From the IMG/VR virus record IMGVR_UViG_3300025133_000049, positions 30,788 through 94,787 of that record: a stretch of 64,000 nt of DNA. One strand, 5' to 3'. Shown here piece after piece: positions 1 through 64,000 of the stretch. The notes beneath the pieces are model-generated. The model searched no databases. It was not told where the DNA came from and saw nothing but the letters and a program-made list of their open reading frames with translations. The stretch comes from a virus. The translations under genes and the position numbers were made by a program. The first letter of the stretch is position 1; each line of letters starts with the position of its first letter.

Positions 1-218
1 ATTTTTAGATGCATTGGTTTAATTATATATACTGCATATCTAGCTAATCCTAGAACTGCTGCAGGTATTAGTAAGAAACATACTATTGCATACAATACTA
101 TCTTTAACCCTAACATACTATCTAGGGTTATGGCTCCGATCAGTAATCCAATACATACTGAGTTCATTATAACTATGAATGCATAGTCTTTCGCGTATTC
201 TTTATAATCTTTTTTCAT
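1..218 (-). CDS. Small membrane protein, cut by the window edge
   Basis: A reading frame starts at an ATG at 218 on the minus strand (start MKKDYKEYAKDY) and runs off the window, giving at least 72 residues. After a charged N-terminus there are two hydrophobic stretches, roughly residues 13-28 and 32-55, so a two-TM inner-membrane protein is likely. It is the last visible gene of the leftward small-gene train, two bases past the stop of the 43-aa gene. The family is not recognised; its role in early infection is inferred from position only. Confidence 0.6.
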   Translation of the reverse strand, partial: MKKDYKEYAKDYAFIVIMNSVCIGLLIGAITLDSMLGLKIVLYAIVCFLLIPAAVLGLARYAVYIIKPMHLK

Positions 219-220
219 AA

Positions 221-352
221 TTATACATTTATAGCCATCATAGGCATGGTTAATTTTCTATATCTATTGTAATACTTTGACCATCCTGCTCCATATACTT
301 CTTTATACTTTGCAATATTACGGTCCTCTTTGTTAATCATTCGTGGTCTCAT
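221..352 (-). CDS. 43-aa basic small protein
   Basis: This 43-residue frame (start MRPRMINKEDRN, end MPMMAINV) begins at an ATG preceded by AAAAACACAC, the A/C-rich sequence seen before many starts in this operon, and stops two bases before the next gene. It is rich in Arg, Lys and Tyr and has no membrane segment. It is not recognised. Tight packing and the start context support it as a real gene. Confidence 0.5.
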   Translation of the reverse strand: MRPRMINKEDRNIAKYKEVYGAGWSKYYNRYRKLTMPMMAINV

Positions 353-370
353 GTGTGTTTTTTTAATTAT

Positions 371-460
371 TTAATATTTATTGTGTAATCTAATCCGGTT
401 CAGTAGCCATAGTGCGAAACATATGACTACTGTTATTAAAAATATATTTATTGCTCCCAT
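371..460 (-). CDS. 29-aa single-TM peptide
   Basis: A 29-residue frame (start MGAINIFLITVV) in which residues 4-20 form a hydrophobic segment followed by a basic tail (NRIRLHNKY). It looks like a membrane micropeptide with a cytoplasmic C-terminus. The start is preceded by TAAATAACACAAG and lies inside the 3' end of the 51-aa gene (13-bp overlap), suggesting translational coupling. Function unknown. Confidence 0.45.
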   Translation of the reverse strand: MGAINIFLITVVICFALWLLNRIRLHNKY

Positions 461-603
461 ATTCTTGTGTTATTTACTTTAGAATGTGTTTCTAATGCCT
501 CTATTCTATTTGTTATTTCATCATAGATTTCATCAGCATCGTAATGTAAATCCTTTTCAGCACTCTCTTCGAGCCATGCTGCTAGTTTCTTTAGTTCGTC
601 CAT
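448..603 (-). CDS. 51-aa acidic small protein
   Basis: A 51-residue acidic, probably helical protein (start MDELKKLAAWLEE) without membrane segments. Its start codon shares its first base with the last base of the 91-aa gene upstream, and its end overlaps the 29-aa peptide gene. Such overlaps are typical of compact phage early operons. Not recognised. Confidence 0.55.
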   Translation of the reverse strand: MDELKKLAAWLEESAEKDLHYDADEIYDEITNRIEALETHSKVNNTRIWEQ

Positions 604-878
604 TATTTTTGAAGTGTTGTTACGATTAAATATTGTTCAGATAGTTTAGCAAGAGCTTTAAGTTCATTAATACTAAATCTAGCATCCTCAGATGCATATA
701 ATAATGTATTACCATCATCAATAACTTTGACGTATCCTTCAGTTCTTAATACTTTCATTGATCCAGAGTATGAATCAGTTGTTTCAGTGTTCCAAACTGC
801 AAATGCTAGTGATATAATTAGTATAATACCTAGTATTGTACTAAAGTGATCAAATATAAATTGTTTAAATGTTTTCAT
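603..878 (-). CDS. 91-aa protein with N-terminal membrane anchor
   Basis: Residues about 12-29 (FSTILGIILIISLAFAVW) form one transmembrane helix. The remaining 60 residues are a small mixed domain ending in a helical segment, probably outside the cytoplasm if the N-terminus (MKTFKQ, basic) stays in. It overlaps its upstream neighbour (start shared with the stop at 878) and its downstream neighbour (603). Family not recognised. Confidence 0.65.
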   Translation of the reverse strand: MKTFKQFIFDHFSTILGIILIISLAFAVWNTETTDSYSGSMKVLRTEGYVKVIDDGNTLLYASEDARFSINELKALAKLSEQYLIVTTLQK

Positions 879-1087
879 TATCCTAATCTTATGTTGTTAA
901 TACTATTAATTGTTAAGTGTTCTGCTAATCTTGTTGTGTATATTTTACAGCTCACTGTATTGTTAGCCTTTTCAGGTGTCCAAGTTCTAATGTGTTCAGT
1001 TATATCTTCGAATGAACTAAATGTTTGTTCATCCGTAATAATAAGATTTGCAGGTGTTTGCCATTTATGTATGAGTAAATACTCCAT
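878..1087 (-). CDS. 69-aa small soluble protein
   Basis: A 69-residue soluble protein (start MEYLLIHKWQTP) with no visible motif. The start is preceded by AAATAACACGTTAAACT, the A/C-rich leader used by this gene train, and sits 3 bp after the stop of the 91-aa gene upstream. The plus-strand frame over the same bases (846-1094) has a hydrophobic, non-protein-like composition and was discarded. Confidence 0.65.
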   Translation of the reverse strand: MEYLLIHKWQTPANLIITDEQTFSSFEDITEHIRTWTPEKANNTVSCKIYTTRLAEHLTINSINNIRLG

Positions 1088-1090
1088 AGT

Positions 1091-1366
1091 TTAACGTGTT
1101 ATTTGTTCTATTGAAACTGTTTCCTCATTAAATAGTACTCCATCTTCATTATTATATGACCAAGTGACAGCATAACCTTTATGAATAAAGAAGCCAACAT
1201 ATCTAGTTAACCTACGTGTAGGATAATTATCATGATTACTATATTCCCAGGCTTTTGTTTTTTGTTCTGGTGTTTGATTTGGTACTAATAATGCTTTAAT
1301 TTCAACCACTGCATCCTCATCTTGAGGAGCAGTAGTTTTGTTTAGTTCTTCTGTAAGTTTTCTCAT
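1091..1366 (-). CDS. 91-aa small soluble protein
   Basis: A 91-residue soluble protein: a charged N-terminal half, then a compact segment with RYVGFFIHKGYAVTWSYN and a short acidic end. The start has the leader ATAAATAACACACAA directly before ATG; the TAA in it is the stop of the 28-aa gene upstream. Not recognised. Confidence 0.65.
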   Translation of the reverse strand: MRKLTEELNKTTAPQDEDAVVEIKALLVPNQTPEQKTKAWEYSNHDNYPTRRLTRYVGFFIHKGYAVTWSYNNEDGVLFNEETVSIEQITR

Positions 1367-1373
1367 TTGTGTG

Positions 1374-1460
1374 TTATTTATAGTTGTCTAGAACATCACT
1401 ACATGTGCCTACTATCCATCCAACTAAAATTATTACTAATATTACTCCAAGTATTATCAT
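1374..1460 (-). CDS. 28-aa single-TM micropeptide
   Basis: A 28-residue frame: MIILGVILVIILVGWIVG followed by a short polar tail. It is almost entirely one transmembrane helix. It fills the space between two accepted genes with 1-bp and 7-bp spacing, the main reason to accept it. It resembles the other TM micropeptides of this operon in layout but not in sequence. Confidence 0.45.
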   Translation of the reverse strand: MIILGVILVIILVGWIVGTCSDVLDNYK

Positions 1461-1461
1461 A

Positions 1462-1608
1462 TTACTCTTCTTTGTGTACATCGAGAACACTAGGCATACA
1501 TACCTTGTCCCTTAATATACTGATTGCTTGTTTTGTTGAATTAGCTTTGATCATTGTTACGTGATGATGAGCTGTACTATCGATGATGTATCTTAATGTG
1601 TATACCAT
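1462..1608 (-). CDS. 48-aa small protein
   Basis: I start this gene at the ATG at 1608 (MVYTLRYIIDST), not at the upstream ATG at 1650, because 1608 is preceded by CTAAATAACACAATC, the leader seen before many neighbours. The product is 48 residues, with a His-rich patch (AHHH) and a basic middle, and no TM. Not recognised. Confidence 0.5.
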   Translation of the reverse strand: MVYTLRYIIDSTAHHHVTMIKANSTKQAISILRDKVCMPSVLDVHKEE

Positions 1609-1633
1609 GATTGTGTTATTTAGTGTGATTTGT

Positions 1634-1670
1634 AAAACCAAGGCCAACACATTACATGTTGACCTGGTTT
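1634..1670 (-). terminator. Hairpin with T-run, terminator-like
   Basis: AAACCAAGGCCAACA on the left pairs with TGTTGACCTGGTTT on the right, with one bulge and a 7-nt loop. Read leftward it follows the stop of the 56-aa gene (1689) and ends in GGTTTTAC. The T-run is short, so it could instead be an RNA-processing site between genes. Confidence 0.35.
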
Positions 1671-1688
1671 ACACACACAAATTATACT

Positions 1689-1859
1689 CTAATCTAATTT
1701 ATTTAAAATGTCATTAATAAACCCACCCTGTTGGGTACGTCTATTTTTACGCTTTACTTGTCGTTCAATCTTGTGGTCTTGTATATCACGGTTAAACTTA
1801 CTCTCTCTGTATAGATAGTGAAGTGTTGCTAATACAATTCCAATGGCTAAGGGTGTCAT
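1689..1859 (-). CDS. 56-aa small protein, hydrophobic start and basic tail
   Basis: A 56-residue frame (start MTPLAIGIVLATLHYLYRES) with a short hydrophobic N-terminus (residues 2-15) followed by a strongly basic region (RQVKRKNRRTQQ). It could be a membrane-anchored or nucleic-acid-binding small protein; the sequence does not decide. The start is preceded by AAATTTCAAACAA. It is the first gene leftward after the structured tract 1860-2416. Confidence 0.5.
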   Translation of the reverse strand: MTPLAIGIVLATLHYLYRESKFNRDIQDHKIERQVKRKNRRTQQGGFINDILNKLD

Positions 1860-2416
1860 TTGTTTGAAATTTAATTAATAATTCAGTGTGTTATTCGATA
1901 ACCTAGGTTAATGTGTGAGCACAACAGTCGCAACTGCCTAGGGTTTACATATTTTAAAAACTCTTCAGCTTTCATGCAGGACTGCTCTGTGTTTGTTTAT
2001 CTTCAAGCTGAAGAGTTAAAAGGTAAAGCCCACAACACGCCAAACAGTTGTGGTAGTACTTGGATAATGGTATTGCCTGCTCGATTACCATTGTTTAATA
2101 CCTGCGTATACATAGCAGTCCGAGGTATCCTATTTGAGTACTATTGAGTGATTTAGGCCTACTCAAGCTTTATAGTATTTTACAGTAATACTATACTGTG
2201 TGAGTTAGCTAGGACTCTTAGAACCACATAATGGTCTTATTTGAATGCCTTTATATGCTTGGCCTAGCTATTAGTTCTCCAGGTGTTATTTAGTTGTCAA
2301 TCTGCAGTGAGCTATATATCATGAGGTGCTATGCTCTTGAGTCTATTACCTGAGAGTTGTGAGTGTTTGTATGATCTTAATTCATGGGCGATAACACTCT
2401 AACCCTTACGTGCAAT
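1860..2416. ncRNA. Candidate large structured RNA or regulatory tract 1
   Basis: This 557-bp stretch has no convincing gene but many perfect complementary segments. They include AACTCTTCAGCTT at 1959-1971 with 2005-2017, GGACTGCT at 1979-1986 with 2114-2121, CCACAAC at 2030-2036 with 2047-2053, AATGGTA at 2066-2072 with 2086-2092, TTGAGTA at 2134-2140 with 2160-2166, TATAGTATT at 2171-2179 with 2187-2195, TAGCTAGG at 2206-2213 with 2263-2270, and GTGTTAT at 2283-2289 with 2391-2397. The first two stems cross, as in a pseudoknot. It lies in the leftward operon, so a minus-strand transcript is most likely. It could instead be an origin or a set of attenuators. Three minus-strand ORFs of 30-39 aa inside it are doubtful. 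Confidence 0.4.
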
Positions 2417-2659
2417 TTACATTGTAATGAATAAGTAGATAGCTCCTAACCATATTGCCAGTGTTATCAATATAACCAGTAGGCAACCAATGTTAGCGCC
2501 TACTACTCTATCTTGATACTCTTGTATTTCGTCTCTTTTATTTTGTAGTTCTTGATACTTATTAGTATGTTCTTGATATTTACTTTCTTGTTCTTGGTAT
2601 TTATGTACTAGTTCTGGATCTTTACCAATAAGATCAATTAGTTTATCGTTATTTTTCAT
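2417..2659 (-). CDS. 80-aa coiled-coil protein with C-terminal membrane anchor
   Basis: Residues about 15-50 carry repeats of KYQE/KYQEL that should form a coiled coil. Residues 54-79 (GCLLVILITLAIWLGAIYLF) form one transmembrane helix at the very end, so this is a tail-anchored inner-membrane protein with a cytoplasmic coil. The start has the leader AAACACACACCC and overlaps the previous gene by 4 bp. The family is not recognised; a role in modifying host membrane or division would be speculation. Confidence 0.65.
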   Translation of the reverse strand: MKNNDKLIDLIGKDPELVHKYQEQESKYQEHTNKYQELQNKRDEIQEYQDRVVGANIGCLLVILITLAIWLGAIYLFITM

Positions 2660-2856
2660 GGGTGTGTGTTTAATAAATGATTCATTGCTTGCTCTTTACT
2701 ATTAAAATATCTTGACTCTCTTGTGTATGGTCCTTCATCACACATTCTACCAACATAATATCCAGCGTTGGATCTTAATACTTGTAGTTCCGTGATACCT
2801 GTTACACCTTCTTCATCAGTGTAAATGAACGTTGATCTTAATTTATCTAGTTTCAT
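2656..2856 (-). CDS. 66-aa small soluble protein
   Basis: A 66-residue protein (start MKLDKLRSTFIYTDEEG) with a beta-rich first half and a helical end (FNSKEQAMNHLLN). It overlaps both neighbours by 4 bp, and its leader is AACACTAAACAACT. The layout, strands followed by a short helix with Ser-Lys-Glu-Gln, is common in small phage proteins but gives no function. Confidence 0.65.
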   Translation of the reverse strand: MKLDKLRSTFIYTDEEGVTGITELQVLRSNAGYYVGRMCDEGPYTRESRYFNSKEQAMNHLLNTHP

Positions 2857-2948
2857 AGTTGTTTAGTGTTATGGTGTTGGTAAACTAAAACTATTACTCC
2901 GGATATCATTAAAGTTATTCCTATGATTAGCATTATTGTAGTTTCCAT
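2853..2948 (-). CDS. 31-aa single-TM micropeptide
   Basis: A 31-residue frame with residues 4-22 hydrophobic (IMLIIGITLMISGVIVLV) and a short polar tail. Its leader is AATAAATAACTACACA immediately before ATG, and the TAA in it is the stop of the upstream 48-aa gene. Its own stop overlaps the next start. Tight coupling on both sides supports it. Confidence 0.5.
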   Translation of the reverse strand: METTIMLIIGITLMISGVIVLVYQHHNTKQL

Positions 2949-2955
2949 TGTGTAG

Positions 2956-3102
2956 TTATTTATTGTTCTTGTACATCAATACCAGGAATATTACTGCTAA
3001 TATTGCTACTGGTATTAATGCTATTGGTCCAAACATGTATGCTACGATACATGCTAATATGGCTGCTTCGCCTCCTCCTGTTGATCTTATTGGTCCTAAC
3101 AT
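2956..3102 (-). CDS. 48-aa small membrane protein
   Basis: A 48-residue frame (start MLGPIRSTGGGEA, end VLMYKNNK). Residues 13-43 are hydrophobic, enough for one long or two short membrane helices, and the C-terminus is basic. It begins 2 bp after the 86-aa gene upstream. Not recognised. Confidence 0.5.
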   Translation of the reverse strand: MLGPIRSTGGGEAAILACIVAYMFGPIALIPVAILAVIFLVLMYKNNK

Positions 3103-3104
3103 GA

Positions 3105-3365
3105 TTAGTGTCTTAAAGCATTTTCACTTACTGTATCATTTACAAATGCAAGTGCATCCCATATTGATACTATGGCTTGATCGTGCATTAGTTCTTTAAC
3201 ACCATTAACTTGCCTAATGTAAGAATAATATACTAATACTGAAGGACTACCATTGCCCTTATGTCCTTTATACTTTATAGTTCTCCAATATTTAGGCTTT
3301 ACTTCATTAACTAAGTATTGATGTAATAGCTTATCCAAGTGGGTTTTAATATTATCTTGTTCCAT
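3105..3365 (-). CDS. 86-aa soluble protein
   Basis: An 86-residue protein (start MEQDNIKTHLDKLLHQYL) with a helical N-terminus, a basic middle (KYWRTIKYKGHKG) and a helical acidic end. The leader is CATTTTAAATCATACACA before ATG. It is not recognised; the basic centre would allow nucleic-acid binding, but no motif confirms it. Confidence 0.65.
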   Translation of the reverse strand: MEQDNIKTHLDKLLHQYLVNEVKPKYWRTIKYKGHKGNGSPSVLVYYSYIRQVNGVKELMHDQAIVSIWDALAFVNDTVSENALRH

Positions 3366-3375
3366 TGTGTATGAT

Positions 3376-3528
3376 TTAAAATGTTGTTTCTACTGGATGA
3401 TTACGAGCATCAAGCTCATCTTCCATATCTAGGTCCATTTGTAGTCTATTCATCATTTGTACAGACTCTTCAGATACTTTTAGGTTATCATATAACCATT
3501 GTTTCAAGTGTGATTGTTTGTGTTGCAT
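3376..3528 (-). CDS. 50-aa helical small protein
   Basis: A 50-residue, Met- and Gln-rich, probably all-helical protein (start MQHKQSHLKQWLYDNL). The start has the A/C leader CATTAAATCACACACA. It is the first gene leftward after the structured tract 3529-4023, so it may head a transcription unit. I see no good TAnnTTTG promoter directly upstream. Confidence 0.5.
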   Translation of the reverse strand: MQHKQSHLKQWLYDNLKVSEESVQMMNRLQMDLDMEDELDARNHPVETTF

Positions 3529-4023
3529 TGTGTGTGATTTAATGTTATATTAATAAGACAAGGTAGGCTAGCCTCTGTATACCTAAAACATCGGACGGAC
3601 TAGCTCTATTAAACCTTATCTTGTATTAATGTAATGCTAACTTACGTGCTAGTCAATTAGGCTTACGGTTCATTACCGGATTACAAGCATTACATTATGT
3701 ACTCTGTTACTGTTATTAAATATTAATTAACCATAACCTCCGTAAAGGTATCATTCACTCTAAGTAGTATATTCCAAGTCATCATGTGACAAGTTAGATA
3801 GTTGGTTGGTGTATTCCGCACCTACTCTTAGTGTTAATTAATGTACTTCTGTTATGTATGGTCAAAGTGTACCATGTATTGTTTATGTAATATAAATGAG
3901 GCTAAACTAGTGCTAGCGTACTATCACTAATATGCCTAATATGTGGGTGAGGTGACTGTCACCCTTCCTCCATCTCACTTATCGTACTAATGAGTTAGGC
4001 CTGTCGTACTAGGCTGTTTGGCC
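3529..4023. ncRNA. Candidate large structured RNA or regulatory tract 2
   Basis: This 495-bp stretch has no gene longer than 20 codons that I would accept, but it is dense in perfect complementary segments. TAATGTAATGCT at 3627-3638 pairs with 3686-3697 over 12 bp and encloses CGGT/ACCG at 3666-3669 and 3675-3678. ATTAATTAAC at 3722-3731 pairs with 3833-3842 over 10 bp and encloses CACT/AGTG plus AGTAG/CTACT. TAGTG at 3908 pairs with CACTA at 3925, GTGAG at 3947 with CTCAC at 3974, and TTAGGCC at 3995-4001 with 4020-4026. CGTACTA occurs three times (3917, 3983, 4005). Structured RNA or replication origin are the main readings. Confidence 0.4.
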
Positions 4024-4049
4024 TAAACAATAAAGGGTCCGAAGACCCT
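4024..4049 (-). terminator. Rho-independent terminator with UUCG tetraloop
   Basis: On the minus strand AGGGTC-TTCG-GACCCT forms a 6-bp stem closed by the very stable C(UUCG)G loop, followed by TTTATTGTTT. It begins a few bases after the stop of the 142-aa gene, so it should end that transcript and separate it from the structured tract to the left. Confidence 0.8.
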
Positions 4050-4054
4050 AATTG

Positions 4055-4483
4055 TTATACTTCATTAACGTTAGTTACCCTAAAGCGACCTTCGCTTTTC
4101 TTGACAGCTTGCTTCCAATTGCTAATGGCTTTGATACCATTATCATTGTCCTTGTAGGCATCCTTGACCTCGTCAAGATCTAATCCAACAGGTTCCTGTT
4201 TTGCTAAGTCGACAGTAATGTCGTCTTCAGGTGCGTAAGCTCCGCCTGTAATCTCTTCATACAATTCATTGCTTATGGTTCTACCTAAGCGCATACCGTT
4301 AGGTGTTTCTACCATGATATGAAATCCATTACCACTCTTATTCTCGCGGATGACCGCAGGGAATCCTTCGAGAGTTGCTACTGTTTCCCATAGCTTTAAT
4401 CCTCCTTGTTCACTATTAGTTCCTTCGAAGAACGCTTTGTGTTCTTTCGTGAACACCATTGTTGTTTCTTTTAAATCTGACAT
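4055..4483 (-). CDS. 142-aa acidic protein, first leftward gene
   Basis: A 142-residue soluble acidic protein (start MSDLKETTMVFTKEHK), transcribed divergently from the structural genes and followed by a strong terminator, so it is probably its own transcription unit. It has a beta-rich first half (residues 25-80) and an acidic linker before a basic end (SNWKQAVKKSEGRFRV). Its size and acidity would suit a small nucleic-acid-metabolism protein, but I do not recognise the family. Its leader (TAAATAATAATAATC) is AT-rich rather than A/C-rich. Confidence 0.7.
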   Translation of the reverse strand: MSDLKETTMVFTKEHKAFFEGTNSEQGGLKLWETVATLEGFPAVIRENKSGNGFHIMVETPNGMRLGRTISNELYEEITGGAYAPEDDITVDLAKQEPVGLDLDEVKDAYKDNDNGIKAISNWKQAVKKSEGRFRVTNVNEV

Positions 4484-4757
4484 GATTATTATTATTTAAA
4501 TTATTAATTTATTTATAGCCACCCTAGTGTGCCGATATGATACACGGGGGTGGTGTTACTATGTGGTCCCCGCTCAAAATAACCCGGATATATTATTGTG
4601 ATAAGGGTACAAAAAAATATAAAAAATTTTGGTACACTAGAGATTTATAGTTATCTTTACCTCATGATAAACAAGTGTACCAATCTAATGCGTAAATGAT
4701 ACTATACTGTATATCTTTTACCGATTGAAATGGTACACCTTTAAACCCGCATAGAAT
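4484..4757. promoter_or_regulatory. Divergent control region with GGTACAC sites
   Basis: This gap separates leftward early genes from the rightward genes. GGTACAC occurs at 4631-4637 and 4732-4738 and inverted (GTGTACC) at 4675-4681; a further inverted copy lies at 3867-3873. Next to the 142-aa gene, CCACCC/GGGTGG with inner GTGT/ACAC can form an imperfect hairpin (about 4518-4556). A 37-codon plus-strand frame inside is not convincing. The spacing and mixed orientation suit binding sites for a regulator or an initiation protein. Confidence 0.5.
4628..4659 (+). promoter_or_regulatory. Probable rightward promoter
   Basis: TTTG at 4628-4631 and TATCTTTA at 4652-4659, separated by 20 bp, match the Bacteroidota TTTG/TAnnTTTG promoter except for the last base. 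The GGTACAC site at 4631 overlaps the upstream box, so a protein bound there would block or alter this promoter. Confidence 0.45.
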
Positions 4758-4952
4758 ATGGAAAGTTACACAATAAGCTACAAATACAAAGGAAAGTGGC
4801 ACAGAGCTATTCACTTCGAAGGAGACTTCACTTTAGATAAGGCTAGAGATGACGCAGATGCTATAGCAGAAGAACAACCCGGCAGACCAATACAGTTAAA
4901 GCTTAGGTATTATCCAGAGCCAAAATTATCACCTAGAAGTAAACTAGTATGA
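4758..4952 (+). CDS. 64-aa basic small protein
   Basis: A 64-residue protein (start MESYTISYKYKGKWHRA). It has a beta-hairpin-like start, a helix with acidic and Ala residues (DKARDDADAIAEEQ), and a Pro/Arg/Lys-rich end. It is the first gene rightward from the divergent control region, and its stop overlaps the next start by 4 bp. Not recognised. Confidence 0.7.
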   Translation: MESYTISYKYKGKWHRAIHFEGDFTLDKARDDADAIAEEQPGRPIQLKLRYYPEPKLSPRSKLV

Positions 4953-5782
4953 AAGTAGCAGCAGGACAAATAAGAGCTAATCAACCAGGTGAATTCCGCA
5001 CAGGATTTTTCTACGAGGATATTGTAGATGGTGCTACGTGGGGTGAAGCAGCAGAGGTTACTACACCTACAGGTACAATAGAAAAAGTATTAATACTAGA
5101 TCAGGTACCAATTAAGATCCCGTATATGCAGGTGTACTATGCGCGTAAAATCAAAGGGATTAAAGACCCATTCATAGCAGAGGTTCTTAGGGACTTTATG
5201 TTTTTCAATGAAGGGATAGACCAGGCTGGTATTAGTAAGTTGGTATCTTTTATAGTGAGATACTTGTGCTTACCAGCAGCAGGAATTACATATGAAACTT
5301 TATACCCGGTAGCTTATGAAATGATACCACACTTACCAGACCCAGAACTACTGTATGATCAGGTTATCTTATTTCAACGTGGTAGTTTGTTGCCGGCCAA
5401 AGAAAGAAAAAGCATGAGCCTGCAAGTACGAGGTATGAGGAACAGTTACCTCTTTGGGGAAATCATTCATAATGCAACCTTAGCTGCAATTGACAAAAGT
5501 CACCCTAAATTGAAGATCACCAAATTTAAGGTTCTGGAAGAAACAGCCTCTAGTGGTAGAGAAATCAAATCTGTCAAAACATTAAACGTCCATATTAAGG
5601 AGGAAACAGAGCATGTTTTAGACGTGGCTAATTCACACAGGCATTTTACTACAGGAAAGTCTTTGAATAAATATAAAAAATTCTTAGCTTTACCACCTAT
5701 GTCGGTGCGAGATATGAGCGCTACATTAGGGGTTAGTAAATCAACTGTAATGAAATACCGCGAAGTACATGACCAAGAATGA
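4949..5782 (+). CDS. 277-aa protein with C-terminal helix-turn-helix
   Basis: This cytoplasmic protein has a mixed N-terminal region (residues 1-100), a helical middle, and at residues about 251-275 a sequence reading as a helix-turn-helix (RDMSATLGVSKSTVMKYRE: helix, G-turn, recognition helix). It is probably a DNA-binding regulator or an accessory replication or packaging factor. It is translationally coupled to the 64-aa gene. Being next to the GGTACAC sites makes it the obvious candidate for the protein that binds them, an inference only. The large N-terminal part is not recognised. Confidence 0.7.
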   Translation: MKVAAGQIRANQPGEFRTGFFYEDIVDGATWGEAAEVTTPTGTIEKVLILDQVPIKIPYMQVYYARKIKGIKDPFIAEVLRDFMFFNEGIDQAGISKLVSFIVRYLCLPAAGITYETLYPVAYEMIPHLPDPELLYDQVILFQRGSLLPAKERKSMSLQVRGMRNSYLFGEIIHNATLAAIDKSHPKLKITKFKVLEETASSGREIKSVKTLNVHIKEETEHVLDVANSHRHFTTGKSLNKYKKFLALPPMSVRDMSATLGVSKSTVMKYREVHDQE

Positions 5783-5900
5783 TATAATAGTAACAACATT
5801 ATGCCACTACCCAATGTTCGATGGAGTAGTCGAAGTGGATCAAAACTACAATGGAACAGTAATTAAAATAAAAGTACATAAATACGAAGATTATGAGTAA
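5769..5900 (+). CDS. 43-aa small protein bridging two genes
   Basis: A 43-residue frame (start MTKNDIIVTTLCHYP, end VHKYEDYE) exactly fills the gap between the HTH gene and the 102-aa gene. It overlaps the first by 14 bp and the second by 8 bp. Composition is protein-like, with alternating strands. It is too short to recognise; the snug fit is the main evidence. Confidence 0.55.
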   Translation: MTKNDIIVTTLCHYPMFDGVVEVDQNYNGTVIKIKVHKYEDYE

Positions 5901-6201
5901 AAAAGGAGAAAAGAAGTTAGTTGATGATAAGCTAACTGAGAAGGACGTTAAAGATGCAACCGCTGAGGTGGGTGCTATTGAGGACAAAGAGGAAGAAGAA
6001 AAGCCTGAAAAGGTATATGTACCCAAAGTTCTTTTTACAAAGAAATGGGGTAAGCACTTTCCAGGCGACACAAAACAGGTTCACATAGAACTTATAAAGG
6101 AAGCCAAGCAGTCAGTTGATCAATACCATTCGGGCCAACTTGGAGTATTCACCAGTAAAGACCAGAAAGGAGGGTTTGTATCTAAGGTTCTAGCGTTGTA
6201 G
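5893..6201 (+). CDS. 102-aa protein with acidic Lys/Glu-rich N-terminus
   Basis: Residues 1-40 are almost entirely Lys, Glu and Asp and probably disordered. Residues 41-102 form a small domain (YVPKVLFTKKWGKHFPGDT, then a helix and a basic C-terminus). A strong terminator 50 bp downstream marks it as the last gene of the first rightward unit. Not recognised; the bipartite make-up resembles small DNA-associated phage proteins, but no motif proves it. Confidence 0.65.
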   Translation: MSKKGEKKLVDDKLTEKDVKDATAEVGAIEDKEEEEKPEKVYVPKVLFTKKWGKHFPGDTKQVHIELIKEAKQSVDQYHSGQLGVFTSKDQKGGFVSKVLAL

Positions 6202-6249
6202 TTTCGGTCCCAGATGGGGCACGAAAAACAACATATCTTGAAATTGCGA

Positions 6250-6274
6250 GCGCCCTAGCGGGCGCTTTTGTATT
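6250..6274 (+). terminator. Rho-independent terminator
   Basis: GCGCCC-TAGC-GGGCGC is a perfect 6-bp GC stem with a 4-nt loop (6250-6265), followed by TTTTGTATTT. It ends the 4758-6201 unit just before the next promoter. Confidence 0.85.
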
Positions 6275-6286
6275 TAATAACAAAAA

Positions 6287-6335
6287 TTGTTTCGTATTAT
6301 AATAATTTTTATTACCTTTGTCAGAACAACAAAAG
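6287..6335 (+). promoter_or_regulatory. Promoter P1 with conserved start region
   Basis: TTG at 6287-6289 and TACCTTTG at 6313-6320 (23-bp spacer) match the Bacteroidota vegetative promoter. Four bases further on is AACAACAAAAG (6325-6335), which recurs at the same place in P2 (13344) and P3 (56787). It sits between a terminator and the packaging gene block, so it should drive 6343 onward. Confidence 0.75.
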
Positions 6336-6342
6336 ATAAAAT

Positions 6343-6942
6343 ATGGACATCCTACAAAACAAGACAGTCGTGATCCCTATACAAGCTGGATCAGGAGAAC
6401 TGCTCAAGACTTACTTGAGGATATTTCTCGCGAAGATACGACTAACAGAAAATCAATTAGATGTCGCAAGTGCTTTAATCCCTAGATACGCTCAGTATGT
6501 AAATGATGGGGTAAGAGAACCTTACGCATCAACCTTATTATTCTCTACCAAAAACAGAAAAGATATAGCTAAGGAGCTTAAAATATCACAGGCCCATATG
6601 AACAATACGTTCTCAGCCCTGTTGGATAAAGGTATCCTAGCTAAAAATACAGATATTGGATACATGTTAGATCCGGGATTAGTCCCATGTAATGAACTTA
6701 TATTTAGGTTCTCAACAGAAGAGTATGAAAAACAAAGACAAGATACTCCGAGAAGTGTCGAAGAAGTTGAACCTACCCCTGAACCAAGTAGAGCAAGTAG
6801 TATTGAGCCAACTGAACCTGGCGCGTACAACAATGATGAACAAAACACAGAAGACAGTGTATCTGAGGAAAGTGGGTTATTGGATACCGACATCGATCAA
6901 GAAGAATCTTTACGCCCAAAGATCACAGACCATTATGAATAA
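6343..6942 (+). CDS. 199-aa winged-helix DNA-binding protein
   Basis: Residues about 25-60 are helical and residues 70-98 form a helix-turn-helix or winged helix (KDIAKELKISQAHMNNTFSALLDKGIL). Residues 125-199 are an acidic, Pro/Ser/Glu-rich tail that is probably disordered. A DNA-binding protein directly after promoter P1 and ahead of the terminase could be a late regulator or a DNA-recognition component of packaging; I cannot choose. The last 218 bp also encode most of the IHF/HU-like protein in another frame. Codon use in this frame resembles the neighbours, so both frames appear to be translated. Confidence 0.75.
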   Translation: MDILQNKTVVIPIQAGSGELLKTYLRIFLAKIRLTENQLDVASALIPRYAQYVNDGVREPYASTLLFSTKNRKDIAKELKISQAHMNNTFSALLDKGILAKNTDIGYMLDPGLVPCNELIFRFSTEEYEKQRQDTPRSVEEVEPTPEPSRASSIEPTEPGAYNNDEQNTEDSVSEESGLLDTDIDQEESLRPKITDHYE

Positions 6943-6988
6943 CAAACAACAATCAATTATAAACGAGGATGATCCTCTAGAATTTTAA
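6725..6988 (+). CDS. IHF/HU-like DNA-binding protein overlapping the previous gene
   Basis: I start at ATG 6725 (MKNKDKILREVSKKLNLP), giving 87 aa; an upstream ATG at 6692 also exists. Residues 1-60 follow the IHF/HU-like pattern of small phage proteins of Bacteroidota: helix, LP, a hydrophobic helix with SQ, then a strand region (KTVYLRKVGYWIP). Such proteins bend DNA, here perhaps for packaging or regulation. The frame is +1 relative to the winged-helix gene, and 218 of its 264 bp lie inside that gene. Codon use (CTG, CCG, GTG, TCG) is unlike the AT-rich neighbours, as expected when a sequence is constrained by a second frame. Confidence 0.6.
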   Translation: MKNKDKILREVSKKLNLPLNQVEQVVLSQLNLARTTMMNKTQKTVYLRKVGYWIPTSIKKNLYAQRSQTIMNNKQQSIINEDDPLEF

Positions 6989-6991
6989 ATT

Positions 6992-7744
6992 ATGAGTAAA
7001 GAAGCTAAATTAGTATTTGACATTACAAGTTTACCTACAGGATTATCACCAGCAGACTTTGTAAGAATGTATGACCAACATGGGCTGGTGTTTTGGGATA
7101 GTGAGAAAAACGGCATTAAACCCAAACTGTTCACAGGACCTGACCCATCAAAAGGAGAAGAAACAATTATTGTAGATACCAAAGGGAAAGAACTTGATCT
7201 AGAAACTTTCAATAAAGAGTTCGTTGACCACGAGAAGTGGGATAAGGAATTACACTACTGTTTAAATTCAGCGGTTTATTATTGGAATAATTATGGATCC
7301 CCTGCTTACCCGGTCACTAGAGATAGTGAAGCAGCCTTCCTAAAGTCTCTCAATCTTTCAGACCTGTCCGATGTGAAGGACTCTGATGATGCGGCGAAAC
7401 TTTGGGAAGCTCAGAAGGGTAAGGTAAAAGAAGCTCTAAAGCATGTAAACAAAGAACATCTTCAAGAAAGAGCTGTGGTTATGGAAGCTATGAAAGGAGC
7501 TTATTATGAAGAGGTGACTAAGATTGAAAAGGTTCTAGCTGATAAGGTAAAACTTCATGATAAGAATGGAGATAAGCTTATTGAAATTGAAGCTATCCAA
7601 AATATTGTAGGGAAAATTAAAACAGTTTCCCCTATCCCAGAGGAATACAGTAAGTATAGAAATAGAAAAATGAAGTGGGATCACCATATGTTAATAGCTA
7701 CTGATTATGCAGTTCTATTAAATATAGCTTATAAATTACTTTAA
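6992..7744 (+). CDS. 250-aa conserved-position protein before the terminase
   Basis: A soluble, mainly helical protein (start MSKEAKLVFDITSLPTGLS). Residues 75-105 are aromatic-rich (HYCLNSAVYYWNNYGSPAYP) and residues 140-220 are charged and helical, likely a coiled coil. It lies three bases after the IHF-like gene, upstream of the terminase. A packaging-related role is inferred from position; I recognise no motif. Confidence 0.7.
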   Translation: MSKEAKLVFDITSLPTGLSPADFVRMYDQHGLVFWDSEKNGIKPKLFTGPDPSKGEETIIVDTKGKELDLETFNKEFVDHEKWDKELHYCLNSAVYYWNNYGSPAYPVTRDSEAAFLKSLNLSDLSDVKDSDDAAKLWEAQKGKVKEALKHVNKEHLQERAVVMEAMKGAYYEEVTKIEKVLADKVKLHDKNGDKLIEIEAIQNIVGKIKTVSPIPEEYSKYRNRKMKWDHHMLIATDYAVLLNIAYKLL

Positions 7745-7745
7745 T

Positions 7746-7847
7746 ATGGTGGTAGTAAAAATTCAAACAGGTATGGATATCTTAGGTATCCAGCCTGTTT
7801 ATGTAACACATTATTTGTATGAGCATTCAACGACATCCGGTAGATAG
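7746..7847 (+). CDS. 33-aa small ORF
   Basis: A 33-residue frame (start MVVVKIQTGMDILGIQ) fills the gap between two genes and overlaps the next start by 29 bp. The same bases form a strong hairpin (7765-7800), so conservation here could be for RNA structure rather than protein. Weakly supported. Confidence 0.3.
   Translation: MVVVKIQTGMDILGIQPVYVTHYLYEHSTTSGR
7765..7800 (+). other. Long hairpin before the terminase genes
   Basis: AAACAGG at 7765-7771 pairs with CCTGTTT at 7794-7800, and inside it GGATA at 7775-7779 pairs with TATCC at 7787-7791. There is no T-run after it, so it is more likely an attenuator, RNA-processing site or translation control element than a terminator. Confidence 0.5.
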
Positions 7848-8457
7848 CTATGATAAAAAGCTAAATTTTTGGGAGGAATTTCCTGACTATAAAGTTCACC
7901 GACAATTCGGCGACTTCTGGAGGAACAATAAAAAGGCAGGCCAATTACAAAATAGTTCACTATTTATGTGGGCTTTGTCTTTGTGCTATGATAGGAAGAG
8001 TGTATTTTTTGCTCAACCGGAATTAGATAAATGGGAAGTTGTAGGAGAAGACCTCTTTCAGGATTCAAAATTTCTTCGTAAATTAGCCGAGGATCCAGAA
8101 AGTGCTGAACTGGTATTTGTACCAGGCGGGCACATAAGGGATCTAGTGTTAGCTTTCGAGGAAACAATTGATACTCCTCTTGGGATTTCGTTACGTAATA
8201 TGGAGAGGAAGTTTGCAGAAAGAACTAAGTTCATGATGGAAACAGATTATTCCATGGACTATTATGAAACTTCTGAGCAAGGTCGTAAGTTCTTGGTTAA
8301 AGGGACAGCGGATCAATTGGACAAGATGTTTGTTAACACAGATAAAATAGATAATTTATTAACTAAAGCTCTAGACGCATTACGCGCGGCTGAAGGATCT
8401 GGTACTGCTAAAGGTGGCGCTCAAGAAAGTTTAGCAGACGGAGACGCTGATTTCTAA
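7819..8457 (+). CDS. 212-aa protein, possible small terminase subunit
   Basis: A 212-residue soluble protein (start MSIQRHPVDSYDKKLNFWEE). The N-terminal part is aromatic-rich, residues 120-190 are helical, and the end is a Gly/Ala/Asp-rich flexible tail. It overlaps the large terminase start by one base (TAATG), the position often taken by the small terminase subunit. I see no classical helix-turn-helix, so this is a positional guess. Confidence 0.55.
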   Translation: MSIQRHPVDSYDKKLNFWEEFPDYKVHRQFGDFWRNNKKAGQLQNSSLFMWALSLCYDRKSVFFAQPELDKWEVVGEDLFQDSKFLRKLAEDPESAELVFVPGGHIRDLVLAFEETIDTPLGISLRNMERKFAERTKFMMETDYSMDYYETSEQGRKFLVKGTADQLDKMFVNTDKIDNLLTKALDALRAAEGSGTAKGGAQESLADGDADF

Positions 8458-10763
8458 TGGCTACACCTATCCACGATGACATGTGGATCTTGTATAAAAA
8501 CAAGATACCAACACACCTAGTAAAACTAGCTACGAAGATACCTGTGATGAACCCGCTAGGTATCAAGTATAAGCGTTGGTGGAAAAGAGAAAAACGGAAA
8601 TGTATTGAGGGTTTGTGGGTTAATCATGACGGAGTTCACAAACACGTCTCTGGCCCTCTTTACTATTTCGTTAATTTTCATCATATACTTCTAACAGAAA
8701 AAGGATCGCGTACCATGTCAAAGAGACAAGGGTTACCGATGCTCAGAGATTTAGAATGGATCAAATCCTTTGTATATGAGGAAGCCAGAGGGTTCTCGGG
8801 GTTTGAGAATGATGATAAATATTCTTGTCATAGAATACTGGGTGAGGTAGATCCAAATAAAAATCCTGAAGAGTTCGAAAGTTTACTCATGGAATATGGG
8901 GCACCTAAACTGGTTAAAACATCTATCACTAGGGCAGACGGGACCTTCAAAAAATATAAACCTGCTCGGGAGTATCTGTATGAATACCAATCGGAAGACT
9001 TAGGTAAACCTATGTATTTCAATATGATGTCAAATGTAGCTGATATGGAATCCAGGGGTGGAGGTAAATCCTATTGGGGTTCTGCTATGTTAGACCATAA
9101 CTTCTTATTTGATGGAGCCAACAACTACGAGGATTACCTCGAGTACAAAGCAGCAAAAGTTCCACTATCTTCGGAATCTTTAGTTGGTGCAATTGATACA
9201 AAATATTCTAATGATGTTATAGCCAAAATGAAGCTAGCCTTGGAGAACTTACCAGGTAAAGTGACTATTGGTAAAACAACATATCCTTCCCCTTTCCATA
9301 GAGAATATCATGGTGATTGGAAATCCGGTGGTACTATTATAGCTGGTTACGATAAAAAGATAGGAGGTACTTGGATTAAAGTAGGTACTAAATCTAAAAT
9401 ACAACATAGATCTTTCAATAGTAATCATACGGCGGCCAATGGTACCAGACCTTCTTTTTCACTTATTGATGAGGTTGGTTTTATGAATAATCTTATTGCA
9501 GTTCTAGGACAAATGAAAGAAGCTGCAGCCGACGGTACCGTAAAATCCGGGTGTATCTGGATGACAGGTACCGGTGGGGATATGATAGGTGGTGCTACAG
9601 AACAGGTAAAAGATGTTTTTTATTCTCCGGAATCTTATGATTGCTTAGCATTTGATGATGAATTTGAGGGATATAAAAACAAAATAGGATTCTTTGTACC
9701 AACCTGGATGACATTAAATCAGTTTAAAGATGATCTAGGAAATACTGATTGGAGAAAATCTACAGCTTATATTGAAAAGAAAAGAGCTATATTGAAGAAA
9801 AATGCTAAGAAGAAAGATGTATATGAAAATGAAATAGTACAGAGACCTACCACGCATAGTGAGGTATTCTTGTTAGCAAATAACAGTATCCTACCTACAG
9901 TGGATCTGAAAGAACACATGGATCACTTACTTACTATGCAAGATGAACCTGAGATAAAAGGTATGCATGGTTGGATGGTGCTGGATGCAGATGGATCCCC
10001 TAAATTTAAGTTTGATTCTACTACATATAAACCTACAGATTATCCGGTTAAAGCCTCCGATGAAAATACAGGAGCTGTAGTTATTTGGGAGCATCCGGAA
10101 GAAGGTAGTCAATATGGGTGGTATGTAGGAGGTAATGACCCGTATGATTTTGATATAGCTCCAAACTCGGTATCATTAGGATCTACATTTATAATAAAAA
10201 GAGGTACACCCCTTAACGGTGGGGCCGATAGAATAGTAGCCGAGTATACAGGAAGACCTCAACTAGCTTCAGATTTCTATGAACAAACCAGAAGACTAGC
10301 AGCTTACTTTGGTAATGCTCCTATATTATATGAAAATGAAAAACAACAAATAAAAGAACACTTCAAAAAGATGCATTCACTTGCATTACTTGCCTATACT
10401 CCAGGAGTTCTCAAAGCAAATGAGACATCTAAGACAGCTGCGACGAGGGTTTACGGTCAACATATGAGTACACAAATAAAAGATGAGTGTGAAATTTATT
10501 TGAGAGAATGGCTTTTATCTCCAATTGGTGACGGAAAATTGCAATTACATACAATAAAATCCATACCTTTGCTAAAAGAACTGATTTCTTACAACGTTGA
10601 GGGTAACTTTGATAGAGTTATCGCTCTGATGTTGGGTATCATTCAATTAATACAGATGAGGTCAGTAGTAGCAGAAAAGAAAGAAGAGGTTGTTAAACAG
10701 GATCCCTTTTTTACAAGAAAACTTTTTGCAGGTAATATGCGAAATAATAATTCAATATTTTAA
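8457..10763 (+). CDS. terL: Large terminase subunit (packaging ATPase-nuclease)
   Basis: This 768-aa protein should be the motor that translocates DNA into the prohead and cuts it. Residues 198-205 (ESRGGGKS) form the P-loop (Walker A). Residues 333-339 (FSLIDEV) give Walker B with D338 and catalytic E339. A short Thr-rich coupling motif (WMTGTGG) follows near residue 365. The RNase-H-like nuclease begins near residue 555, with D561 in GGNDPYDFD as the likely first metal ligand. The length is large for terminases but usual for the crAss-like branch. It follows the putative small subunit and precedes the portal by 3 bp. Confidence 0.93.
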   Translation: MATPIHDDMWILYKNKIPTHLVKLATKIPVMNPLGIKYKRWWKREKRKCIEGLWVNHDGVHKHVSGPLYYFVNFHHILLTEKGSRTMSKRQGLPMLRDLEWIKSFVYEEARGFSGFENDDKYSCHRILGEVDPNKNPEEFESLLMEYGAPKLVKTSITRADGTFKKYKPAREYLYEYQSEDLGKPMYFNMMSNVADMESRGGGKSYWGSAMLDHNFLFDGANNYEDYLEYKAAKVPLSSESLVGAIDTKYSNDVIAKMKLALENLPGKVTIGKTTYPSPFHREYHGDWKSGGTIIAGYDKKIGGTWIKVGTKSKIQHRSFNSNHTAANGTRPSFSLIDEVGFMNNLIAVLGQMKEAAADGTVKSGCIWMTGTGGDMIGGATEQVKDVFYSPESYDCLAFDDEFEGYKNKIGFFVPTWMTLNQFKDDLGNTDWRKSTAYIEKKRAILKKNAKKKDVYENEIVQRPTTHSEVFLLANNSILPTVDLKEHMDHLLTMQDEPEIKGMHGWMVLDADGSPKFKFDSTTYKPTDYPVKASDENTGAVVIWEHPEEGSQYGWYVGGNDPYDFDIAPNSVSLGSTFIIKRGTPLNGGADRIVAEYTGRPQLASDFYEQTRRLAAYFGNAPILYENEKQQIKEHFKKMHSLALLAYTPGVLKANETSKTAATRVYGQHMSTQIKDECEIYLREWLLSPIGDGKLQLHTIKSIPLLKELISYNVEGNFDRVIALMLGIIQLIQMRSVVAEKKEEVVKQDPFFTRKLFAGNMRNNNSIF

Positions 10764-10766
10764 ACG

Positions 10767-13259
10767 ATGGCTTACGACGTATCAATCAATTCAGGAAGTT
10801 TAGGCTCTGGCGAACACAAGAGTAATTCAATGCCTCCCCAACGTATTCATTCTACGAAGAAAACTCCTAAATGGGGTATTAGGTGTTTAATGGCTATAAA
10901 AGGGATGTCTAATTCGGTAGATACCCAAGGAAGAAGTTCTAGGGAAAACAAAGAAGAAAATTATGATTTAGTTAATTCAATATTTCAGGAGTCCGATTTT
11001 GATTATGTGCTAAACCCTATGGGAATTGATATAGGGAAGTATGGAGGGACACCTACTAAAATGCAGAACTATAATATTATACGTTCAAGATTAGAAACCT
11101 TAAGAGGTGAAGAGATGAATTCTCCACTAAACTTCTTTGTATACGCAGCTACGGGAGATGCTGTATCAGCCAAAAAACAAAAGAGAAATGAGATGGTTAA
11201 GGAGCTTATGAAAGCTTCTATTAAAGTTACATTAAATTTAGATGAGCAAGCTACAGCTTTAGAACAACAAATGGCAGAACTTCAACAGGTTATGTCAACT
11301 TTAAAAGATCAGCAACAATACCAGGAGATGCAACAACAAATGCAACAACTCCAACAACAACGTAACTCTATGCCTGATATCCAGGCTGAGATGAAGAAAT
11401 TCAATTCAAGTTATGTTGATCCAACTGAACAAACAAACAATAAAATATTAAAGTATCTCAAACGTAATGATCAATTAGCATTGAAATTTAACCAAGGTTG
11501 GTTTCACGCTCTTGTGAGTTCTGAGGAAATTTATTATACTGGGATTTCCCAAGGGCACCCAACAGTAAGAGTAGTTAATCCTTTGCAGATAGATTATGAT
11601 AAAGGCGCTAATACAACTTTCATTCATGAAGGTAATTGGGTCAAAGAAGAATATTGGTTACCAATTGGTGAATGTATTCAGGAGTATGGAGATGTATTAA
11701 CAGATGCTCAAGTAAAGAAAATTGATGAAGGTCACGCGGGAAACACGTATATGATGGGAGGTATGGAGCAAGGTTTTGCCTATTCCAATGATGGAGGACA
11801 AAGAAGAAGTTCTAGACATAATGGAGTTTCTACTCACGCATACATTATGAAAGGATGTTGGAGATCATTTCAGAAAATAGGAACACTCACGTATCCTGAC
11901 CCAAGAACAGGGAAGATGGAAACTGTAGAGGTTGATGATACTTTCAAAATGACAGATGAACTTAAAGCTTCCGGGGCACAGATATCTTGGAGTTGGGTTA
12001 CTGAAATTTGGGAGGGTACTCAAATAGGTTCTGACATCTTTGTAAATATTAGAAGAAAATCTAACCAAACAGGGAATCTTCCTTATGTTGGTTATGTATA
12101 TAATAATGTTAACTCGATCTCTACCTCAATGGTAGATTTAGTTAAAGCGCACCAGTACACGTATATCATTACTTGGTGGAGATTAGAACAAGAACTTGCC
12201 AAAGCTAAAGGTAAGAAGTTCGTAATGGATATGGCTCAGTTACCTAAATCTCAAGGATGGGATGTAGATACTTGGATGTATTATTTCGAAAATGTAGGGG
12301 TTGCTTGGATCAACTCAAAGGAAGAAGGTCGCCAAGGAGATCCTAGTTCTGTATCTCAATTCAACCAATTTACAAATATTGATATGTCACTTAGTCAAGT
12401 GGTAGGTCAATATATGGAAGTTCTCAACAAGATCGAAGCATTAGTTGAGGATATCATGGGGGTATCCCCACAGAGGATGGGGGATATCAAAGCTAGTGAA
12501 ACAGCTACAGGAGCCCAAACATCAATCGCAAGATCTACTAACGTAACTAAACCATGGTACTATTTCCATGATTTAGTTAAGGAAGCAGTTCTTGGAGAGC
12601 TTCTAGAACTAGCCAAGTTGGCCTATATTGATGGTAGAGAACTTGAATTAGTTCTGGATGAAATGGAAGTGGAAACATTGAAGATCAATGGAGATAAGCT
12701 TAATGCTTCTCAAATGGCTTGCTTTGTAACTAACTCCTTTGAGGATCGAGTTAAAAAAGAAAAAGTTGATGCATTACTTACCATGGCTGTACAGCAAGGT
12801 AAAGCAAGTCTTGTAGATGTTGCAAATGTAATTAACAATGATTCTATGAGTTATACTATTTCTGCCCTTGATGCTGCTGAGAAATCTAATGCTGAAAGAG
12901 AGCAAGCTGCCTCTAAAGCTCAACAAGAAGACAATGCTGCTCAGAGAGAGGAGCTCAGAAAAGAAAAAGAACTTGATAGATCACTTACTAAAGAGATGAA
13001 TGATGATAATATAGAGAAAGATATTCTTCTTAAGAAAATGGATATTGGAGCTGCCCCTGGACCACAGGGGGATTCTCCTATCGATTCAATGAGAGCTGTA
13101 TCTGAAGTATCTGATAAAGAAGAAAGGTTAGCTTTAGATAAGGAAAAAGAAGAAAATAGAGCTGCTGAAAAGAACAGAGAGCTAGATATTAAGGAGAAAG
13201 AAACAAAAATTAAACAACAAGTTGCAAATAAACCTACACCTAAACCTGCGGGTAAATAG
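10767..13259 (+). CDS. Portal protein
   Basis: This 830-aa protein sits directly after the terminase and has portal-like features: an N-terminal basic region, a long core containing the stretch PLQIDYDKG typical of phage portals, and a late helical segment (residues 545-590, NKIEALVEDIMGVSPQRMG). Residues 157-205 are Gln-rich and coiled-coil, and the last 130 residues are a charged, mostly Lys/Glu/Ala helix. It would form the dodecameric ring at the packaging vertex. The stop is TAG, evidence that TAG is not recoded. Promoter P2 follows. Identification rests on order, length and local motifs. Confidence 0.85.
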   Translation: MAYDVSINSGSLGSGEHKSNSMPPQRIHSTKKTPKWGIRCLMAIKGMSNSVDTQGRSSRENKEENYDLVNSIFQESDFDYVLNPMGIDIGKYGGTPTKMQNYNIIRSRLETLRGEEMNSPLNFFVYAATGDAVSAKKQKRNEMVKELMKASIKVTLNLDEQATALEQQMAELQQVMSTLKDQQQYQEMQQQMQQLQQQRNSMPDIQAEMKKFNSSYVDPTEQTNNKILKYLKRNDQLALKFNQGWFHALVSSEEIYYTGISQGHPTVRVVNPLQIDYDKGANTTFIHEGNWVKEEYWLPIGECIQEYGDVLTDAQVKKIDEGHAGNTYMMGGMEQGFAYSNDGGQRRSSRHNGVSTHAYIMKGCWRSFQKIGTLTYPDPRTGKMETVEVDDTFKMTDELKASGAQISWSWVTEIWEGTQIGSDIFVNIRRKSNQTGNLPYVGYVYNNVNSISTSMVDLVKAHQYTYIITWWRLEQELAKAKGKKFVMDMAQLPKSQGWDVDTWMYYFENVGVAWINSKEEGRQGDPSSVSQFNQFTNIDMSLSQVVGQYMEVLNKIEALVEDIMGVSPQRMGDIKASETATGAQTSIARSTNVTKPWYYFHDLVKEAVLGELLELAKLAYIDGRELELVLDEMEVETLKINGDKLNASQMACFVTNSFEDRVKKEKVDALLTMAVQQGKASLVDVANVINNDSMSYTISALDAAEKSNAEREQAASKAQQEDNAAQREELRKEKELDRSLTKEMNDDNIEKDILLKKMDIGAAPGPQGDSPIDSMRAVSEVSDKEERLALDKEKEENRAAEKNRELDIKEKETKIKQQVANKPTPKPAGK

Positions 13260-13307
13260 TTATGAATCAAGACATTATATTTATTTAAATATTTTTCATA
13301 ATAATTT

Positions 13308-13354
13308 TTGTTATGAGTCATAATTTTGTAGTATATTTGTAGCAACAACAAAAG
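13308..13354 (+). promoter_or_regulatory. Promoter P2 with palindromic operator-like site
   Basis: TTG at 13308-13310 and TATATTTG at 13332-13339 (21-bp spacer) form a strong match to the host promoter, followed after 4 bases by AACAACAAAAG (13344-13354). The spacer contains the inverted repeat TTATGAGTCATAA (13311-13323), and a related half-plus site TTATGAATCA lies at 13260-13269. It should drive the scaffold and capsid genes. Confidence 0.75.
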
Positions 13355-13363
13355 TATATAGAC

Positions 13364-14515
13364 ATGAGTGAATTTGCCAGTAAAATGTGGGGAGACATTA
13401 GTTTTGGAAAGAAATCCGATCCTATAAATCCTCCAGAAGAAAAGAAAGAAGAACCTAAACAGGACGAAGATGATCCAAAGCCTATTGATAAAGTTGATGA
13501 TAAGGCTCCGGATTCAGAAGAAGACGATCCTAAAGGTAATTCTAAAGAAGAGGATGATCCAGTTGAAGATCCAAAAGTTGACACCACTGAGAAGAAGGGT
13601 GATGACGAGGAAGATTCTAAAGGAGATGAAGAAGACGAATACAAGTTTACACAAGACGATGTGGATAAGGCGTTTACCATGTTGGATGACGAAGGGGTGT
13701 TAGATATCCCTGAAGACGCAGAGTTTGATGAAGGAGCCAAAGGGTTAGCAGATGCTATAGCCACAACGGTTCAAAACAAACTAAGGAAGGAAATAGAAAA
13801 AATTCCTCCTGTTGTACAAGAGCTTTATGCTCATGTAATGAGTGGGGAGGATGCAAGTTCTTTTAAAATAACGACCAATGCAACCAGTTGGAAAGATGCT
13901 ACTCTTGAAACAGAAGCACAACAACAAGGAGCACTCATGGCCCATTTGAGACTGCAAGGATACAGTGCTGAAGAAGCTCAAGATGAAGTAGATGAAGTTA
14001 CTTCAGCTGGTAGGTTAGAAGCCAAAGCTAGAAGAAGTATTGGAGTTCTTGTAAAAACAGAGAAAGCTCAAGAAGAAGCTGCAGCCAGAGATAAAGCTAA
14101 GGCTGATAAAGAGGCTAATGATAGAGCTAAAGCGGAAAGAGCAGAAATGGAAAAACTAATCGATGATTCTAGTGAAATCGCCGGTTTTGTTTTAGATGAT
14201 AAAAGAAAGAAAGCTTTCAAGAACTATATCTATAAAGTAGATCCTAGAACCGGGAAGACTCAAATGCAGAAAAATCTATCTAATGCAGATAGAATCAATA
14301 GGATTGCCTTTATGGATTTCCTTGATTTCAACAAGGAGGATTTCACAAAAGCAGTTACTAGTGAAGTTTCTAAAAAGAATAAAAAGAAAATGTCCAGATA
14401 TACTAGCAAAAGTGTTAAAGGAGCTAATGCTTCTCAAAGTGTAAAAACTAAATCAGATGCTAGAAAAGGACCAATTAAGTTCCACTCTATTTTTGGAGCA
14501 GGAGACGATGAATAA
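13364..14515 (+). CDS. Probable capsid scaffolding protein
   Basis: This 383-aa protein lies between portal and major capsid protein, the usual place for a scaffold. Residues 10-110 are extremely acidic (Asp/Glu with Pro and Lys) and probably disordered. Residues about 215-265 are Ala/Lys/Glu-rich and form a coiled coil. The last 60 residues are basic (KKNKKKMSRYTSKSVKG), which would suit binding to the capsid interior. It is the first gene after promoter P2. It has no visible protease motif, so a separate protease or no cleavage is possible. Confidence 0.7.
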   Translation: MSEFASKMWGDISFGKKSDPINPPEEKKEEPKQDEDDPKPIDKVDDKAPDSEEDDPKGNSKEEDDPVEDPKVDTTEKKGDDEEDSKGDEEDEYKFTQDDVDKAFTMLDDEGVLDIPEDAEFDEGAKGLADAIATTVQNKLRKEIEKIPPVVQELYAHVMSGEDASSFKITTNATSWKDATLETEAQQQGALMAHLRLQGYSAEEAQDEVDEVTSAGRLEAKARRSIGVLVKTEKAQEEAAARDKAKADKEANDRAKAERAEMEKLIDDSSEIAGFVLDDKRKKAFKNYIYKVDPRTGKTQMQKNLSNADRINRIAFMDFLDFNKEDFTKAVTSEVSKKNKKKMSRYTSKSVKGANASQSVKTKSDARKGPIKFHSIFGAGDDE

Positions 14516-14542
14516 GATAATCATTAAATTAAATTAAATATT

Positions 14543-15994
14543 ATGTTTCAAACAGATGTATCACCATTACAGTTGCACAAATTACGTGCACTTCCTGCGG
14601 GTATGACTGAATCAGATCACCTTTCCCAGGCCTACCTAACCGAGCCTGAAAAGATGGATTCTGTTTTAGCGTATGCCTTTGGGACACAAAACGAAACTGT
14701 TCTGTCAATGTTGACAGGCGGTATCGGTAACACTAGATTCGTAAGCAACCGAGAATATACTTGGGATCTTCACGGACAAACTGAAAGAGCTATTGTTGTT
14801 TCAGGTGCTTTGGCTAACCCAGCAAGTGCTGGTTTGAATGGCCAACCTTTCCGTTTTAAAATGGAAGAAGGTATTTTCCAGATTTCAGATAACTTAGTTT
14901 CTGATGACGGTACTCAATGTAGAGTTTCTAATATGGTTTCTAACGGTATTGACTATATCTACACTGCAGTTCTTACAGATCCAGATCCTAAAAAATTCAT
15001 CGCAGCTAGTCAATTAGCAGCCGGTGCACGTTTCTCTAAAGATTTCTCTACTGTTGAGGAGTTCTCTGACAAAGGTGGTGGAACTGATTTCGTTGCTCCT
15101 ATGACTTTGAAAAATCAATTAACTACTTTACGTAAGCATTATGCAGTATCAAGATCTGCAGCTACTGACGTTATGGTTATTGAGCTTTTCTCTGAAGACG
15201 GGCAATCTACAAAACTTTGGACTAAATTGGCTGAGTGGACTGCACTTGCACAATGGTACAAAGAAATTGACAGATCATTTATCTATACAATCTATAATAA
15301 AGATTCTAAAGGTGAAGTGAGATTACAAGGTAAAAACAAGCGCCCTGTTTATCATGGTGCTGGTATCAGACAACAAATTTCTCCTGCTAATAAGTTATAC
15401 TTAGCTGAATACACTTATGATGTATTGGATGAATACTTGTTAGATTTATCATATAATGCAGACCGTTGGGGTGGAGATTACAATTTTGTAGCCCTTACAG
15501 GTAAGATGGGTATCAGAGAGTTTAATAAGGCTGTCCTTAAGAAACAAAGTGATATGGGAATTACTGTTACAAATTCAGGTACTTTTATTACCGGTTCAGG
15601 TAGTAACTTGACTTTAACAGGACATTTCAAAAAAGTAGAATTCCTTAATGGTATTTCTCTTACAGTAAAAGAATTTTCTCCTTATGATGATAAGGTGAGA
15701 AATAGAACTTTACATCCAGTATCTAAGAAACCTCTTGAGTCATACAGAATGACTATTTTGAATTTCGGTACTGTTAAAGGTAAAGCTAATATTAGAAAGG
15801 TAGCGAAGAAAAACTCTGAAAACGCCATGTGGTATGTTGCAGGTTCTACTACTCCTTTCGGTGAAGTTGCAAACTCATTGAACGTTTTACGTTCTAATGG
15901 TGTTGATGGATATGAAGTACATATGCTTGCAGAAGTTGGTATTCAAATCCAAGATCCTACTTCTTGTGGTGAAATCATCATGAGATTAAACTAA
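14543..15994 (+). CDS. Major capsid protein
   Basis: This 483-aa protein has the position and length of the crAss-like HK97-fold capsid protein. It begins MFQTDVSPLQLHKLRALPAG. Codon use shifts toward frequent C-ending, highly expressed forms, and a hairpin with a weak T-run follows it (15999-16019), as expected for the most abundant virion protein. The leader is AAATTAAATTAAATATT, with no Shine-Dalgarno sequence. I infer the fold from context rather than from a diagnostic motif. Confidence 0.8.
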   Translation: MFQTDVSPLQLHKLRALPAGMTESDHLSQAYLTEPEKMDSVLAYAFGTQNETVLSMLTGGIGNTRFVSNREYTWDLHGQTERAIVVSGALANPASAGLNGQPFRFKMEEGIFQISDNLVSDDGTQCRVSNMVSNGIDYIYTAVLTDPDPKKFIAASQLAAGARFSKDFSTVEEFSDKGGGTDFVAPMTLKNQLTTLRKHYAVSRSAATDVMVIELFSEDGQSTKLWTKLAEWTALAQWYKEIDRSFIYTIYNKDSKGEVRLQGKNKRPVYHGAGIRQQISPANKLYLAEYTYDVLDEYLLDLSYNADRWGGDYNFVALTGKMGIREFNKAVLKKQSDMGITVTNSGTFITGSGSNLTLTGHFKKVEFLNGISLTVKEFSPYDDKVRNRTLHPVSKKPLESYRMTILNFGTVKGKANIRKVAKKNSENAMWYVAGSTTPFGEVANSLNVLRSNGVDGYEVHMLAEVGIQIQDPTSCGEIIMRLN

Positions 15995-15998
15995 TGTC

Positions 15999-16025
15999 CA
16001 AGGGGACACGTTTCCCTTGTCTTTT
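15999..16025 (+). terminator. Hairpin after the capsid gene, weak terminator
   Basis: CAAGGGGA at 15999-16006 pairs with TTTCCCTTG at 16011-16019 around a short loop and is followed by TCTTTT. It probably reduces read-through from the capsid gene into the following genes. A second imperfect inverted repeat (AGGTCC/GGGCCT) lies about 20 bases further on. Confidence 0.5.
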
Positions 16026-16105
16026 GGTTGTTGTTGTGGAGGTCCTTAATTGGGCCTTCACTTAACCAAAGGAAAAATTTAATTACAACCAAAAAACAAT
16101 TAAAA

Positions 16106-16993
16106 ATGGAACAAACATTTAACACACCTATTCAATCTCTAAAAGATGTTGATAGGACTAAACCAGTACAGTTCAAGCAGATTTTTTCTGATGCTTTGAT
16201 CAAGATGAAAAAGTATAATGAGGCTTACACTATGATAGGCCCCGGATTATCTAAATCTGGACTCCCAGCTACAGGATTAACTGAAGATAGACAGTATAGG
16301 GATGCTAAAGGTAAAATACAAAACATAATAGGTACTCGTAAGGAGATGGAAAGAGAACTAGATATGACCGAAGGTTCATTAAAACCTAAGTCTGTTTTCT
16401 GGTTAACTTTCAATGTTAGAGTAGACTCTGATACACGTACCTTAGATTTACAAGATCCACAGGACTTGTTAATATATTTATTCTTGTATGCTCAATCAAT
16501 AGTGGCAAACAGCCTTAAAGAGATAGAGACTAACTCCAAAGCTGAATATGTATTGTTCTCAGAAGAACAAGAAGCAGCAATTAAAGTTAAAGCAAGACGT
16601 TCATTGAAAGAAGCTTATAAAGTATCTATGGAATTAGATCTAGAAACTAAAATTAATATTCTATCTATTAAAGGATATAATGCAGATGCTACATCACCTG
16701 CTTCTATCGATAATAAGTTAGATGAGATTGCAGAAGAGGATCCAGCAGCATTCCTAGAATTAGTTGAGGATAGTAACTTAGTCTATAAATCTTTAATCAC
16801 AAAGGTTCTGGATAAAGGAATCCTAACCATTAAAGATGGAGCTATACATCACGGAGAGGTGATCATAGGTATTGATGTTGAAGAGGCAGCAAAGTCTGTA
16901 GCTAATAACAAAAAGCTTGAAAAAATATTGAAAGCTAAACTTTCAGGTGATTTGGATTTATTAAAAGAATCCTTAGAGTCTGATTATAAATAA
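16106..16993 (+). CDS. 295-aa structural-block protein
   Basis: I start at ATG 16106 (MEQTFNTPIQSLKDVDR). The longer frame from 16028 would begin in the post-capsid hairpin region and adds 26 residues that do not look like protein. The product is soluble, helical and acidic, with no TM. It lies between the capsid and the connector proteins. A role in head assembly or as an accessory virion protein is inferred from position only. Confidence 0.7.
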   Translation: MEQTFNTPIQSLKDVDRTKPVQFKQIFSDALIKMKKYNEAYTMIGPGLSKSGLPATGLTEDRQYRDAKGKIQNIIGTRKEMERELDMTEGSLKPKSVFWLTFNVRVDSDTRTLDLQDPQDLLIYLFLYAQSIVANSLKEIETNSKAEYVLFSEEQEAAIKVKARRSLKEAYKVSMELDLETKINILSIKGYNADATSPASIDNKLDEIAEEDPAAFLELVEDSNLVYKSLITKVLDKGILTIKDGAIHHGEVIIGIDVEEAAKSVANNKKLEKILKAKLSGDLDLLKESLESDYK

Positions 16994-16998
16994 AAAGT

Positions 16999-17613
16999 AT
17001 GACAGGAGCTGAGTTTATTACATATATAAAAGCCAAGCTGAACAGGTTAGATACCTCAGCTTATGAGGATATTAGACCAGAGGAGGTTTTATTATTCGCG
17101 AACGAGGCACTTAAAACTTTAGTCCTTGAATTCGATAAGGGTAGATATTCCGCCCTTATCGATGAAAAGGTTATAGGAGGTTATCTAAATACTTTAATTG
17201 TAACAGAACCAGAAGCTGATATAACGAACAATGAATTTACTTATCCTTCAACTGTTCTCAAGTATAGAGATATAGATGCCTATGTTGTTGCAGGTGATGA
17301 AGAAGCTTGGAGACCAGCTGACGACAAAAGCCGCACAAACAAAGCAGATAAGGAAGACAACCCAATGACAAAATCTTACCCTGATCGTCCTGATTATAGA
17401 ATTGAGGATGGTAAGGTAAAGTTCGATGTAGATGATACCTTTAATGTAACTAAGTATGCAAGTACTTATCTTAAATTTCCAGATATAATACTATCTGAAA
17501 GTACATTAAGCTATCCTTTTATGACGGAGTTAGAAAATAAAACAGTAACTTTGTTGCTAGAAAACTTAGACAGTAGGAGATTAGAAACCCAACCGACTGT
17601 ATCTAAAATGTGA
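16999..17613 (+). CDS. Probable head-tail connector (ring) protein
   Basis: This 204-aa protein begins MTGAEFITYIKAKLNRLD: a helix followed by acidic ANEALKTL-type helices and a beta region. This layout is common in small connector proteins that stack below the portal. The gene at 18641 begins similarly (MKAKEFIYNLRTNF), so the two may be related connectors. It ends with a TGA stop. The exact ring position cannot be told. Confidence 0.55.
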   Translation: MTGAEFITYIKAKLNRLDTSAYEDIRPEEVLLFANEALKTLVLEFDKGRYSALIDEKVIGGYLNTLIVTEPEADITNNEFTYPSTVLKYRDIDAYVVAGDEEAWRPADDKSRTNKADKEDNPMTKSYPDRPDYRIEDGKVKFDVDDTFNVTKYASTYLKFPDIILSESTLSYPFMTELENKTVTLLLENLDSRRLETQPTVSKM

Positions 17614-17639
17614 TTTATTAATAATTAAAATTTAAAAAC

Positions 17640-18572
17640 ATGAGAAATTATGTATCAAAAGTATTAGTTGGTAGCGGATTAGCTAACGCTAATACAACAG
17701 ATGACGTCCAACCCGAAGATTTAACGGAAGGGCAAATTATCGTTCTAGATGCAGATACAGGCGATGGCCTTGTAGCTGGTTCAAAGAACATTCAGTTTGC
17801 ATTAGGTACAGCTGTATTAGGAGAACCTGTTCTCTCTGCTGTTATTGCAAAATCTGGAATCGAATCTTATAACACTAACGCTTATCAAGCGGCTCAAAAG
17901 AAAAAGCAAACTTTGACAGTAAGTGCTGTTCCTACTGCTGGTGAGACTGTAGTGTTTAAAGCTATTTACCATGATAACCATAGTATTATTCCTAATCAAA
18001 TTAAGCAAACTGCAGTATCTGTTACTTGTGCTTTATCTGGGGAAACTACTACTACATTTGCCGCAAAGATTGCTGCAGCCTTTAATCTTCAAGAATTTAA
18101 GTTTGTAGCCGTAACAAGCGCAGCAGCTGTTGTAACTTTCGAAGGAATTGTCCTTACATCTGAAAGTTCTTATAATAGCATCGACAGACCTGAATCAGTT
18201 AATTTTGAAGTTAATGCACCAACAGGTGAAAAGTCAGGTACATATGCTGTAGCAACTACAGTAGCGTTACGTCTTGGTCAAGGATCTCCTGCTAAGATTG
18301 CATGGATGGAAGAACAAGCTCAAGGGCGAAGAGGTTTTTCTGACCGAAGAATGTGGAATGATACTAAGAAATTCCAATCAAGTGCAGATGCCGGATCTAC
18401 TTATGATGTAGGTGTTATCAGTGCTCAGGACTTAGTTGCAGGTGAAATGCAAGGAGTAAGAAGTAATCCAATTGGAGTTATTATTGCTGCTAAAGTTGGA
18501 ACTATTGCTGCTATCAATACTAATTTAGCTACTGCTGGAATTAGCCCTGTGGTTATTCCTCCTTCTAGTTAA
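17640..18572 (+). CDS. 310-aa abundant virion protein
   Basis: This Ala/Thr/Val-rich, mainly beta protein has few charged residues and no TM. It resembles decoration, head-fibre or tube-type virion proteins in composition. It has its own strong terminator directly after it, which suggests a discrete, highly transcribed unit. The central segment (residues 90-190) looks like a small beta-sandwich insertion. The end, SPVVIPPSS, is flexible. Not recognised more precisely. Confidence 0.6.
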   Translation: MRNYVSKVLVGSGLANANTTDDVQPEDLTEGQIIVLDADTGDGLVAGSKNIQFALGTAVLGEPVLSAVIAKSGIESYNTNAYQAAQKKKQTLTVSAVPTAGETVVFKAIYHDNHSIIPNQIKQTAVSVTCALSGETTTTFAAKIAAAFNLQEFKFVAVTSAAAVVTFEGIVLTSESSYNSIDRPESVNFEVNAPTGEKSGTYAVATTVALRLGQGSPAKIAWMEEQAQGRRGFSDRRMWNDTKKFQSSADAGSTYDVGVISAQDLVAGEMQGVRSNPIGVIIAAKVGTIAAINTNLATAGISPVVIPPSS

Positions 18573-18599
18573 GAAGGACAATAATATAATAATTAAAGA

Positions 18600-18626
18600 A
18601 GCCTGGCTATATGTCAGGCTTTTTTT
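18600..18626 (+). terminator. Rho-independent terminator
   Basis: AGCCTG at 18600-18605 pairs with CAGGCT at 18615-18620 around a 9-nt loop and is followed by six T. The loop and stem contain the upstream ATG (18611) of the next frame, which is why that start is rejected. Confidence 0.85.
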
Positions 18627-18640
18627 ATACCTTTACAGTT

Positions 18641-19318
18641 ATGAAAGCAAAAGAATTTATTTATAACCTACGTACTAACTTTACGTCTGTAAAAAGCCAA
18701 ATTACAGAGGCTACAGACCAGCATGTGTTATTTATGTTAGATGAAGCTAGAGCAATTCTTGCTGCACAAAAAATGGATAATCGCATTAATGTAGAGTTGA
18801 TGTCCCAACATATTGATGTTAAACCGGTAATAGCCGACTCACGCATATACGGGGATGTGGGGGAAACTGAGGTGATGGTAGTGTCCATACCTCCTGTAAT
18901 TAATTATAATAATGGGGCCGGTATCTTTACCGTAGGAACTCAAGATGGAGTAGAGAGTTTCACCAGGATATCTTTCTCACAGATAAGAACAGCACTTAGT
19001 AGAAAATATACATCACTATCACCAAAATGGTTTTACTTAGAGGGTAAAATATATATCATCAATATACCTATTGAGAGTTCTTCTAAGGTTAGGGTGAGGG
19101 GTATATTTGATAATCCAGTTGAAATTATTAAATTAAAAGGGGAATATAAAGTATTGGATCCTTTTAATTGGGATTACCCTTTATCTGTAAAAGATGCTAA
19201 GACAGTATATCAAATAGCAATGTCTGGTGATCTTGGATGGGGTGATAACGCTGTTGGTGCAGTTAATAAAGCAAAAGAAGAAGCTGATGAAAAAGCAGCT
19301 AGGAAACGTAAAAAATAA
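18641..19318 (+). CDS. Probable head-tail connector protein
   Basis: I start at ATG 18641 (MKAKEFIYNLRTNFTSVKSQ); the ATG at 18611 lies inside a terminator hairpin. The 225-aa product has an N-terminal helical region and a beta-rich centre (residues 55-150), ending in a Lys/Ala/Glu-rich tail (EEADEKAARKRKK). It starts much like the 204-aa protein at 16999. Position before the tail muzzle protein supports a connector ring role. TACCTTTA (18628-18635) just upstream resembles a promoter -7 box but lacks the last G. Confidence 0.55.
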   Translation: MKAKEFIYNLRTNFTSVKSQITEATDQHVLFMLDEARAILAAQKMDNRINVELMSQHIDVKPVIADSRIYGDVGETEVMVVSIPPVINYNNGAGIFTVGTQDGVESFTRISFSQIRTALSRKYTSLSPKWFYLEGKIYIINIPIESSSKVRVRGIFDNPVEIIKLKGEYKVLDPFNWDYPLSVKDAKTVYQIAMSGDLGWGDNAVGAVNKAKEEADEKAARKRKK

Positions 19319-19797
19319 TGCCAAAGTATGACAGAAATCAGTATCTACTGAAGGATGTTTACAAGCACTATAAAAGCAGAGTAGATGATCCAGTAGATTA
19401 TAAAACGCATAAACTAATACTAGATACCTGGGGAGATGTAGTTGTAAGGTATTTAATGGAAGGCCGAGACGTACAACTCCAAGAAAGATTGGCCAAAATA
19501 GGCATTCGAAAGAATGAGTGTAAAGCAGTAGTAGATTACCCGGAGTCTAAAAGACAGCAGAAGAGAGTTCTAAGGTCTAATAGTCATTCGGGCTTTTATG
19601 CAGCTAGACTATACTGGAACTCACATGGGACTAGATTCAACTCAAAAGGTTGGGTATTCCAGGCTTCCAGGAACTTAAAAGCTGAACTGTTCAAAGTGAT
19701 GTCAAAAATAGGTGGGCATAGAACCTTTTTAAAAGTGTCCGGAAAACATAACACTGGTGCTAAAAACGCTATTAGAACTAAACTATTAAAAATATGA
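19318..19797 (+). CDS. 159-aa basic structural-block protein
   Basis: A strongly basic protein (start MPKYDRNQYLLKDVYKHYK). Residues 25-65 contain a compact motif (THKLILDTWGDVVVRYLMEG), followed by RLAKIGIRKNE and a Lys/Arg-rich remainder. It overlaps both neighbours (1 bp and 4 bp). Such small basic proteins occur in the connector block of crAss-like genomes, but its role is unknown to me. Confidence 0.65.
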   Translation: MPKYDRNQYLLKDVYKHYKSRVDDPVDYKTHKLILDTWGDVVVRYLMEGRDVQLQERLAKIGIRKNECKAVVDYPESKRQQKRVLRSNSHSGFYAARLYWNSHGTRFNSKGWVFQASRNLKAELFKVMSKIGGHRTFLKVSGKHNTGAKNAIRTKLLKI

Positions 19798-20420
19798 ACT
19801 ACGATAATATAGAAGTTGTACTTGACATGGTAATACGTACATTCAAATTACGAGAATGGCAATATGACATAGAGGATTGGGTAGAAGATGTAGCAGAGGC
19901 TTTACGATTTATTGGAGCATCATCTGTTTATGAGGAAGCTATTTTAGATGTTGAAGTAAATAACTTCGCAGCTAAGATTCCTATTGACTGTATTGCTATA
20001 AAATATGTAGATGAACCTAGTAAACCTTGGAAGAAATCAGGAAGTTTTATTCAAGTAGATGATGTAGACGGTACAATGGTTCAGATAGTTTACACTAAAA
20101 TGCCGGTAGATGTTAGAGGATATCCACTAGTTCCGGATAATGAAGTTGTTAGAAAAGCTATAATGTGGTATATAGTGTGTAACTTAGTTCTACAGGGGGA
20201 AATAAAAACTATCAATTATCAATTAGCAGATAAAAAGTGGAACTGGTATTGTGGGTCCGCTAGAGCTGATTTAAATTCACCTTCCCTTAATAGTTGGGCC
20301 GGCACTGCTAGAGATTTCAGAAGACTTAATCCAAGCAAGGATCAACATAGTTTGAATTATACAGGCGTAGGTAAACGCAACTCCATCAACAGAGATGGTA
20401 AAAGACAAGATATAAGATGA
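19794..20420 (+). CDS. Head-tail connector (ring or adaptor) protein
   Basis: This 208-aa protein has a helical N-terminus with acidic Trp-containing residues (REWQYDIEDWVEDVAEAL), a beta region, and the stretch RGYPLVPDNEVVRKAIMWYIV near residue 110. That stretch, a Pro-x-x-Pro-Asn turn before a helix with Tyr-Trp, is typical of adaptor proteins below the portal in crAss-like and T7-like phages. It overlaps the muzzle gene by 4 bp, the usual neighbour. Confidence 0.65.
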   Translation: MNYDNIEVVLDMVIRTFKLREWQYDIEDWVEDVAEALRFIGASSVYEEAILDVEVNNFAAKIPIDCIAIKYVDEPSKPWKKSGSFIQVDDVDGTMVQIVYTKMPVDVRGYPLVPDNEVVRKAIMWYIVCNLVLQGEIKTINYQLADKKWNWYCGSARADLNSPSLNSWAGTARDFRRLNPSKDQHSLNYTGVGKRNSINRDGKRQDIR

Positions 20421-23400
20421 AATTAGATTTTTCAAAAGGTATATATACGCATGCTAGACCTATAAATACCCCACCTGGGTATTACTCTGATGCAGAAAAT
20501 ATTAGAACTAGTGGAGCAAGTAGACGATCTGAAGAGGGTACAAGCCTTACATCAGTTCCTTCGAACATAAAAATTTGGGGAACATGTGTTATTGGGGACG
20601 AAACCATTATACTTGGAGAAGCTTCTGGTAAAAGTGTGATAGGATCCCTAACCAGGGAAGGTACTTGGTCTGCGTTAGTTCACAGATTAGGCACTAATGT
20701 TTTACAAATTAATGGACCTACCCAGGTAGAGGGGAGAAAGAACTGGGCAGGAGAAAGGGTAATCTATTTTGCTAACTCTACAGGTGCCCGTAGAATCAAT
20801 CTTGATGTAGAGATGCCTGCAGGAGATACGGACTTTGATAAGATAACCTCTCTATTTTTAGAGTATGATTTACCTAAAGTAACCTATGTAGGTGAAAGAA
20901 CTACAGGACAACTAACCACAGGAGTTTATCAATTAGCCGCTAGATTGCTTACCGACTCAGGTGCAGCTACTTCTTTTGGTATAAATACTAATCCAATACC
21001 TGTAGTACAAAGTAGTTTACAATCAGCTAGACAAGACGTAGTAGGTAATCCTCCTCAAACACAAACCTCAAAATCAGTTGAAGTACAAATATCTAATATC
21101 GATACATCCTTTAAGTATGTTCAGTTAGGTATACTTACATATGTTGGGGATTCTAATACCCCTGTTTTTACAGTTACTAATAGAATAACAACCAATGGAG
21201 CATCCTCTCTTAACTATACTTATAGAGGTGCCCCAGATGATTCAGAAAATATAACTACCGGAGATTTTGTAGCTTCAGGTATCCAATACTCTACAGGTGA
21301 GTTTGTAGCTCAAAAAGACGGAACCTTACTTTTAGGATCCCCGGCTGAACAAGAACTACCTGATATAGATTGGAATAGGGTAGCCCAAGGTATTACAGCT
21401 AAATATACTATAAAAGAAATACCATATGCTGAAAATATATCTTGTACTGCTGAGAATTTTGATGATATAGAAAATTATAGTTTAATAGAAACCTCATCCA
21501 GTTCTATGGATCAAGGTTATAAAAACCCCGTTACTTGTGAATTATACAAAGGTTATCGAAGGGATGAAGTATATAGTTTTACTTTTACTCCTGTATTTAC
21601 TTCTGGCGTTCATGGGCCTACCGTCCATATTCCTGCCCCTCACTCATCCAACACATCAGCTACCGGAGGAAACTTAGGAACATACATCTCAGAAGAGAAG
21701 TATCCGGATGATAGATACGCTGGATTACAAGGATTAGGTTTGAGACTACATAAGTTTCCAACAGCTGTAGAGGAACCTATAATATCCGGAAATGTTACTA
21801 CTAGTAATTGTAAACTAAGAGTTCTTGGGGTTAAATTTGAAGATATAGCACTACATGCATCCGAGACTCAATATGCTACTCAGATAGCTGGATTCATTAT
21901 AGGTAGAGTAAATAGAAAAGGAAATGAAACACAGTTAGCTCAAGGTATAGTTAGACCTCATACAAACGTTAAGTTTCTGAAGGATAACACGCATGCAAGA
22001 TGTTCAATGCTTGGAGATGGTTATGTTACATGGCATACATCAATAAGGGACAGTACAGCTTATTATACCAATGAACCTTCAGGTACCCCTGATATGTCCG
22101 ACTTTAATTTTATTGGTCCAGACCTTATCCATAACTTATATGAACCTGGAGATGCAAGTCATATACATCAACACTCTATATACTCTGCAGATCCATATAT
22201 AGCTAATGTTCACAATACTATTTTAGTAGATGCTAAGTATGATCAGAACAACTTTGGTATGCCGAGAGTATTCTTCAAGAATGTTGAGGGTGCTAATACA
22301 CAATACATTAACCAAACTAAAACAGAACTTGATGGATTGAAAGTTGAAGTAACTCCTTTTGGTGTTCCTTTAGCTGATTTTGAACAAGGAGGTCAGAGAG
22401 AAACAACTATCCTTAAAGGATCTAAATCTCTTAAGATGGCCAGCTCAGATGGATTCGTTTGGATGGGTACTGTTAATGATGTCAATATACAATACCACAG
22501 AGATCATCAGCATTATTATAATTCATATTGCTATGCTGCTAGGGATGATAGTGGGGATACAAAAATATATATGAAACCTAGTTTACCTTTATCTTCTAAG
22601 GTTGATTTTGTGTTACATACTTTATCTAGACAAGACACCAAACAATATGGAGCGTTAGATCAAATGGTATCTATGTTTACACATTACCAGGAATGGCAAG
22701 GGTTCACTGGAGATGTAGAATTTTATAATGGGGATACCTTTATTTCTAAATATGGATTAACTATTAATGATGAATCTAATCATTCTTGGCCACCTGATGG
22801 AGGTAATGTTTCTTTTGTAGAAAACGTATATCCTTCTTCTGCTAGTGGTGTTGTTAATATGTTTATAGAATCTAGTAATAACTATGATTATAGACATTAT
22901 ATTCAACCTACATCTTTCAATGAAGATAACATTGATTCAGTTAGTGGATCAGTTCCATTTTTCCCAGCTTATAAACAATTAGCTAGTACGTCTAGTCCTC
23001 TAGGTATACTAAGTATGAAGGCTCCGGGGTGGACTAGACCAGGTTATGCAAGGCAATATAACAATCAATATTCAGCACAACCTACAATTAAACCCTATGC
23101 TATAACTCCACCGGAGGATGTTGAACGTAAACAATCATTAGTTAACAGAATAGCTTATTCAGTTGGATCTGTACAGGGAGAAAAGAATGATGGGTATCAG
23201 ATCTTCTTACCTAATAACTATTATGATTTACCATTACAATACGGAGAACTGACTGATCTATATGTTAATCAAGAGTTGTTTGCCTCTACTGCACAGGTAC
23301 AATGGAGGTTATTCTATAATACATTAGCTACCCAAACAACCTCAGCAGGAGAGATAGTTCTTGGTACAGGTGGTGCATTTAATAGACCGGCGGAGCCTTT

Positions 23401-24277
23401 AGCTACAGTTGATGGAGGATATGGTGGAACGTCTCACTGGACTCACGCTATTAATACAGTATTCGGTAGGGTTATTTTAGATAAAAGGCAAGGTAAGTTG
23501 TTTATGCTGCGGGAAGGTTTGGAACATATCTCTTCTGATTTAGATGATATGGCTCGAGTAGATATACAAAGTTTAGATGATTCTGTGATTAAAATAGGAT
23601 CAGAACCTTTGAGAGAGCGAGCTTACATTAGATTAGGGGATGATATGTATACTTATAAGTTACCAGATAAAACCTTTATAAGTAGACATACATATAAACC
23701 TAGATGGTTTTTCACCCACGGACCTCTAATGTATTCAAATGTTCAGTCTGCTTTAGAAGGTATAGTAGGAACTCACTTACATAGTAATGGACCTACAGGT
23801 ATGTTCTATGGAAACTTACACCCTTCTAGCATAACATTAGTGGCTAATCAGAAAAATGATATTTCTAAAATATTCAGTAATATAGAACTAATTACAAGAA
23901 AGACTACTGAGGCTGGAACCAACTTACCTTTTGATACATTTGATCAGTTGGAAGTTTGGAATGATGAAAGATATTCAGGTAAAATAAAGCTTACAACTAA
24001 AACATCAGCTTTCCAACAGGCTGGTATTCTGGAAGAACTATCAAATAAGGTATCTGATTCTTTTAGAATTGATATGCCTAGAGATATTGTTATTGATCCA
24101 AATATTAGTATCTTTGACGTTAGTAACCATAAACAAAGATACAGTGATGTAACACCAGCTCTATGGTTGCCTAAGATGAGAGGTAACTTTATAGAATTAA
24201 AATTAACAACAAATAACACAGATGGCCCATTATACTTACATAGTGCTAAGTTAGGGGTCAAAGAAAATATAAGATAA
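20417..24277 (+). CDS. Tail muzzle / tail-tube (T7 gp12-like) protein
   Basis: This 1286-aa protein starts MKLDFSKGIYTHARPINTPPGYYSDAENIR. That start is characteristic of the large podoviral tail proteins of crAss-like phages: a 'present the tail' strand, PPGYYxDAxN, then a beta-propeller-like body. It should form the nozzle of the short tail through which DNA and cargo pass. The body is beta-rich with many Gly, Asn, Ser and aromatic residues and no TM. It follows the connector genes without a gap and overlaps the lysozyme gene by one base. Confidence 0.8.
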   Translation: MKLDFSKGIYTHARPINTPPGYYSDAENIRTSGASRRSEEGTSLTSVPSNIKIWGTCVIGDETIILGEASGKSVIGSLTREGTWSALVHRLGTNVLQINGPTQVEGRKNWAGERVIYFANSTGARRINLDVEMPAGDTDFDKITSLFLEYDLPKVTYVGERTTGQLTTGVYQLAARLLTDSGAATSFGINTNPIPVVQSSLQSARQDVVGNPPQTQTSKSVEVQISNIDTSFKYVQLGILTYVGDSNTPVFTVTNRITTNGASSLNYTYRGAPDDSENITTGDFVASGIQYSTGEFVAQKDGTLLLGSPAEQELPDIDWNRVAQGITAKYTIKEIPYAENISCTAENFDDIENYSLIETSSSSMDQGYKNPVTCELYKGYRRDEVYSFTFTPVFTSGVHGPTVHIPAPHSSNTSATGGNLGTYISEEKYPDDRYAGLQGLGLRLHKFPTAVEEPIISGNVTTSNCKLRVLGVKFEDIALHASETQYATQIAGFIIGRVNRKGNETQLAQGIVRPHTNVKFLKDNTHARCSMLGDGYVTWHTSIRDSTAYYTNEPSGTPDMSDFNFIGPDLIHNLYEPGDASHIHQHSIYSADPYIANVHNTILVDAKYDQNNFGMPRVFFKNVEGANTQYINQTKTELDGLKVEVTPFGVPLADFEQGGQRETTILKGSKSLKMASSDGFVWMGTVNDVNIQYHRDHQHYYNSYCYAARDDSGDTKIYMKPSLPLSSKVDFVLHTLSRQDTKQYGALDQMVSMFTHYQEWQGFTGDVEFYNGDTFISKYGLTINDESNHSWPPDGGNVSFVENVYPSSASGVVNMFIESSNNYDYRHYIQPTSFNEDNIDSVSGSVPFFPAYKQLASTSSPLGILSMKAPGWTRPGYARQYNNQYSAQPTIKPYAITPPEDVERKQSLVNRIAYSVGSVQGEKNDGYQIFLPNNYYDLPLQYGELTDLYVNQELFASTAQVQWRLFYNTLATQTTSAGEIVLGTGGAFNRPAEPLATVDGGYGGTSHWTHAINTVFGRVILDKRQGKLFMLREGLEHISSDLDDMARVDIQSLDDSVIKIGSEPLRERAYIRLGDDMYTYKLPDKTFISRHTYKPRWFFTHGPLMYSNVQSALEGIVGTHLHSNGPTGMFYGNLHPSSITLVANQKNDISKIFSNIELITRKTTEAGTNLPFDTFDQLEVWNDERYSGKIKLTTKTSAFQQAGILEELSNKVSDSFRIDMPRDIVIDPNISIFDVSNHKQRYSDVTPALWLPKMRGNFIELKLTTNNTDGPLYLHSAKLGVKENIR

Positions 24278-27200
24278 TGGGTAAATTTGCAGATTTCACA
24301 GACAAGACTAAAGGATTCATAGAAGGTCAAGAAGGAGGTATTGGTGGTATAGCTGATAATGTTATGGGTGTGGTTGGTCAAGCTACTAAAATGATTGATG
24401 ATGTTAAAACACCTCTAGGAGAAAGAATGGATCGTAGAGGTAATATTACGCATGAAGTAGACGCAGCTGGTAATGTTATGGGTGGAGCTGCAGCTGGAGC
24501 GAAGGCTGGAGGAATGTTTGGACCTTGGGGTCAACTTATAGGAGGTGTTGCAGGAGGTATTGGCGGAGGTATTGCAAGTATACTAGATCAAAATGCGCAA
24601 CCAGATATGTTAGATCAGGACTCAAGATATCAGCAGTTCATGTTAGAGAACCAGGTATCTACTATTCGCCCTGAAGCTGCATTTGCTCAACAACAACAAA
24701 TGGCTGAAAATGGATTAGATGTGAAAGGAAACACTAAACAAATAGAAGTAGAAAGAGATGAAATCGTATTACGTAAAGTTGGTAAAACATTTAGAAAAGT
24801 TGCAGACTTTAAAGGAGGTAAACCTCACGAAATGGGAGGCGAGCAATTTGTTGCAGAAGAAGGGGACATTATATTTCCTGGGAAGGATAGGAGACGGATC
24901 ACTAATCTCGTTAACAATAAAAGATGGTCAGCTATTGAATCAGCTAGACAGCAGCTCCCTACAGATGTTCCTACTGGACGGGCTGAATTAGGTTTCGATA
25001 ATACCGATCCTATCAAAAAGAAATACGGTCAAAAGGATGTAGATGATATTAATGCACAAGGAGGGTTAAGTGGTAACATGCTGGCACAAGATGGTGGTTC
25101 AGATGTTATGAATAGACTACTTAAAAAGAAATATGAGTATGATCCAAATAATGCATACTTAGGTAAGTACGGGGATTCCTATGCGGATGCAGAAGGGTTT
25201 GCTACTAAAGGCGGAGGTATGTATAAAACACAGGATGGATATATTACACCATCAGGTAATCGTACATATAATGCAGCAGACACAAAGAACTATCTCAAAA
25301 AGATAGCAGAACTGCCTGAAAATAAAGATAGAACAATTATGTATAAAGATTCAAAAGGATCCGAACCTTTTAGACAATACTCTAAACAGTATGCAGAAGG
25401 AACCAAAGGGATTAAAACAGGGTCAGCAGGCCCAGCTAAAGATGGGATTGAAGATAAAATTTATAGTAGATTAAGAAAGGAAGGATTCAGCGAGCAATCT
25501 GCTCTTGGAGTTATAGCTAATTTAGCTTGGGAGACAGATAACTTTACAGCTTGGGAGGAGTATAAAGAGAATATATATGGTACAAAAGGAGGCGGTATTG
25601 CTATGTGGACTAATAACCCATGGACTAATCGAAGAGACATGTATGATTCTTGGATGAAAGAGAATAATAAAGATGTTTTAAACGTCGACCATCAGCTAGA
25701 TTACCTCTTGCATGAAATATATAATGTAAAGGAAAACATGGCTACTGGAAAGAGGTTCAAAATAGATAAGTTAAAAAAGATGGACTCTATTGCAGGAGCT
25801 GCTGATTATTTTATGAAAGGTTTTGAAGGACCTACGGACCAAAGTAAAGAGCATTTACAGAAAAGGTTAAATCTTATAGCAAACTTTACACCGGAAAAGT
25901 TAACAGAGGCTAAATCAGAGTTAGCCCAAATTAAAAAAGATAAACCTCTGGTAACTAAACAGGATGTAAAAGGATTTGTCAAGCAAGCCAAAGATGTAGT
26001 AAAAGGTATTTTTGAAGCTGGAGGTAATTCCAATAAAGAAAGAATCAAAGCAATGCAAAAAGCTGGGTACTCTGAAGAGGAGATTCAACAAGCTGAAGGT
26101 CCAGAATCTAAAAGCATACTAGCAGAGATTAATGAAGCTGGAGGTAATTCAAATAAAGCTAGAATCAAAGGAATGCAAAAGGTAGCCTCAACACCTTATG
26201 ACGAAGATGGACTCAACCAAGATTTATTAGGTAGAATGAGAAGAAGTCAGAAGGACGGACTAGCTGCAGATAAAGCTAGAACGTCTGAGAATAGACGTAT
26301 ATTAAGTGACACTATTAAAAAGTATATAGTTAATGACGGTACTAAATTAAAGATTCTGAAGGATATACTGGCAGGGGGCCCTATGGGTATAAATGCTGCA
26401 AGTGTTCCTACAAATATTATTGCGGATATTTATGAAGGAGAGATGAGGAAGGGTAATATAGATAAATCCTTTGATGAAGCTTTTCCAGATGCGGAAGAAA
26501 CACCAGCTCCAACTAATCCACAAAATAGTTGGGAAATCCCTTCAGGTATGAGTACCGGAGATGCTGCGGATGCATTAGGAATAAACTCTATTCCAGAGCG
26601 TACGGCTCATGAAGAACAGTCAGTTATTCCTCACATTAAAAAAGCAGGAACTATTGCAGGATATGAACCAACTACAGGTTCGGGTGCTGAATTGCCAGCA
26701 GGCGCTACAACCTCTACTGGAGAACAGGCAGTAGTTAATGCACAAATAGGAAAGACAACTGAGTCAATTAAATCTGGAGCTAGTATGTTAGGGGGAGCAT
26801 TCGAAAGCCTTGCAGCATATGCACCAGCTATTTACAATTTAGCTAAAGGATCAGAAAAAGCAGAGAAGGTTAATAGAAATTATGTTAATCCTATGATGAG
26901 ATCCTTTCAAGATAGAGGTCAAGCAGATAGAAACGAAATAGATAAAGCATTTAGACAATCAATGGCCAGTGCTAGAAACCTATCTGGAGGTTCTCAGGGA
27001 AATTATAGAAGTAACTTAGAACAAGCATGGGCTAATAAGATAGATAGAAACGCACAGGTTAATACAAGAGAAGCTTCTAGAGCTGATCAAGTTGCTGCAG
27101 GTAACGTAGCTGCTATCAATCAAGCAGATCAGATCAATACACAGATGGAGAACAAAGCAGATATTATGGATATGCAATCTCAATCTGCTACTGATTCTTT

Positions 27201-27336
27201 CATGGCTCAAGGAATGCAAGATATAGCTAACATCGGAGCGGTTAGACGTAAAGATTCTCAGATGGAAGCTAACCAAAACATGATATTAAAGTACATTAAA
27301 TCTAACCGTCCGTTTGATACTGACGATTTAGGATAA
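24277..27336 (+). CDS. Internal virion protein with tail-lysozyme domain
   Basis: This 1019-aa protein has a Gly/Ala-rich hydrophobic stretch at residues 68-105 (Gly-zipper-like, possibly membrane-inserting). A beta region follows around residues 145-215 (QIEVERDEIVLRK…HEMGGEQF). Residues about 390-540 fit the phage tail-lysozyme family: ALGVIANLAWETDNF with likely catalytic E419, then GGGIAMWT and QLDYLLHEI. It should cut peptidoglycan during injection. Residues near 580-640 carry a partial 40-aa tandem repeat (EAGGNSNK…). The C-terminus is Gln/Ala-rich and helical. It sits between muzzle and cargo genes. Confidence 0.75.
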   Translation: MGKFADFTDKTKGFIEGQEGGIGGIADNVMGVVGQATKMIDDVKTPLGERMDRRGNITHEVDAAGNVMGGAAAGAKAGGMFGPWGQLIGGVAGGIGGGIASILDQNAQPDMLDQDSRYQQFMLENQVSTIRPEAAFAQQQQMAENGLDVKGNTKQIEVERDEIVLRKVGKTFRKVADFKGGKPHEMGGEQFVAEEGDIIFPGKDRRRITNLVNNKRWSAIESARQQLPTDVPTGRAELGFDNTDPIKKKYGQKDVDDINAQGGLSGNMLAQDGGSDVMNRLLKKKYEYDPNNAYLGKYGDSYADAEGFATKGGGMYKTQDGYITPSGNRTYNAADTKNYLKKIAELPENKDRTIMYKDSKGSEPFRQYSKQYAEGTKGIKTGSAGPAKDGIEDKIYSRLRKEGFSEQSALGVIANLAWETDNFTAWEEYKENIYGTKGGGIAMWTNNPWTNRRDMYDSWMKENNKDVLNVDHQLDYLLHEIYNVKENMATGKRFKIDKLKKMDSIAGAADYFMKGFEGPTDQSKEHLQKRLNLIANFTPEKLTEAKSELAQIKKDKPLVTKQDVKGFVKQAKDVVKGIFEAGGNSNKERIKAMQKAGYSEEEIQQAEGPESKSILAEINEAGGNSNKARIKGMQKVASTPYDEDGLNQDLLGRMRRSQKDGLAADKARTSENRRILSDTIKKYIVNDGTKLKILKDILAGGPMGINAASVPTNIIADIYEGEMRKGNIDKSFDEAFPDAEETPAPTNPQNSWEIPSGMSTGDAADALGINSIPERTAHEEQSVIPHIKKAGTIAGYEPTTGSGAELPAGATTSTGEQAVVNAQIGKTTESIKSGASMLGGAFESLAAYAPAIYNLAKGSEKAEKVNRNYVNPMMRSFQDRGQADRNEIDKAFRQSMASARNLSGGSQGNYRSNLEQAWANKIDRNAQVNTREASRADQVAAGNVAAINQADQINTQMENKADIMDMQSQSATDSFMAQGMQDIANIGAVRRKDSQMEANQNMILKYIKSNRPFDTDDLG
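26014..26183 (+). repeat. Internal 120-bp-period tandem repeat
   Basis: About 50 bp starting at 26014 recur almost unchanged at 26134, exactly 120 bp later, giving two copies of EAGGNSNKxRIKxMQK in the lysozyme protein. Only a few bases differ, so the duplication is recent or is kept similar. Confidence 0.8.
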
Positions 27337-27349
27337 AACAATATAAGAT

Positions 27350-28927
27350 ATGGCATCATTATTTGACAAACCAGTAGCAGCTAACCCGCAAAGTACCTTT
27401 GCTGCATTACCATTACAGTATATATCTCAATCTTTAGATAGGAGACAAGCTCAGTATGAACAAAACAAAGCTCAAGTGGAAGCTCAGAGAGACGAGTTCC
27501 TTAGTACTAGAGCTGTGGCTGGTGATGTAGAAAGACAACAGGCCCTTATATCCGAGTGGGATACTAAGCTAGATGATATGATAGAAGCTGCTGATGGAGA
27601 TTACTCTAGAATCAGAGGAGGTATAGATAGAATGACTAGGGATATTAAGCAAGAAAAAGCTTATGGTGAACTAGGAGCTATCGATAGGAACTTCAAAGGT
27701 GCTGTTAAAGACAGAGAAAACTTAGATAAGTTGTATCAAGCAGGTAAGATTAGTGAGGCTGGATACAATAAAGGGCTCAGTGCAATGCAAAACTTTAAAA
27801 CTACATTGGGGGATAACCAACAATGGAGTACGTATAGAGGGTATATGCCAAGTAATATTACAGATGTTCAAAAGAAATTAAGCGATGTAGTAGATGAAAT
27901 CAATGCTAAGTATGATGAATCAGGACAAAAGTATTTAAGTTCTGAGGATGCACAGACAGCACTCACAGGAGCAGTCAAATCTGACCCAGGTATTCTTAAA
28001 GCAATGCAAGAGAACTGGGAAGCTTTAGGATCTCAAGGAACATTCGGTGAATATTATAATAGTACATTAGGTAATGTTATAGCTAATAAGAAGTATCATC
28101 AAGTTCTTACTAAAAAAGAAGGTGGTGGAGAAGGATCAGGTGTAGGTCAGATACTTACAAATGTAACTATGCCTAGTAGAGGAGGTAGTTCTTATACCGG
28201 AGGTAGTGCAAGTAGCCTTAAAGCAATAGTCCAAAGTGTTTCAGGAAGAGATACTTTCAAAGAATTCAATGATTGGAGAGGATCTGAGCAAGGTAAATTA
28301 GATATTAAATGGATAGAAGCTAAAACAAAAACTGATATGCCTAAGAATCCTTCTGATGCTATTGATTGGATAGAGGATCATTTAGAAAAAACATACACAG
28401 CTAGCGTAGAAACAGAGGTAGTACCTAAACATTTACGAGGTAAAGTCATTAGTGACAAAGGTGAGATACTTACTCACGGTGCCTGGTACAATTCAGCAGG
28501 TGAACTTATTGATGCAGTCGACATTGAGGACCTACAAGGAGAAACTGAGGACGGTAAAGTAACTCAAGTTCTAGGTGTAGTTAAATCAGGTGGGGCATAT
28601 CCTAAAGGAACCTATCATATATTAGGTAAAGATGGTGAGGAGTACTTCCAAGAACCTACAGATGTTAGAACACTTAGTAGTCCTGAATATGTTAAGAGTG
28701 TAATCAACACTGCTAAGCATGCACCAACCGGATCATCCACTGCAAATTTAAGTAGGGGTTTGATAGGTAATGATGGAAGTATGATTATTCAACCTGGAAA
28801 TTATGAAACAAGAGCGTCAAGTCAAGGAAAAGGCGTAGCTTTGTATCAAAATGGAGAATTGATGTATGTACTTCATGCAACTCCTGATGCGACTGGTAAT
28901 GATATTACCGATTATACTCAACAATAA
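27350..28927 (+). CDS. Probable internal cargo or tail protein
   Basis: This 525-aa protein starts MASLFDKPVAANPQSTF. Residues 20-150 form a long charged coiled coil (ALPLQYISQSLDRRQAQYEQNKAQVE…), and residues 245-290 are Gly/Ser-rich and flexible, followed by a beta-rich domain. The N-terminal layout (a short Pro/Phe start, then a coil beginning with Leu-Pro) matches a family of internal proteins next to the cargo genes in crAss-like phages. It is probably packaged with the polymerase, an inference from position. Confidence 0.6.
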   Translation: MASLFDKPVAANPQSTFAALPLQYISQSLDRRQAQYEQNKAQVEAQRDEFLSTRAVAGDVERQQALISEWDTKLDDMIEAADGDYSRIRGGIDRMTRDIKQEKAYGELGAIDRNFKGAVKDRENLDKLYQAGKISEAGYNKGLSAMQNFKTTLGDNQQWSTYRGYMPSNITDVQKKLSDVVDEINAKYDESGQKYLSSEDAQTALTGAVKSDPGILKAMQENWEALGSQGTFGEYYNSTLGNVIANKKYHQVLTKKEGGGEGSGVGQILTNVTMPSRGGSSYTGGSASSLKAIVQSVSGRDTFKEFNDWRGSEQGKLDIKWIEAKTKTDMPKNPSDAIDWIEDHLEKTYTASVETEVVPKHLRGKVISDKGEILTHGAWYNSAGELIDAVDIEDLQGETEDGKVTQVLGVVKSGGAYPKGTYHILGKDGEEYFQEPTDVRTLSSPEYVKSVINTAKHAPTGSSTANLSRGLIGNDGSMIIQPGNYETRASSQGKGVALYQNGELMYVLHATPDATGNDITDYTQQ

Positions 28928-28938
28928 AAGATATTACT

Positions 28939-31900
28939 ATGGCCATAGATCAAGATGCTACTAAAGATTTAAAGATGATTAACCCGGAACCGTCTCCAAG
29001 TGATTCGGCTTTTGAGGCCATGTTTGATTCAGCAAAGAGAACAGGAAGTTCTAGACCTGTTCCTACAAGTGCAGCCGCACAACAGAAAGCTATTAAAGGA
29101 ATGCAAGCAGATATCTTCTTTGATCAATCAGTTCAAGAGGGTAGTAGAGATCAGAAGCTAGATAAGTATGCTTCTTCTTTCGAAGATAAGAATGCAACCC
29201 GAGCTAGAAACCAAAATGAAGCTATCAAAGGTATCAAAGCTATTGGTGGAGGTTTAATTCAGGGTGGGCTTATCGTAGGTGAGCAGTTAGGTTATGTAGC
29301 AGATCTAAAGAATACTGCCAAGATGTTCAGTGATGCTGAAGATATGTCAGGTAACTGGTGGTCTAACATGTTTAGAGATGCTCAAGATAGTTTGAGAGAA
29401 TCTGATACGTTTAAAATTTACGAGAGTGGTACTGACGAGAACAGTATCCTATCTCAGATATTCAAGTGGAGTTCATTAGAGGGAGCTATCTCGTCCGCCG
29501 TAGGATTCGGTGTATCAGGATTAGGGGCAGCTTCCGTTGTTTCTAAGCTAGGTGCTTTAAAACAATTTGGTAAATTAGCGGCTATGACTGATAAGGTCAT
29601 GGGTAATGTTGCAGCTCGAGGTTTAACTGGGGTCAAAGCAGCTAAGGCTATGCAAGGTGCTGTAGGATCAACAAGAGCGTTTACAGGTCCTCTAGCATCT
29701 TCAGCTATGTCTAACTTCTATATGGGTCAGTTAATGGCTACAGATACATACACTCAATCAATGGATGCCATTAGAGGTAAGATTGATTCAGGTGAGATAT
29801 CTGAATTAGATGCTCAGAAGATAGCAAATGAAAATGCAAAGAATGTAGTTGGATTGAACATGGCTTTGGCCACTACTTCTTTCCTACGATTTGGTAGTAT
29901 ATTTAAAAGAGGTGGTAGACTAAAAGGATTGGTAAAGGATCCTACTGCAATGGCGCAGTTAAAAGATATGGTTATCAAAGGTTCTCCTACAGCATTCGGA
30001 GAAAACGTTTACCAGGAGATGATTCAAATGGAACAGATCTACAAGACTTCATTAGAAGCCGGCGTAGCATCTAAGTATGGTTCTGGTTATTGGGATAGAA
30101 TGACTCAACTAGCTTTATCTAATCGAGCAATGCATGCAGGTGCTCTAGGTGTAGTAGGTGGGCCTATCCAATTTGCTATTATCCAAAAGCCTTTGATGAG
30201 AGAACAGCACAAACAACAAAAAGAAACGTTTGACAATCAACAAGCCTCCCGGAAGTATCACGCTACTATGGTAGAGAATTTAGTTAAAGGTGATATGACT
30301 GCTTTCATGGAGTTCGACAAAGCTAGAAACGAAGCCATCATTGCTGGTGACTTTGAAGCAGCTGCTCTTGCAGAAGATATGGGATTGATTCGTGAAGTAG
30401 TTAAGTCAAATGAATGGGGAACAATAGATTACCTAAGACGAGATATAGAAAATGAATTAAAGCACAAAGAAACTCCAGAGGGATACGATGCTAACTATAA
30501 AGAAAATGGACAGAGAGCATTAGAGATGTTGGACAAGGTTGAAAGTTATAACTATGCATATAGTCAGTTTGAAACTAAGTCAGATTTAATCTATACAAAT
30601 TTAGCGATAGATGCATTGAACTCGAAGAGAGTAGAGAACAATCAGAAACTTGTAGCCTCTGCGCAACAGGTTCAAGCCATGGCTGTACTAGAAGGTGTTG
30701 AAGTTAACTTCGATACTGACACAGGTAGGTTTACAAAAGTAAAGAGAGATAAGAATAGATTCGAAGGGTTATCAACTAAAGAAGCAGTAGCTCAAAGAAA
30801 CCTCGAGAAGACTCAGGACAAAGCTTATGACAAGTTCATGGAGAAGGCTGAGGATATAACCGGATACAAAGATGCAATCAAATCTGATGTTAAGTATACA
30901 AACTTAGGTCAGAAGTTATTAGATAAGTATTCTTATTTAAAAAGTGATAAGGCTCAAGAGAAGGCCCTCAAGATGAAGAAGGATCAGTATGATAATGCTA
31001 AAGAGAATATCAAAAAAGCTGACGCTGAAGATAAAGCTGCAGCTACTGAAAAGAAAAACTCAGGCTTAACTCCTTTCTCAGTTGTTAAAGCAAGAGCTAA
31101 TAAAGAAACTGCTGAAGAGAAGGCGGTTAGAACTAAAGCTTGGGATGCTGAGGTGCAAGGTGTTAACACTCCTAGAGAGGGAAACACATTTACATCTAGA
31201 GATCAACAAGGTGTATCTAGACTTTATAGTAAGGGGGATATGTTGAGATCTAATGATGGTAGATATTTTAAAGTAGATACTCAAGCCGGCGCTGCTAAGA
31301 ATGCTAACCTAGCATCTTATGCTATGCCATTGGTATATGAAGTTACAGCTGAAGGTAAGAAACCTGGAGGTAAAGAGGATAGATGGATTAGATTTATTCC
31401 AGAAGATAATACATTCTTCAGACCAGAGGTTAAACAAGCTCATTATAATAGCAAAACTAAATCTTGGTATCATAAAGGTAACACACCTTTTGCCCCTTAC
31501 GTAGATGTTGACTCAGCTTTTAAACCAAACAATGAGTTAGCTCAGGAAGCTAGAAGACAAAAAGCTGCAGATGGTATTGCTTTAAGTGTAAATAATTTTG
31601 AGTTAGAAGCTAACCAACCAGGTGAGGGTCAACAAATTGTTGAAACAGAAATGGCTGCGGAGTATGACTTGAAGTCTTTGAACAATCCGTTGTTCCCAGG
31701 TGAATCCTATGAAGTTACTTTTAAATTAAATAAGCAACCTAATGGACAAACATTTGTTGATGTTTATAGAGGAGATAGTAAACTTACAAGATTAGATAGA
31801 CACTCTAACTTAAATCATCAAGTGATAGCACAAGCTTTACTTAAAGGTGAAGTTGCGGGATCTGTTATAGGTCACTACAGTAGTTCTAACAATCTGGTTA

Positions 31901-34900
31901 AACTTAGAAATGAAGATGGTACTTTTGTACAAAGTAGTATAGCTGAACTATCTAAAATGGATTCTAAGTATCTAGTTAACGGTAAGGTTCACTTTGCTAT
32001 CAACCCAGGAGAGTATGCTCAGAAAGAACCTGTAACGATGGCAGAAGATGGTACTATCATTACAGATAACAGAATAGAGCATACAGATGCAGATGGCGTT
32101 AAACATTCATTGAGCATTCCATATAGTTCTATGAAAAGTCCTGGAGATACTTACATGTTAATCATAGGGCCAGGTGGTCATATTATTCCTATAGCAACTA
32201 GAGGTAAGAAGCTAGCTGAGCTTGATAGTATGTCAGGAGAAGGAACTAGAGCTGATGATATAGTTAAAGAGGTTGCCCAGGTAACAGAAGAATTCATCAC
32301 AGAGGATATGTTAGAAGGTATGTCTGAATCTGAGTTCGATACAAACCTCAGAGCTACAATAGCTGTATCAAATAAATCTAGTCATGAACAAGCTCAAGAA
32401 TTTAGAAATCAAAAGATAGCTAAGCTTGATGAGCATTGGAGAGATTTCTCTAAGAAGATGGAGGAAACCATTTATCAAACAATTAAAAAGGACGGACGTA
32501 AGTGGAACTCTATAGGAACTACTCAGTCTGGTGAAAACATTTATCAAGCTACAGAATCCGGAACTAGAATTGTTAATCCTAACATGTTTAAGATTGGATT
32601 GTATGTAGATGAAAATGGAAAGTTCACTCCACAAATTCAAGAAGGAACTGGAACTACTAAAGTAAACTATACAAACCTATCTGAATCTGCTACTGAATTT
32701 ACATTAGCATTAGGAGATCGATTTGATAAAATAAGTTATGACAGATTCCTAGATTCGGGAGATGCTGCTACAAACAAAACTAATGCGGAGTATATATTAA
32801 ATGAATCCGGATTATCTACTGATTTAAATATCAGAAGACCTTTTGCTGGATCCTCAGCCACTATTAAAGTAGATGGTATGGATATAGCTGTTGAAGGAGC
32901 TGCAGTAGCAGACAAACATTTCACTAAGCATGACAGAGGTTCTATCGAAGCTATAACTAAACCTGCAGACGAAGCATTTAAGAAATCAACTATCGAAGAA
33001 CTAGATACATTTACTTCTTTCGAATCTACAGATGCTGACAGTATTGGTCAGTTGATGGGTGAAGAAGCTGGAGATGCTATATCTCATGTACTAGCATTCC
33101 TTGGAGATCTTGGGTTAGCTAACATGCCTAAAGTCAATAAAGAATTTAAAGACTTTATCAATAAAGAAGTTGAGGTAACTGAATATCAAGACAGTTTAAA
33201 ATATGCTGAGGCCGCTGGTTTCAAAGGGGAGAATGCAGTAATGGCCGCTAAGGTTCATTCATTTCTTACAAACTTAACTGTAGATATTAAAAATAACAAA
33301 CAAGCTTTATTCACAAAGGCTAATCAAAGCATGAGTGAAAAAGAAATTCAATTAGAGAACCATACTTTCAAAAGAGGAGCTCAAGTTTATTCTAAGAAAC
33401 ACGGGAAAGGTACTATTACCAAAACTGTGAAGAATGGTTATTACTTCATGAAGAACTACAAAGGTGATACTAAGAAAGTTTGGGCCGCTGATGTTGTTAC
33501 TTTAGATAGTAAGTACACTGAATTATTTAAAGCTCAAAGAAAACTTGCTAAGATGGATCCAGCAGATACTGGATATAAAACCACTAAAGCAACTGTAACT
33601 AGATTGGAAGCTAAGTATCTTAAACACTCAGCTGTTCCTTCTAATGAAACTGTTAATGATGGACCTAAAGTTACAGCTACTCCTGCAGTTAGTACTAAAA
33701 AGTGGACTACTGGAAGCACCAGTTTAACTATTACAGATGCTCATGATAGAGTTGCTACAGTTATGGCTACCTATGGTGGAATATCTGCAAAAGGTAATGA
33801 ACTAGCTGCTCAAAAGAAAGCCAATGGAGAGAAGCTTGGGTTGACTAGGGATGAAGCTACAAACTTCCATAAGTTATTGGAAGATAATATAATATTCACT
33901 GAAGCTGAATTATTAGATCTAAAAAGAAAAGCTGCTGACTTAGGAGCTAAACACGGCAATGAGGTTCTAGCTAATCAATCTGAGAACTTCATAGCTCTAA
34001 ATGAGATCTATAAAAATATCAAAGCTAACACTGATATGACAAAAGCTTATCCTACTTTACAAGTAGCTAAGGTAAACAAAAGAGGTGTTACAACTAAACT
34101 GAATTATGCTCCTATCTCAATGCTTAACACAGGGTTACCTGAGATGGGATCTACAAAATCTATTACATCTCCGTTTAGTGCTGGAGAACTTGGTGGATCA
34201 TTCAAAGCGGTTACTACAGCTATGCAGAATGTTTTAAAAACTATGGAAGCAATGGAAGCTCTAGAAGCTACCGACGGAGTTGTAACTCCAGCTGAAGTAG
34301 CTCCTTCTGTAGAAACTAAGACAGCACCTGCTGAAGCGCCTGGTAAAAAGATAACTATAGAAACTACACCTAAAGCAGATTCAGTTGCTGATGTATTTAA
34401 ATCAAAAGGATTAAGTCCTGCCTTAGCAGAACAAGTTACTCAGTTAACAGATAATCAACAGTTTGAGTTAAAACAAGCTATGGATTTATTTGAAGGTATG
34501 GAACAACCACTGCCATCTACATTAGAAGAAATTATGGAAGGACCTAAGTTCAAATCTGGGGATGCTGTTACATTAAGTAAAGCAGACTTCCACGCGGAGG
34601 TAGTAGCGGCTAAAGCTATGCTACCACAAGTTCCGTTTAAAGTTGTAGAGAATGTTGTAGCAATGGTAAATAAATATGGTACCAAAGCAATTGGGGCTTA
34701 TCACCAAGGTGTTGTAACTTTAGTTGAAGGTGCTAGAAAAGGTACAGCTTATCATGAAGTATTTCATGGTGTAGCAGATCTTCAATTACGTCCATTCGAA
34801 AAGCAAGCAATTGCTGAGGAGATGGGTTATCAAAAATGGAACTTAGAGTTAGAAGAGAGGTTAGCTGATATGTTTGCCGAGTATGTGGTAAATCATCAGG

Positions 34901-35172
34901 ATACTTCAATAGTAGGTAAGGTTAAACGGTTCTTCCAAGGTTTACTGGATTGGTTTAATGGAACTAGAACTCCTGAACTAACTAGACAGATATTTGAAAA
35001 GACCGCCACAGGTGGGTACGCTTCTTCTACTAGTCTCAATTATTTATCTAATATTGAGAATCATGTAAGAAAGTTTAGTACGATGGATGCCTTTCAAAAT
35101 TCGCTATCTCAAAAAGAATCAGTAACTTTACGGAATCTTATGAACAACAAAAGAATTAAAATAGTTTGCTAA
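28939..35172 (+). CDS. Giant cargo protein with C-terminal zinc metalloprotease
   Basis: This 2077-aa protein begins with a disordered region. Gly/Ala-rich hydrophobic segments lie near residues 95-120 and 175-205, then long charged helices. A small SH3-like beta unit (KHGKGTITK…KKVWAADVV) sits near residue 1490-1520. At the C-terminus AYHEVFHGV supplies H1939, E1940 and H1943 (HEXXH), and EERLAD at 1972-1977 supplies a downstream Glu: a gluzincin-type zinc protease. Such a domain next to the polymerase is known in crAss-like phages. It may process virion proteins or host targets after injection. The hydrophobic stretches would suit membrane passage. It ends two bases before the polymerase gene. 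Confidence 0.7.
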   Translation: MAIDQDATKDLKMINPEPSPSDSAFEAMFDSAKRTGSSRPVPTSAAAQQKAIKGMQADIFFDQSVQEGSRDQKLDKYASSFEDKNATRARNQNEAIKGIKAIGGGLIQGGLIVGEQLGYVADLKNTAKMFSDAEDMSGNWWSNMFRDAQDSLRESDTFKIYESGTDENSILSQIFKWSSLEGAISSAVGFGVSGLGAASVVSKLGALKQFGKLAAMTDKVMGNVAARGLTGVKAAKAMQGAVGSTRAFTGPLASSAMSNFYMGQLMATDTYTQSMDAIRGKIDSGEISELDAQKIANENAKNVVGLNMALATTSFLRFGSIFKRGGRLKGLVKDPTAMAQLKDMVIKGSPTAFGENVYQEMIQMEQIYKTSLEAGVASKYGSGYWDRMTQLALSNRAMHAGALGVVGGPIQFAIIQKPLMREQHKQQKETFDNQQASRKYHATMVENLVKGDMTAFMEFDKARNEAIIAGDFEAAALAEDMGLIREVVKSNEWGTIDYLRRDIENELKHKETPEGYDANYKENGQRALEMLDKVESYNYAYSQFETKSDLIYTNLAIDALNSKRVENNQKLVASAQQVQAMAVLEGVEVNFDTDTGRFTKVKRDKNRFEGLSTKEAVAQRNLEKTQDKAYDKFMEKAEDITGYKDAIKSDVKYTNLGQKLLDKYSYLKSDKAQEKALKMKKDQYDNAKENIKKADAEDKAAATEKKNSGLTPFSVVKARANKETAEEKAVRTKAWDAEVQGVNTPREGNTFTSRDQQGVSRLYSKGDMLRSNDGRYFKVDTQAGAAKNANLASYAMPLVYEVTAEGKKPGGKEDRWIRFIPEDNTFFRPEVKQAHYNSKTKSWYHKGNTPFAPYVDVDSAFKPNNELAQEARRQKAADGIALSVNNFELEANQPGEGQQIVETEMAAEYDLKSLNNPLFPGESYEVTFKLNKQPNGQTFVDVYRGDSKLTRLDRHSNLNHQVIAQALLKGEVAGSVIGHYSSSNNLVKLRNEDGTFVQSSIAELSKMDSKYLVNGKVHFAINPGEYAQKEPVTMAEDGTIITDNRIEHTDADGVKHSLSIPYSSMKSPGDTYMLIIGPGGHIIPIATRGKKLAELDSMSGEGTRADDIVKEVAQVTEEFITEDMLEGMSESEFDTNLRATIAVSNKSSHEQAQEFRNQKIAKLDEHWRDFSKKMEETIYQTIKKDGRKWNSIGTTQSGENIYQATESGTRIVNPNMFKIGLYVDENGKFTPQIQEGTGTTKVNYTNLSESATEFTLALGDRFDKISYDRFLDSGDAATNKTNAEYILNESGLSTDLNIRRPFAGSSATIKVDGMDIAVEGAAVADKHFTKHDRGSIEAITKPADEAFKKSTIEELDTFTSFESTDADSIGQLMGEEAGDAISHVLAFLGDLGLANMPKVNKEFKDFINKEVEVTEYQDSLKYAEAAGFKGENAVMAAKVHSFLTNLTVDIKNNKQALFTKANQSMSEKEIQLENHTFKRGAQVYSKKHGKGTITKTVKNGYYFMKNYKGDTKKVWAADVVTLDSKYTELFKAQRKLAKMDPADTGYKTTKATVTRLEAKYLKHSAVPSNETVNDGPKVTATPAVSTKKWTTGSTSLTITDAHDRVATVMATYGGISAKGNELAAQKKANGEKLGLTRDEATNFHKLLEDNIIFTEAELLDLKRKAADLGAKHGNEVLANQSENFIALNEIYKNIKANTDMTKAYPTLQVAKVNKRGVTTKLNYAPISMLNTGLPEMGSTKSITSPFSAGELGGSFKAVTTAMQNVLKTMEAMEALEATDGVVTPAEVAPSVETKTAPAEAPGKKITIETTPKADSVADVFKSKGLSPALAEQVTQLTDNQQFELKQAMDLFEGMEQPLPSTLEEIMEGPKFKSGDAVTLSKADFHAEVVAAKAMLPQVPFKVVENVVAMVNKYGTKAIGAYHQGVVTLVEGARKGTAYHEVFHGVADLQLRPFEKQAIAEEMGYQKWNLELEERLADMFAEYVVNHQDTSIVGKVKRFFQGLLDWFNGTRTPELTRQIFEKTATGGYASSTSLNYLSNIENHVRKFSTMDAFQNSLSQKESVTLRNLMNNKRIKIVC

Positions 35173-35173
35173 C

Positions 35174-38100
35174 ATGGCTTGTAAAATAGAAAAAGTATCT
35201 GCAGAGAATGGTAAGGATTCATTATTATATAAAAGTCTAACTGCCAAATACCCGGAATCAATAGCGTTAACCAAGTATATAGATATCATGTCTGAAGCTG
35301 AAGGTAATGCTAAGATATATGGTAAAGATAAAAACGGGGAACCTGTAGCACAAGTTGATGGACCTAAGTTTAAGTTAGCTGAATTTAATTCTTACCAAGA
35401 ACAAATTGACTCAATGGAGTTGATGAGTTCTATGTTAGTTAGTGAATTTGCAAATACATTAAGTATTAAGGACCCATCTAAATTAGCGGGATTTGACTTA
35501 GCTAAACTAGACGGTGATCTAGTGGCTTTATCTGCAGCTGTTGCAAACGTTAGAAATAATTTAAAGCGGATGATGTTCAAAGCTCCTAGAGATGTGCAGG
35601 AGATTTACAAAACTATTATTCTTAATATGCCTCAGTATCTCGAACCTAGAGGCCCTCTTACTAGAAAACTAGCTGAGAGAGGTGTACTAATCAGAGTTAG
35701 AGATGAGTCAGTAACTGATCTTTTAGAACAAGGGTTAGAAGCTGAAAATGGTACAGTTGACTCTGATGTTGTTCGTGTTTCTTATGAGAGAATCTATGAT
35801 ATGGAAACTCTTGAAAGTTCTGCAATGAGATCTATTTCTGAAGAAGTTAAAACTTATATCAGAGGAAAAGAAAAAGTAAATGATAAAGGAGAATCAGAAT
35901 TAAGTTTATTAGGAACTCCAAGGCCAATTGAAGCAGGAGAAGCTATCTCAGATATGTTTACAGTTCTTGCAGGTGTTCAAAATCCTAGTGAAATGTTGGA
36001 AAGATTAGAACAAGCTGTAGGTCTCAAACCTCATCTTATGCCTATCTATTCTGACTTAATGAATGAACAACCTAAGCAGATTAAAGTTAATAATAAAACG
36101 ATAGAATATAAACCTATTACTGCTCAATTGTTTAGTACATTCGCTAAGCAAGATTATAACATGCACTCTGTTGTAGAAAAGATTGGTGGTGGTGTAATGA
36201 TCACTGCAGCTAATGCATACAATACAAGAAACAATCTTAAAAATAGATGGAAACAACAAACTTCTGATATAGCTCAAACTGATCAGACTAGAAATATAAA
36301 TAAATTAAATTCTTATACCAATCGAGCTGATTTAAATAGAAAGCTTAGACAAGGTAACAGTTTAGCATTAAAATCTACAGCTGCTTATATGAGAGCTGCA
36401 GGTTTTCATAATGTTACTCCAGCTATCTTAAAGGATATCGTAGATACATTCAATACAAAATCACAACCACCAGCATTTAAAAATCAAAGTGCGGGAGCTG
36501 TTCTTGTGAACATGCTTAACCTTGTAGCCAAGCCGGCCTTACAAGGAAAGGATATATTTAAAAATGTAGGTGAAACAATGGCTGAGACTAAATACTTAAA
36601 TCTCTTAGCTGAACATTCTACAAAATATGAAACAGATGTAACTGCAGGAGCCTTTAAAAACTCAGCAGGTAAAACTACACACCCTTTAAATAAAGGGTCA
36701 GAAGCTCAAGATATATGGTTAAGATTGAACAGGGATACAAAGTATGCTAATCAGTTCTTAAATGATCCTATGTATGAGAACACTAAAATATTAAATACTT
36801 TATTTAGTAATCCAGAAGGATTAAATGTAACTTCATTCTCTACATTGAGTAATGAAAGTGTAACTAACTCTGGTGTAGCTTTTGGTCAGTTATCTAATTA
36901 TGATGCGATCAATCTTAAACTGAATAGTTACTTCCAAGGTAAAGATTCATTCCATGCATATGGGCCAACACAAGCGGATAGAGGAAATATTAGTGCTTTA
37001 GTTTTACCTAAGATTTCTCAAGATGAAAAGATATTTGATCAGAGTGGTACAGTAATATCACCTGATATTAAAGAGTGGGTTTTCAATCAAGTCAAAGGTG
37101 AACTACAAAGAGTATTAAACACTAAAGATTCCGGCTATAAAAATCATAATAAAAACTCTCAGATGTTTAATTTATTTGAAGGTTTAAATGAGATATTTAA
37201 AGCGGAGGATGTGAACATGTCTAACATCGATCAGTTGGCCACCAGGCTAGCTGTGACAGCAGAACAACATCTTTATGCTGCAATACAAAGCGACATTGCA
37301 TACATGGCTAAGAAGGGAGTTATAGAGCTCGACGTATCTGGTGGAGTTAGATCATATAAATTAACTAATGATGCAATTGTAAGTGATAACGCGCACTCAA
37401 AGGGGAAGATCACCAATAAAGCGCTTAACGAGTTCTTGGTGAATAATTTTATTTACACATACGAACAAACATTATTCTACGCAGGTGACCCTGCTTTCTT
37501 TAAAGGAAAAGTAGATATGAACAAGAGGATGGGATTAGCCTTTACTCCAGGTGAAAAAGTAACAGTAGGTGATGCTACAGGTATAGGACCAACAGCTAAA
37601 ATTAAAATACTTCAGGAAGCTGAGATGAAGTCTGAGATGGCCGAAGTATATAAAGAACTGTTAGGAGAAAAAGCTGGTAAGGCTTTCTTACAAACAGAAG
37701 TAGCCGATGGTGCTGGTTTTGTTAGCTTAGATCGATATGGTGACCTTGCTTTAAGTAGAGGTAAACACTCTATAGCTATGTTAGAGTATATTGATGAGAT
37801 GAGCAGATGGGATCCTAAAAAACCTATGCCATCAACAGAAGCTGTTCTAGAAGTATACAAAGGATTCTATTTTAGATTACATGCAGATGAAACAGGTGTG
37901 AGACCTTTTAACTTAAAGTATTCTACACTCCCAGTATTCCCTGCATTCTTTGAACAAACTAAAGCAGATGGATCACTCAAGTACCCAGGTATGGCTAAGA
38001 TATCACAAGAACTTAGAAGTGGTAGAGCTGATGAAGTTGTAATGGGTTCTGCTGTAAAAGTTGGTGGATCTAATTTTGCAACATTAGAAACTCTAGCTGG

Positions 38101-41100
38101 AACAGAAGCTACAGTAATATACAATGAATCATACAGGTTCCCACAGGATTCTCCAACTAAAGATAAAACTGAAGATAACTTCGGTTCTCAGATGAGAAAA
38201 CTTATAACATCTAATCAAACTCCTGCAGGTAAACTGTCCGTGTTTGGTGAGACTGTTAGTGAAGGAGCTAGTATAGGATCATACAATGATGCTATTACTA
38301 AAATAGTAGGTAATGCTGCGACCAGGTTAAATAAAAGATTCCTCAATGGGGATTCTGCACCGAAAGTTGCTGAGCCTATGACCATGGAGAAAGCTAAGGC
38401 TACTCTTGAGAAAGTTCAAAAGAACACAAAGTTTATTAAACTTGAAGATGATGGTAGTGGGTATGTGAATACTAAAACAGGAAAACGTTACCAAAGAGTT
38501 ACAGAGTTTATATCTACCAAGGAGACTAAGATGAATGATGTCTTAAAATCTGCAGTTAACATCGGTAATAAATTGGATGTATTAACTAGGGATTTCTTTG
38601 ATGGGAACTTAAAAAGTGCAAAGGAATATGATGTTGCAGACTCACATATAGTTAAAGGTTATGTTAACCAACTCAAGGAAGTGAAAGCATTCATGGATAA
38701 GAGAGGTGAGGTGGTGATGGCTAATGATATAGTTTTATATAATGACGAGATAGGTGTTGCTGGTACCGTGGATTTAATCACATATGATAAAGATGGTGAG
38801 GTGAGAATCTACGATATGAAGACTATGAGAGGTAATCAACTTACAGAATCTTATGCCGCAGACCCAACTGTTTCTAAATATGATACTACTGTTTATGGAG
38901 ACTCGAACAGAGAGAAGCATAGAAAACAGTTAAGCATGTATAGAATATTGCTTAATAATACTCATGGGATTAAAGCTAAGGAAACGGCTATTATTCCAAT
39001 TGAGGTTATGTATAAACAAGGGGAAACTAGAACTAGTAGAATGAATCTACTTGATGGTATTCCAGTAAAACCTTTATCTAAAGTAGGGGAAGCTGAATTG
39101 ATTAATCTTGATCCAAATAAAGGGTATCATAAAGGAGAACTTAATACAGCTGAACTTGTTTCTAGTATCCTAGATAGTGCTGAAGCTAGTGGTTTTGTAA
39201 ACTTAGATTACTTCTTAGAAGCATTAACAGTTAAAGATGGTGAACTTACTTTACCTTTAAATTATCCTACGATTAAATTTAAAACAGATAGTTTAATTAA
39301 CTCTGCTTATAAAAAAGGAGCAGGTAGAATTAAATTAGCAGGACACTCTGCAGTACAGGTATCTAGTTTAGGTATGGTGGCCAATAAGGGGGAGTTCTCT
39401 ACAGATAGTGATTTAAAATTTGTTAGATTTTCTAAAAAAGGAAGTAACAAAGAATTGAGTCAACTTGATTCTATGGAGGTTTCCAGGAGAATTAGAGCGG
39501 GAGAAGATGTATCAGGTGAGTTTAAAACATTACCGGCACAAGTTAGAGTTAGCCCTAAGTTCTTCAAGAACAAACTTAAAGAGATTGCTAAAGGTAGAGT
39601 TAATAAAGCGGCCATTGGTGAAGCTTTGACTGGGTATAGAAATCATCTTAAAGAATCTGGATTATCTGAAGCACAGAAACAAAATAAGGTTAAAGCATAT
39701 GAAAGTTTCTTAAACAAAAAAGAAGCAAAGAAAGCTTATGATAAGTTAGCTAAAACTTTAAAAGATGATAAAGGTAATTGGGATGCATCTAAATTAGGAG
39801 AAGTAGCAGACATAGTTCTATACAGAATTCCTACACAAGCAAAGAACTCAATGTTATCGGGTACGATAATTGGTTTCCTTCCAGAAGAGTCTGGGGCGAC
39901 TATCCAAGTGCCATCTGAAATAGTTGACCAAGCCGGATCGGATTTTGATATTGATAAGGTTTATATTGAAACAACTGATTTCAATGTTAGTGAAGGACAA
40001 ATCAAAAGAGTTATGCCAGACTTTAACGAGTATGGTGAATTAGGAGAGAACAGTGACAGACAATTGAAAGCTTATATTCAAGAGTATCATAAAGCTGTTT
40101 TAAGTTCTACAAATCATGTAAGTGAATTAATGACGCCAAACGATACTATTGTCCTCAGTAAACTTGTAGAAGAGTTTAATATGGGTGATGATGTATTCAA
40201 CGGTAACTGGGCATCATTAGCATTACAAGAAACATTTAGATCTAATAACAAAGCAGGTAAGGAAATGATTTCTATTTCATCTGTAGCATCTGTTGCACAT
40301 GCGATAGCAGAACAATTAGGTGTTGAATCTGTAGGCGATATTAAGATAGCAGGTAAAACCTTAGAGTTAGGTTCTATCTTAAATTCTGATGGAACTAGAA
40401 TATCTGATGAGATAGGTGAGATACAAAATGCTGCATTGGATAATGCAAGAGATCCTCTATTAGGTAAATTAAATATTGACGCATTTACAGCATCAGTTGT
40501 TATGTTGTTAGTATCTGCAGGACATGGTTTAAAATATGCAGCCACTGTAGTTAATGATCCTATCATCAGAGATTTAGCTAGTGAATATCAAAAACACACT
40601 AGACATTCATCTCCTAGGATAGCTTATGAAACTGCTGTTGCAAATGTTAAAAAGAGATATGCAATTAGAGGTAAGCTTCCTAAAGTTAAGCTTGCTGATT
40701 ACTCTTTAGAGAATGCTGAGAACAATAGAGTAGATCAATCAGTAGAAGCTAGAAAAGAAGCTTTAGTTGTATTTGACGAGTTAAAGAAAATTGGGGATAA
40801 ATTATCTAAGTTCCAAACATCTTTGAACTTTGATTCTAAAGGAACTCCTTCTACGTCTCACGGTTTAGTATCTAAAGCTGTAGATATTGCAAGTGTACCT
40901 GGAACTTATTTAAATACAATGACATTGAATGGTGTGGGTCCACTAGCTGAGATAGGATTAACTCAAGAAATTAAAGATGCTGATTCTTTATTTAAAGTAG
41001 ATCCGGATTTATATGAAACCTCTCAGATAGGTGCCTTTGAAAAAGGTGTTATCATCGATCCATTAATAGTGAATAGAAAGATTTCAGTAGCTGCTTCTGT

Positions 41101-42322
41101 AGTTGGAGCCGATATAGTTAAACTTGCTAGATCATTAAACATATTTGATGAAAACGGTTTGACACATGTATTCAATGAGTTCGATACTTTCTTATTACAG
41201 AACCCTGTTGCATTCAAAGATAGTTCTACTGACATAGCTAATATGACTAGTTCTGAATTAGCTTCGTTAACAGATCCATCAAGTGCATTATCTCCTTCTA
41301 ACCTTCTAAGGTCATATAGAGGTAATCTTAAAGAGGGTGAATTGGAGAATAAGTTCACTAAAGGTTTAGACATAGTTGCAGAAGGTGGTCATGAATATAT
41401 CACGATCAACAATAATTTATCTGTAGGTATGACTCCTGAAGGACAACAAGAAGTTATGGTATTCTTCGAAGATTTAATGGCTTCTGATAATACTGCTGAA
41501 GCAACTCTTGCTAAGCAATTAACTAAGTATGCATTAGCTGTTAGTGGTTATTCTAAATCATTCTCAAGCTTTATGCACTTACTTCCTCCATCAGCTCATG
41601 TTGCTTACACAAATAGTGTAGAGACATTTAGAAATATGGGAGATCAATATGATAATGCTTCTGCATTTCATACTGGGAAGTTCTTAGATATGTATGTTCA
41701 AAATAATGCAGATAGATTAAAAATTCCAGTGAAGAAAGATTTAACTTCATTTGGTGAATTTGAAAAAGCTCCTACATATGTTTTCAAATATATATCTAAA
41801 GATAATAAGCAATTGCATAAATGGTCAAAAGAGAACTTAAGTTATGACAGAATAGGTCAAAGAGGTCTCAAAGGTTTAGTTAAAGAGTATCATGATGGTG
41901 AATCAATGTATCACTCTGATGGTAGTATGGCCCAATTCAACGCTGAAGGAGCTAAGCTTAAAGCTACATCTCAACAGAAAGGTAATATACAATTACTACA
42001 AGCAGAGCTGATGGTGATCAGTGAAGTTATCTCCTCTCTTATGGCAGAGGATATAACTAATGCAGACCAAGCAGCTAAAGCTGTAACTAAAGTACAAAGA
42101 AAACTTATAGAACTATCCGGTAAAGAAGATACCCAGACGTTTAGAGATTTCATTGGTAAACAAGTACCAACCATTAAAAAGTTTGTAGATAAACGAATTA
42201 ATAGAGGTCAAGACATTACTTTCCAAGAAACTTGGAAAAGAAAAATGGACGGTCAAATGGTAGAAACTCTACCTTACGAACCGTTCTTTAGAAAATTAAT
42301 CCAGAAAATAAAAGAATGTTAA
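35174..42322 (+). CDS. Virion-packaged RNA polymerase with embedded nuclease-like domain
   Basis: This 2382-aa protein carries GSDFDIDKVYIE, where D1590, D1592 and D1594 form the DxDxD metal-binding site of the crAss-like virion RNA polymerase, a two-barrel enzyme related to eukaryotic RNA-silencing polymerases. It is injected with the genome and transcribes early genes in Cellulophaga phage phi14:2. Before it, residues about 1130-1260 read as a PD-(D/E)XK nuclease core: GTVD with D1200, IYDMK with D1214 and K1216, and QLSMYR with Q1252. The N-terminus (MACKIEKVSAENGKDSLLYKSL) resembles that of the next protein. It is slightly longer than the phi14:2 enzyme. Polymerase identity is firm; the nuclease part is by motif only. 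Confidence 0.85.
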   Translation: MACKIEKVSAENGKDSLLYKSLTAKYPESIALTKYIDIMSEAEGNAKIYGKDKNGEPVAQVDGPKFKLAEFNSYQEQIDSMELMSSMLVSEFANTLSIKDPSKLAGFDLAKLDGDLVALSAAVANVRNNLKRMMFKAPRDVQEIYKTIILNMPQYLEPRGPLTRKLAERGVLIRVRDESVTDLLEQGLEAENGTVDSDVVRVSYERIYDMETLESSAMRSISEEVKTYIRGKEKVNDKGESELSLLGTPRPIEAGEAISDMFTVLAGVQNPSEMLERLEQAVGLKPHLMPIYSDLMNEQPKQIKVNNKTIEYKPITAQLFSTFAKQDYNMHSVVEKIGGGVMITAANAYNTRNNLKNRWKQQTSDIAQTDQTRNINKLNSYTNRADLNRKLRQGNSLALKSTAAYMRAAGFHNVTPAILKDIVDTFNTKSQPPAFKNQSAGAVLVNMLNLVAKPALQGKDIFKNVGETMAETKYLNLLAEHSTKYETDVTAGAFKNSAGKTTHPLNKGSEAQDIWLRLNRDTKYANQFLNDPMYENTKILNTLFSNPEGLNVTSFSTLSNESVTNSGVAFGQLSNYDAINLKLNSYFQGKDSFHAYGPTQADRGNISALVLPKISQDEKIFDQSGTVISPDIKEWVFNQVKGELQRVLNTKDSGYKNHNKNSQMFNLFEGLNEIFKAEDVNMSNIDQLATRLAVTAEQHLYAAIQSDIAYMAKKGVIELDVSGGVRSYKLTNDAIVSDNAHSKGKITNKALNEFLVNNFIYTYEQTLFYAGDPAFFKGKVDMNKRMGLAFTPGEKVTVGDATGIGPTAKIKILQEAEMKSEMAEVYKELLGEKAGKAFLQTEVADGAGFVSLDRYGDLALSRGKHSIAMLEYIDEMSRWDPKKPMPSTEAVLEVYKGFYFRLHADETGVRPFNLKYSTLPVFPAFFEQTKADGSLKYPGMAKISQELRSGRADEVVMGSAVKVGGSNFATLETLAGTEATVIYNESYRFPQDSPTKDKTEDNFGSQMRKLITSNQTPAGKLSVFGETVSEGASIGSYNDAITKIVGNAATRLNKRFLNGDSAPKVAEPMTMEKAKATLEKVQKNTKFIKLEDDGSGYVNTKTGKRYQRVTEFISTKETKMNDVLKSAVNIGNKLDVLTRDFFDGNLKSAKEYDVADSHIVKGYVNQLKEVKAFMDKRGEVVMANDIVLYNDEIGVAGTVDLITYDKDGEVRIYDMKTMRGNQLTESYAADPTVSKYDTTVYGDSNREKHRKQLSMYRILLNNTHGIKAKETAIIPIEVMYKQGETRTSRMNLLDGIPVKPLSKVGEAELINLDPNKGYHKGELNTAELVSSILDSAEASGFVNLDYFLEALTVKDGELTLPLNYPTIKFKTDSLINSAYKKGAGRIKLAGHSAVQVSSLGMVANKGEFSTDSDLKFVRFSKKGSNKELSQLDSMEVSRRIRAGEDVSGEFKTLPAQVRVSPKFFKNKLKEIAKGRVNKAAIGEALTGYRNHLKESGLSEAQKQNKVKAYESFLNKKEAKKAYDKLAKTLKDDKGNWDASKLGEVADIVLYRIPTQAKNSMLSGTIIGFLPEESGATIQVPSEIVDQAGSDFDIDKVYIETTDFNVSEGQIKRVMPDFNEYGELGENSDRQLKAYIQEYHKAVLSSTNHVSELMTPNDTIVLSKLVEEFNMGDDVFNGNWASLALQETFRSNNKAGKEMISISSVASVAHAIAEQLGVESVGDIKIAGKTLELGSILNSDGTRISDEIGEIQNAALDNARDPLLGKLNIDAFTASVVMLLVSAGHGLKYAATVVNDPIIRDLASEYQKHTRHSSPRIAYETAVANVKKRYAIRGKLPKVKLADYSLENAENNRVDQSVEARKEALVVFDELKKIGDKLSKFQTSLNFDSKGTPSTSHGLVSKAVDIASVPGTYLNTMTLNGVGPLAEIGLTQEIKDADSLFKVDPDLYETSQIGAFEKGVIIDPLIVNRKISVAASVVGADIVKLARSLNIFDENGLTHVFNEFDTFLLQNPVAFKDSSTDIANMTSSELASLTDPSSALSPSNLLRSYRGNLKEGELENKFTKGLDIVAEGGHEYITINNNLSVGMTPEGQQEVMVFFEDLMASDNTAEATLAKQLTKYALAVSGYSKSFSSFMHLLPPSAHVAYTNSVETFRNMGDQYDNASAFHTGKFLDMYVQNNADRLKIPVKKDLTSFGEFEKAPTYVFKYISKDNKQLHKWSKENLSYDRIGQRGLKGLVKEYHDGESMYHSDGSMAQFNAEGAKLKATSQQKGNIQLLQAELMVISEVISSLMAEDITNADQAAKAVTKVQRKLIELSGKEDTQTFRDFIGKQVPTIKKFVDKRINRGQDITFQETWKRKMDGQMVETLPYEPFFRKLIQKIKEC

Positions 42323-42325
42323 TCC

Positions 42326-45300
42326 ATGGCTACATGTAACATAACAATAAAAGCTAAAGATGGTGAGTCATCTTTCCTTTTCAAAGAATTATTAAACGTA
42401 AGCAACAACCCTGCTAACGCAATAGATCAATATTTCTATACAAGAACTGAAGAGTTTAAAAGAGAATTTGGTGATTGGGAAGCACCTGGGTTTGATAAGT
42501 CTAAATTAGATGCCAGAGGAGAACCTTTGTTCTCAGCTATATCTGATGAAGCTTGGCATTTTGATACAGACTTTGCAAATATAAATCTAGAAGAAGGAGC
42601 AGCTATTTATAAAAAAGTTCTTGATGTAGCTCCTGTATTGATAGATACTCTTGAGACTAAGTTAAAACAACTTAAAGGTTTGAGAAAAGGAACAGCCATA
42701 CTTGCAATTAAACAAGTAGAAAGCTTATTAGAAACTTTGAAGACTGAGGACTTAGCTACAGGTATTCCTAAAGTATTAGCAAGTTCTTCTAAGTACTTAG
42801 CCAGACTTAAAGAGAGAGCTTTAAATAGTGCAAAAAGCGGAACCGACATACGTAAGTTAGCGGGTATTCATAAAGATGCTCAATCTTATAGAATTGTAGG
42901 AGATTTACAAAATCAATTGTTAGGTACATTAGAAGCTTCGGAGATATTCTCTGAGGATCTCTTTGGTTCTATTTCCAGTGTAATGGGAGATATGTTAGCT
43001 ATTGAAAATGTATATATGGAAGTAGCTAAGAAACATTTAGTTGAAGCATTTCATTCACAAGATTCATCTTGGAGTAAGAAGAGTATCAGAGATTGGTTAG
43101 ATCATGCACCAAGGGATACTAAGAAAACTGAAATGGCCCTAGAGTACCTGGGAGATTCTCATGATAGGGTATTATCAGCTACAGCCAAAGCAGTTAAAAA
43201 TGTACAGAATGATGTACGTGTTGCTAGTATAGAATTTAATAAAAGATTAGAGGTAGCTCAGATAGCTTTAGAAAAAGAATCTGGGACTAATAATGCAGAG
43301 AAGATGTATGGTGACATTATCTATAAAGGGAAGGACGGTAGTTTAAAATACCTCAACCCTAACATGGAAGCCACGGACTCTAGATTTGCTCAATTAGAGA
43401 AAGTAAGAACTAGTAAACCAGCCTTATATGATTTCTTAGTATTGTACTCAGATACAATGCAAGAGTTAACAGCAATGACCGGCGCTAAACTAGAAGGATC
43501 ACTCCCTATAGTTCTTAAGGCAGGTAGAGAAAGAATACAAGGACAGAATTTAAAAGATAGATATAAACAATTAGCGGATGATAGTAAAAAATCTTTCCTT
43601 AAGTCTAACCAGGATTTAGAAAAAGGTGAGGTAACTAATGGGGTATACCAGGCTAAGGTTCCGGTATATTATACTAACAAGTATGACTCAGTTGATTACG
43701 AATCTTTTTATAAGGACAAATACAAAGAGTTGATTGAAGGTGGGTTAACTGATATAGCAGCTGATGAACAAGCTGATACATATGCAACATTTAAAGCTAC
43801 TGAAAAGAATGCTGAGTTTGTTAGTAAAGATTTAGCATATAGCTTACAATCATTCCACGCAATGGGAACTAATTATGCTCAAATGGATGCTGTTATAGAT
43901 ACCTTAGATGCGGCCAAAGCTGTGGTAGGTTCTAATCAACGTACATACACCTTGGTTGATTCAGGAGGTAAAAGAATAATGAGAAAGATTAGAGGAGCTG
44001 ATGGTAAAGCATTACCAGAAACAATTGGTGGTCCAGAATCGAATTCATACAAAGCTCTAGAGTCATTCTTAGAAGCTCAAGTATACGGTCAAACAGAAGC
44101 ATATAAAGGTACATTTAAAATAGGTAAACATACGATCGATACAGCTAAAGTGCTACGTAAATTAAATAGCGGAACTAGTTGGGTTCAGATGAGTATGAAC
44201 GTACTAGCATCAGCGGCCAATGTAGGTAACGGCGAGTATAATAACGTTATGGAATCTATGGGTGGTGAGTATTTTAATACTAAAGATTACCGTGCGGGAT
44301 CGAAGTTCTATGCTCAACATTTGTCTGGAGTTCTTAGTGATTTCGCAGAGAGAACACCTAAGAGTTTACTAGGTAATATCATAGAGCACTATGATACTAT
44401 GCAAGACTTCCAGGCTAAAGGTACTATCAAAGGAACTGAAGGTACAGCTGCTAGAAGATTGATTAAATGGGATTTAGCTTTCTTCTTACAAAATGCCGGC
44501 GAACACTTTATGCAAACTAGAGCTGCATTAGCTGTATTCAATAACACTAAGACGTTCAATAAAGATGGAACAGAAGCCGGTACTTTACTTAGTGCACACT
44601 CTGTAAAGAATGGATCATTAGTTATTCAGGATGTATACGTTAAAGGTAAAGATGGTGAGTTAGCTAAGTTCGATAGAGCTGAACAGAATAGAGTAACCAA
44701 CAGAGCACAGGCTATTATTAGAAAGTTACACGGTAACTATAATAAACAAACAGCTAACTTAATGAAGAGAGATGCTAGAACAGCATTACTACTTAAGTAT
44801 CGTGATTGGGCTTATGAAGGTATTGTTAGAAGATATGGTAAGAAACAATACTATGATTCATTAGAACAAGATGTGGAAGGATTCTACAGAACAGGAGCTA
44901 GAGTTCTAGGAGCTCAAGCTAAAGCAATATCTAAATTACAATTGTCTCTAGTTAAAGAAAACTGGGCCAACCTAACTGAACATGAGAGAGCTAATGTACG
45001 TAGAGCTGTAATGGAAATAGCTGCATTAACAGCTTTATCTATAGCAGGAGCTTTAATGGCTCACGCAGGTAAGATGGTAGAAGAAGAATACGACGGAGAT
45101 AGTTTTGGAGATATGGCAGCCAGGGGAACCTTTGCTTTCATGAACTATGAAGTGAACAGATTATTCACGGAACTTGCAGCATATTCTAGTATAGGTGAAG
45201 CACTTAGATTAATGCAAACACCTGCTGCGTCTACCTCAATACTCGAAGGTTCTTATAAACTTCTGGTACAGGCATTCAATCCTACAGAGGTTTATGAGAG

Positions 45301-45427
45301 TGGTTGGAGAAAAGGACAATCTAAACTAGGAAGAAGAGTTGAAGCTTTGACTCCTATTTATAAAAATTTAAATACAATATTTAACAAGGAGGGTATTGAA
45401 GAAAAAGGAATCTTTTACGAGATATAA
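42326..45427 (+). CDS. 1033-aa cargo protein sharing an N-terminus with the polymerase
   Basis: Residues 1-25 (MATCNITIKAKDGESSFLFKEL) align with the start of the virion polymerase, suggesting a common virion-packaging or export signal. Residues 40-72 (EFKREFGDWE…SKLDARGEPL) match a motif seen beside toxin-like domains in phage polyvalent proteins. The remainder is helical and charged. Residues about 894-915 (VMEIAALTALSIAGALMAHAG) could be a membrane helix or hydrophobic core. I see no catalytic signature. It is three bases after the polymerase and is probably co-packaged. Confidence 0.6.
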   Translation: MATCNITIKAKDGESSFLFKELLNVSNNPANAIDQYFYTRTEEFKREFGDWEAPGFDKSKLDARGEPLFSAISDEAWHFDTDFANINLEEGAAIYKKVLDVAPVLIDTLETKLKQLKGLRKGTAILAIKQVESLLETLKTEDLATGIPKVLASSSKYLARLKERALNSAKSGTDIRKLAGIHKDAQSYRIVGDLQNQLLGTLEASEIFSEDLFGSISSVMGDMLAIENVYMEVAKKHLVEAFHSQDSSWSKKSIRDWLDHAPRDTKKTEMALEYLGDSHDRVLSATAKAVKNVQNDVRVASIEFNKRLEVAQIALEKESGTNNAEKMYGDIIYKGKDGSLKYLNPNMEATDSRFAQLEKVRTSKPALYDFLVLYSDTMQELTAMTGAKLEGSLPIVLKAGRERIQGQNLKDRYKQLADDSKKSFLKSNQDLEKGEVTNGVYQAKVPVYYTNKYDSVDYESFYKDKYKELIEGGLTDIAADEQADTYATFKATEKNAEFVSKDLAYSLQSFHAMGTNYAQMDAVIDTLDAAKAVVGSNQRTYTLVDSGGKRIMRKIRGADGKALPETIGGPESNSYKALESFLEAQVYGQTEAYKGTFKIGKHTIDTAKVLRKLNSGTSWVQMSMNVLASAANVGNGEYNNVMESMGGEYFNTKDYRAGSKFYAQHLSGVLSDFAERTPKSLLGNIIEHYDTMQDFQAKGTIKGTEGTAARRLIKWDLAFFLQNAGEHFMQTRAALAVFNNTKTFNKDGTEAGTLLSAHSVKNGSLVIQDVYVKGKDGELAKFDRAEQNRVTNRAQAIIRKLHGNYNKQTANLMKRDARTALLLKYRDWAYEGIVRRYGKKQYYDSLEQDVEGFYRTGARVLGAQAKAISKLQLSLVKENWANLTEHERANVRRAVMEIAALTALSIAGALMAHAGKMVEEEYDGDSFGDMAARGTFAFMNYEVNRLFTELAAYSSIGEALRLMQTPAASTSILEGSYKLLVQAFNPTEVYESGWRKGQSKLGRRVEALTPIYKNLNTIFNKEGIEEKGIFYEI

Positions 45428-45431
45428 TTTG

Positions 45432-45439
45432 TACCTTTG
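45432..45439 (+). promoter_or_regulatory. Possible promoter -7 box before the tail genes
   Basis: TACCTTTG fits TAnnTTTG, 18 bp before the next gene and straight after the cargo block. No TTG lies at the right distance and the AACAACAAAAG element is missing, so this is a weak candidate. Confidence 0.35.
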
Positions 45440-45456
45440 AATAAAATTATATAACT

Positions 45457-46110
45457 ATGGCACTTACAATTCAAGCTAAATCCATTTCAGCAGATGGTGA
45501 ATCATTAATTATAGAGGATACTACAGTATGGGCAAGTGAAGCTGACCCACGTAATGAACATGCAGTATTGATAAACGGGATATACAGGTTGTCTACAGAA
45601 ACTTCTGAGGCTGTTGGTATATCTTCTTATGATCCAGTAACTGTAGAAGAATGGACAGCAGCCACACCTACGGATGGGAGATTGACTTTCAATGCATATG
45701 CCTATTATATAAAAGGAGGTAGTCATTCGCCAGCTGATCAAGATGTTCAATATGATACTTCATTAGCTGAACTTCAACAATATACAGCTGCAGGTACATC
45801 CTGGGCTAAAGTAGAGTTAGTTGATGTTTTAGATAAGGCAGTTCTTACTTCTGCAACACTGGAGGTACCAAGTCTTACACATGCTTATATCTTACGTAGT
45901 CTTAGAAATTTAGAGTATGTTGTAGAGGTTAAGCAAGAGCTAGCCAAAGGTGCAAAGCAAAATAGATTATTTTACAAAAGAACTGACATGGATTATATAG
46001 TATCCTTAATCATGGCTGCGGAATATAATTGGGCTCTAGAAGCTTATACGCAGTTCTACGATATAGTATATAACCTAAACAATATTATTTTAACTGATCA
46101 AATATCTTAA
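45457..46110 (+). CDS. 217-aa tail-region protein
   Basis: The first 130 residues are beta-rich with Thr, Ser and Asp, and residues 140-217 are helical (YILRSLRNLEYVVEVKQELAKG…). This makes it a bipartite protein suited to anchoring fibres on the tail. It is the first gene of the fibre block. Not recognised as a family. Confidence 0.6.
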   Translation: MALTIQAKSISADGESLIIEDTTVWASEADPRNEHAVLINGIYRLSTETSEAVGISSYDPVTVEEWTAATPTDGRLTFNAYAYYIKGGSHSPADQDVQYDTSLAELQQYTAAGTSWAKVELVDVLDKAVLTSATLEVPSLTHAYILRSLRNLEYVVEVKQELAKGAKQNRLFYKRTDMDYIVSLIMAAEYNWALEAYTQFYDIVYNLNNIILTDQIS

Positions 46111-46111
46111 T

Positions 46112-47299
46112 ATGTATTACGAAGGAACTTTATCTACAGTAGAAGCTTTATTTGTTAGTAGAGCTCAACAGAAGATAGCAGAGCTAGGCGCTTCTCTTTC
46201 GGAACAAGCAAGTCGTGGTGATGTTGATCAGGAAGATTATCAGATATCTGTAGAATTACAGTATGCTATACAGGGTTTACAAAGCACGGTGAGTCCATGG
46301 ACTGAAGAGGAGAGATTACTAGTAGTCGATTTCTATACACTTAGAGCTCGATTAACTGTTTATGCTTATAGAGAATTATCATTTCTACCTACATATGTAG
46401 GAGGAAGTGAAGGAGATTGGGCTACCAGAGGAGAGCTTGCTATAGTTGATAATGCAGCTATAACAAGGGATCAGCAACAAGATGTAGCTAATCAGGATGA
46501 AAGGGATAGAATAGAAGAAGAAAGTATAGCCAGAGATGAGGCTTTAGCTGATCTTATAGAGAGAGCTGCAGTTGAAAATGAAATCGTATCGGCAGAGCAG
46601 CACGGCGGTGTTAATGAAGGTGAGACTTTTGTGGTAGGTACTCCGTTAGAAATTATCATAGATAAAATTTTATCCGGTACACCTACAGTATCTAATTTCA
46701 CATTTGATGAACATGTAGATTATGTTGTAGTAGGAGATAGTGTTTCAATCACAAGGTTCTCTTGGGACCATACCGGAGATCCGCAAGGTTTATTATTATT
46801 TGACTCAGAGGGTATTATGGGTAATGTTACGCCGGTTGATATTGGTGAATATATTCCTCCAGCCCCTATTGTATATACTTTAAATACTTTTAAAACTATC
46901 ACCTGGACATTAGCAGGTAATAATATAGACAGCGCAACTAAAGAAATAAAAGGTCTATACAATTCTTATTATGGTAAGAAAGCGCAAGGTGATGATACAC
47001 CTATAGTTGTTACAGAGTCAGATGTATTAGCAGGTACTTCTCAATTAACTGAGACTGATGTATCCGTTACATTTACAGCAGATACCACTAATGGAGAATT
47101 AGGTTGGATAGCCGTACCAACAACACAATCAGGATCTGATTACCTCAAATGGGGTACAGATACATCGAATACAGACTGGATAAGTTCTATCAGTTTTATT
47201 GAAAAACAAGGGACTATAACAGTCAACGGAGTTACGTATACAATATACAGATGGAGATATCGATCTCCTCTTAATCGCGACATACAACTTAGTAAATAA
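46112..47299 (+). CDS. 395-aa tail-region protein
   Basis: Residues 1-165 are helical and charged (with EQASRGDVDQEDYQ and a long acidic helix). Residues 170-395 are beta-rich with repeated Asp/Thr/Gly strands, like a tail adaptor carrying an adhesin-like domain. It lies 1 bp after the 217-aa gene and overlaps the collagen-fibre gene by one base. A tail-base or fibre-anchor function is inferred. Confidence 0.6.
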   Translation: MYYEGTLSTVEALFVSRAQQKIAELGASLSEQASRGDVDQEDYQISVELQYAIQGLQSTVSPWTEEERLLVVDFYTLRARLTVYAYRELSFLPTYVGGSEGDWATRGELAIVDNAAITRDQQQDVANQDERDRIEEESIARDEALADLIERAAVENEIVSAEQHGGVNEGETFVVGTPLEIIIDKILSGTPTVSNFTFDEHVDYVVVGDSVSITRFSWDHTGDPQGLLLFDSEGIMGNVTPVDIGEYIPPAPIVYTLNTFKTITWTLAGNNIDSATKEIKGLYNSYYGKKAQGDDTPIVVTESDVLAGTSQLTETDVSVTFTADTTNGELGWIAVPTTQSGSDYLKWGTDTSNTDWISSISFIEKQGTITVNGVTYTIYRWRYRSPLNRDIQLSK

Positions 47300-50200
47300 T
47301 GGCAAAAGAACTTAATCATGGGTTGCACATATTAGCGCCCGAACCGGTAGATATTAGATTAGTTAAAGACGTGTATGGTGATCTTTCAACAATTCCTGTA
47401 ATATTTATAGGGTTGAAAGTATTTGTTATAGCTGATAATAAAGAATACAGATATTACTCAGATGGGTGGAAAGAATGGATCCCAGGTGGTGCAGAAACTC
47501 CAGAGTTAACCGCACAGTGGGGCAGTATCACAGGAGATATAAATCTTCAGACTGATTTAGTTAATGCCTTAAATCTTAAGTTCGATAAAACCGGAGGACA
47601 AATTACAGGTCCCGTATACAATACACATACATTTGATGGAGCAAACTTTATATTACTGGGATCAGTTCCAAGTAATCAACAACCTGAAGGCGGGGGTATC
47701 CCAGATGCGCCGGCCGATGGTGTAACATATGGTAGAGAAGATAATGCTTGGGTAGATATTCTACTCAGAGCTGAGGGAGTTCTCGGTAATCCCGGTGTAG
47801 ATGGGTATGTATTATCTTCTACAGCTGCGGGTGTTAGATCTTGGGTAGTACCTCAGTCAGGTCCCCAAGGGGAACAAGGTATACCAGGTGAAGATGGAGC
47901 AACTGGTGCGGATGGTCCACAAGGGGCTGATGGAGCAACAGGGGCTACAGGTGCAACGGGCTCACAAGGTATTCAAGGTATTCAAGGGGATATAGGTCCT
48001 CAAGGTGCTCAAGGAGAACAAGGTATTCAGGGTGAACAAGGTATCCAAGGAGAGCAAGGTGTTCCCGGTGATGATGGTATATCAGGGGATCCTTCAGATG
48101 GAACAACATATGGTAGAAAAGATAATAATTGGAGTAAAGCAGTAGGTTCACATATCACAGGAGAACCTGCAGGTGCTGGGGTGTATGACAATGAGATATA
48201 CTTAACCCAAGCGCAGTACGATGCAGGTCCAATAAATGCAACAACAATATATCACATCACTGACGCAGTTGATAACGGTGGAGGTGGTGGAACAGAAAGT
48301 CCATTAACAACTAAAGGAGATGTATGGGTATACAGCTCAGCTAACACAAGATTACCTGTGGGATCAGCCGGTCAGATATTATCTGCAGATGCTAATGAAG
48401 GTACAGGACTTAAATGGATTGATGCACCACTTACAGGTATCGGAGGTTCTATCGCAAATGATCAAGTAGCTATAGGAGATACTACAGCAGATACAATAGT
48501 AGGATCATCCGGATTAACTTTTAATGGTACATTACTTAATGTAGTAGGTACAATAGCTGCAGATAATGCAGCATATTCTACACCAGTAGGAGAACCTACA
48601 GGATCTGCAAGAATAGGTAACATAGTATATTTGACCCAAGCACAATATGATGCAGGGCCAACTAATGCTACTACAATTTATAAAATAACAGATGCTCCTG
48701 GGGATGGTGGTGAAGGTATTACGAGTCCACTTACAACTAAAGGAGATCTTTGGGGGTTTTCTACAACTGATGCTAGAATTGGAGTAGGAACTAATGATCA
48801 AGTTCTTACAGCTGATAGTACACAAGCATCCGGTGTAGCTTGGAAAGATGCTACTGGAGGTAGTGGCGGCGGTGATGTTTACCTAGCTAATGATAATATA
48901 TTTACAGGATCGAATGAGTTTAAAAACACTGCAACATTTTTTGGTAACACAGGTGTTAATGAAGGTATTACAGTTAATATCCTTGATGGACTAGGTGTGC
49001 CAAGAGCTCTGATGGGAGCAGGCAATCAAGGTTTTTCTATTACTGGAAATCCAGGAGTTACAATAACTACACTATCTACACAATTATCTTATCAAGGTCT
49101 GGACCCTACTGACGATACAGGTATTGGGGATAGAGGATATAATGATGGTAGGTACTTAATGGATTCTCCTAGTGATGGAGGCACTTATGGTAGAAAGGAT
49201 GGTGCTTGGGCTATTGTACCGGAAGCAGCGGATTTAAGTAACTACGTAACATTAAATGGGACACAAACAATAACTGGAGCCAAAACATTTTCTTTAGTAG
49301 TGTCTGGGGTAACTCCCACACTACCAGCTCATTTAGCTACAAAAGCATATACAGATTCTATAGCTGGTGGAACTATTCCAGAAGCACCTGAAGATGGTTC
49401 TACTTACGGACGTAGAGATGCTGCATGGATTCAAGTGGCCGGAGGAGGTGGTGGTGATGCTTATCTCGCTAACTCACAAACGTTTACAGGAGCTAATACA
49501 TTTACACAAGTAATAACAGGTGCGGCTCCTTCACTTCCTTTACATTTATCAACTAAACAATATGTAGATGATAGTGTTATTGCGGTTCAGTACACCCATC
49601 CAGCATACACAGCAAGAAGTATTAATACTTCCGGTGCAGAGGTAATAGATGTATTCACATCAAACTCTCTCGGACATGTGACAAATGCAACTAAGAGAAC
49701 AATGACATTAGCTAACCTTGGGTATACAGGAGCAACTAATGCAAACTATATAACTAATAACAATCAGTTAACTAATGGAAGGGGGTATATAACTGGGATA
49801 TCAAATTATGTAACTACTGATACCACACAATCTATAACAGGGACTAAGACTTTCACTAAGGTTGTTACAGGTGTTACACCTACAGCAGCATTACACTTAG
49901 CTACGAAAGCCTATGTAGATGCTAACGTAGGAGGTGGTGGAACTATTGAAGGAACTATAGCACTTAATCAAGTTGCGTATGGTTCTGGTACAGATACAAT
50001 TCAAGGGTCCTCTAATTTTACGTATGATGGAACATATCTTAAGAATAGATATTTTAAATCATCAGGAGTTGATTACAGATTTTATGATGGAACTTCAAGT
50101 TCATTAGTTCTTTCTTTTAAAAAGTATGCAGGTTGGTCTACTGATGTAGCTTCTACCTTATTACAAATGGAAGCTGGATCTGCTTTAATAACAGGACCTA

Positions 50201-51072
50201 GTGGAACAAACTTCACTCATATAGGTATATGTACAGGAGGATTAAAGTTAGGTACAGGAACAGCAGATACTATTTCAGTTCCTACTGAGATGTTAGATGT
50301 AACTGGTAATGGTAAATTCAGCGGAGGTTTAGAAATAGTTACTGATCCTACTTCTGGGGATGATGTTGGTAATAGAGATTATAATGATGCAAGATACTTA
50401 AGAGGAGATGTAGCAGATACTCAAACAGGTGGTATTATTATGAATGGTGATATTACTATGAATGATGATAAGCTACTTAGATTTGGTACCAGTGGTGCAG
50501 AATCAACTATATCTTCAGACGGAACAGATACTATTTGGAAACTAAAAAGAAATAGTCTTGAAATACAAAACTTAGGTACTGCTGCTGTATTTAGTATAGA
50601 TCAGAGTGGTAATGTAGCACAAACAGGACATCTTACATTAAACAATGATAAACTTATTAGTTTAGGTCCATCAACAATAGGGTATAATTCAAGTAAAACA
50701 AGAGTAGATTTTAATTTTGAATCAGCTGCTTCTTTAAATTTTTATGACGGAGCACAAGCTAAGTTTGAATTCGAGAAGTCTACAGGATACTTTACATGTG
50801 TTCAGAGTTTTGCTACGTCCTCTAGAGAAAAGAAAGAGAATATCACAACTTACATGGGGTCAGGTCTAGATGTTGTTAGAAATATCAATGTAGTTACATA
50901 TGACTTTAAAGATGGTGGAGCAATGAATAACATTGGTGCAATATCTGAAGATGTTCCTACAGAGATATCCTCTGAGGATAGAAAATCAATATCAATTAAC
51001 CAACTTGTGTTCTTACAAGCTAAGGCTATACAAGAACTAGAGGCTAGAATAATTGAATTAGAAAACAAATAA
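47299..51072 (+). CDS. Tail fibre with collagen-like repeat and S74 chaperone
   Basis: This 1257-aa protein begins MAKELNHGLHILAPEPVD, an N-terminus shared with the fibre at 53905. Residues about 188-265 are 26 Gly-X-Y triplets (GPQ, GEQ, GIP…), a collagen-like trimer-forming rod. The middle has repeated Gly/Thr-rich strands. The last 90 residues (from S1174-S1175-REKKENI to a closing coil ending LEARIIELENK) fit the S74 intramolecular chaperone: Ser-Lys dyad, with S1174 or S1175 and K1179, and self-cleavage expected just before this Ser. The mature fibre would be the host-binding spike. Confidence 0.85.
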   Translation: MAKELNHGLHILAPEPVDIRLVKDVYGDLSTIPVIFIGLKVFVIADNKEYRYYSDGWKEWIPGGAETPELTAQWGSITGDINLQTDLVNALNLKFDKTGGQITGPVYNTHTFDGANFILLGSVPSNQQPEGGGIPDAPADGVTYGREDNAWVDILLRAEGVLGNPGVDGYVLSSTAAGVRSWVVPQSGPQGEQGIPGEDGATGADGPQGADGATGATGATGSQGIQGIQGDIGPQGAQGEQGIQGEQGIQGEQGVPGDDGISGDPSDGTTYGRKDNNWSKAVGSHITGEPAGAGVYDNEIYLTQAQYDAGPINATTIYHITDAVDNGGGGGTESPLTTKGDVWVYSSANTRLPVGSAGQILSADANEGTGLKWIDAPLTGIGGSIANDQVAIGDTTADTIVGSSGLTFNGTLLNVVGTIAADNAAYSTPVGEPTGSARIGNIVYLTQAQYDAGPTNATTIYKITDAPGDGGEGITSPLTTKGDLWGFSTTDARIGVGTNDQVLTADSTQASGVAWKDATGGSGGGDVYLANDNIFTGSNEFKNTATFFGNTGVNEGITVNILDGLGVPRALMGAGNQGFSITGNPGVTITTLSTQLSYQGLDPTDDTGIGDRGYNDGRYLMDSPSDGGTYGRKDGAWAIVPEAADLSNYVTLNGTQTITGAKTFSLVVSGVTPTLPAHLATKAYTDSIAGGTIPEAPEDGSTYGRRDAAWIQVAGGGGGDAYLANSQTFTGANTFTQVITGAAPSLPLHLSTKQYVDDSVIAVQYTHPAYTARSINTSGAEVIDVFTSNSLGHVTNATKRTMTLANLGYTGATNANYITNNNQLTNGRGYITGISNYVTTDTTQSITGTKTFTKVVTGVTPTAALHLATKAYVDANVGGGGTIEGTIALNQVAYGSGTDTIQGSSNFTYDGTYLKNRYFKSSGVDYRFYDGTSSSLVLSFKKYAGWSTDVASTLLQMEAGSALITGPSGTNFTHIGICTGGLKLGTGTADTISVPTEMLDVTGNGKFSGGLEIVTDPTSGDDVGNRDYNDARYLRGDVADTQTGGIIMNGDITMNDDKLLRFGTSGAESTISSDGTDTIWKLKRNSLEIQNLGTAAVFSIDQSGNVAQTGHLTLNNDKLISLGPSTIGYNSSKTRVDFNFESAASLNFYDGAQAKFEFEKSTGYFTCVQSFATSSREKKENITTYMGSGLDVVRNINVVTYDFKDGGAMNNIGAISEDVPTEISSEDRKSISINQLVFLQAKAIQELEARIIELENK

Positions 51073-51073
51073 T

Positions 51074-52903
51074 ATGCCTTACGCTAGTGATCATTTAGTA
51101 ACTTATCAGGAGCTGCAAGATATGGTGGATAACCAAGGCTTTACAGCTAAGAAACCTATACCAGATACTAACCAGCACATCACAGCTGCGGAAGCAATTG
51201 AGTATGTATGGTTATCAGGTACACCTCCATTATCTGGATTTTTTCCTAAGCAACACCCTCCTTATTGGGCTTTTATCGCATTAGGAACTGCTTGGGTTGC
51301 AGAAACCTGGGAGTGTATTTTAGATGGTGGGGGAGGTCCTACAGGAAGTAATCTAATGGGCACCTTATCTTTCGTCAGTTCTTCAGATGATTCTATATCT
51401 GTGCTGTGGACCGGTCCAGTAGATGTTATATCAGATCAAGCATTGGTATCATATAGCATAGAAATTAAATTATCATCATCTAGTTCTTGGTCAGTACATG
51501 GAACAGAGCCTAATACTATTTATGAATACACTGCAGGATCATTATCCTCTGGAGAGAATTATGATATTAGAGTTAGATTCCAAACAAATACAGGCGCTTG
51601 GAGTACCTATAGTAATACGGTATCAGCAACTACAGTAGGGTATATTCCTATAACTTGTTCTGATACAAATATAGAAGGTAACCAAGGAATTCTTCAAATG
51701 TTTGATATAGATATGGGATCGGTTAATCAAGGTACATTTGATTTCGAATTTAATCCCAAAAATATTCCAGATAGGGTTCAAATAAAAAGTGGAGCCAGTC
51801 TTCTATATGACTCACAATACTTAGGGGATGTTGATTGGTATCCTAATATGATAGACCAAGGGGTGGATCCAGCATTATTAACTAGATTAAGTACTACTAC
51901 TATAGTAGCTCCTGAAACAGGAGTTCACCCTCTCAATGATCATGGTAGGGTAGGTACAATAGATGCATCTTTAATTCAAAATGAACATGTACAATTAATA
52001 GTGGATGGGCCGTTAAATAACACCGTATGGGATATGACAGTAAAATGTCCTATAGGAGATGTGACACCAGAGAACTATACAGTATATACAACTGATTATG
52101 GAGATTATGCAGGTACTGTTGATCTAATGGTATCGAATGTAGTTGCGGGAGATACATTAACTTTCCAGGTAGAGGTTCTATCCGGAGGGTCTACTGCAAG
52201 AGAAAACCAATGGAGGTATAATAAATTTGATAGTAACTTAAATATTACTGAGCTAGTAGATGGAGAAGATAATCCGAGCTTACCACAGGTGTATCAATTT
52301 TCAACCCAAGCACACACATCAGGAACTTTCAAGTTTGCTAATGTACATAGTTACCAAAACTCAGGACAAGAGGATTATTATGGAGAGTCTATTGGTAGAG
52401 TGAGATTAATAAGTTCAAGTGCAGGTAATACATTTAATACTGAATGGCTCGACTTGAATTGTGAAAGTTATGTTTATATTCCACCTAACCCCTATGATCT
52501 ATCTTGGACATGGACTGAAGCTTTGACATATAAAGGATATGGAGGTGAGGTTAGAATAGAAGGATCTCAAGGTGCGGAAATATTTTTAAAAATTGAATAC
52601 CTATCTGAATCAGGAGATTGGGGATCACAGGTTACAGGTAGTACAGGTATCTTAGAAATAACTGATAGTACAGTTAGCGGAAATATGCCTTATACTGTAA
52701 CACCAACTAATCTAGGTCAAACATTAGAAGCCAGCATTGGTGGAGGGTACTATTATAGATATGCATTTTTTACCTGGTTTGAGAATCCAAGTAATGTAGG
52801 ATCTATACAGATTAGAATTACGATACTCTCAGCAACAGATTATCCAGCTCATCAGATACCAGCACCATTACAATTTACAATAAATAACAACGACAATTGG
52901 TAA
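51074..52903 (+). CDS. 609-aa adhesin with fibronectin type III module
   Basis: Residues about 95-200 (GTLSFVSSSDDSISVLWTGP … NYDIRVRFQTNTGAWSTYSNTV) form a fibronectin type III-like sandwich. Further on, residues near 235-260 (IKSGASLLYDSQYLGDVDWYP) resemble a stretch of the 475-aa protein at 58433 (IASGASVITHTRFVGDTEWLP), so the two share a module. The rest is beta-rich with Ser/Gly/Asn. A virion surface or host-binding role is inferred. It is 1 bp after the S74 fibre. Confidence 0.7.
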   Translation: MPYASDHLVTYQELQDMVDNQGFTAKKPIPDTNQHITAAEAIEYVWLSGTPPLSGFFPKQHPPYWAFIALGTAWVAETWECILDGGGGPTGSNLMGTLSFVSSSDDSISVLWTGPVDVISDQALVSYSIEIKLSSSSSWSVHGTEPNTIYEYTAGSLSSGENYDIRVRFQTNTGAWSTYSNTVSATTVGYIPITCSDTNIEGNQGILQMFDIDMGSVNQGTFDFEFNPKNIPDRVQIKSGASLLYDSQYLGDVDWYPNMIDQGVDPALLTRLSTTTIVAPETGVHPLNDHGRVGTIDASLIQNEHVQLIVDGPLNNTVWDMTVKCPIGDVTPENYTVYTTDYGDYAGTVDLMVSNVVAGDTLTFQVEVLSGGSTARENQWRYNKFDSNLNITELVDGEDNPSLPQVYQFSTQAHTSGTFKFANVHSYQNSGQEDYYGESIGRVRLISSSAGNTFNTEWLDLNCESYVYIPPNPYDLSWTWTEALTYKGYGGEVRIEGSQGAEIFLKIEYLSESGDWGSQVTGSTGILEITDSTVSGNMPYTVTPTNLGQTLEASIGGGYYYRYAFFTWFENPSNVGSIQIRITILSATDYPAHQIPAPLQFTINNNDNW

Positions 52904-52906
52904 ATT

Positions 52907-53380
52907 ATGGCAAACACAGGATATAAACAATGTTTAACTAGGATGCAGGTTATGGTAGATCCTACTACAGGATTACCAGACCCCAATAATCCAACAGGGT
53001 TAGTTGAAGCTAATGATCCAGGAGAGAACTATATAGAAAACGTATGGGATATAGTAACATGTCCTCTACCTCCTGATCCTCCAGCAGCTCCGGTTAACTT
53101 TACAACTAGTTGGTTACAAGTTAATGTGGCAGTATCTTTAACATGGACTGCGCCAGCTAGTACTTATCCAATAGTAGAGTATGATATATGGAGAAGAGAA
53201 TCATATACGACAAGTGTTTCGTATAGAAAAATAACAGGAGCACCTCCTGGAACAAGTACAGTAGATACACCTAATAATCCGGGAGGAGCAATACCTAGGT
53301 ACTACTATAAAATTAGAGCAAAGAATTCTTATGGTGACTACGGACCATTTAGTCCTGAAGTTTGGATTGAGTTCACTTAA
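52907..53380 (+). CDS. 157-aa fibronectin type III protein
   Basis: Residues about 62-157 are a single fibronectin type III-like domain: PAAPVNFTTSWLQVNVAVSLTWTAP, then strand SYRKITG and the closing YYYKIRAKNSYGDYGPFS. The N-terminal 60 residues are polar and Pro/Asn-rich. It continues the adhesin series and may be a fibre cap or head decoration. No lipobox or TM. Confidence 0.75.
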   Translation: MANTGYKQCLTRMQVMVDPTTGLPDPNNPTGLVEANDPGENYIENVWDIVTCPLPPDPPAAPVNFTTSWLQVNVAVSLTWTAPASTYPIVEYDIWRRESYTTSVSYRKITGAPPGTSTVDTPNNPGGAIPRYYYKIRAKNSYGDYGPFSPEVWIEFT

Positions 53381-53407
53381 ATAGATAACAATTAAAATAG
53401 ATATATT

Positions 53408-53518
53408 ATGTACAAAGGAATGAAATTTTATCACGACAAGAACTTCTGGAGATTGATTGGATTGATCGCTGGATTAGTAGCATTGGCCGCATTAAGTTAT
53501 TGGATAATCTACGTATGA
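53408..53518 (+). CDS. 36-aa single-TM peptide
   Basis: A 36-residue frame (start MYKGMKFYHDKNFWR) with residues 16-35 hydrophobic (LIGLIAGLVALAALSYWIIY). The stop TGA overlaps the next gene's ATG as ATGA, pointing to coupled translation. Possibly part of a membrane pair with the 125-aa protein. Confidence 0.55.
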   Translation: MYKGMKFYHDKNFWRLIGLIAGLVALAALSYWIIYV

Positions 53519-53892
53519 TTTTCTTTATAGTAGTCATAAGTTTATTACTAGGTTTTAAACTATGGTGGGACTTTAGAGCAAAGAATGTAGAAGGACGTGT
53601 AATCAATCATGCTAGAAGCGCATTGGTTGATGTAGTCATATACATAGCAGCATCTGGGGTATTTTATCCAGACTTTTATGCTATGGTAGGAGCAGTTATA
53701 TTTGCATGTGGATTTAGATGGATATTATTTGATGCTATATTTGCAAAGATTAATTGGGGAACTTGGATCTTCTATGGAGAGAGTTCTTGGATAGATAAAC
53801 AGATGGCTAAACTCCATAAGAAGTTTGGACTCAAGCATTTATTAATTAAATTGATACCATTGTTAATAGGGATATTGTTGGTATATTTGTAA
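53515..53892 (+). CDS. 125-aa multi-TM protein, possible holin
   Basis: I prefer ATG 53515 (MIFFIVVISLLLGFK), coupled to the stop of the peptide before it, over ATG 53500. Hydrophobic segments at residues about 1-15, 36-55, 57-78 and 107-125 give three or four membrane helices, with an amphipathic stretch (WIDKQMAKLHKKFG) before the last. Small multi-TM proteins among late genes often serve as holins, but I see no family motif and a second candidate lies at 56890. Confidence 0.6.
   Translation: MIFFIVVISLLLGFKLWWDFRAKNVEGRVINHARSALVDVVIYIAASGVFYPDFYAMVGAVIFACGFRWILFDAIFAKINWGTWIFYGESSWIDKQMAKLHKKFGLKHLLIKLIPLLIGILLVYL
53860..53889 (+). promoter_or_regulatory. Promoter candidate P4 before the second fibre
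   Basis: TTG at 53860-53862 and TATATTTG at 53882-53889, 19 bp apart, match the host promoter well. It lies in the 3' end of the multi-TM gene and points at the fibre gene 15 bp further on. The AACAACAAAAG element is absent (the sequence is TAAAAACAAAG). Confidence 0.55.
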
Positions 53893-53904
53893 AAACAAAG
53901 AGAG

Positions 53905-56034
53905 ATGGCTAAAGAAATAAACATGAACTTCGAAGTCTTGGCACCGGGGCCAATTGACACTAGAATGCAAGTTGCTACACAAGCAAGTTTAGCAGGTATA
54001 CCTGTGAAGTTTGATCAGATGGTAACTAGAGTATTAGATGAAGAAAAAGATTATGTTTATAAATTAAGCAATGATACCTGGGCTGTAAAAACCTCGGATG
54101 CAGCCTCTATATCTTGGGGTAGTATTATAGGTACATTAACTAGCCAAACCGATTTAGTTAATGAGTTTGCAAAATATGCACTAACCACTCATACACACCC
54201 AGCCGGACCTATACCCGCGCATGAGCATGCACCTGCAGATATTACAGATGTAGATAATCAAGTAGTATGGGCTAGGGAATTAGTAGCACCAAATGTAATT
54301 CTAGAAGGGTCAAGTTCTTCTGGAAGTTTTTCAGATGTAGTAACAACTAAAGGTGATTTATATACTTTCAGTACAGTTAAAGATAGATTACCCGTAGGTG
54401 CTGATGGCCAGGTTCTTTCTGTCGATTTAACAGAACCTACAGGATTAAAGTGGGTAGAAGCAGGTGGAGTAGATTTATCAGGTTTAGTACCTTATACCGG
54501 TGCAACTACAAATGTAGATTTAGGTAATAGGGACTTGACTACAACAGGGGTTATTGCAGGCTCTAATCTATCAGGCTCTAATACAGGTGATAATGCTGTC
54601 AACTCCTTGTATTCAGGTCTTGTAAGTAACGTATCTACACAACTATCGTTAGGAACGATCAGTTCTACTCAAGTATCTATCACAAGTGATGGAGCAGTTA
54701 ATGACGTAACACTTCCAGAAGCTACTGGATCTGATGCAGGTTTGTTAAGTAGTGGGAAGTATACTGAGATAGAATCAAACACATCCGCTAAACATACTCA
54801 CAGTAACGCAGCTGCATTAGATTTAGTTTCTGGAACAAACACAGGAGATCAAACTTCTATCGTAGGACTTACTGGAACTAAATCTCAATTTGATACGGCC
54901 GTAACTGATGGTGACTTCTTATATGTTGGAGATGTATCTTCAAACGTACCAACAAATTTATCATACACAGGCAGCGCTACTCAAGGAGTGGTGGTATCAA
55001 GTGATGGGACAGATGCCACTTTACCAGCTGCTAATGGAACTAATGCCGGTCTTTTATTACCTGGTGACTTTACTAGACTTGCTAATACTAGTGGCACTAA
55101 TACAGGTGATCAAGATTTACCTCAATCAGGCGTAGACTTCGACCCTGTAGGTACAGATAACTCTGATAACAATGCAGCTAATTCAACATATGCAAACGAT
55201 TATAGGGCTGCTAATTTTGTAGCTGGTACTAATTACCAAGTTCCACTTGTTGCAGATACAGATTACTTAACTCCAGGTACAGCTGCAACAACATACGCAC
55301 CAGTATTAGGAGCTAATGATAACTATGTTACAGATGCTGAGAAGACTGTAATAGGTAATACTTCAGGCACTAACACAGGTGATCAAAGTCTTGCTAATTA
55401 TGTAACTCTCGACGGAACGCAAACCATTACGGGGTTTAAAAGCCTTGACGGAGAGGTTAATATAGGAGATGGAACGAACGAGTTACATTTTAGAGGTCGA
55501 AAAATTTCCGCTTATATTGGAGGTACTCTTGGAAACTTGGACTTTGAGGCTGTACAAACTTATTTTAACTCGGATTTTTTAATTGGGGATGGGAAGTGGA
55601 TAAGTACAAAAAACGGAAGTACGTTGGATTTAGAGTTAGGAACAAGTGACGCTAGTAAGGGAATTTATACTTCTCGATATATTCACGCGGACGGAGAAGT
55701 TACTGGTTCGAATTTAAGTGGCACTAACACAGGGGATCAAGACATAAGTGGTAAAGTTAATACACCTACAGAAAGTACAGGTGTAGCACTTGTCTTATCA
55801 GATACAATAGGAAGGCCTTATAATATGGGTTCTGCAAACTCAGGGCTAACATATACAACAAGTGGTTTGACTGCTATGGGATGGGCAGTGTGTAGAATAA
55901 ATACAACATCCGAACCTACAGTAACAGGAGCAACTAAAACAGCAGGAGCTGATTGGGTTACAGGAACAGATATGCACATGGTAGTACAGACATTAGATGG
56001 AACTAATGTACAGTATTTCTTTATAGCTTTATAA
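53905..56034 (+). CDS. 709-aa tail fibre, paralogous N-terminus
   Basis: The first 95 residues (MAKEINMNFEVLAPGPIDTR … WGSIIGTLTSQTDLVNEF) match the start of the collagen fibre at 47299, so both probably dock to the same tail site. Downstream the protein has HTHPAG, a His-rich metal-binding-like stretch, then repeated GTNTGDQ motifs (at least five). These are typical trimeric fibre repeats in Bacteroidota phages. No S74 domain is present; it ends in a beta region. It is likely a side fibre or an alternative fibre. Confidence 0.75.
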   Translation: MAKEINMNFEVLAPGPIDTRMQVATQASLAGIPVKFDQMVTRVLDEEKDYVYKLSNDTWAVKTSDAASISWGSIIGTLTSQTDLVNEFAKYALTTHTHPAGPIPAHEHAPADITDVDNQVVWARELVAPNVILEGSSSSGSFSDVVTTKGDLYTFSTVKDRLPVGADGQVLSVDLTEPTGLKWVEAGGVDLSGLVPYTGATTNVDLGNRDLTTTGVIAGSNLSGSNTGDNAVNSLYSGLVSNVSTQLSLGTISSTQVSITSDGAVNDVTLPEATGSDAGLLSSGKYTEIESNTSAKHTHSNAAALDLVSGTNTGDQTSIVGLTGTKSQFDTAVTDGDFLYVGDVSSNVPTNLSYTGSATQGVVVSSDGTDATLPAANGTNAGLLLPGDFTRLANTSGTNTGDQDLPQSGVDFDPVGTDNSDNNAANSTYANDYRAANFVAGTNYQVPLVADTDYLTPGTAATTYAPVLGANDNYVTDAEKTVIGNTSGTNTGDQSLANYVTLDGTQTITGFKSLDGEVNIGDGTNELHFRGRKISAYIGGTLGNLDFEAVQTYFNSDFLIGDGKWISTKNGSTLDLELGTSDASKGIYTSRYIHADGEVTGSNLSGTNTGDQDISGKVNTPTESTGVALVLSDTIGRPYNMGSANSGLTYTTSGLTAMGWAVCRINTTSEPTVTGATKTAGADWVTGTDMHMVVQTLDGTNVQYFFIAL

Positions 56035-56035
56035 T

Positions 56036-56722
56036 ATGAGTTTACTTAGTTTTTATCATAGATTAGCAACTCTACAAGGAGAGACCGGACCTTCAATTAC
56101 ATCTTATGTATTTGACGGGAACACTACATCTTATTTTGCTGATGAAGCTTCTACGCCAACAATGCTTGATGGAGTTGTTAATCAAACATTTGTGATTAGA
56201 ATTAAGATTACAGGATCAGATGTGCAACAAGGAATACTTGGTTGTAACAATAGAGCTAATTCACTTAAGATGGAAATTGATGCTAATGATAATAGGTCAG
56301 ATGGAGCTGTTGTTGATACAGGATCAAGTACTTTTACAAATGGTAATATATCTATGGATGGACAATGGCGCAATGTATTCTTTTATTATGACGGAACTAA
56401 TATTGGTTTCTATGAAGATAACACTTTAATAAAGAATCACAATGATCCTGACTTTACAGCAAGAACTGCTGGTAGAGCACTGGCAATTGGAGCTTCTGCT
56501 ATTGGAGGAGGATTACCTGGAAGATTAGTAGGAGAAATATCTGATGTTCAATTTTATAACAAAAGATTAAGTGTTGGAGAAATTGCAGCCTTGAATATTG
56601 ACCTAACAGATACAGCATCTGGATTAATAGCTAACTTTGCTGGACAGAAAACATCAACAACATGGACAAGTGAATTAGGAGGTTATGTATTAACAAATCA
56701 AGGTGGTGTAACTACAGCATAA
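56036..56722 (+). CDS. 228-aa LamG-like (concanavalin-fold) adhesin
   Basis: Residues about 22-228 form one LamG/concanavalin-like sandwich: YVFDGNTTSYF, VIRIKITGSDVQQGILG, a strand YYDGTNIGFYEDN, and ISDVQFYNKRLSVGEI. It is closely similar to the C-terminal domain of the 58433 protein, including the ending NFAGQKTSTTWTSE…TNQGGVT. LamG folds bind sugars, so it may recognise surface polysaccharide. It is 1 bp after the fibre gene. Confidence 0.75.
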   Translation: MSLLSFYHRLATLQGETGPSITSYVFDGNTTSYFADEASTPTMLDGVVNQTFVIRIKITGSDVQQGILGCNNRANSLKMEIDANDNRSDGAVVDTGSSTFTNGNISMDGQWRNVFFYYDGTNIGFYEDNTLIKNHNDPDFTARTAGRALAIGASAIGGGLPGRLVGEISDVQFYNKRLSVGEIAALNIDLTDTASGLIANFAGQKTSTTWTSELGGYVLTNQGGVTTA

Positions 56723-56745
56723 CCGACGCATAAAATTTTCGGAAG

Positions 56746-56797
56746 TAACCCGGGTTAGTATCTTAAATTATCCTATCTTTGTATAGAACAACAAAAG
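56746..56797 (+). promoter_or_regulatory. Promoter P3 with palindrome, before the membrane/lysis cassette
   Basis: TATCTTTG at 56774-56781 is a TAnnTTTG box followed after 5 bases by AACAACAAAAG (56787-56797), as in P1 and P2. The -33 region lacks TTTG but contains the 12-bp perfect palindrome TAACCCGGGTTA (56746-56757), a good place for an activator or repressor. A similar palindrome, TAACCTAGGTTA, lies at 1899-1910. Confidence 0.7.
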
Positions 56798-56889
56798 AAA
56801 CTTTTTCAGGTTTGTCCGTAGTATAGTTTAAAAAGTAATCAAGCATACGCAGAGACTTACACTTCCGATGGGCCTGATTAAATATAACA
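56798..56889 (+). promoter_or_regulatory. Structured 5' leader of the lysis-type cassette
   Basis: Between the presumed transcript start and ATG 56890 lie about 100 bases with two stems: ACTTTTT at 56800-56806 pairs with AAAAAGT at 56830-56836, and TAATCA at 56836-56841 pairs with TGATTA at 56875-56880. The stems share a base and may be alternatives, as in a timing switch. No known riboswitch is recognised. Confidence 0.4.
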
Positions 56890-57132
56890 ATGGAAAAGAC
56901 AGATTACAAGAAGGACATTGATAATAAAGATAGCTCAAAACGTTTAATGGGGATGAGATATCTTAATCATGGTTTAGCCATGGCTTGGGCTTCGATCGTA
57001 TTAGAAGCCTTTGGGGTCCAGATTGGATTACCTTTTAACATAGGAATAAAGGAAGTGATATTCGGCACATTCATAGTAGGAGCCTCTCTACTTGGTGTGA
57101 CACTTCTGGAGAGATTGAGGCCAGTTAAGTAA
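56890..57132 (+). CDS. 80-aa two-TM protein, candidate holin
   Basis: After a charged N-terminus (MEKTDYKKDIDNKDSSKR), residues about 25-48 and 53-74 form two membrane helices, and the end is basic (ERLRPVK). This matches class II holins in size and topology. It is first behind promoter P3 and is followed by another membrane protein and a cell-wall-type enzyme, the usual order of lysis genes. No family signature proves it. Confidence 0.6.
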   Translation: MEKTDYKKDIDNKDSSKRLMGMRYLNHGLAMAWASIVLEAFGVQIGLPFNIGIKEVIFGTFIVGASLLGVTLLERLRPVK

Positions 57133-57151
57133 CTCATAAAATAAACTTAAA

Positions 57152-57508
57152 ATGAGTAGTGTGTTAGAGTACGTATCAATGGGCTTTATAGTCAGTATAG
57201 CAGGATTTATAGCCTGGGCTGTAAAGCAAGTCAAATCTTTTGGAGCAGCTCAAAAAAAATTAGGAGAGGGTCAGAAGGATATTGAAACCAGAATATTTAC
57301 ATCCCCGAGAGAGAAAACTTTAGTGGAAGAACATTTAGGATATAGGCATGTCACACATGAGGAGATTAAATCTAATCATGATACAGTGATGCATGCAATT
57401 CATGCTTTTAGTTCTCGTCAAGATGATAAAGATGAGGCTTTGAAAGATGACATACATGAAATCAAAACAGATATTAAAGAACTTAGGACAAGTAAAGTAG
57501 ATAAATAA
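57152..57508 (+). CDS. 118-aa N-terminal-TM, coiled-coil protein
   Basis: Residues 4-25 (VLEYVSMGFIVSIAGFIAWAV) are one membrane helix. The rest is highly charged helix (residues 30-118) with coiled-coil character. This resembles small phage membrane proteins found beside holins. It overlaps the next gene by one base. Possible holin partner or antiholin; not proven. Confidence 0.6.
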   Translation: MSSVLEYVSMGFIVSIAGFIAWAVKQVKSFGAAQKKLGEGQKDIETRIFTSPREKTLVEEHLGYRHVTHEEIKSNHDTVMHAIHAFSSRQDDKDEALKDDIHEIKTDIKELRTSKVDK

Positions 57509-57921
57509 TGGTTGCGGTATTAAATCGGATCAAAGAATCGCCTGAGCAAACGCTCGGGCATCTTACGTTATACGACGGATTAGAAACCGTATGTGATGTA
57601 GTAATGTTAGAATTACCGGATAAAAATAACCAAAGAAGAATAAGCAGAATTCCTGCGGGTAGGTATAAGGTAGTCCCTAGAACTAGTCAAAAGTTCGGTA
57701 AGCATTTTCATGTTCTCGGAGTAGATGGTAGATCCTTAATACTTATTCATATAGGAAATTACAATACACAAACAGTCGGGTGTTTATTACCAGGTATGTA
57801 TTTTAAAGATATAAATAAAGACGGCCTTACAGATGTAGCTGAATCAAGAAAAGCCTTAGAGGGTTTAATGATCTCTGCACCACAAGGGTTTAAATTAATA
57901 ATAAATGACGATATCACATAA
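57508..57921 (+). CDS. DUF5675-like protein, possible cell-wall enzyme
   Basis: The 137-aa protein has the pattern of DUF5675: an N-terminal strand (TLGHLTLYDG), ELPDKNNQRRISRIPAGRYKVV, and the signature HVLG…LILIHIGNYNTQTVGCLLPG (residues about 71-93) ending in a Phe-Lys strand. The H-x-GN…T-x-GC core recalls the catalytic region of L,D-transpeptidase-like folds, so action on peptidoglycan is possible but unproven. Neighbouring candidate holins support a lysis role. No export signal is visible, so it would need the holin. It overlaps the next gene by 17 bp. Confidence 0.7.
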   Translation: MVAVLNRIKESPEQTLGHLTLYDGLETVCDVVMLELPDKNNQRRISRIPAGRYKVVPRTSQKFGKHFHVLGVDGRSLILIHIGNYNTQTVGCLLPGMYFKDINKDGLTDVAESRKALEGLMISAPQGFKLIINDDIT

Positions 57922-58432
57922 CTTATATAAGTGGGCCACCTTACTTGCAGTAGCTTGTATAATTGCTTTTTTATTTATAGATAATAAGCAGGATTCTACA
58001 GTGGGGAAAATTCAGACAAATATTGACAGCATAAGTACCTTAGAATCAGAGATTAAAGTGAAGCAAAAACAAGAGGTGATTTTTACGAAGAAAAAAGACT
58101 CCATTAGGCCTTTAAAAATTAAGGCTGAAAAGGAAGTAAAAATAGCCAAAGTAGCTTTCGAAAATTCCGGGGAAAAAGTTGGACCTAAAACTAAGGAGTA
58201 TATTGATCGGTTAGTAGAAGTTAATACTTTATACAAAGTAGAGGTGAACTTTATAGAGGGACAGTACAAGAGTGCTAAAGATCAGCAGTTCTTACAACAA
58301 GATATTTCTAAATTACACATAGATATTAATAGGGAATTAAAAGTTAAACACAGGATGACTATACTTAAAATAGGAGCAGTAACCGTAGGGGTTGCAGCAC
58401 TTATTATAACAGGCATCGCAATAGCAAATTAA
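57905..58432 (+). CDS. 175-aa coiled-coil protein with TM helices at both ends
   Basis: Residues 9-25 (TLLAVACIIAFLFID) and 149-173 (ILKIGAVTVGVAALIITGIAIAN) are hydrophobic. Between them lie 120 residues of charged, Lys/Glu-rich coil. Both ends may insert in the inner membrane with the coil in the periplasm or cytoplasm. It is translationally coupled to the DUF5675 gene. It could be a spanin-like or antiholin partner; no lipobox is present. Confidence 0.6.
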   Translation: MTISHNLYKWATLLAVACIIAFLFIDNKQDSTVGKIQTNIDSISTLESEIKVKQKQEVIFTKKKDSIRPLKIKAEKEVKIAKVAFENSGEKVGPKTKEYIDRLVEVNTLYKVEVNFIEGQYKSAKDQQFLQQDISKLHIDINRELKVKHRMTILKIGAVTVGVAALIITGIAIAN

Positions 58433-59860
58433 ATGGTAGATAATAGTGAAAATACAGCATGGAATGATCTACATAATAATAATAGATGTCCTATTAATGA
58501 TACAGGTGTAGACGGTGCACCAGTAGCATTAGGTGGGTTTAACCCTAATTGGGCCAATGGTTCTATCAATCAAGCATTAAATTCTACATGGACTATTAAT
58601 AATGGTGTTGTAGAAGCTGAAGATCAAGAGAACTTCGATGGCTTAATTATGGATTTAAAGCAGTGTGGAAGCTACGTATTTCAAGATATGTTATATGGAT
58701 ACCTTGGGGACTCAGTCGGTCAATCTCCTGGAGATATGATGTCGTACAGAGCATACCCAACCCCTGTAATATCTACAGAAACCTGGAGTAGAGCAGACGT
58801 TGCTTCTCTAGTTGGATATTTACCGGACGGAACTAAATTAGTTACTGCAGGTCAGTTCATCATAATGAACTATGAAGCTAGTATATCCAGGTACTTACCC
58901 TTCGATATTGTATGGGAAGTTAAAGTAAACACTACACAAGGGGATCCTAGTCCAATTGCATATGAAGTAAAGATTGCTTCCGGGGCCTCTGTTATAACTC
59001 ATACTAGATTTGTAGGGGATACAGAATGGTTACCAGCTACTGCTGGGAAGGTCTGGACCTCCTCAGATTCATCTTCTTTTACTGGAGATGTTACCATGAG
59101 CTCGGTACCAAGTAACTTCGCCCAGGCTCCTTATTATGGCACATTGGAAACTAACGATGAGGTAATAACTCAAGTAGAGTATGAAGATGTACCAGCTGCT
59201 ACTAATGGTGAATTTTATGAATCGAACTTCTATGAATCAGGCTTCTACACTGGTGGTACTGCACCATCAGCAACTAAATATGTATTCGATGGCACTGCAA
59301 ACTCGTGGTTTGAATTAGACCAAAATGATATGCTTAATGACGTTGTCGCTCAATCATGGGTTATAAAAGGAAAGATAACTGCATCAGGAGTGAACGCTTC
59401 ATTCATTGGGCAAAGTACCAGTGGTGTTAATCTACGTTTTGGCGTAACAAGTACTGATACGTTTAGATGGAGATTGAATAATTCTAATGTATCTGGTAGT
59501 TCATTCGATGATAATGAGCATATATACATAGCTACTTATGATGGAACATTTATGAAAGTCTACCAAGATGGAGTTGAAATGCTTTCAAGCAATGACCCCG
59601 ACTGGACTGGCTCTGCTGATGGTAGAACTGCTGCAATAGGTCGCTCTTCATCATCGATGGTCTTTGTAGGTGAACAAGAAGAAGTTCAGTTTTATAACAA
59701 AGCGTTAAGTCAATCAGAAATAGATGATTTGCAAATTGATTTGAGCGATACTGCAACAGGGTTAGTTGCTCGTTTTGCTGGTCAGAAAACTGCATCAACT
59801 TGGACAAGTGAAGTTAATGGATATACTGCAACAAATCAAGGTGGTGTTACGCTTGTGTAA
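58433..59860 (+). CDS. 475-aa adhesin with C-terminal LamG-like domain
   Basis: Residues 1-275 hold a beta-rich body with the module IASGASVITHTRFVGDTEWLP shared with the 51074 adhesin. Residues about 282-475 are a LamG-like domain closely similar to the 228-aa protein at 56036 (YVFDGTANSWFEL…EVQFYNKALSQSEI…FAGQKTASTWTSE). It follows the membrane cassette by 0 bp, so the adhesin block is interrupted by that cassette. Host-surface sugar binding is likely. Confidence 0.7.
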   Translation: MVDNSENTAWNDLHNNNRCPINDTGVDGAPVALGGFNPNWANGSINQALNSTWTINNGVVEAEDQENFDGLIMDLKQCGSYVFQDMLYGYLGDSVGQSPGDMMSYRAYPTPVISTETWSRADVASLVGYLPDGTKLVTAGQFIIMNYEASISRYLPFDIVWEVKVNTTQGDPSPIAYEVKIASGASVITHTRFVGDTEWLPATAGKVWTSSDSSSFTGDVTMSSVPSNFAQAPYYGTLETNDEVITQVEYEDVPAATNGEFYESNFYESGFYTGGTAPSATKYVFDGTANSWFELDQNDMLNDVVAQSWVIKGKITASGVNASFIGQSTSGVNLRFGVTSTDTFRWRLNNSNVSGSSFDDNEHIYIATYDGTFMKVYQDGVEMLSSNDPDWTGSADGRTAAIGRSSSSMVFVGEQEEVQFYNKALSQSEIDDLQIDLSDTATGLVARFAGQKTASTWTSEVNGYTATNQGGVTLV

Positions 59861-59904
59861 ATAATTAACAAAGGTGATATTTAAAAAAAATAAAAAAATA
59901 AATC

Positions 59905-62355
59905 ATGATACAGAAAAACATAAGAGAATGGTTAGGAGTACCTTACACTAACGCAGAGGCAGATGAACTAACACAAGAGTTAAATGACAGAACACTTTAC
60001 GGTGTTGATGGGTATAACTCAATATCAGAAATAGGTGCTAAATTAAAAGCCAGTGAGGATGCTATCGCAGCAAACACATCAGTCCTAATGTCAGGATTAG
60101 CGACTTTGTTTGGTTATCAAGAAGATTTGGAGAGTATTTCAACACCTTACATAATATCAAGTGAGGATGCAACTGTTCATGCAAATTCAGGAAAAGGAAC
60201 TGCTGACCCTAACGGAATAGATGGCTTGCATTTCACAAACAGTGCAGACCCAACAAATAAAATAAATTGGTATTACCTAAGTAATGCAACAAGAACCTCA
60301 TCAGAAACAACAACAACTCTTAAAGGTGGTTACGCTATTATAACAGTTTATGCTACTGGTGTTTGTTATTTTAACATATACACTAAGCGTAAAAATGATG
60401 GTCAAGATTTTTCTTGGTACAGGTCAAGGATAACTTATTTGACTTACAATGCTTTTGATAATTATGTAAATCAAAAGGTTGTTATTTATTGGGGAGAAAA
60501 CCCTAGTGTATATCCTGACTTGCCACGTATAGAAATGGATTATGATTCGTTTAGCTCTGATGGACCTCAAGGAGATGATGAGGAAATCTTTTTAAGTGCA
60601 TTAAATACTTCAACAAATTATTCTGCTGGAACTTATAGTTTTACTGCTGAATCATTAGGTTACATCAATGATGGGAAAAATCACAACTTTATATGTACAC
60701 ACCATACAGATACAACTGCATTAACACAAAGCTACAATTCTGTAAGTCAGAGTTTGTTAAATGTTTCTCAAGATGTAAATGCTTTAACAACTTTTTTAAA
60801 TGCTGTTGAATTAGGTAGGTTTTTTAGAGGCTACGTAATGGATGAAGCTGAGATGTTAGCACTTACAAGTCCTTTAATTTATCAATACGCTATAAGGGTT
60901 GATACTTTAACAATATGGGAATATAACGGTACGGATTGGTACGACACTACGATTGAAGCAAGTGTTTCGGGAATAACACAAGAAGAAGAACTTGTATTGT
61001 CTTATTCAAACACACATTACATTGATTTAGATGGAGTAAATGACTATATCAATTTAACTAATGTAGATGCTAAGGTTTTAGATTTTACTGAAAGTTGGTC
61101 TTTAGGTTATGAAGTTGAAGATGTTAGTACTGTTAATGACAGTAGTTACACGACTTTATTCAAAAGAGGTGATAACGAAATAACTTTAAGAAAGGGTGGT
61201 ACAAATTGGGGTATTTATGTTTTTTGTAATGGTCAGTCTATTGCACAGGCTAATACATGGCACGCACCACAATCGGGTAGTAAAATATTTATAACTTGTA
61301 ATGGAAGTAGAATAGTTTATTATTTAGATGGTTGGCAACGTGCAAGCATGAGCATTAATGCAACAACCGTATTAAACAACAATCCAACAGGTGATTTGCA
61401 AGTTGGAAACGGCGGGGTCATGGGTTCTAATTGGTATGGAGGTGTAAATAATCTTATGATTATGGAAGGTTCTCAAGCTGTTTTAGGTCATGATGAAACT
61501 GTTGAGTATTTTAGCAAACAAGACGTAACAACATTAAGTTTTTACCCTTCTATACATGACTTTATACCATTAGGGGAAAGACCTTATCCAAACGTCTTAG
61601 GATTAAAGCAAGTTGTTGAGGGTACTTTAGAAAACGGATTAGAGAGTAATTACTACCAAAGAGCAGTAGCTGGTGCAATAGGAACACCATTTACAGATTT
61701 GCCAGGTCAGTACATTAAGTTAGATGGAACAAACAACTACTTAAACTTTCCAAGCGTAGATTCTGATATTTTGGACTTTACTAAAAAATGGGCAGTTTCC
61801 ATGAAAATTAAAAATGTTTCAGGTGTAAACAACGCATCTAAAACAGTACTATTTAAAAGAGGTAAAAATGAGATTACACTTGTAAAAGGTGGTACAAATT
61901 GGGGACTTTACGTTTATTGTGATGGTCTTTCAATAGGTCAAGCTAATACATGGTATGCACCTACATTTGATAGTGATATTGTTTTCATTTGTTCAGGCAC
62001 TAAACTTGAATACTATTTAAACGGTGCAAGAAGGGCTTATTTAACTTTTAATGGGAATATTTCTAATAATGACCCAGTAGGAGATTTAATCATAGGTGAA
62101 GCTGGTATTGTTGGTGGTGATTGGTACGGAGGAATTAAAGATTCTTTTATAATGAAAGGCAACAATTCACAATTAACAAGTGCACAAGTTAATGAGTATA
62201 GAAACAACACGACACCATCGAGTTTAAGTTATTACTCTGATTTGTTAGACTATTTGCCATTTGGTGCTGATACTTTCCCTAACATAGTAGGTTTAAAGGG
62301 TGTTGTTAGTGGTGCTTTAGTAGGTGGTAATGAAAATGATTTTGTAAATATTTAA
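59905..62355 (+). CDS. 816-aa receptor-binding protein with tandem LamG-like domains
   Basis: The N-terminal 60 residues are helical (MIQKNIREWLGVPYTNAEAD). Residues 90-340 are a beta-rich body. Two LamG-like repeats follow, at about 369-590 and 600-816. They share YIDLDGVNDYINL/YIKLDGTNNYLNF, LFKRGxNEITLxKGGTNWG, and a Pro-rich end, so they arose by duplication. Its base use (more T-ending codons) differs from the genes before it, suggesting acquisition from another phage. Probably the distal host-binding protein. Confidence 0.7.
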   Translation: MIQKNIREWLGVPYTNAEADELTQELNDRTLYGVDGYNSISEIGAKLKASEDAIAANTSVLMSGLATLFGYQEDLESISTPYIISSEDATVHANSGKGTADPNGIDGLHFTNSADPTNKINWYYLSNATRTSSETTTTLKGGYAIITVYATGVCYFNIYTKRKNDGQDFSWYRSRITYLTYNAFDNYVNQKVVIYWGENPSVYPDLPRIEMDYDSFSSDGPQGDDEEIFLSALNTSTNYSAGTYSFTAESLGYINDGKNHNFICTHHTDTTALTQSYNSVSQSLLNVSQDVNALTTFLNAVELGRFFRGYVMDEAEMLALTSPLIYQYAIRVDTLTIWEYNGTDWYDTTIEASVSGITQEEELVLSYSNTHYIDLDGVNDYINLTNVDAKVLDFTESWSLGYEVEDVSTVNDSSYTTLFKRGDNEITLRKGGTNWGIYVFCNGQSIAQANTWHAPQSGSKIFITCNGSRIVYYLDGWQRASMSINATTVLNNNPTGDLQVGNGGVMGSNWYGGVNNLMIMEGSQAVLGHDETVEYFSKQDVTTLSFYPSIHDFIPLGERPYPNVLGLKQVVEGTLENGLESNYYQRAVAGAIGTPFTDLPGQYIKLDGTNNYLNFPSVDSDILDFTKKWAVSMKIKNVSGVNNASKTVLFKRGKNEITLVKGGTNWGLYVYCDGLSIGQANTWYAPTFDSDIVFICSGTKLEYYLNGARRAYLTFNGNISNNDPVGDLIIGEAGIVGGDWYGGIKDSFIMKGNNSQLTSAQVNEYRNNTTPSSLSYYSDLLDYLPFGADTFPNIVGLKGVVSGALVGGNENDFVNI

Positions 62356-62364
62356 AATAATAAA

Positions 62365-62841
62365 ATGAAAAATTTATTCATAGTCAAAAATATAAGTTCG
62401 GGGGATATAAACAATCCCTCGACTTATAGAAAAGACGCAACCTTAAACGGACATACTTATTCTTTAATTAAGAAAAATGGTACAGTAATTCCAACAGGAG
62501 ATTATGTGTTTCAGCTAAGTGAAAACGAATTTAAAGCTGCTTACAGTCTACCTATTTTTACAGACGTTTTTAATGGCATAAGAGAATATAAAAGATTAGA
62601 TAAGGAGTTTTGTCGTGAAGTAGAATTACAATTTGAATCAGATGCAGGTAGTCTGTCTAAAAGTGATACAGACACTTTGATTAACTTATTGGATCAGGTT
62701 ACTATTTACTTAGACAGAAATAGTCCTCAGCACGTTTACTCAGAGTTACAAAATGTTATACCAAATGTTTTATTTCCCCAAGTTGTAAAAGATAAATATC
62801 TACTAATTTTAGAAACACATTTAAATAAATTTCCAAGATAA
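62365..62841 (+). CDS. 158-aa fibre-associated protein
   Basis: A small soluble protein (start MKNLFIVKNISSGDINN) with a beta-rich first half and a helical acidic end. It lies 9 bp after the LamG receptor-binding gene and shares its T-rich codon use, so the two may have moved together. It may be a fibre-assembly chaperone or capping protein; not recognised. Confidence 0.6.
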   Translation: MKNLFIVKNISSGDINNPSTYRKDATLNGHTYSLIKKNGTVIPTGDYVFQLSENEFKAAYSLPIFTDVFNGIREYKRLDKEFCREVELQFESDAGSLSKSDTDTLINLLDQVTIYLDRNSPQHVYSELQNVIPNVLFPQVVKDKYLLILETHLNKFPR

Positions 62842-62854
62842 TTACTAAATGAAT

Positions 62855-62872
62855 TTATTATTATTATTATTA
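62855..62872 (+). repeat. TTA microsatellite
   Basis: Six perfect TTA units follow the fibre-associated gene and precede the spanin-like gene's promoter. Slippage here could alter spacing but would not change any reading frame. Confidence 0.9.
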
Positions 62873-62911
62873 TGCGATTGCAATAAAAACAATTTGTAAT
62901 CATATTTTGAT

Positions 62912-62941
62912 TACATTTGAGCAATCCTACGGGAAACCGTA
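62912..62941 (+). promoter_or_regulatory. Possible promoter and GAAA hairpin before the spanin-like gene
   Basis: TACATTTG (62912-62919) fits TAnnTTTG; the nearest TTG (62894-62896) is only 15 bp away, so the upstream box is poor. TACGG-GAAA-CCGTA at 62928-62941 forms a 5-bp hairpin with a GNRA loop just downstream and may stabilise or gate the transcript. Confidence 0.45.
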
Positions 62942-62962
62942 TTTTCCTTTAATAACCTAAAC

Positions 62963-63412
62963 ATGAAATACCTAATTATTTTTTTATTGCTTTTTTTTCT
63001 GGGATGCAAATCCAAAAAAGAGTACATATACAAGGATAAGTATATTGATAATACAGAGATAAAGCATACTAAAGAGACAGTATTCACGGGTGGGAAAACA
63101 ACCACTATCATTCCGTGTAAAGAGATAAATCAAGTTGTAAAATTGGGGAATACAACAGTTAAGGTCTCAGCAATCAAGGACACGATAGGAATTGTTAAAG
63201 TAGATATCGTTCAGAAAGAATCGGTCTCGATTGATGCCATTAAGATAAATGACAATAAAGAGATTGTAAAGGAGCGTGAAAAGGAAATTATTTATAAGAG
63301 ATACATCCCGAAATATATTTGGTATATTTTGGGAGTCTCTCTGCTTTTGAATATTTGGGCATATAGAACACAAATATTAGTGTTTATAAGAAAACTAATA
63401 ATCAAAGTATGA
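62963..63412 (+). CDS. Probable u-spanin (single-molecule spanin)
   Basis: This 149-aa protein has an N-terminal lipoprotein signal (MKYLIIFLLLFFLGCKSKK; lipidated Cys at 15) and a single C-terminal membrane helix at about residues 115-140 (YIWYILGVSLLLNIWAYRTQ) followed by basic RKLIIKV. Outer-membrane lipid at one end and an inner-membrane helix at the other is the architecture of the u-spanin of phage T1 (gp11). That class of protein fuses inner and outer membranes in the last step of lysis. The middle is beta-rich, as in u-spanins. It stands apart from the holin candidates. Confidence 0.7.
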   Translation: MKYLIIFLLLFFLGCKSKKEYIYKDKYIDNTEIKHTKETVFTGGKTTTIIPCKEINQVVKLGNTTVKVSAIKDTIGIVKVDIVQKESVSIDAIKINDNKEIVKEREKEIIYKRYIPKYIWYILGVSLLLNIWAYRTQILVFIRKLIIKV

Positions 63413-63432
63413 AGACTCCCCGTTAATGAGTT

Positions 63433-64000
63433 ATGACAAAGATTAGAATTAGGTTAAAAAAAGAAGAAACAGAAACGTTAGGATTAGATTGGAAAGGAAA
63501 AGAAAAAGGAAACCGAAATCCTAAGTACACAATTACCACAGAACAACTCTCCCAGATCAGGGATTTTAAACCAAAAGAAGTAAAAGACTACAATTTTGGA
63601 ACTACCACAGATACTTCTACCTCGGACTACCCGAGTGGAAACGAAGGTGTTACACTTAACGCTTGGAATCATAAAACGGGTAAAGTAATGACCTTGGAGG
63701 AATACTGCGAGGAGTATTCAATTAACATCAATCATGTTACTTCATATAAGAGGGTAGATTACCAAGGAACTCCGACATACAATGTAGCTTGTCATGTTGA
63801 CAGAGACATTAAGGAGATTTTAGATGTAGATTTTATAGAGAAAATAGTTAAGGAAAATGTTGAGAAAATCAAGATGCCTAATCTTTATAGAATGGATCCG
63901 GTTCCTACAACCTATGTGGATAGATTAATGTTCTCGGACGTTCATATCGGAATGGATGTGGACCCGGAAGGAATCGCTCCTTATGGTTTTAAATGGAATG
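63433..64000 (+). CDS. Metallophosphoesterase, N-terminal part only
   Basis: I translate from ATG 63433 (MTKIRIRLKKEETETLGLD); 189 codons are inside the window and the gene continues. After a polar N-terminus and a segment resembling a small DNA-binding helix pair (MTLEEYCEEYSINI), residues 165-173 read FSDVHIGMD. D169 and H171 form the D-x-H start of a calcineurin-like phosphoesterase. Such enzymes in phages usually process DNA or nucleotides. It marks the end of the virion module and perhaps the return to DNA metabolism genes. Confidence 0.7.
   Translation, partial: MTKIRIRLKKEETETLGLDWKGKEKGNRNPKYTITTEQLSQIRDFKPKEVKDYNFGTTTDTSTSDYPSGNEGVTLNAWNHKTGKVMTLEEYCEEYSININHVTSYKRVDYQGTPTYNVACHVDRDIKEILDVDFIEKIVKENVEKIKMPNLYRMDPVPTTYVDRLMFSDVHIGMDVDPEGIAPYGFKWN

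Follow-up and report, generated by a model that had tools for sequence, protein, structure and literature searches.

Two overlapping genes ahead of the terminase block

The window, the 64,000-nt stretch of DNA that we analyzed, is part of a 94.8-kb virus record of a crAss-like phage. It contains an outer open reading frame of 199 amino acids (6343-6942, plus strand, stop codon TAA) and an inner one of 87 amino acids (6725-6988, plus strand), counted from a Met conserved in its family. The inner frame is open from 6692, where an upstream ATG provides an alternative opening. The two frames share 218 nt (6725-6942) on the same strand with the inner frame at +1, and the shared stretch covers 82% of the conserved HU-like gene. 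A preliminary description of this DNA had placed a 218-nt, same-strand, +1 overlap in the 3′ part of the outer gene, with coordinates that the list of open reading frames bears out. Because the identical overlap occurs in a second record, IMGVR_UViG_3300008050_000216 (L002), which differs from the window at two positions in 12.8 kb and at none in the overlap, it is no one-off error of assembly. The genes and coding features are listed below.

6343-6942, plus strand: outer gene, encoding a predicted winged-helix DNA-binding protein with an acidic, disordered C-terminal tail (open reading frame, AF2 model, structural comparison, core kept in relatives)
6343-6723, plus strand: conserved winged-helix core, taking up about 127 codons of the outer gene (alignments), equal to the whole-protein length in short-overlap relatives
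6724-6939, plus strand: overprinted outer tail, with a net charge of -16 in the 73 residues that were counted behind the core
6725-6988, plus strand: inner gene, encoding a predicted HU/IHF-fold protein of 87 amino acids without a DNA-clasping arm (AF2, VIA-align, PF00216 and phrog_379 family matches)
6725-6942, plus strand: putative dual-coding overlap, 218 nt (open reading frames, second record, codon statistics)
6992-7744, plus strand: conserved downstream gene, 250 amino acids, syntenic in relatives
7819-8457, plus strand: gene directly upstream of TerL, in the position of crAssphage gene 86 (synteny)
8457-10763, plus strand: terminase large subunit, TerL (phrog_6681, 2.1e-93; TerL of Cellulophaga phage phi14:2, 9e-80)

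crAssphage gene 86, which adjoins terL, has been proposed as TerS (PMC7886860). The phage can be assigned to Crassvirales by its crAss-type TerL and major capsid protein (14543-15994; match to phrog_11589, 3.8e-106) and by a gene order as in phi14:2; the TerL relatives among named genomes are crAss-like phages such as phi14:2.

Predicted structures of the two proteins

The AF2 model of the inner protein (mean pLDDT of 86) has the order helix-helix-strand-strand-long helix (HH-beta-beta-H). The best 29 matches in the VIA-align comparison were all HU/IHF-type chains, headed by 1b8z (Z of 6.0 and r.m.s.d. of 3.9 over 55 residues), and this uniformity makes the middling Z of 6.0 more credible. PF00216 was matched by 10 of the 15 members of the inner family (best 5.3e-7) and phrog_379 by 11 of the 15; the window protein on its own did not match PF00216, nor did a PF00216 search of the window's own genome return a match, and Foldseek alone gave no significant match for the inner or the outer model. 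The model, the structural list and the family matches indicate that the N-terminal alpha1-alpha2 helices and first beta strands of HU are present. The beta-ribbon DNA-clasping arm with its intercalating tip is absent from the model, which runs from the second strand into helix 56-82, and no arm-like stretch was found in the inner-family alignment. Of the earlier label "IHF/HU-like", the N-terminal half is therefore supported by fold and PF00216 family matches, and the canonical IHF part falls with the missing arm; we accordingly name the protein HU-like, not IHF. An IHF encoded in the structural block of crAss phages has been given a proposed role in DNA compaction (Yutin et al., PMC7886860). 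The window protein shares with HU/IHF (PF00216) and with crAss IHF_53 and IHF_54 (PMC7886860) the HU N-terminal helices and first strands and a location in the virion/packaging block, but in its model the beta-ribbon arm is missing and the C-terminal helix is long, and its gene lies upstream of TerS/TerL. One member of the inner family, the HU-like protein of L007 (3537-3782), is without the C-terminal E-E/D-P-x-x-F motif carried by most of its clade.

For the outer protein, the AF2 model has pLDDT values above 90 over much of residues 20-110 and mostly 54-68 in the tail, which is predicted to be disordered. A helix-turn-helix followed by a beta wing is recognizable at high pLDDT (helices 61-66, 69-79 and 83-95; strands 99-102 and 106-109), and the alignment shows this winged-helix core to be conserved in relatives. 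Comparison with the PDB gave a list filled with winged-helix proteins, led by RepA-type initiators at Z of 8.4 (7.6-8.4 for RepA domains). RepL (PF05732) was matched weakly in 8 of 18 members (E of 6e-4). The winged-helix core is thus what the outer protein has in common with RepL, the RepA N-domain (4pql, 4pt7, 5kbj) and DnaD initiators; unlike these replication proteins it is encoded in a late position, and its RepL score of 19.8 bits lies under the cut-off of 20.3.

Distribution in relatives and relative age of the two genes

The relatives compared have 65-72% TerL identity to the window. They keep the order of winged-helix gene, HU-like gene, 250-amino-acid gene, gene in the TerS position and TerL, with small genes inserted in places within the block of some. 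In six of them (L003, L004, L005, L011, L024 and L050) the outer protein stops at about 126-127 residues and its gene overlaps the inner start by 8-17 nt; the overlap is 20 nt in L010, 14 nt in L026 and 8 nt in phi14:2, where the pair is g098/g097. A profile survey of 136 sequences yielded 60 non-redundant winged-helix/HU-like pairs, 53 of which overlap by 0-35 nt and three of which are separated. The remaining four have long overlaps of 131 nt (L007), 218 nt (window), 230 nt (L135) and 257 nt (L008). The pair normally overlaps by about 8-13 nt in crAss-like phages.

The preliminary description had left two alternatives, that the extension of a disordered tail overran an existing gene or that the inner gene arose within the tail. 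The inner gene occurs upstream of TerS/TerL throughout crAss-like phages, short-overlap relatives included, and is therefore ancestral; the outer tail, missing in close relatives whose outer frame stops no more than about 20 nt from the inner start, is the addition. The first alternative agrees with this distribution, and the second is contradicted by inner genes that exist without a long tail. Stop codons in one frame of relatives, which the preliminary description had counted against a pair of translated genes, were found in the outer tail only, in the short-overlap relatives, and therefore date the tail.

Near-identical records aside, the closest relatives found reached about 72% TerL identity. 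Direct searches of named phage genomes with the window proteins gave almost no matches, the relatives having come from profiles and synteny, and trees built from each of the short proteins singly lacked resolution. Two further features were seen among the relatives. Compared with close relatives such as L140 (2574-3035), the winged-helix gene of L105 (2042-2401) changes frame shortly before its 3′ end, by a real change or a sequencing error; and the TerL matches of L066 (6001-9345) and L077 (5805-8987) are about 1 kb longer than usual, which suggests that an insertion or an intron interrupts the terminase gene.

Loss of the outer stop codon and the number of origins

In the short-overlap relatives the outer stop codon is composed of the first few codons of the inner gene, and inner codons 2-4 show how it was lost. 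Where L050 reads ATGAATAAT (outer TAA), L007 reads ATGAACAAC (outer CAA), that is, ATG AAT AAT (outer GAA TAA) against ATG AAC AAC (outer GAA CAA); the T/C difference in inner codon 2 removes the outer stop and is silent in the inner protein (Asn). The inner gene begins with ATG AAA AAC in the window and ATG ACC AAC in L008. In the window lineage the outer stop, situated among the opening codons of the HU-like gene, was probably lost, and translation of the winged-helix gene would now continue in the other frame through 218 nt of the HU-like gene.

Mapped onto the TerL tree, the long-overlap label requires four changes, at least three of which are forced by well-supported (starred) branches. 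L007 is placed among short-overlap phages and L135 in a different clade, and in L135 the long overlap lengthened a tail that existed already. The long overlap thus appears to have arisen independently in at least two related lineages besides that of the window. We estimate two to four origins, only an estimate because the tree is a quick one, L135 sits on a longish branch and some of the changes may be losses and not gains.

A mutational step as easy as this, with one inner-silent difference separating the state of L007 from that of L050 and with the outer frames of L024 and L004 set to extend to +116 once freed of their first stop, would suit a tail that is a neutral by-product, its acidic composition dictated by the HU-like gene. 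That overprinted proteins are commonly disordered (PMC6195259) points the same way.

Selection on both reading frames

The first base of each outer codon is the third position of an inner codon, and the inner-silent sites are the free variable. Our null model fixed the inner protein and drew its codons according to the codon usage of the phage. Under it, the outer frame stays open with an exact probability of 4.1e-4 for the window, 1.5e-2 for L007, 2.2e-3 for L008 and 1.3e-4 for L135, values that need correction for the picking of these four phages from 60 pairs for their long overlap. The composition tests, being conditional on openness, are independent of that picking: the z-score for acidic residues was +5.8 in the window, +3.0 in L007, +2.5 in L008 and +5.3 in L135, and that for hydrophobic residues was -3.4, -4.3, -2.3 and -2.9, respectively. 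A neutral tail in the window would be expected to meet about 9 stops over the inner gene and to contain 14-15% acidic residues, but there is no stop in the overlap and 30% of the residues are acidic. Moreover, the deviation is found in the four long-overlap phages and in no tested short-overlap relative (L003, L004, L005, L010, L011 and L050), where the z-score for acidic residues ranges from -0.3 to +0.8 and the outer frame has 3 to 13 stops. Among 242 tiles of the window's other genes, none is stop-free in the equivalent frame and none is as extreme as the inner segment in stops, acidity, G3 or T3. Permutation of codons within the gene gave P of 0.03 (window), 0.17 (L007) and 0.10 (L008); this is a weaker null, since it retains the aberrant codon composition, in which the signal itself lies. 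Through the otherwise free third positions of the inner gene, the outer extension is kept open, acidic and non-hydrophobic.

Codon usage of the inner gene changes at the end of the overlap. Mean log2 RSCU in the inner frame is -0.45 inside the overlap (z of -5.4, below all 238 gene tiles) and a normal 0.25 past it (z of -0.5), and the outer tail is near normal at 0.17 (z of -1.0). The unusual inner codons, ordinary outer codons and acidic tail of the preliminary description are thus all recovered, the first confined to the overlap and the last with the net charge given above. Abnormal codons inside the overlap only are again not what a neutral tail predicts, and we regard that explanation as improbable. 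Third-position G amounts to 33% in the inner gene against 13% phage-wide, as it might in an HU-like gene acquired from elsewhere with foreign G-ending codons and another frame open by chance. The last 15 codons, past the overlap, are nevertheless normal, the gene has a conserved place and conserved neighbours, and the four phages that show this bias are those with a long overlap, so that we give a foreign origin hardly any credence.

In the reverse test, with the tail fixed, the inner frame of the window scored 69.8 bits against a profile built from short-overlap relatives only, and the null maximum was 27.3; the score is far over the reverse null in all four long-overlap phages. The inner gene is still constrained. 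Both frames are open, and both are under selection, since the tail is open and acidic beyond the null, the inner codons are aberrant only in the overlap and the inner profile score is kept. By its codon pattern, the overlap appears to be dual-coding for two protein products.

An alternative route to these frames is a +1 ribosomal frameshift near 6690-6940 that joins them and yields some winged-helix/HU fusion. The inner frame is indeed open before its own start, and Pfam PF18291, which describes HU domains fused to winged helices, is weakly matched by two inner-family members. We recognized no slippery signal by eye, however, and in short-overlap relatives a shift would have to take place within about 8 nt; the Met at the inner start lines up with that of the family, and frameshifting leaves the selected outer-frame composition across the whole overlap unexplained. 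We therefore consider a fusion very unlikely.

Frame-specific rates, a check suggested in the preliminary description, were obtained for one pair, L007 and L008, which share the overlap at 63% nucleotide identity (L002 and the window, with 2 differences, and L136 and L137, which are identical, are too close for rate tests). The rate was 0.81 for inner-silent/outer-changing, 0.35 for both-changing and 0.15 for outer-silent/inner-changing differences. For this pair the check speaks for constraint on the inner protein and not for conservation of the tail sequence, which evolves fast. The tails of the four long-overlap phages cannot be aligned beyond what the inner gene imposes. The inner protein is the stricter partner, and the tail is constrained in composition (acidic, polar, disordered) more than in sequence. 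A string GL..LDT shared by the tails of the window and L008 was dropped, as its positions are non-homologous.

Acidic tails outside overlaps

In 23 more distant relatives, the winged-helix protein has 37-88 extra residues encoded in their own DNA, ahead of the usual short overlap. Nineteen of these tails are net acidic and four are not. The sister clade has comparable acidic tails without overlap, many with a shared end like APVIEEEDFDISIAPPNE. These non-overlapping tails of distant relatives lend independent support to the idea that an acidic tail is useful. Tails of this kind lie at the 3′ ends of the winged-helix genes of L018, L100, L106, L110, L112, L116, L119, L127, L128 and L133, and the C-terminal motif near APVIEEEDFDISIAPPNE, kept in many of them, is a possible peptide-binding motif in this one crAss-like clade.

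Promoter, candidate operator and a possible mode of action

The region between the preceding unit and the outer gene contains the following features.

6248-6267, plus strand: intrinsic terminator of the preceding unit
6278-6292, no strand: candidate operator palindrome TAACAAAAATTGTTT, consensus TAACAA-N3-TTGTTA; a similar site in 11 of 11 sequences checked
6290-6293, plus strand: -33-like TTTC, before the -7 element at 6313-6320
6300-6314, no strand: second copy of the candidate operator, TAATAATTTTTATTA
6313-6320, plus strand: TACCTTTG, Bacteroidota-type -7 element (TAnnTTTG), 24-33 nt before the outer ATG in 10 of 10 sequences checked

The palindrome often abuts the -7 box in relatives; the motif was chosen after inspection, and its P values are indicative only. 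A further copy (13299-13313) precedes a second promoter-like site, and both TAnnTTTG promoters head late units.

The winged-helix and HU-like genes are an ancient, probably translationally coupled pair heading the TerS/TerL block. The winged-helix protein may bind the AT-rich palindrome at its own promoter, and perhaps also the copy at 13299; most simply, it would regulate its own gene and have the HU-like protein as its partner in the packaging block. From the charge and disorder of the acidic tail, we infer that it may modulate DNA binding by the winged-helix protein, occupying the basic winged helix in place of DNA, or may instead contact the basic HU-like partner by docking onto it. A long overlap would also remove stop-start coupling, and translation of the HU-like protein would then have to start within the frame of the outer gene; the long-overlap phages are therefore predicted to initiate the HU-like gene independently. 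Taken as a whole, the explanation by stop loss, a selected tail over an ancestral HU-like gene, recurrence, and the putative roles of tail and operator seems to us likely. A bolder and rather doubtful extension is that the regulator repeatedly evolves an acidic tail inside the coding sequence of its operon partner, with the tail binding the basic HU-like partner as an inhibitor, chaperone or charge partner. If so, the interacting surfaces would be encoded by the same bases and would have to co-evolve.

Comparison with known overlaps and tails

Loss of the stop codon of an upstream gene is a known route to same-strand overlaps (route a in PMC2268670; PMC3887535), and the window overlap is alike in origin. 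Such overlaps usually extend over a few nucleotides in the winged-helix/HU-like family, whereas that of the window extends over 218 nt and 82% of a conserved gene, is selected in both frames and is recurrent. In overprinted disordered viral proteins, the newer product is disordered and adapts to the constraints of the older frame (PMC6195259, PMC8227390). The window tail is likewise disordered by prediction, newer and fitted to the older frame, but it prolongs the C-terminus of a DNA-binding protein that existed already and is not a separate gene, and its bias is to acidic residues where theirs is to Arg, Ser and Pro. HMG-box proteins also have an acidic disordered C-terminal tail, which occludes their DNA-binding surface (PMC4207994); they share with the outer protein such a tail on a DNA-binding protein, and since fold and organisms are unrelated this is an analogy only.

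Judged by title and abstract, none of the three papers that a search on crAssphage and overlapping genes gave concerned this locus. The case is new and its kind, overlap by stop loss, is known; it stands out by its length, by an overprinted gene of conserved identity, by selection that can be seen in both frames and by having recurred. A long overlap in a large DNA phage can here be polarized, with the old gene, the new part and the kind of causal mutation all visible, and selection on both frames can be demonstrated from sequence alone. Because the overlap recurred, and because the sister clade has comparable tails without overlap, the phages lend themselves to comparisons on two questions: what leads compact genomes to overprint, and how easily acidic disordered tails evolve as regulatory parts of DNA-binding proteins. 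Gene callers that forbid long overlaps would lose one of the two genes.

Follow-up and report, generated by a model that had tools for sequence, protein, structure and literature searches.

The RNA polymerase encoded in the window (a 64,000-nucleotide stretch, positions 30,788 to 94,787 of virus record IMGVR_UViG_3300025133_000049) contains, as judged from sequence profiles and a structural model, a PD-(D/E)XK nuclease of the RecB/AdnA/EXO5/MGME1 type at residues ~1071-1310. This is probably a self-contained, metal-dependent DNA nuclease of RecB/EXO5/MGME1 type, inserted in a crAss-like virion RNA polymerase with which it would be injected and to which it would stay tethered; DNA is the most likely substrate. 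A PDDEXK domain in the large crAss-like transcription proteins has already been noted in general terms by Yutin et al. 2021 (PMC7886860). Among the papers examined, which leave aside the phi14:2 polymerase paper and the figures of Yutin et al., none was found to describe a nuclease placed between the two barrels of the catalytic subunit, and within that scope it is this placement that is new.

The transcription block and the nuclease domain

The polymerase, here protein B, is the middle member of a three-protein block, A-B-C, placed after the tail genes. The features discussed below are these, in window coordinates:

28939..35172, + strand: protein A, a 2077-aa gp47-like transcription-block protein, without the nuclease, unlike relatives (C-terminal match to a Dulem virus 41 gp47-like protein; strong match to protein A of L068 and L086)
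35174..42322, + strand: protein B, the 2382-aa crAss-like RNA polymerase catalytic subunit, counterpart of phi14:2 gp66 and crAss001 gp50 (phmmer to 6VR4, AlphaFold model match)
37418..38320, + strand: first double-psi beta-barrel region, residues ~749-1049, with conserved K962, G1004 and Q1006 (profile alignment to 16 other polymerases)
38345..39127, + strand: inserted segment of 261 aa (residues 1058-1318) that sister polymerases lack (L068 alignment; empty sites in 6 and in 16 polymerases)
38384..39103, + strand: predicted PD-(D/E)XK nuclease domain, residues ~1071-1310 (PF12705, phrog_298, AlphaFold, Foldseek)
38576..38578, + strand: D1135, motif I acidic residue on the first core helix (D 47, H 7, E 5 of 69 distinct rows)
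38771..38773, + strand: D1200, predicted catalytic Asp of GxxD (65/65 non-gapped relatives)
38813..38821, + strand: D1214 and K1216, predicted active-site D-x-K (65/65 non-gapped relatives each)
38927..38941, + strand: Q1252 and Y1256, QxxxY motif of RecB-type nucleases (Q 64/64, Y 63/64 non-gapped)
39809..40006, + strand: second double-psi beta-barrel with DFDID (1590-1594), the polymerase active site (alignment with phi14:2, crAss001 and others)
42326..45427, + strand: protein C, a 1033-aa gp49/g065-like RNAP-associated protein, without the nuclease, unlike cr1_1, L027 and L030 (phmmer 1.6e-53 to crAss001 gp49)

Protein B is a crAss-like RNA polymerase related to that of phi14:2 (PDB 6VR4), with which it shares three collinear segments in a phmmer comparison (E 4.5e-22) and, for the AlphaFold model of residues 645-1840, a structural match at 2e-24. 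As in phi14:2 gp66, two barrel regions occur in one chain, the DFDxD motif is present as DFDID, and the block has the order A-B-C; in the alignment, the motif falls inside a conserved RIPTQ...GSDFDIDK block. The phi14:2 g066 product is annotated as detected through MS/MS proteomics, and crAss001 gp47, gp49 and gp50 were detected in virions by MS (PMC10172136). By homology with these virion counterparts, protein B is inferred to be packaged in the virion and injected.

The complete virus record (94.8 kb) contains matches to terminase, portal and major head proteins, together with a replication block that comprises a family A DNA polymerase, a FEN-type 5'-3' exonuclease, DnaB-like and SF2 helicases and a ligase. 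The inserted domain is the sole copy found across this record with PF12705 and a profile of the domain. The upstream part of the same crAss-like genome also encodes a homologue of the RIIA lysis-inhibition protein (L149:13477-15999, - strand; phrog_612, 1.2e-20).

Sequence profile, structure prediction and fold search agree that the presumed virion polymerase has a PD-(D/E)XK domain within its chain, as the original prediction had proposed. With the segment alone, hmmscan gave 25.9-26 bits to PF12705 (PDDEXK_1), above the curated cut-off of 22, and with the whole of protein B 21.2 bits, slightly below it; the corresponding E values for phrog_298 ('exonuclease') were 1.6e-17 and 5.6e-16. Homologous domains in crAss-like phages were detected at E values as low as 6e-21, and 36 of 38 relatives also match PF12705. 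Agreement of this order lies far outside what chance would give. An AlphaFold model of the domain, built with 38 sequences (mean pLDDT 91.1, pTM 0.85), has the expected alpha-beta-beta-beta-alpha-beta order, with D1200 at the hairpin, D1214 and K1216 on the next strand and Q1252 on the following helix. Foldseek matched it to AdnA (3.7e-5) and EXO5 (8.8e-5), with low global TM-scores of about 0.3-0.4, to MGME1, AddAB, RecE, lambda exonuclease and Cas4, and, in BFVD, to crAss-like proteins. The domain has its own topology and is not part of the polymerase core.

All of the proposed motifs were recovered at the predicted residues, with D1200 in AGTVD, the strand Y1213-D1214-M1215-K1216 and Q1252 in QLSMY, and the estimated distance of about 370 residues to the polymerase active site is borne out by the 376 residues that separate D1214 from DFDID. 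The proposed extent (38540-38980, residues 1130-1260) was correct in location but too narrow, since the domain spans ~1071-1310 and includes D1135, which had not been listed.

The domain looks complete, and by its sequence active, with intact catalytic residues. In the alignment of 38 relatives, D1200, D1214, K1216, Q1252 and Y1256 are among the invariant columns. Across all distinct hits, every one of the 65 non-gapped rows keeps D1200, D1214 and K1216, and 59 of 69 rows have D, H or E at position 1135. Because of the fold match and this invariance, the acidic residues are expected to cluster in space. Polymerases often bear insertions without an enzymatic role, and the domain might be a catalytically dead structural element; this is very improbable, given that D1200, D1214, K1216 and Q1252 are invariant although overall identity is only 29-50%. 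The fold and conserved residues make metal-dependent cleavage of DNA the most likely activity.

AdnA/AddB/RecB, EXO5, MGME1, RecE, lambda exonuclease and Cas4 have the PD-(D/E)XK fold and active site in common with the window domain, but these enzymes are stand-alone or helicase-fused. Residues 1058-1318 also contain no cysteines and therefore no iron-sulphur cluster of the kind found in the AddB, EXO5 and Cas4 branch; Cas4 models score 16.1 bits, far below their cut-off of 65. Searches with the domain found no meaningful sequence match in the PDB, no match in plasmids, and one match, weak and distant, in bacterial and archaeal genome contigs.

Insertion between the barrel regions

Alignments and the structural model show the nuclease domain as a clean insertion in a loop; on one side lies the helix closing the first barrel region, and on the other the helix with which the linker to the second barrel begins. 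L068, the polymerase closest to that of the window, matches residues 1-1057 and 1319-2210 of protein B, and where these two stretches meet, its own residues 1109 and 1110 directly follow each other. A multiple alignment shows the site empty in L086, L069, L030, L027 and L025 as well; it falls in a variable loop flanked by helices that the AlphaFold model puts at 1030-1056 and 1325-1338. When protein B was aligned by MAFFT with 16 diverse polymerases, an alignment in which a single row carries the nuclease, residues 1058-1318 were essentially unmatched; the domain is thus an insertion absent from 16 related polymerases. The earlier reading had left it uncertain whether other crAss-like polymerases carry the domain, and it proves to be widespread in crAss-like transcription proteins at other positions, with the site between the barrels seen to be used in no other locus examined.

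Linker lengths agree with this picture. The linker between the barrels is longest in the window, at 497 residues, among 162 ORFs with both barrel regions, a set in which some contigs occur more than once and the window also figures (as L004). In ORFs with a complete first region, the median is 167 and the 5-95% range 138-258. The aligned segments are separated by about 145 residues in phi14:2, as compared to about 480 in the window, and no nuclease was found in phi14:2 gp66, g067 or g065. The same linker in L069 (L069:5105-12247, residues ~1340-1515) holds a different extension of ~170 aa, without a nuclease, and it seems that this linker tolerates insertions. In a second AlphaFold model, pLDDT is below 50 across much of the insert, and the nuclease is unplaced relative to the polymerase active site.

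The precision of the insertion and the empty sites in relatives would also fit a selfish insert, such as an intein or a homing-type element carrying a PD-(D/E)XK nuclease, and crAss-like phages are described as rich in inteins and introns (PMC7886860). This is scarcely credible here, as the insertion lies in a variable loop rather than in a conserved motif, and the same domain is stable in other large transcription proteins of many genomes. An intein or homing element was rejected because splice residues are missing: the insert has neither a cysteine nor HN(C/S/T). In bajarodcaudo virus 1 (L015:20402-21297) the polymerase gene is split inside the active-site motif (GSDFD / VDK) by a group I intron that carries an endonuclease ORF.

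Mis-assembly of a metagenomic contig was also considered, as the insertion is represented by a single assembly, and viral contigs searched for an exact match to the left junction gave no further copy. It is nevertheless a highly improbable explanation: both junctions keep the reading frame and coincide with domain boundaries, and the GC content of the insert is 0.354, compared to 0.352 and 0.341 for the host gene. A scan of viral contigs with the whole of protein B found nothing.

Location of the domain in related phages

Homologous PDDEXK domains with the same catalytic residues accompany the transcription block in crAss001 (gp47), DAC15, cr106_1, cr1_1 and cr4_1, but they are in the upstream or downstream protein rather than in the catalytic subunit. 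The upstream protein carries the domain in crAss001, DAC15, cr106_1, cr128_1, Dulem virus 41 and bajarodcaudo virus 1, and the downstream protein in cr1_1 and cr4_1. Non-redundant loci with both the nuclease and the polymerase motif comprise 33 with an upstream nuclease (8 encoded on the opposite strand, 11 with an ORF of its own, 14 as part of a fused A-B ORF), 19 with a downstream nuclease (15 within the C ORF and 4 where the ORF is fused to the polymerase) and two, the window and L056, with a nuclease in the catalytic region; since many of these loci were selected for carrying the nuclease, the counts do not measure how common each arrangement is. In a set of 85 loci picked on the polymerase only, 20 have the nuclease in the stretch covered and 65 show none there, and in none of the 85 is it between the barrels. 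No such nuclease was found anywhere in L069 (88.7 kb). By these sequence comparisons, the nuclease is not essential to all crAss-like phages.

The L056 insertion is, judging by its position, independent of that in the window: an insert of ~1000 aa interrupts the first barrel region on the upstream side of the GSQ motif, and only in the window is the nuclease between the two barrels. The L056 insert (L056:5021-14131, + strand, residues ~895-1898) has the nuclease at its end; it further contains two motifs seen by eye and without a Pfam match, a zincin-like HEYAHH and a nucleotidyltransferase-like GS...DLD.

Other enzymes are found in these polymerase proteins as well. In L086 (L086:4478-12559, + strand), a polymerase insertion of ~430 aa (residues ~1445-1874), starting about 20-25 residues after DFDID, contains a P-loop kinase-like domain (AAA_33, 1.4e-15; GISGSGKST and DTTNLT, in polynucleotide-kinase style) and DUF7831 (1.7e-26). 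The fused A-B polymerase proteins of the Suoliviridae end in a RecD/Pif1-like SF1 helicase (AAA_30, 1.7e-25 in residues 4462-4907 of L006:10497-25337 and 5.2e-21 in residues 4249-4448 of L010:10662-24986).

The nuclease appears, from comparison of these proteins, to change its address among the transcription proteins with its catalytic residues unchanged. In the polymerase tree, L068 and L086 join the window in one clade (support 100/100), within which the nuclease is in B in the window, in A in L086, and absent from A, B and C in L068, where the 45-kb contig gave no nuclease match at all. In the nuclease tree, the window domain clusters with nucleases that other lineages carry in A (support 93/94), and its identity is 47-51% to the L021/L022/L023 lineage and 36% to its sister phage L086. 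These relationships suggest that the nuclease was acquired horizontally, or exchanged between lineages, with L021/L022/L023 indicated by sequence; an AU test does not reject a clade of the window and L086 nucleases (p 0.26).

Possible functions of the nuclease

If protein B is delivered as its homologues are, the nuclease would be delivered with the injected polymerase and enter the cell ahead of any phage gene expression. In relatives the domain is found in one or the other of the neighbouring transcription proteins, or is missing, and for this reason the module may be expected to act as a tethered arm and not as a part of RNA synthesis. DNA is the likelier substrate, since the fold relatives act on DNA. 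A first guess is that the nuclease would act on the ends of the entering phage genome, with limited resection for circularisation or recombination; host DNA is another candidate. Against the preferred reading, an unrestrained DNA exonuclease would endanger the phage's own linear DNA.

The injected module might instead serve mainly in host takeover, degrading the host chromosome or a resident competitor early in infection, with the phage DNA spared by location or protection. The fold shared with DNA exonucleases, the delivery with the early polymerase presumed by homology, and its status as the sole PF12705-type nuclease found in the genome are all consistent with this. It is somewhat unlikely, however, as RecB-type nucleases usually need free ends, and a non-exhaustive search of the genome identified no DNA-modification or protection system.

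Cleavage of RNA, in transcript processing or cleavage-primed initiation, is less likely than DNA processing. Some PD-(D/E)XK enzymes act on RNA, and influenza PA provides an example of a PD-(D/E)XK endonuclease carried, as in the window, by a viral RNA polymerase, although that polymerase is unrelated, the nuclease is in a separate subunit and its role is in RNA cap-snatching. The position of the window domain within the polymerase chain, at the spacing from the active-site motif given above, is compatible with such a role. This explanation is improbable, given that the closest folds are DNA exonucleases, that sister polymerases lack the domain, and that most relatives have it in another protein.

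A broader possibility, and a doubtful one, is that the crAss-like injected transcription proteins form a shared chassis onto which enzymes are grafted and moved between chains, together making up an early machine for processing DNA or RNA ends, at work on the same nucleic acids as the polymerase. The grafted enzymes would, just as tentatively, include this nuclease, the kinase-like P-loop domain of L086 and the Suoliviridae helicases.

The crAss-like phages dominate human gut viromes, and their large injected cargo may have roles beyond early transcription. With the nuclease in the catalytic chain and natural sisters in which the site is empty, both activities could be tested cleanly in a single protein. 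That the domain is kept while its protein address shifts suggests selection for delivery with the polymerase rather than for a fixed place.
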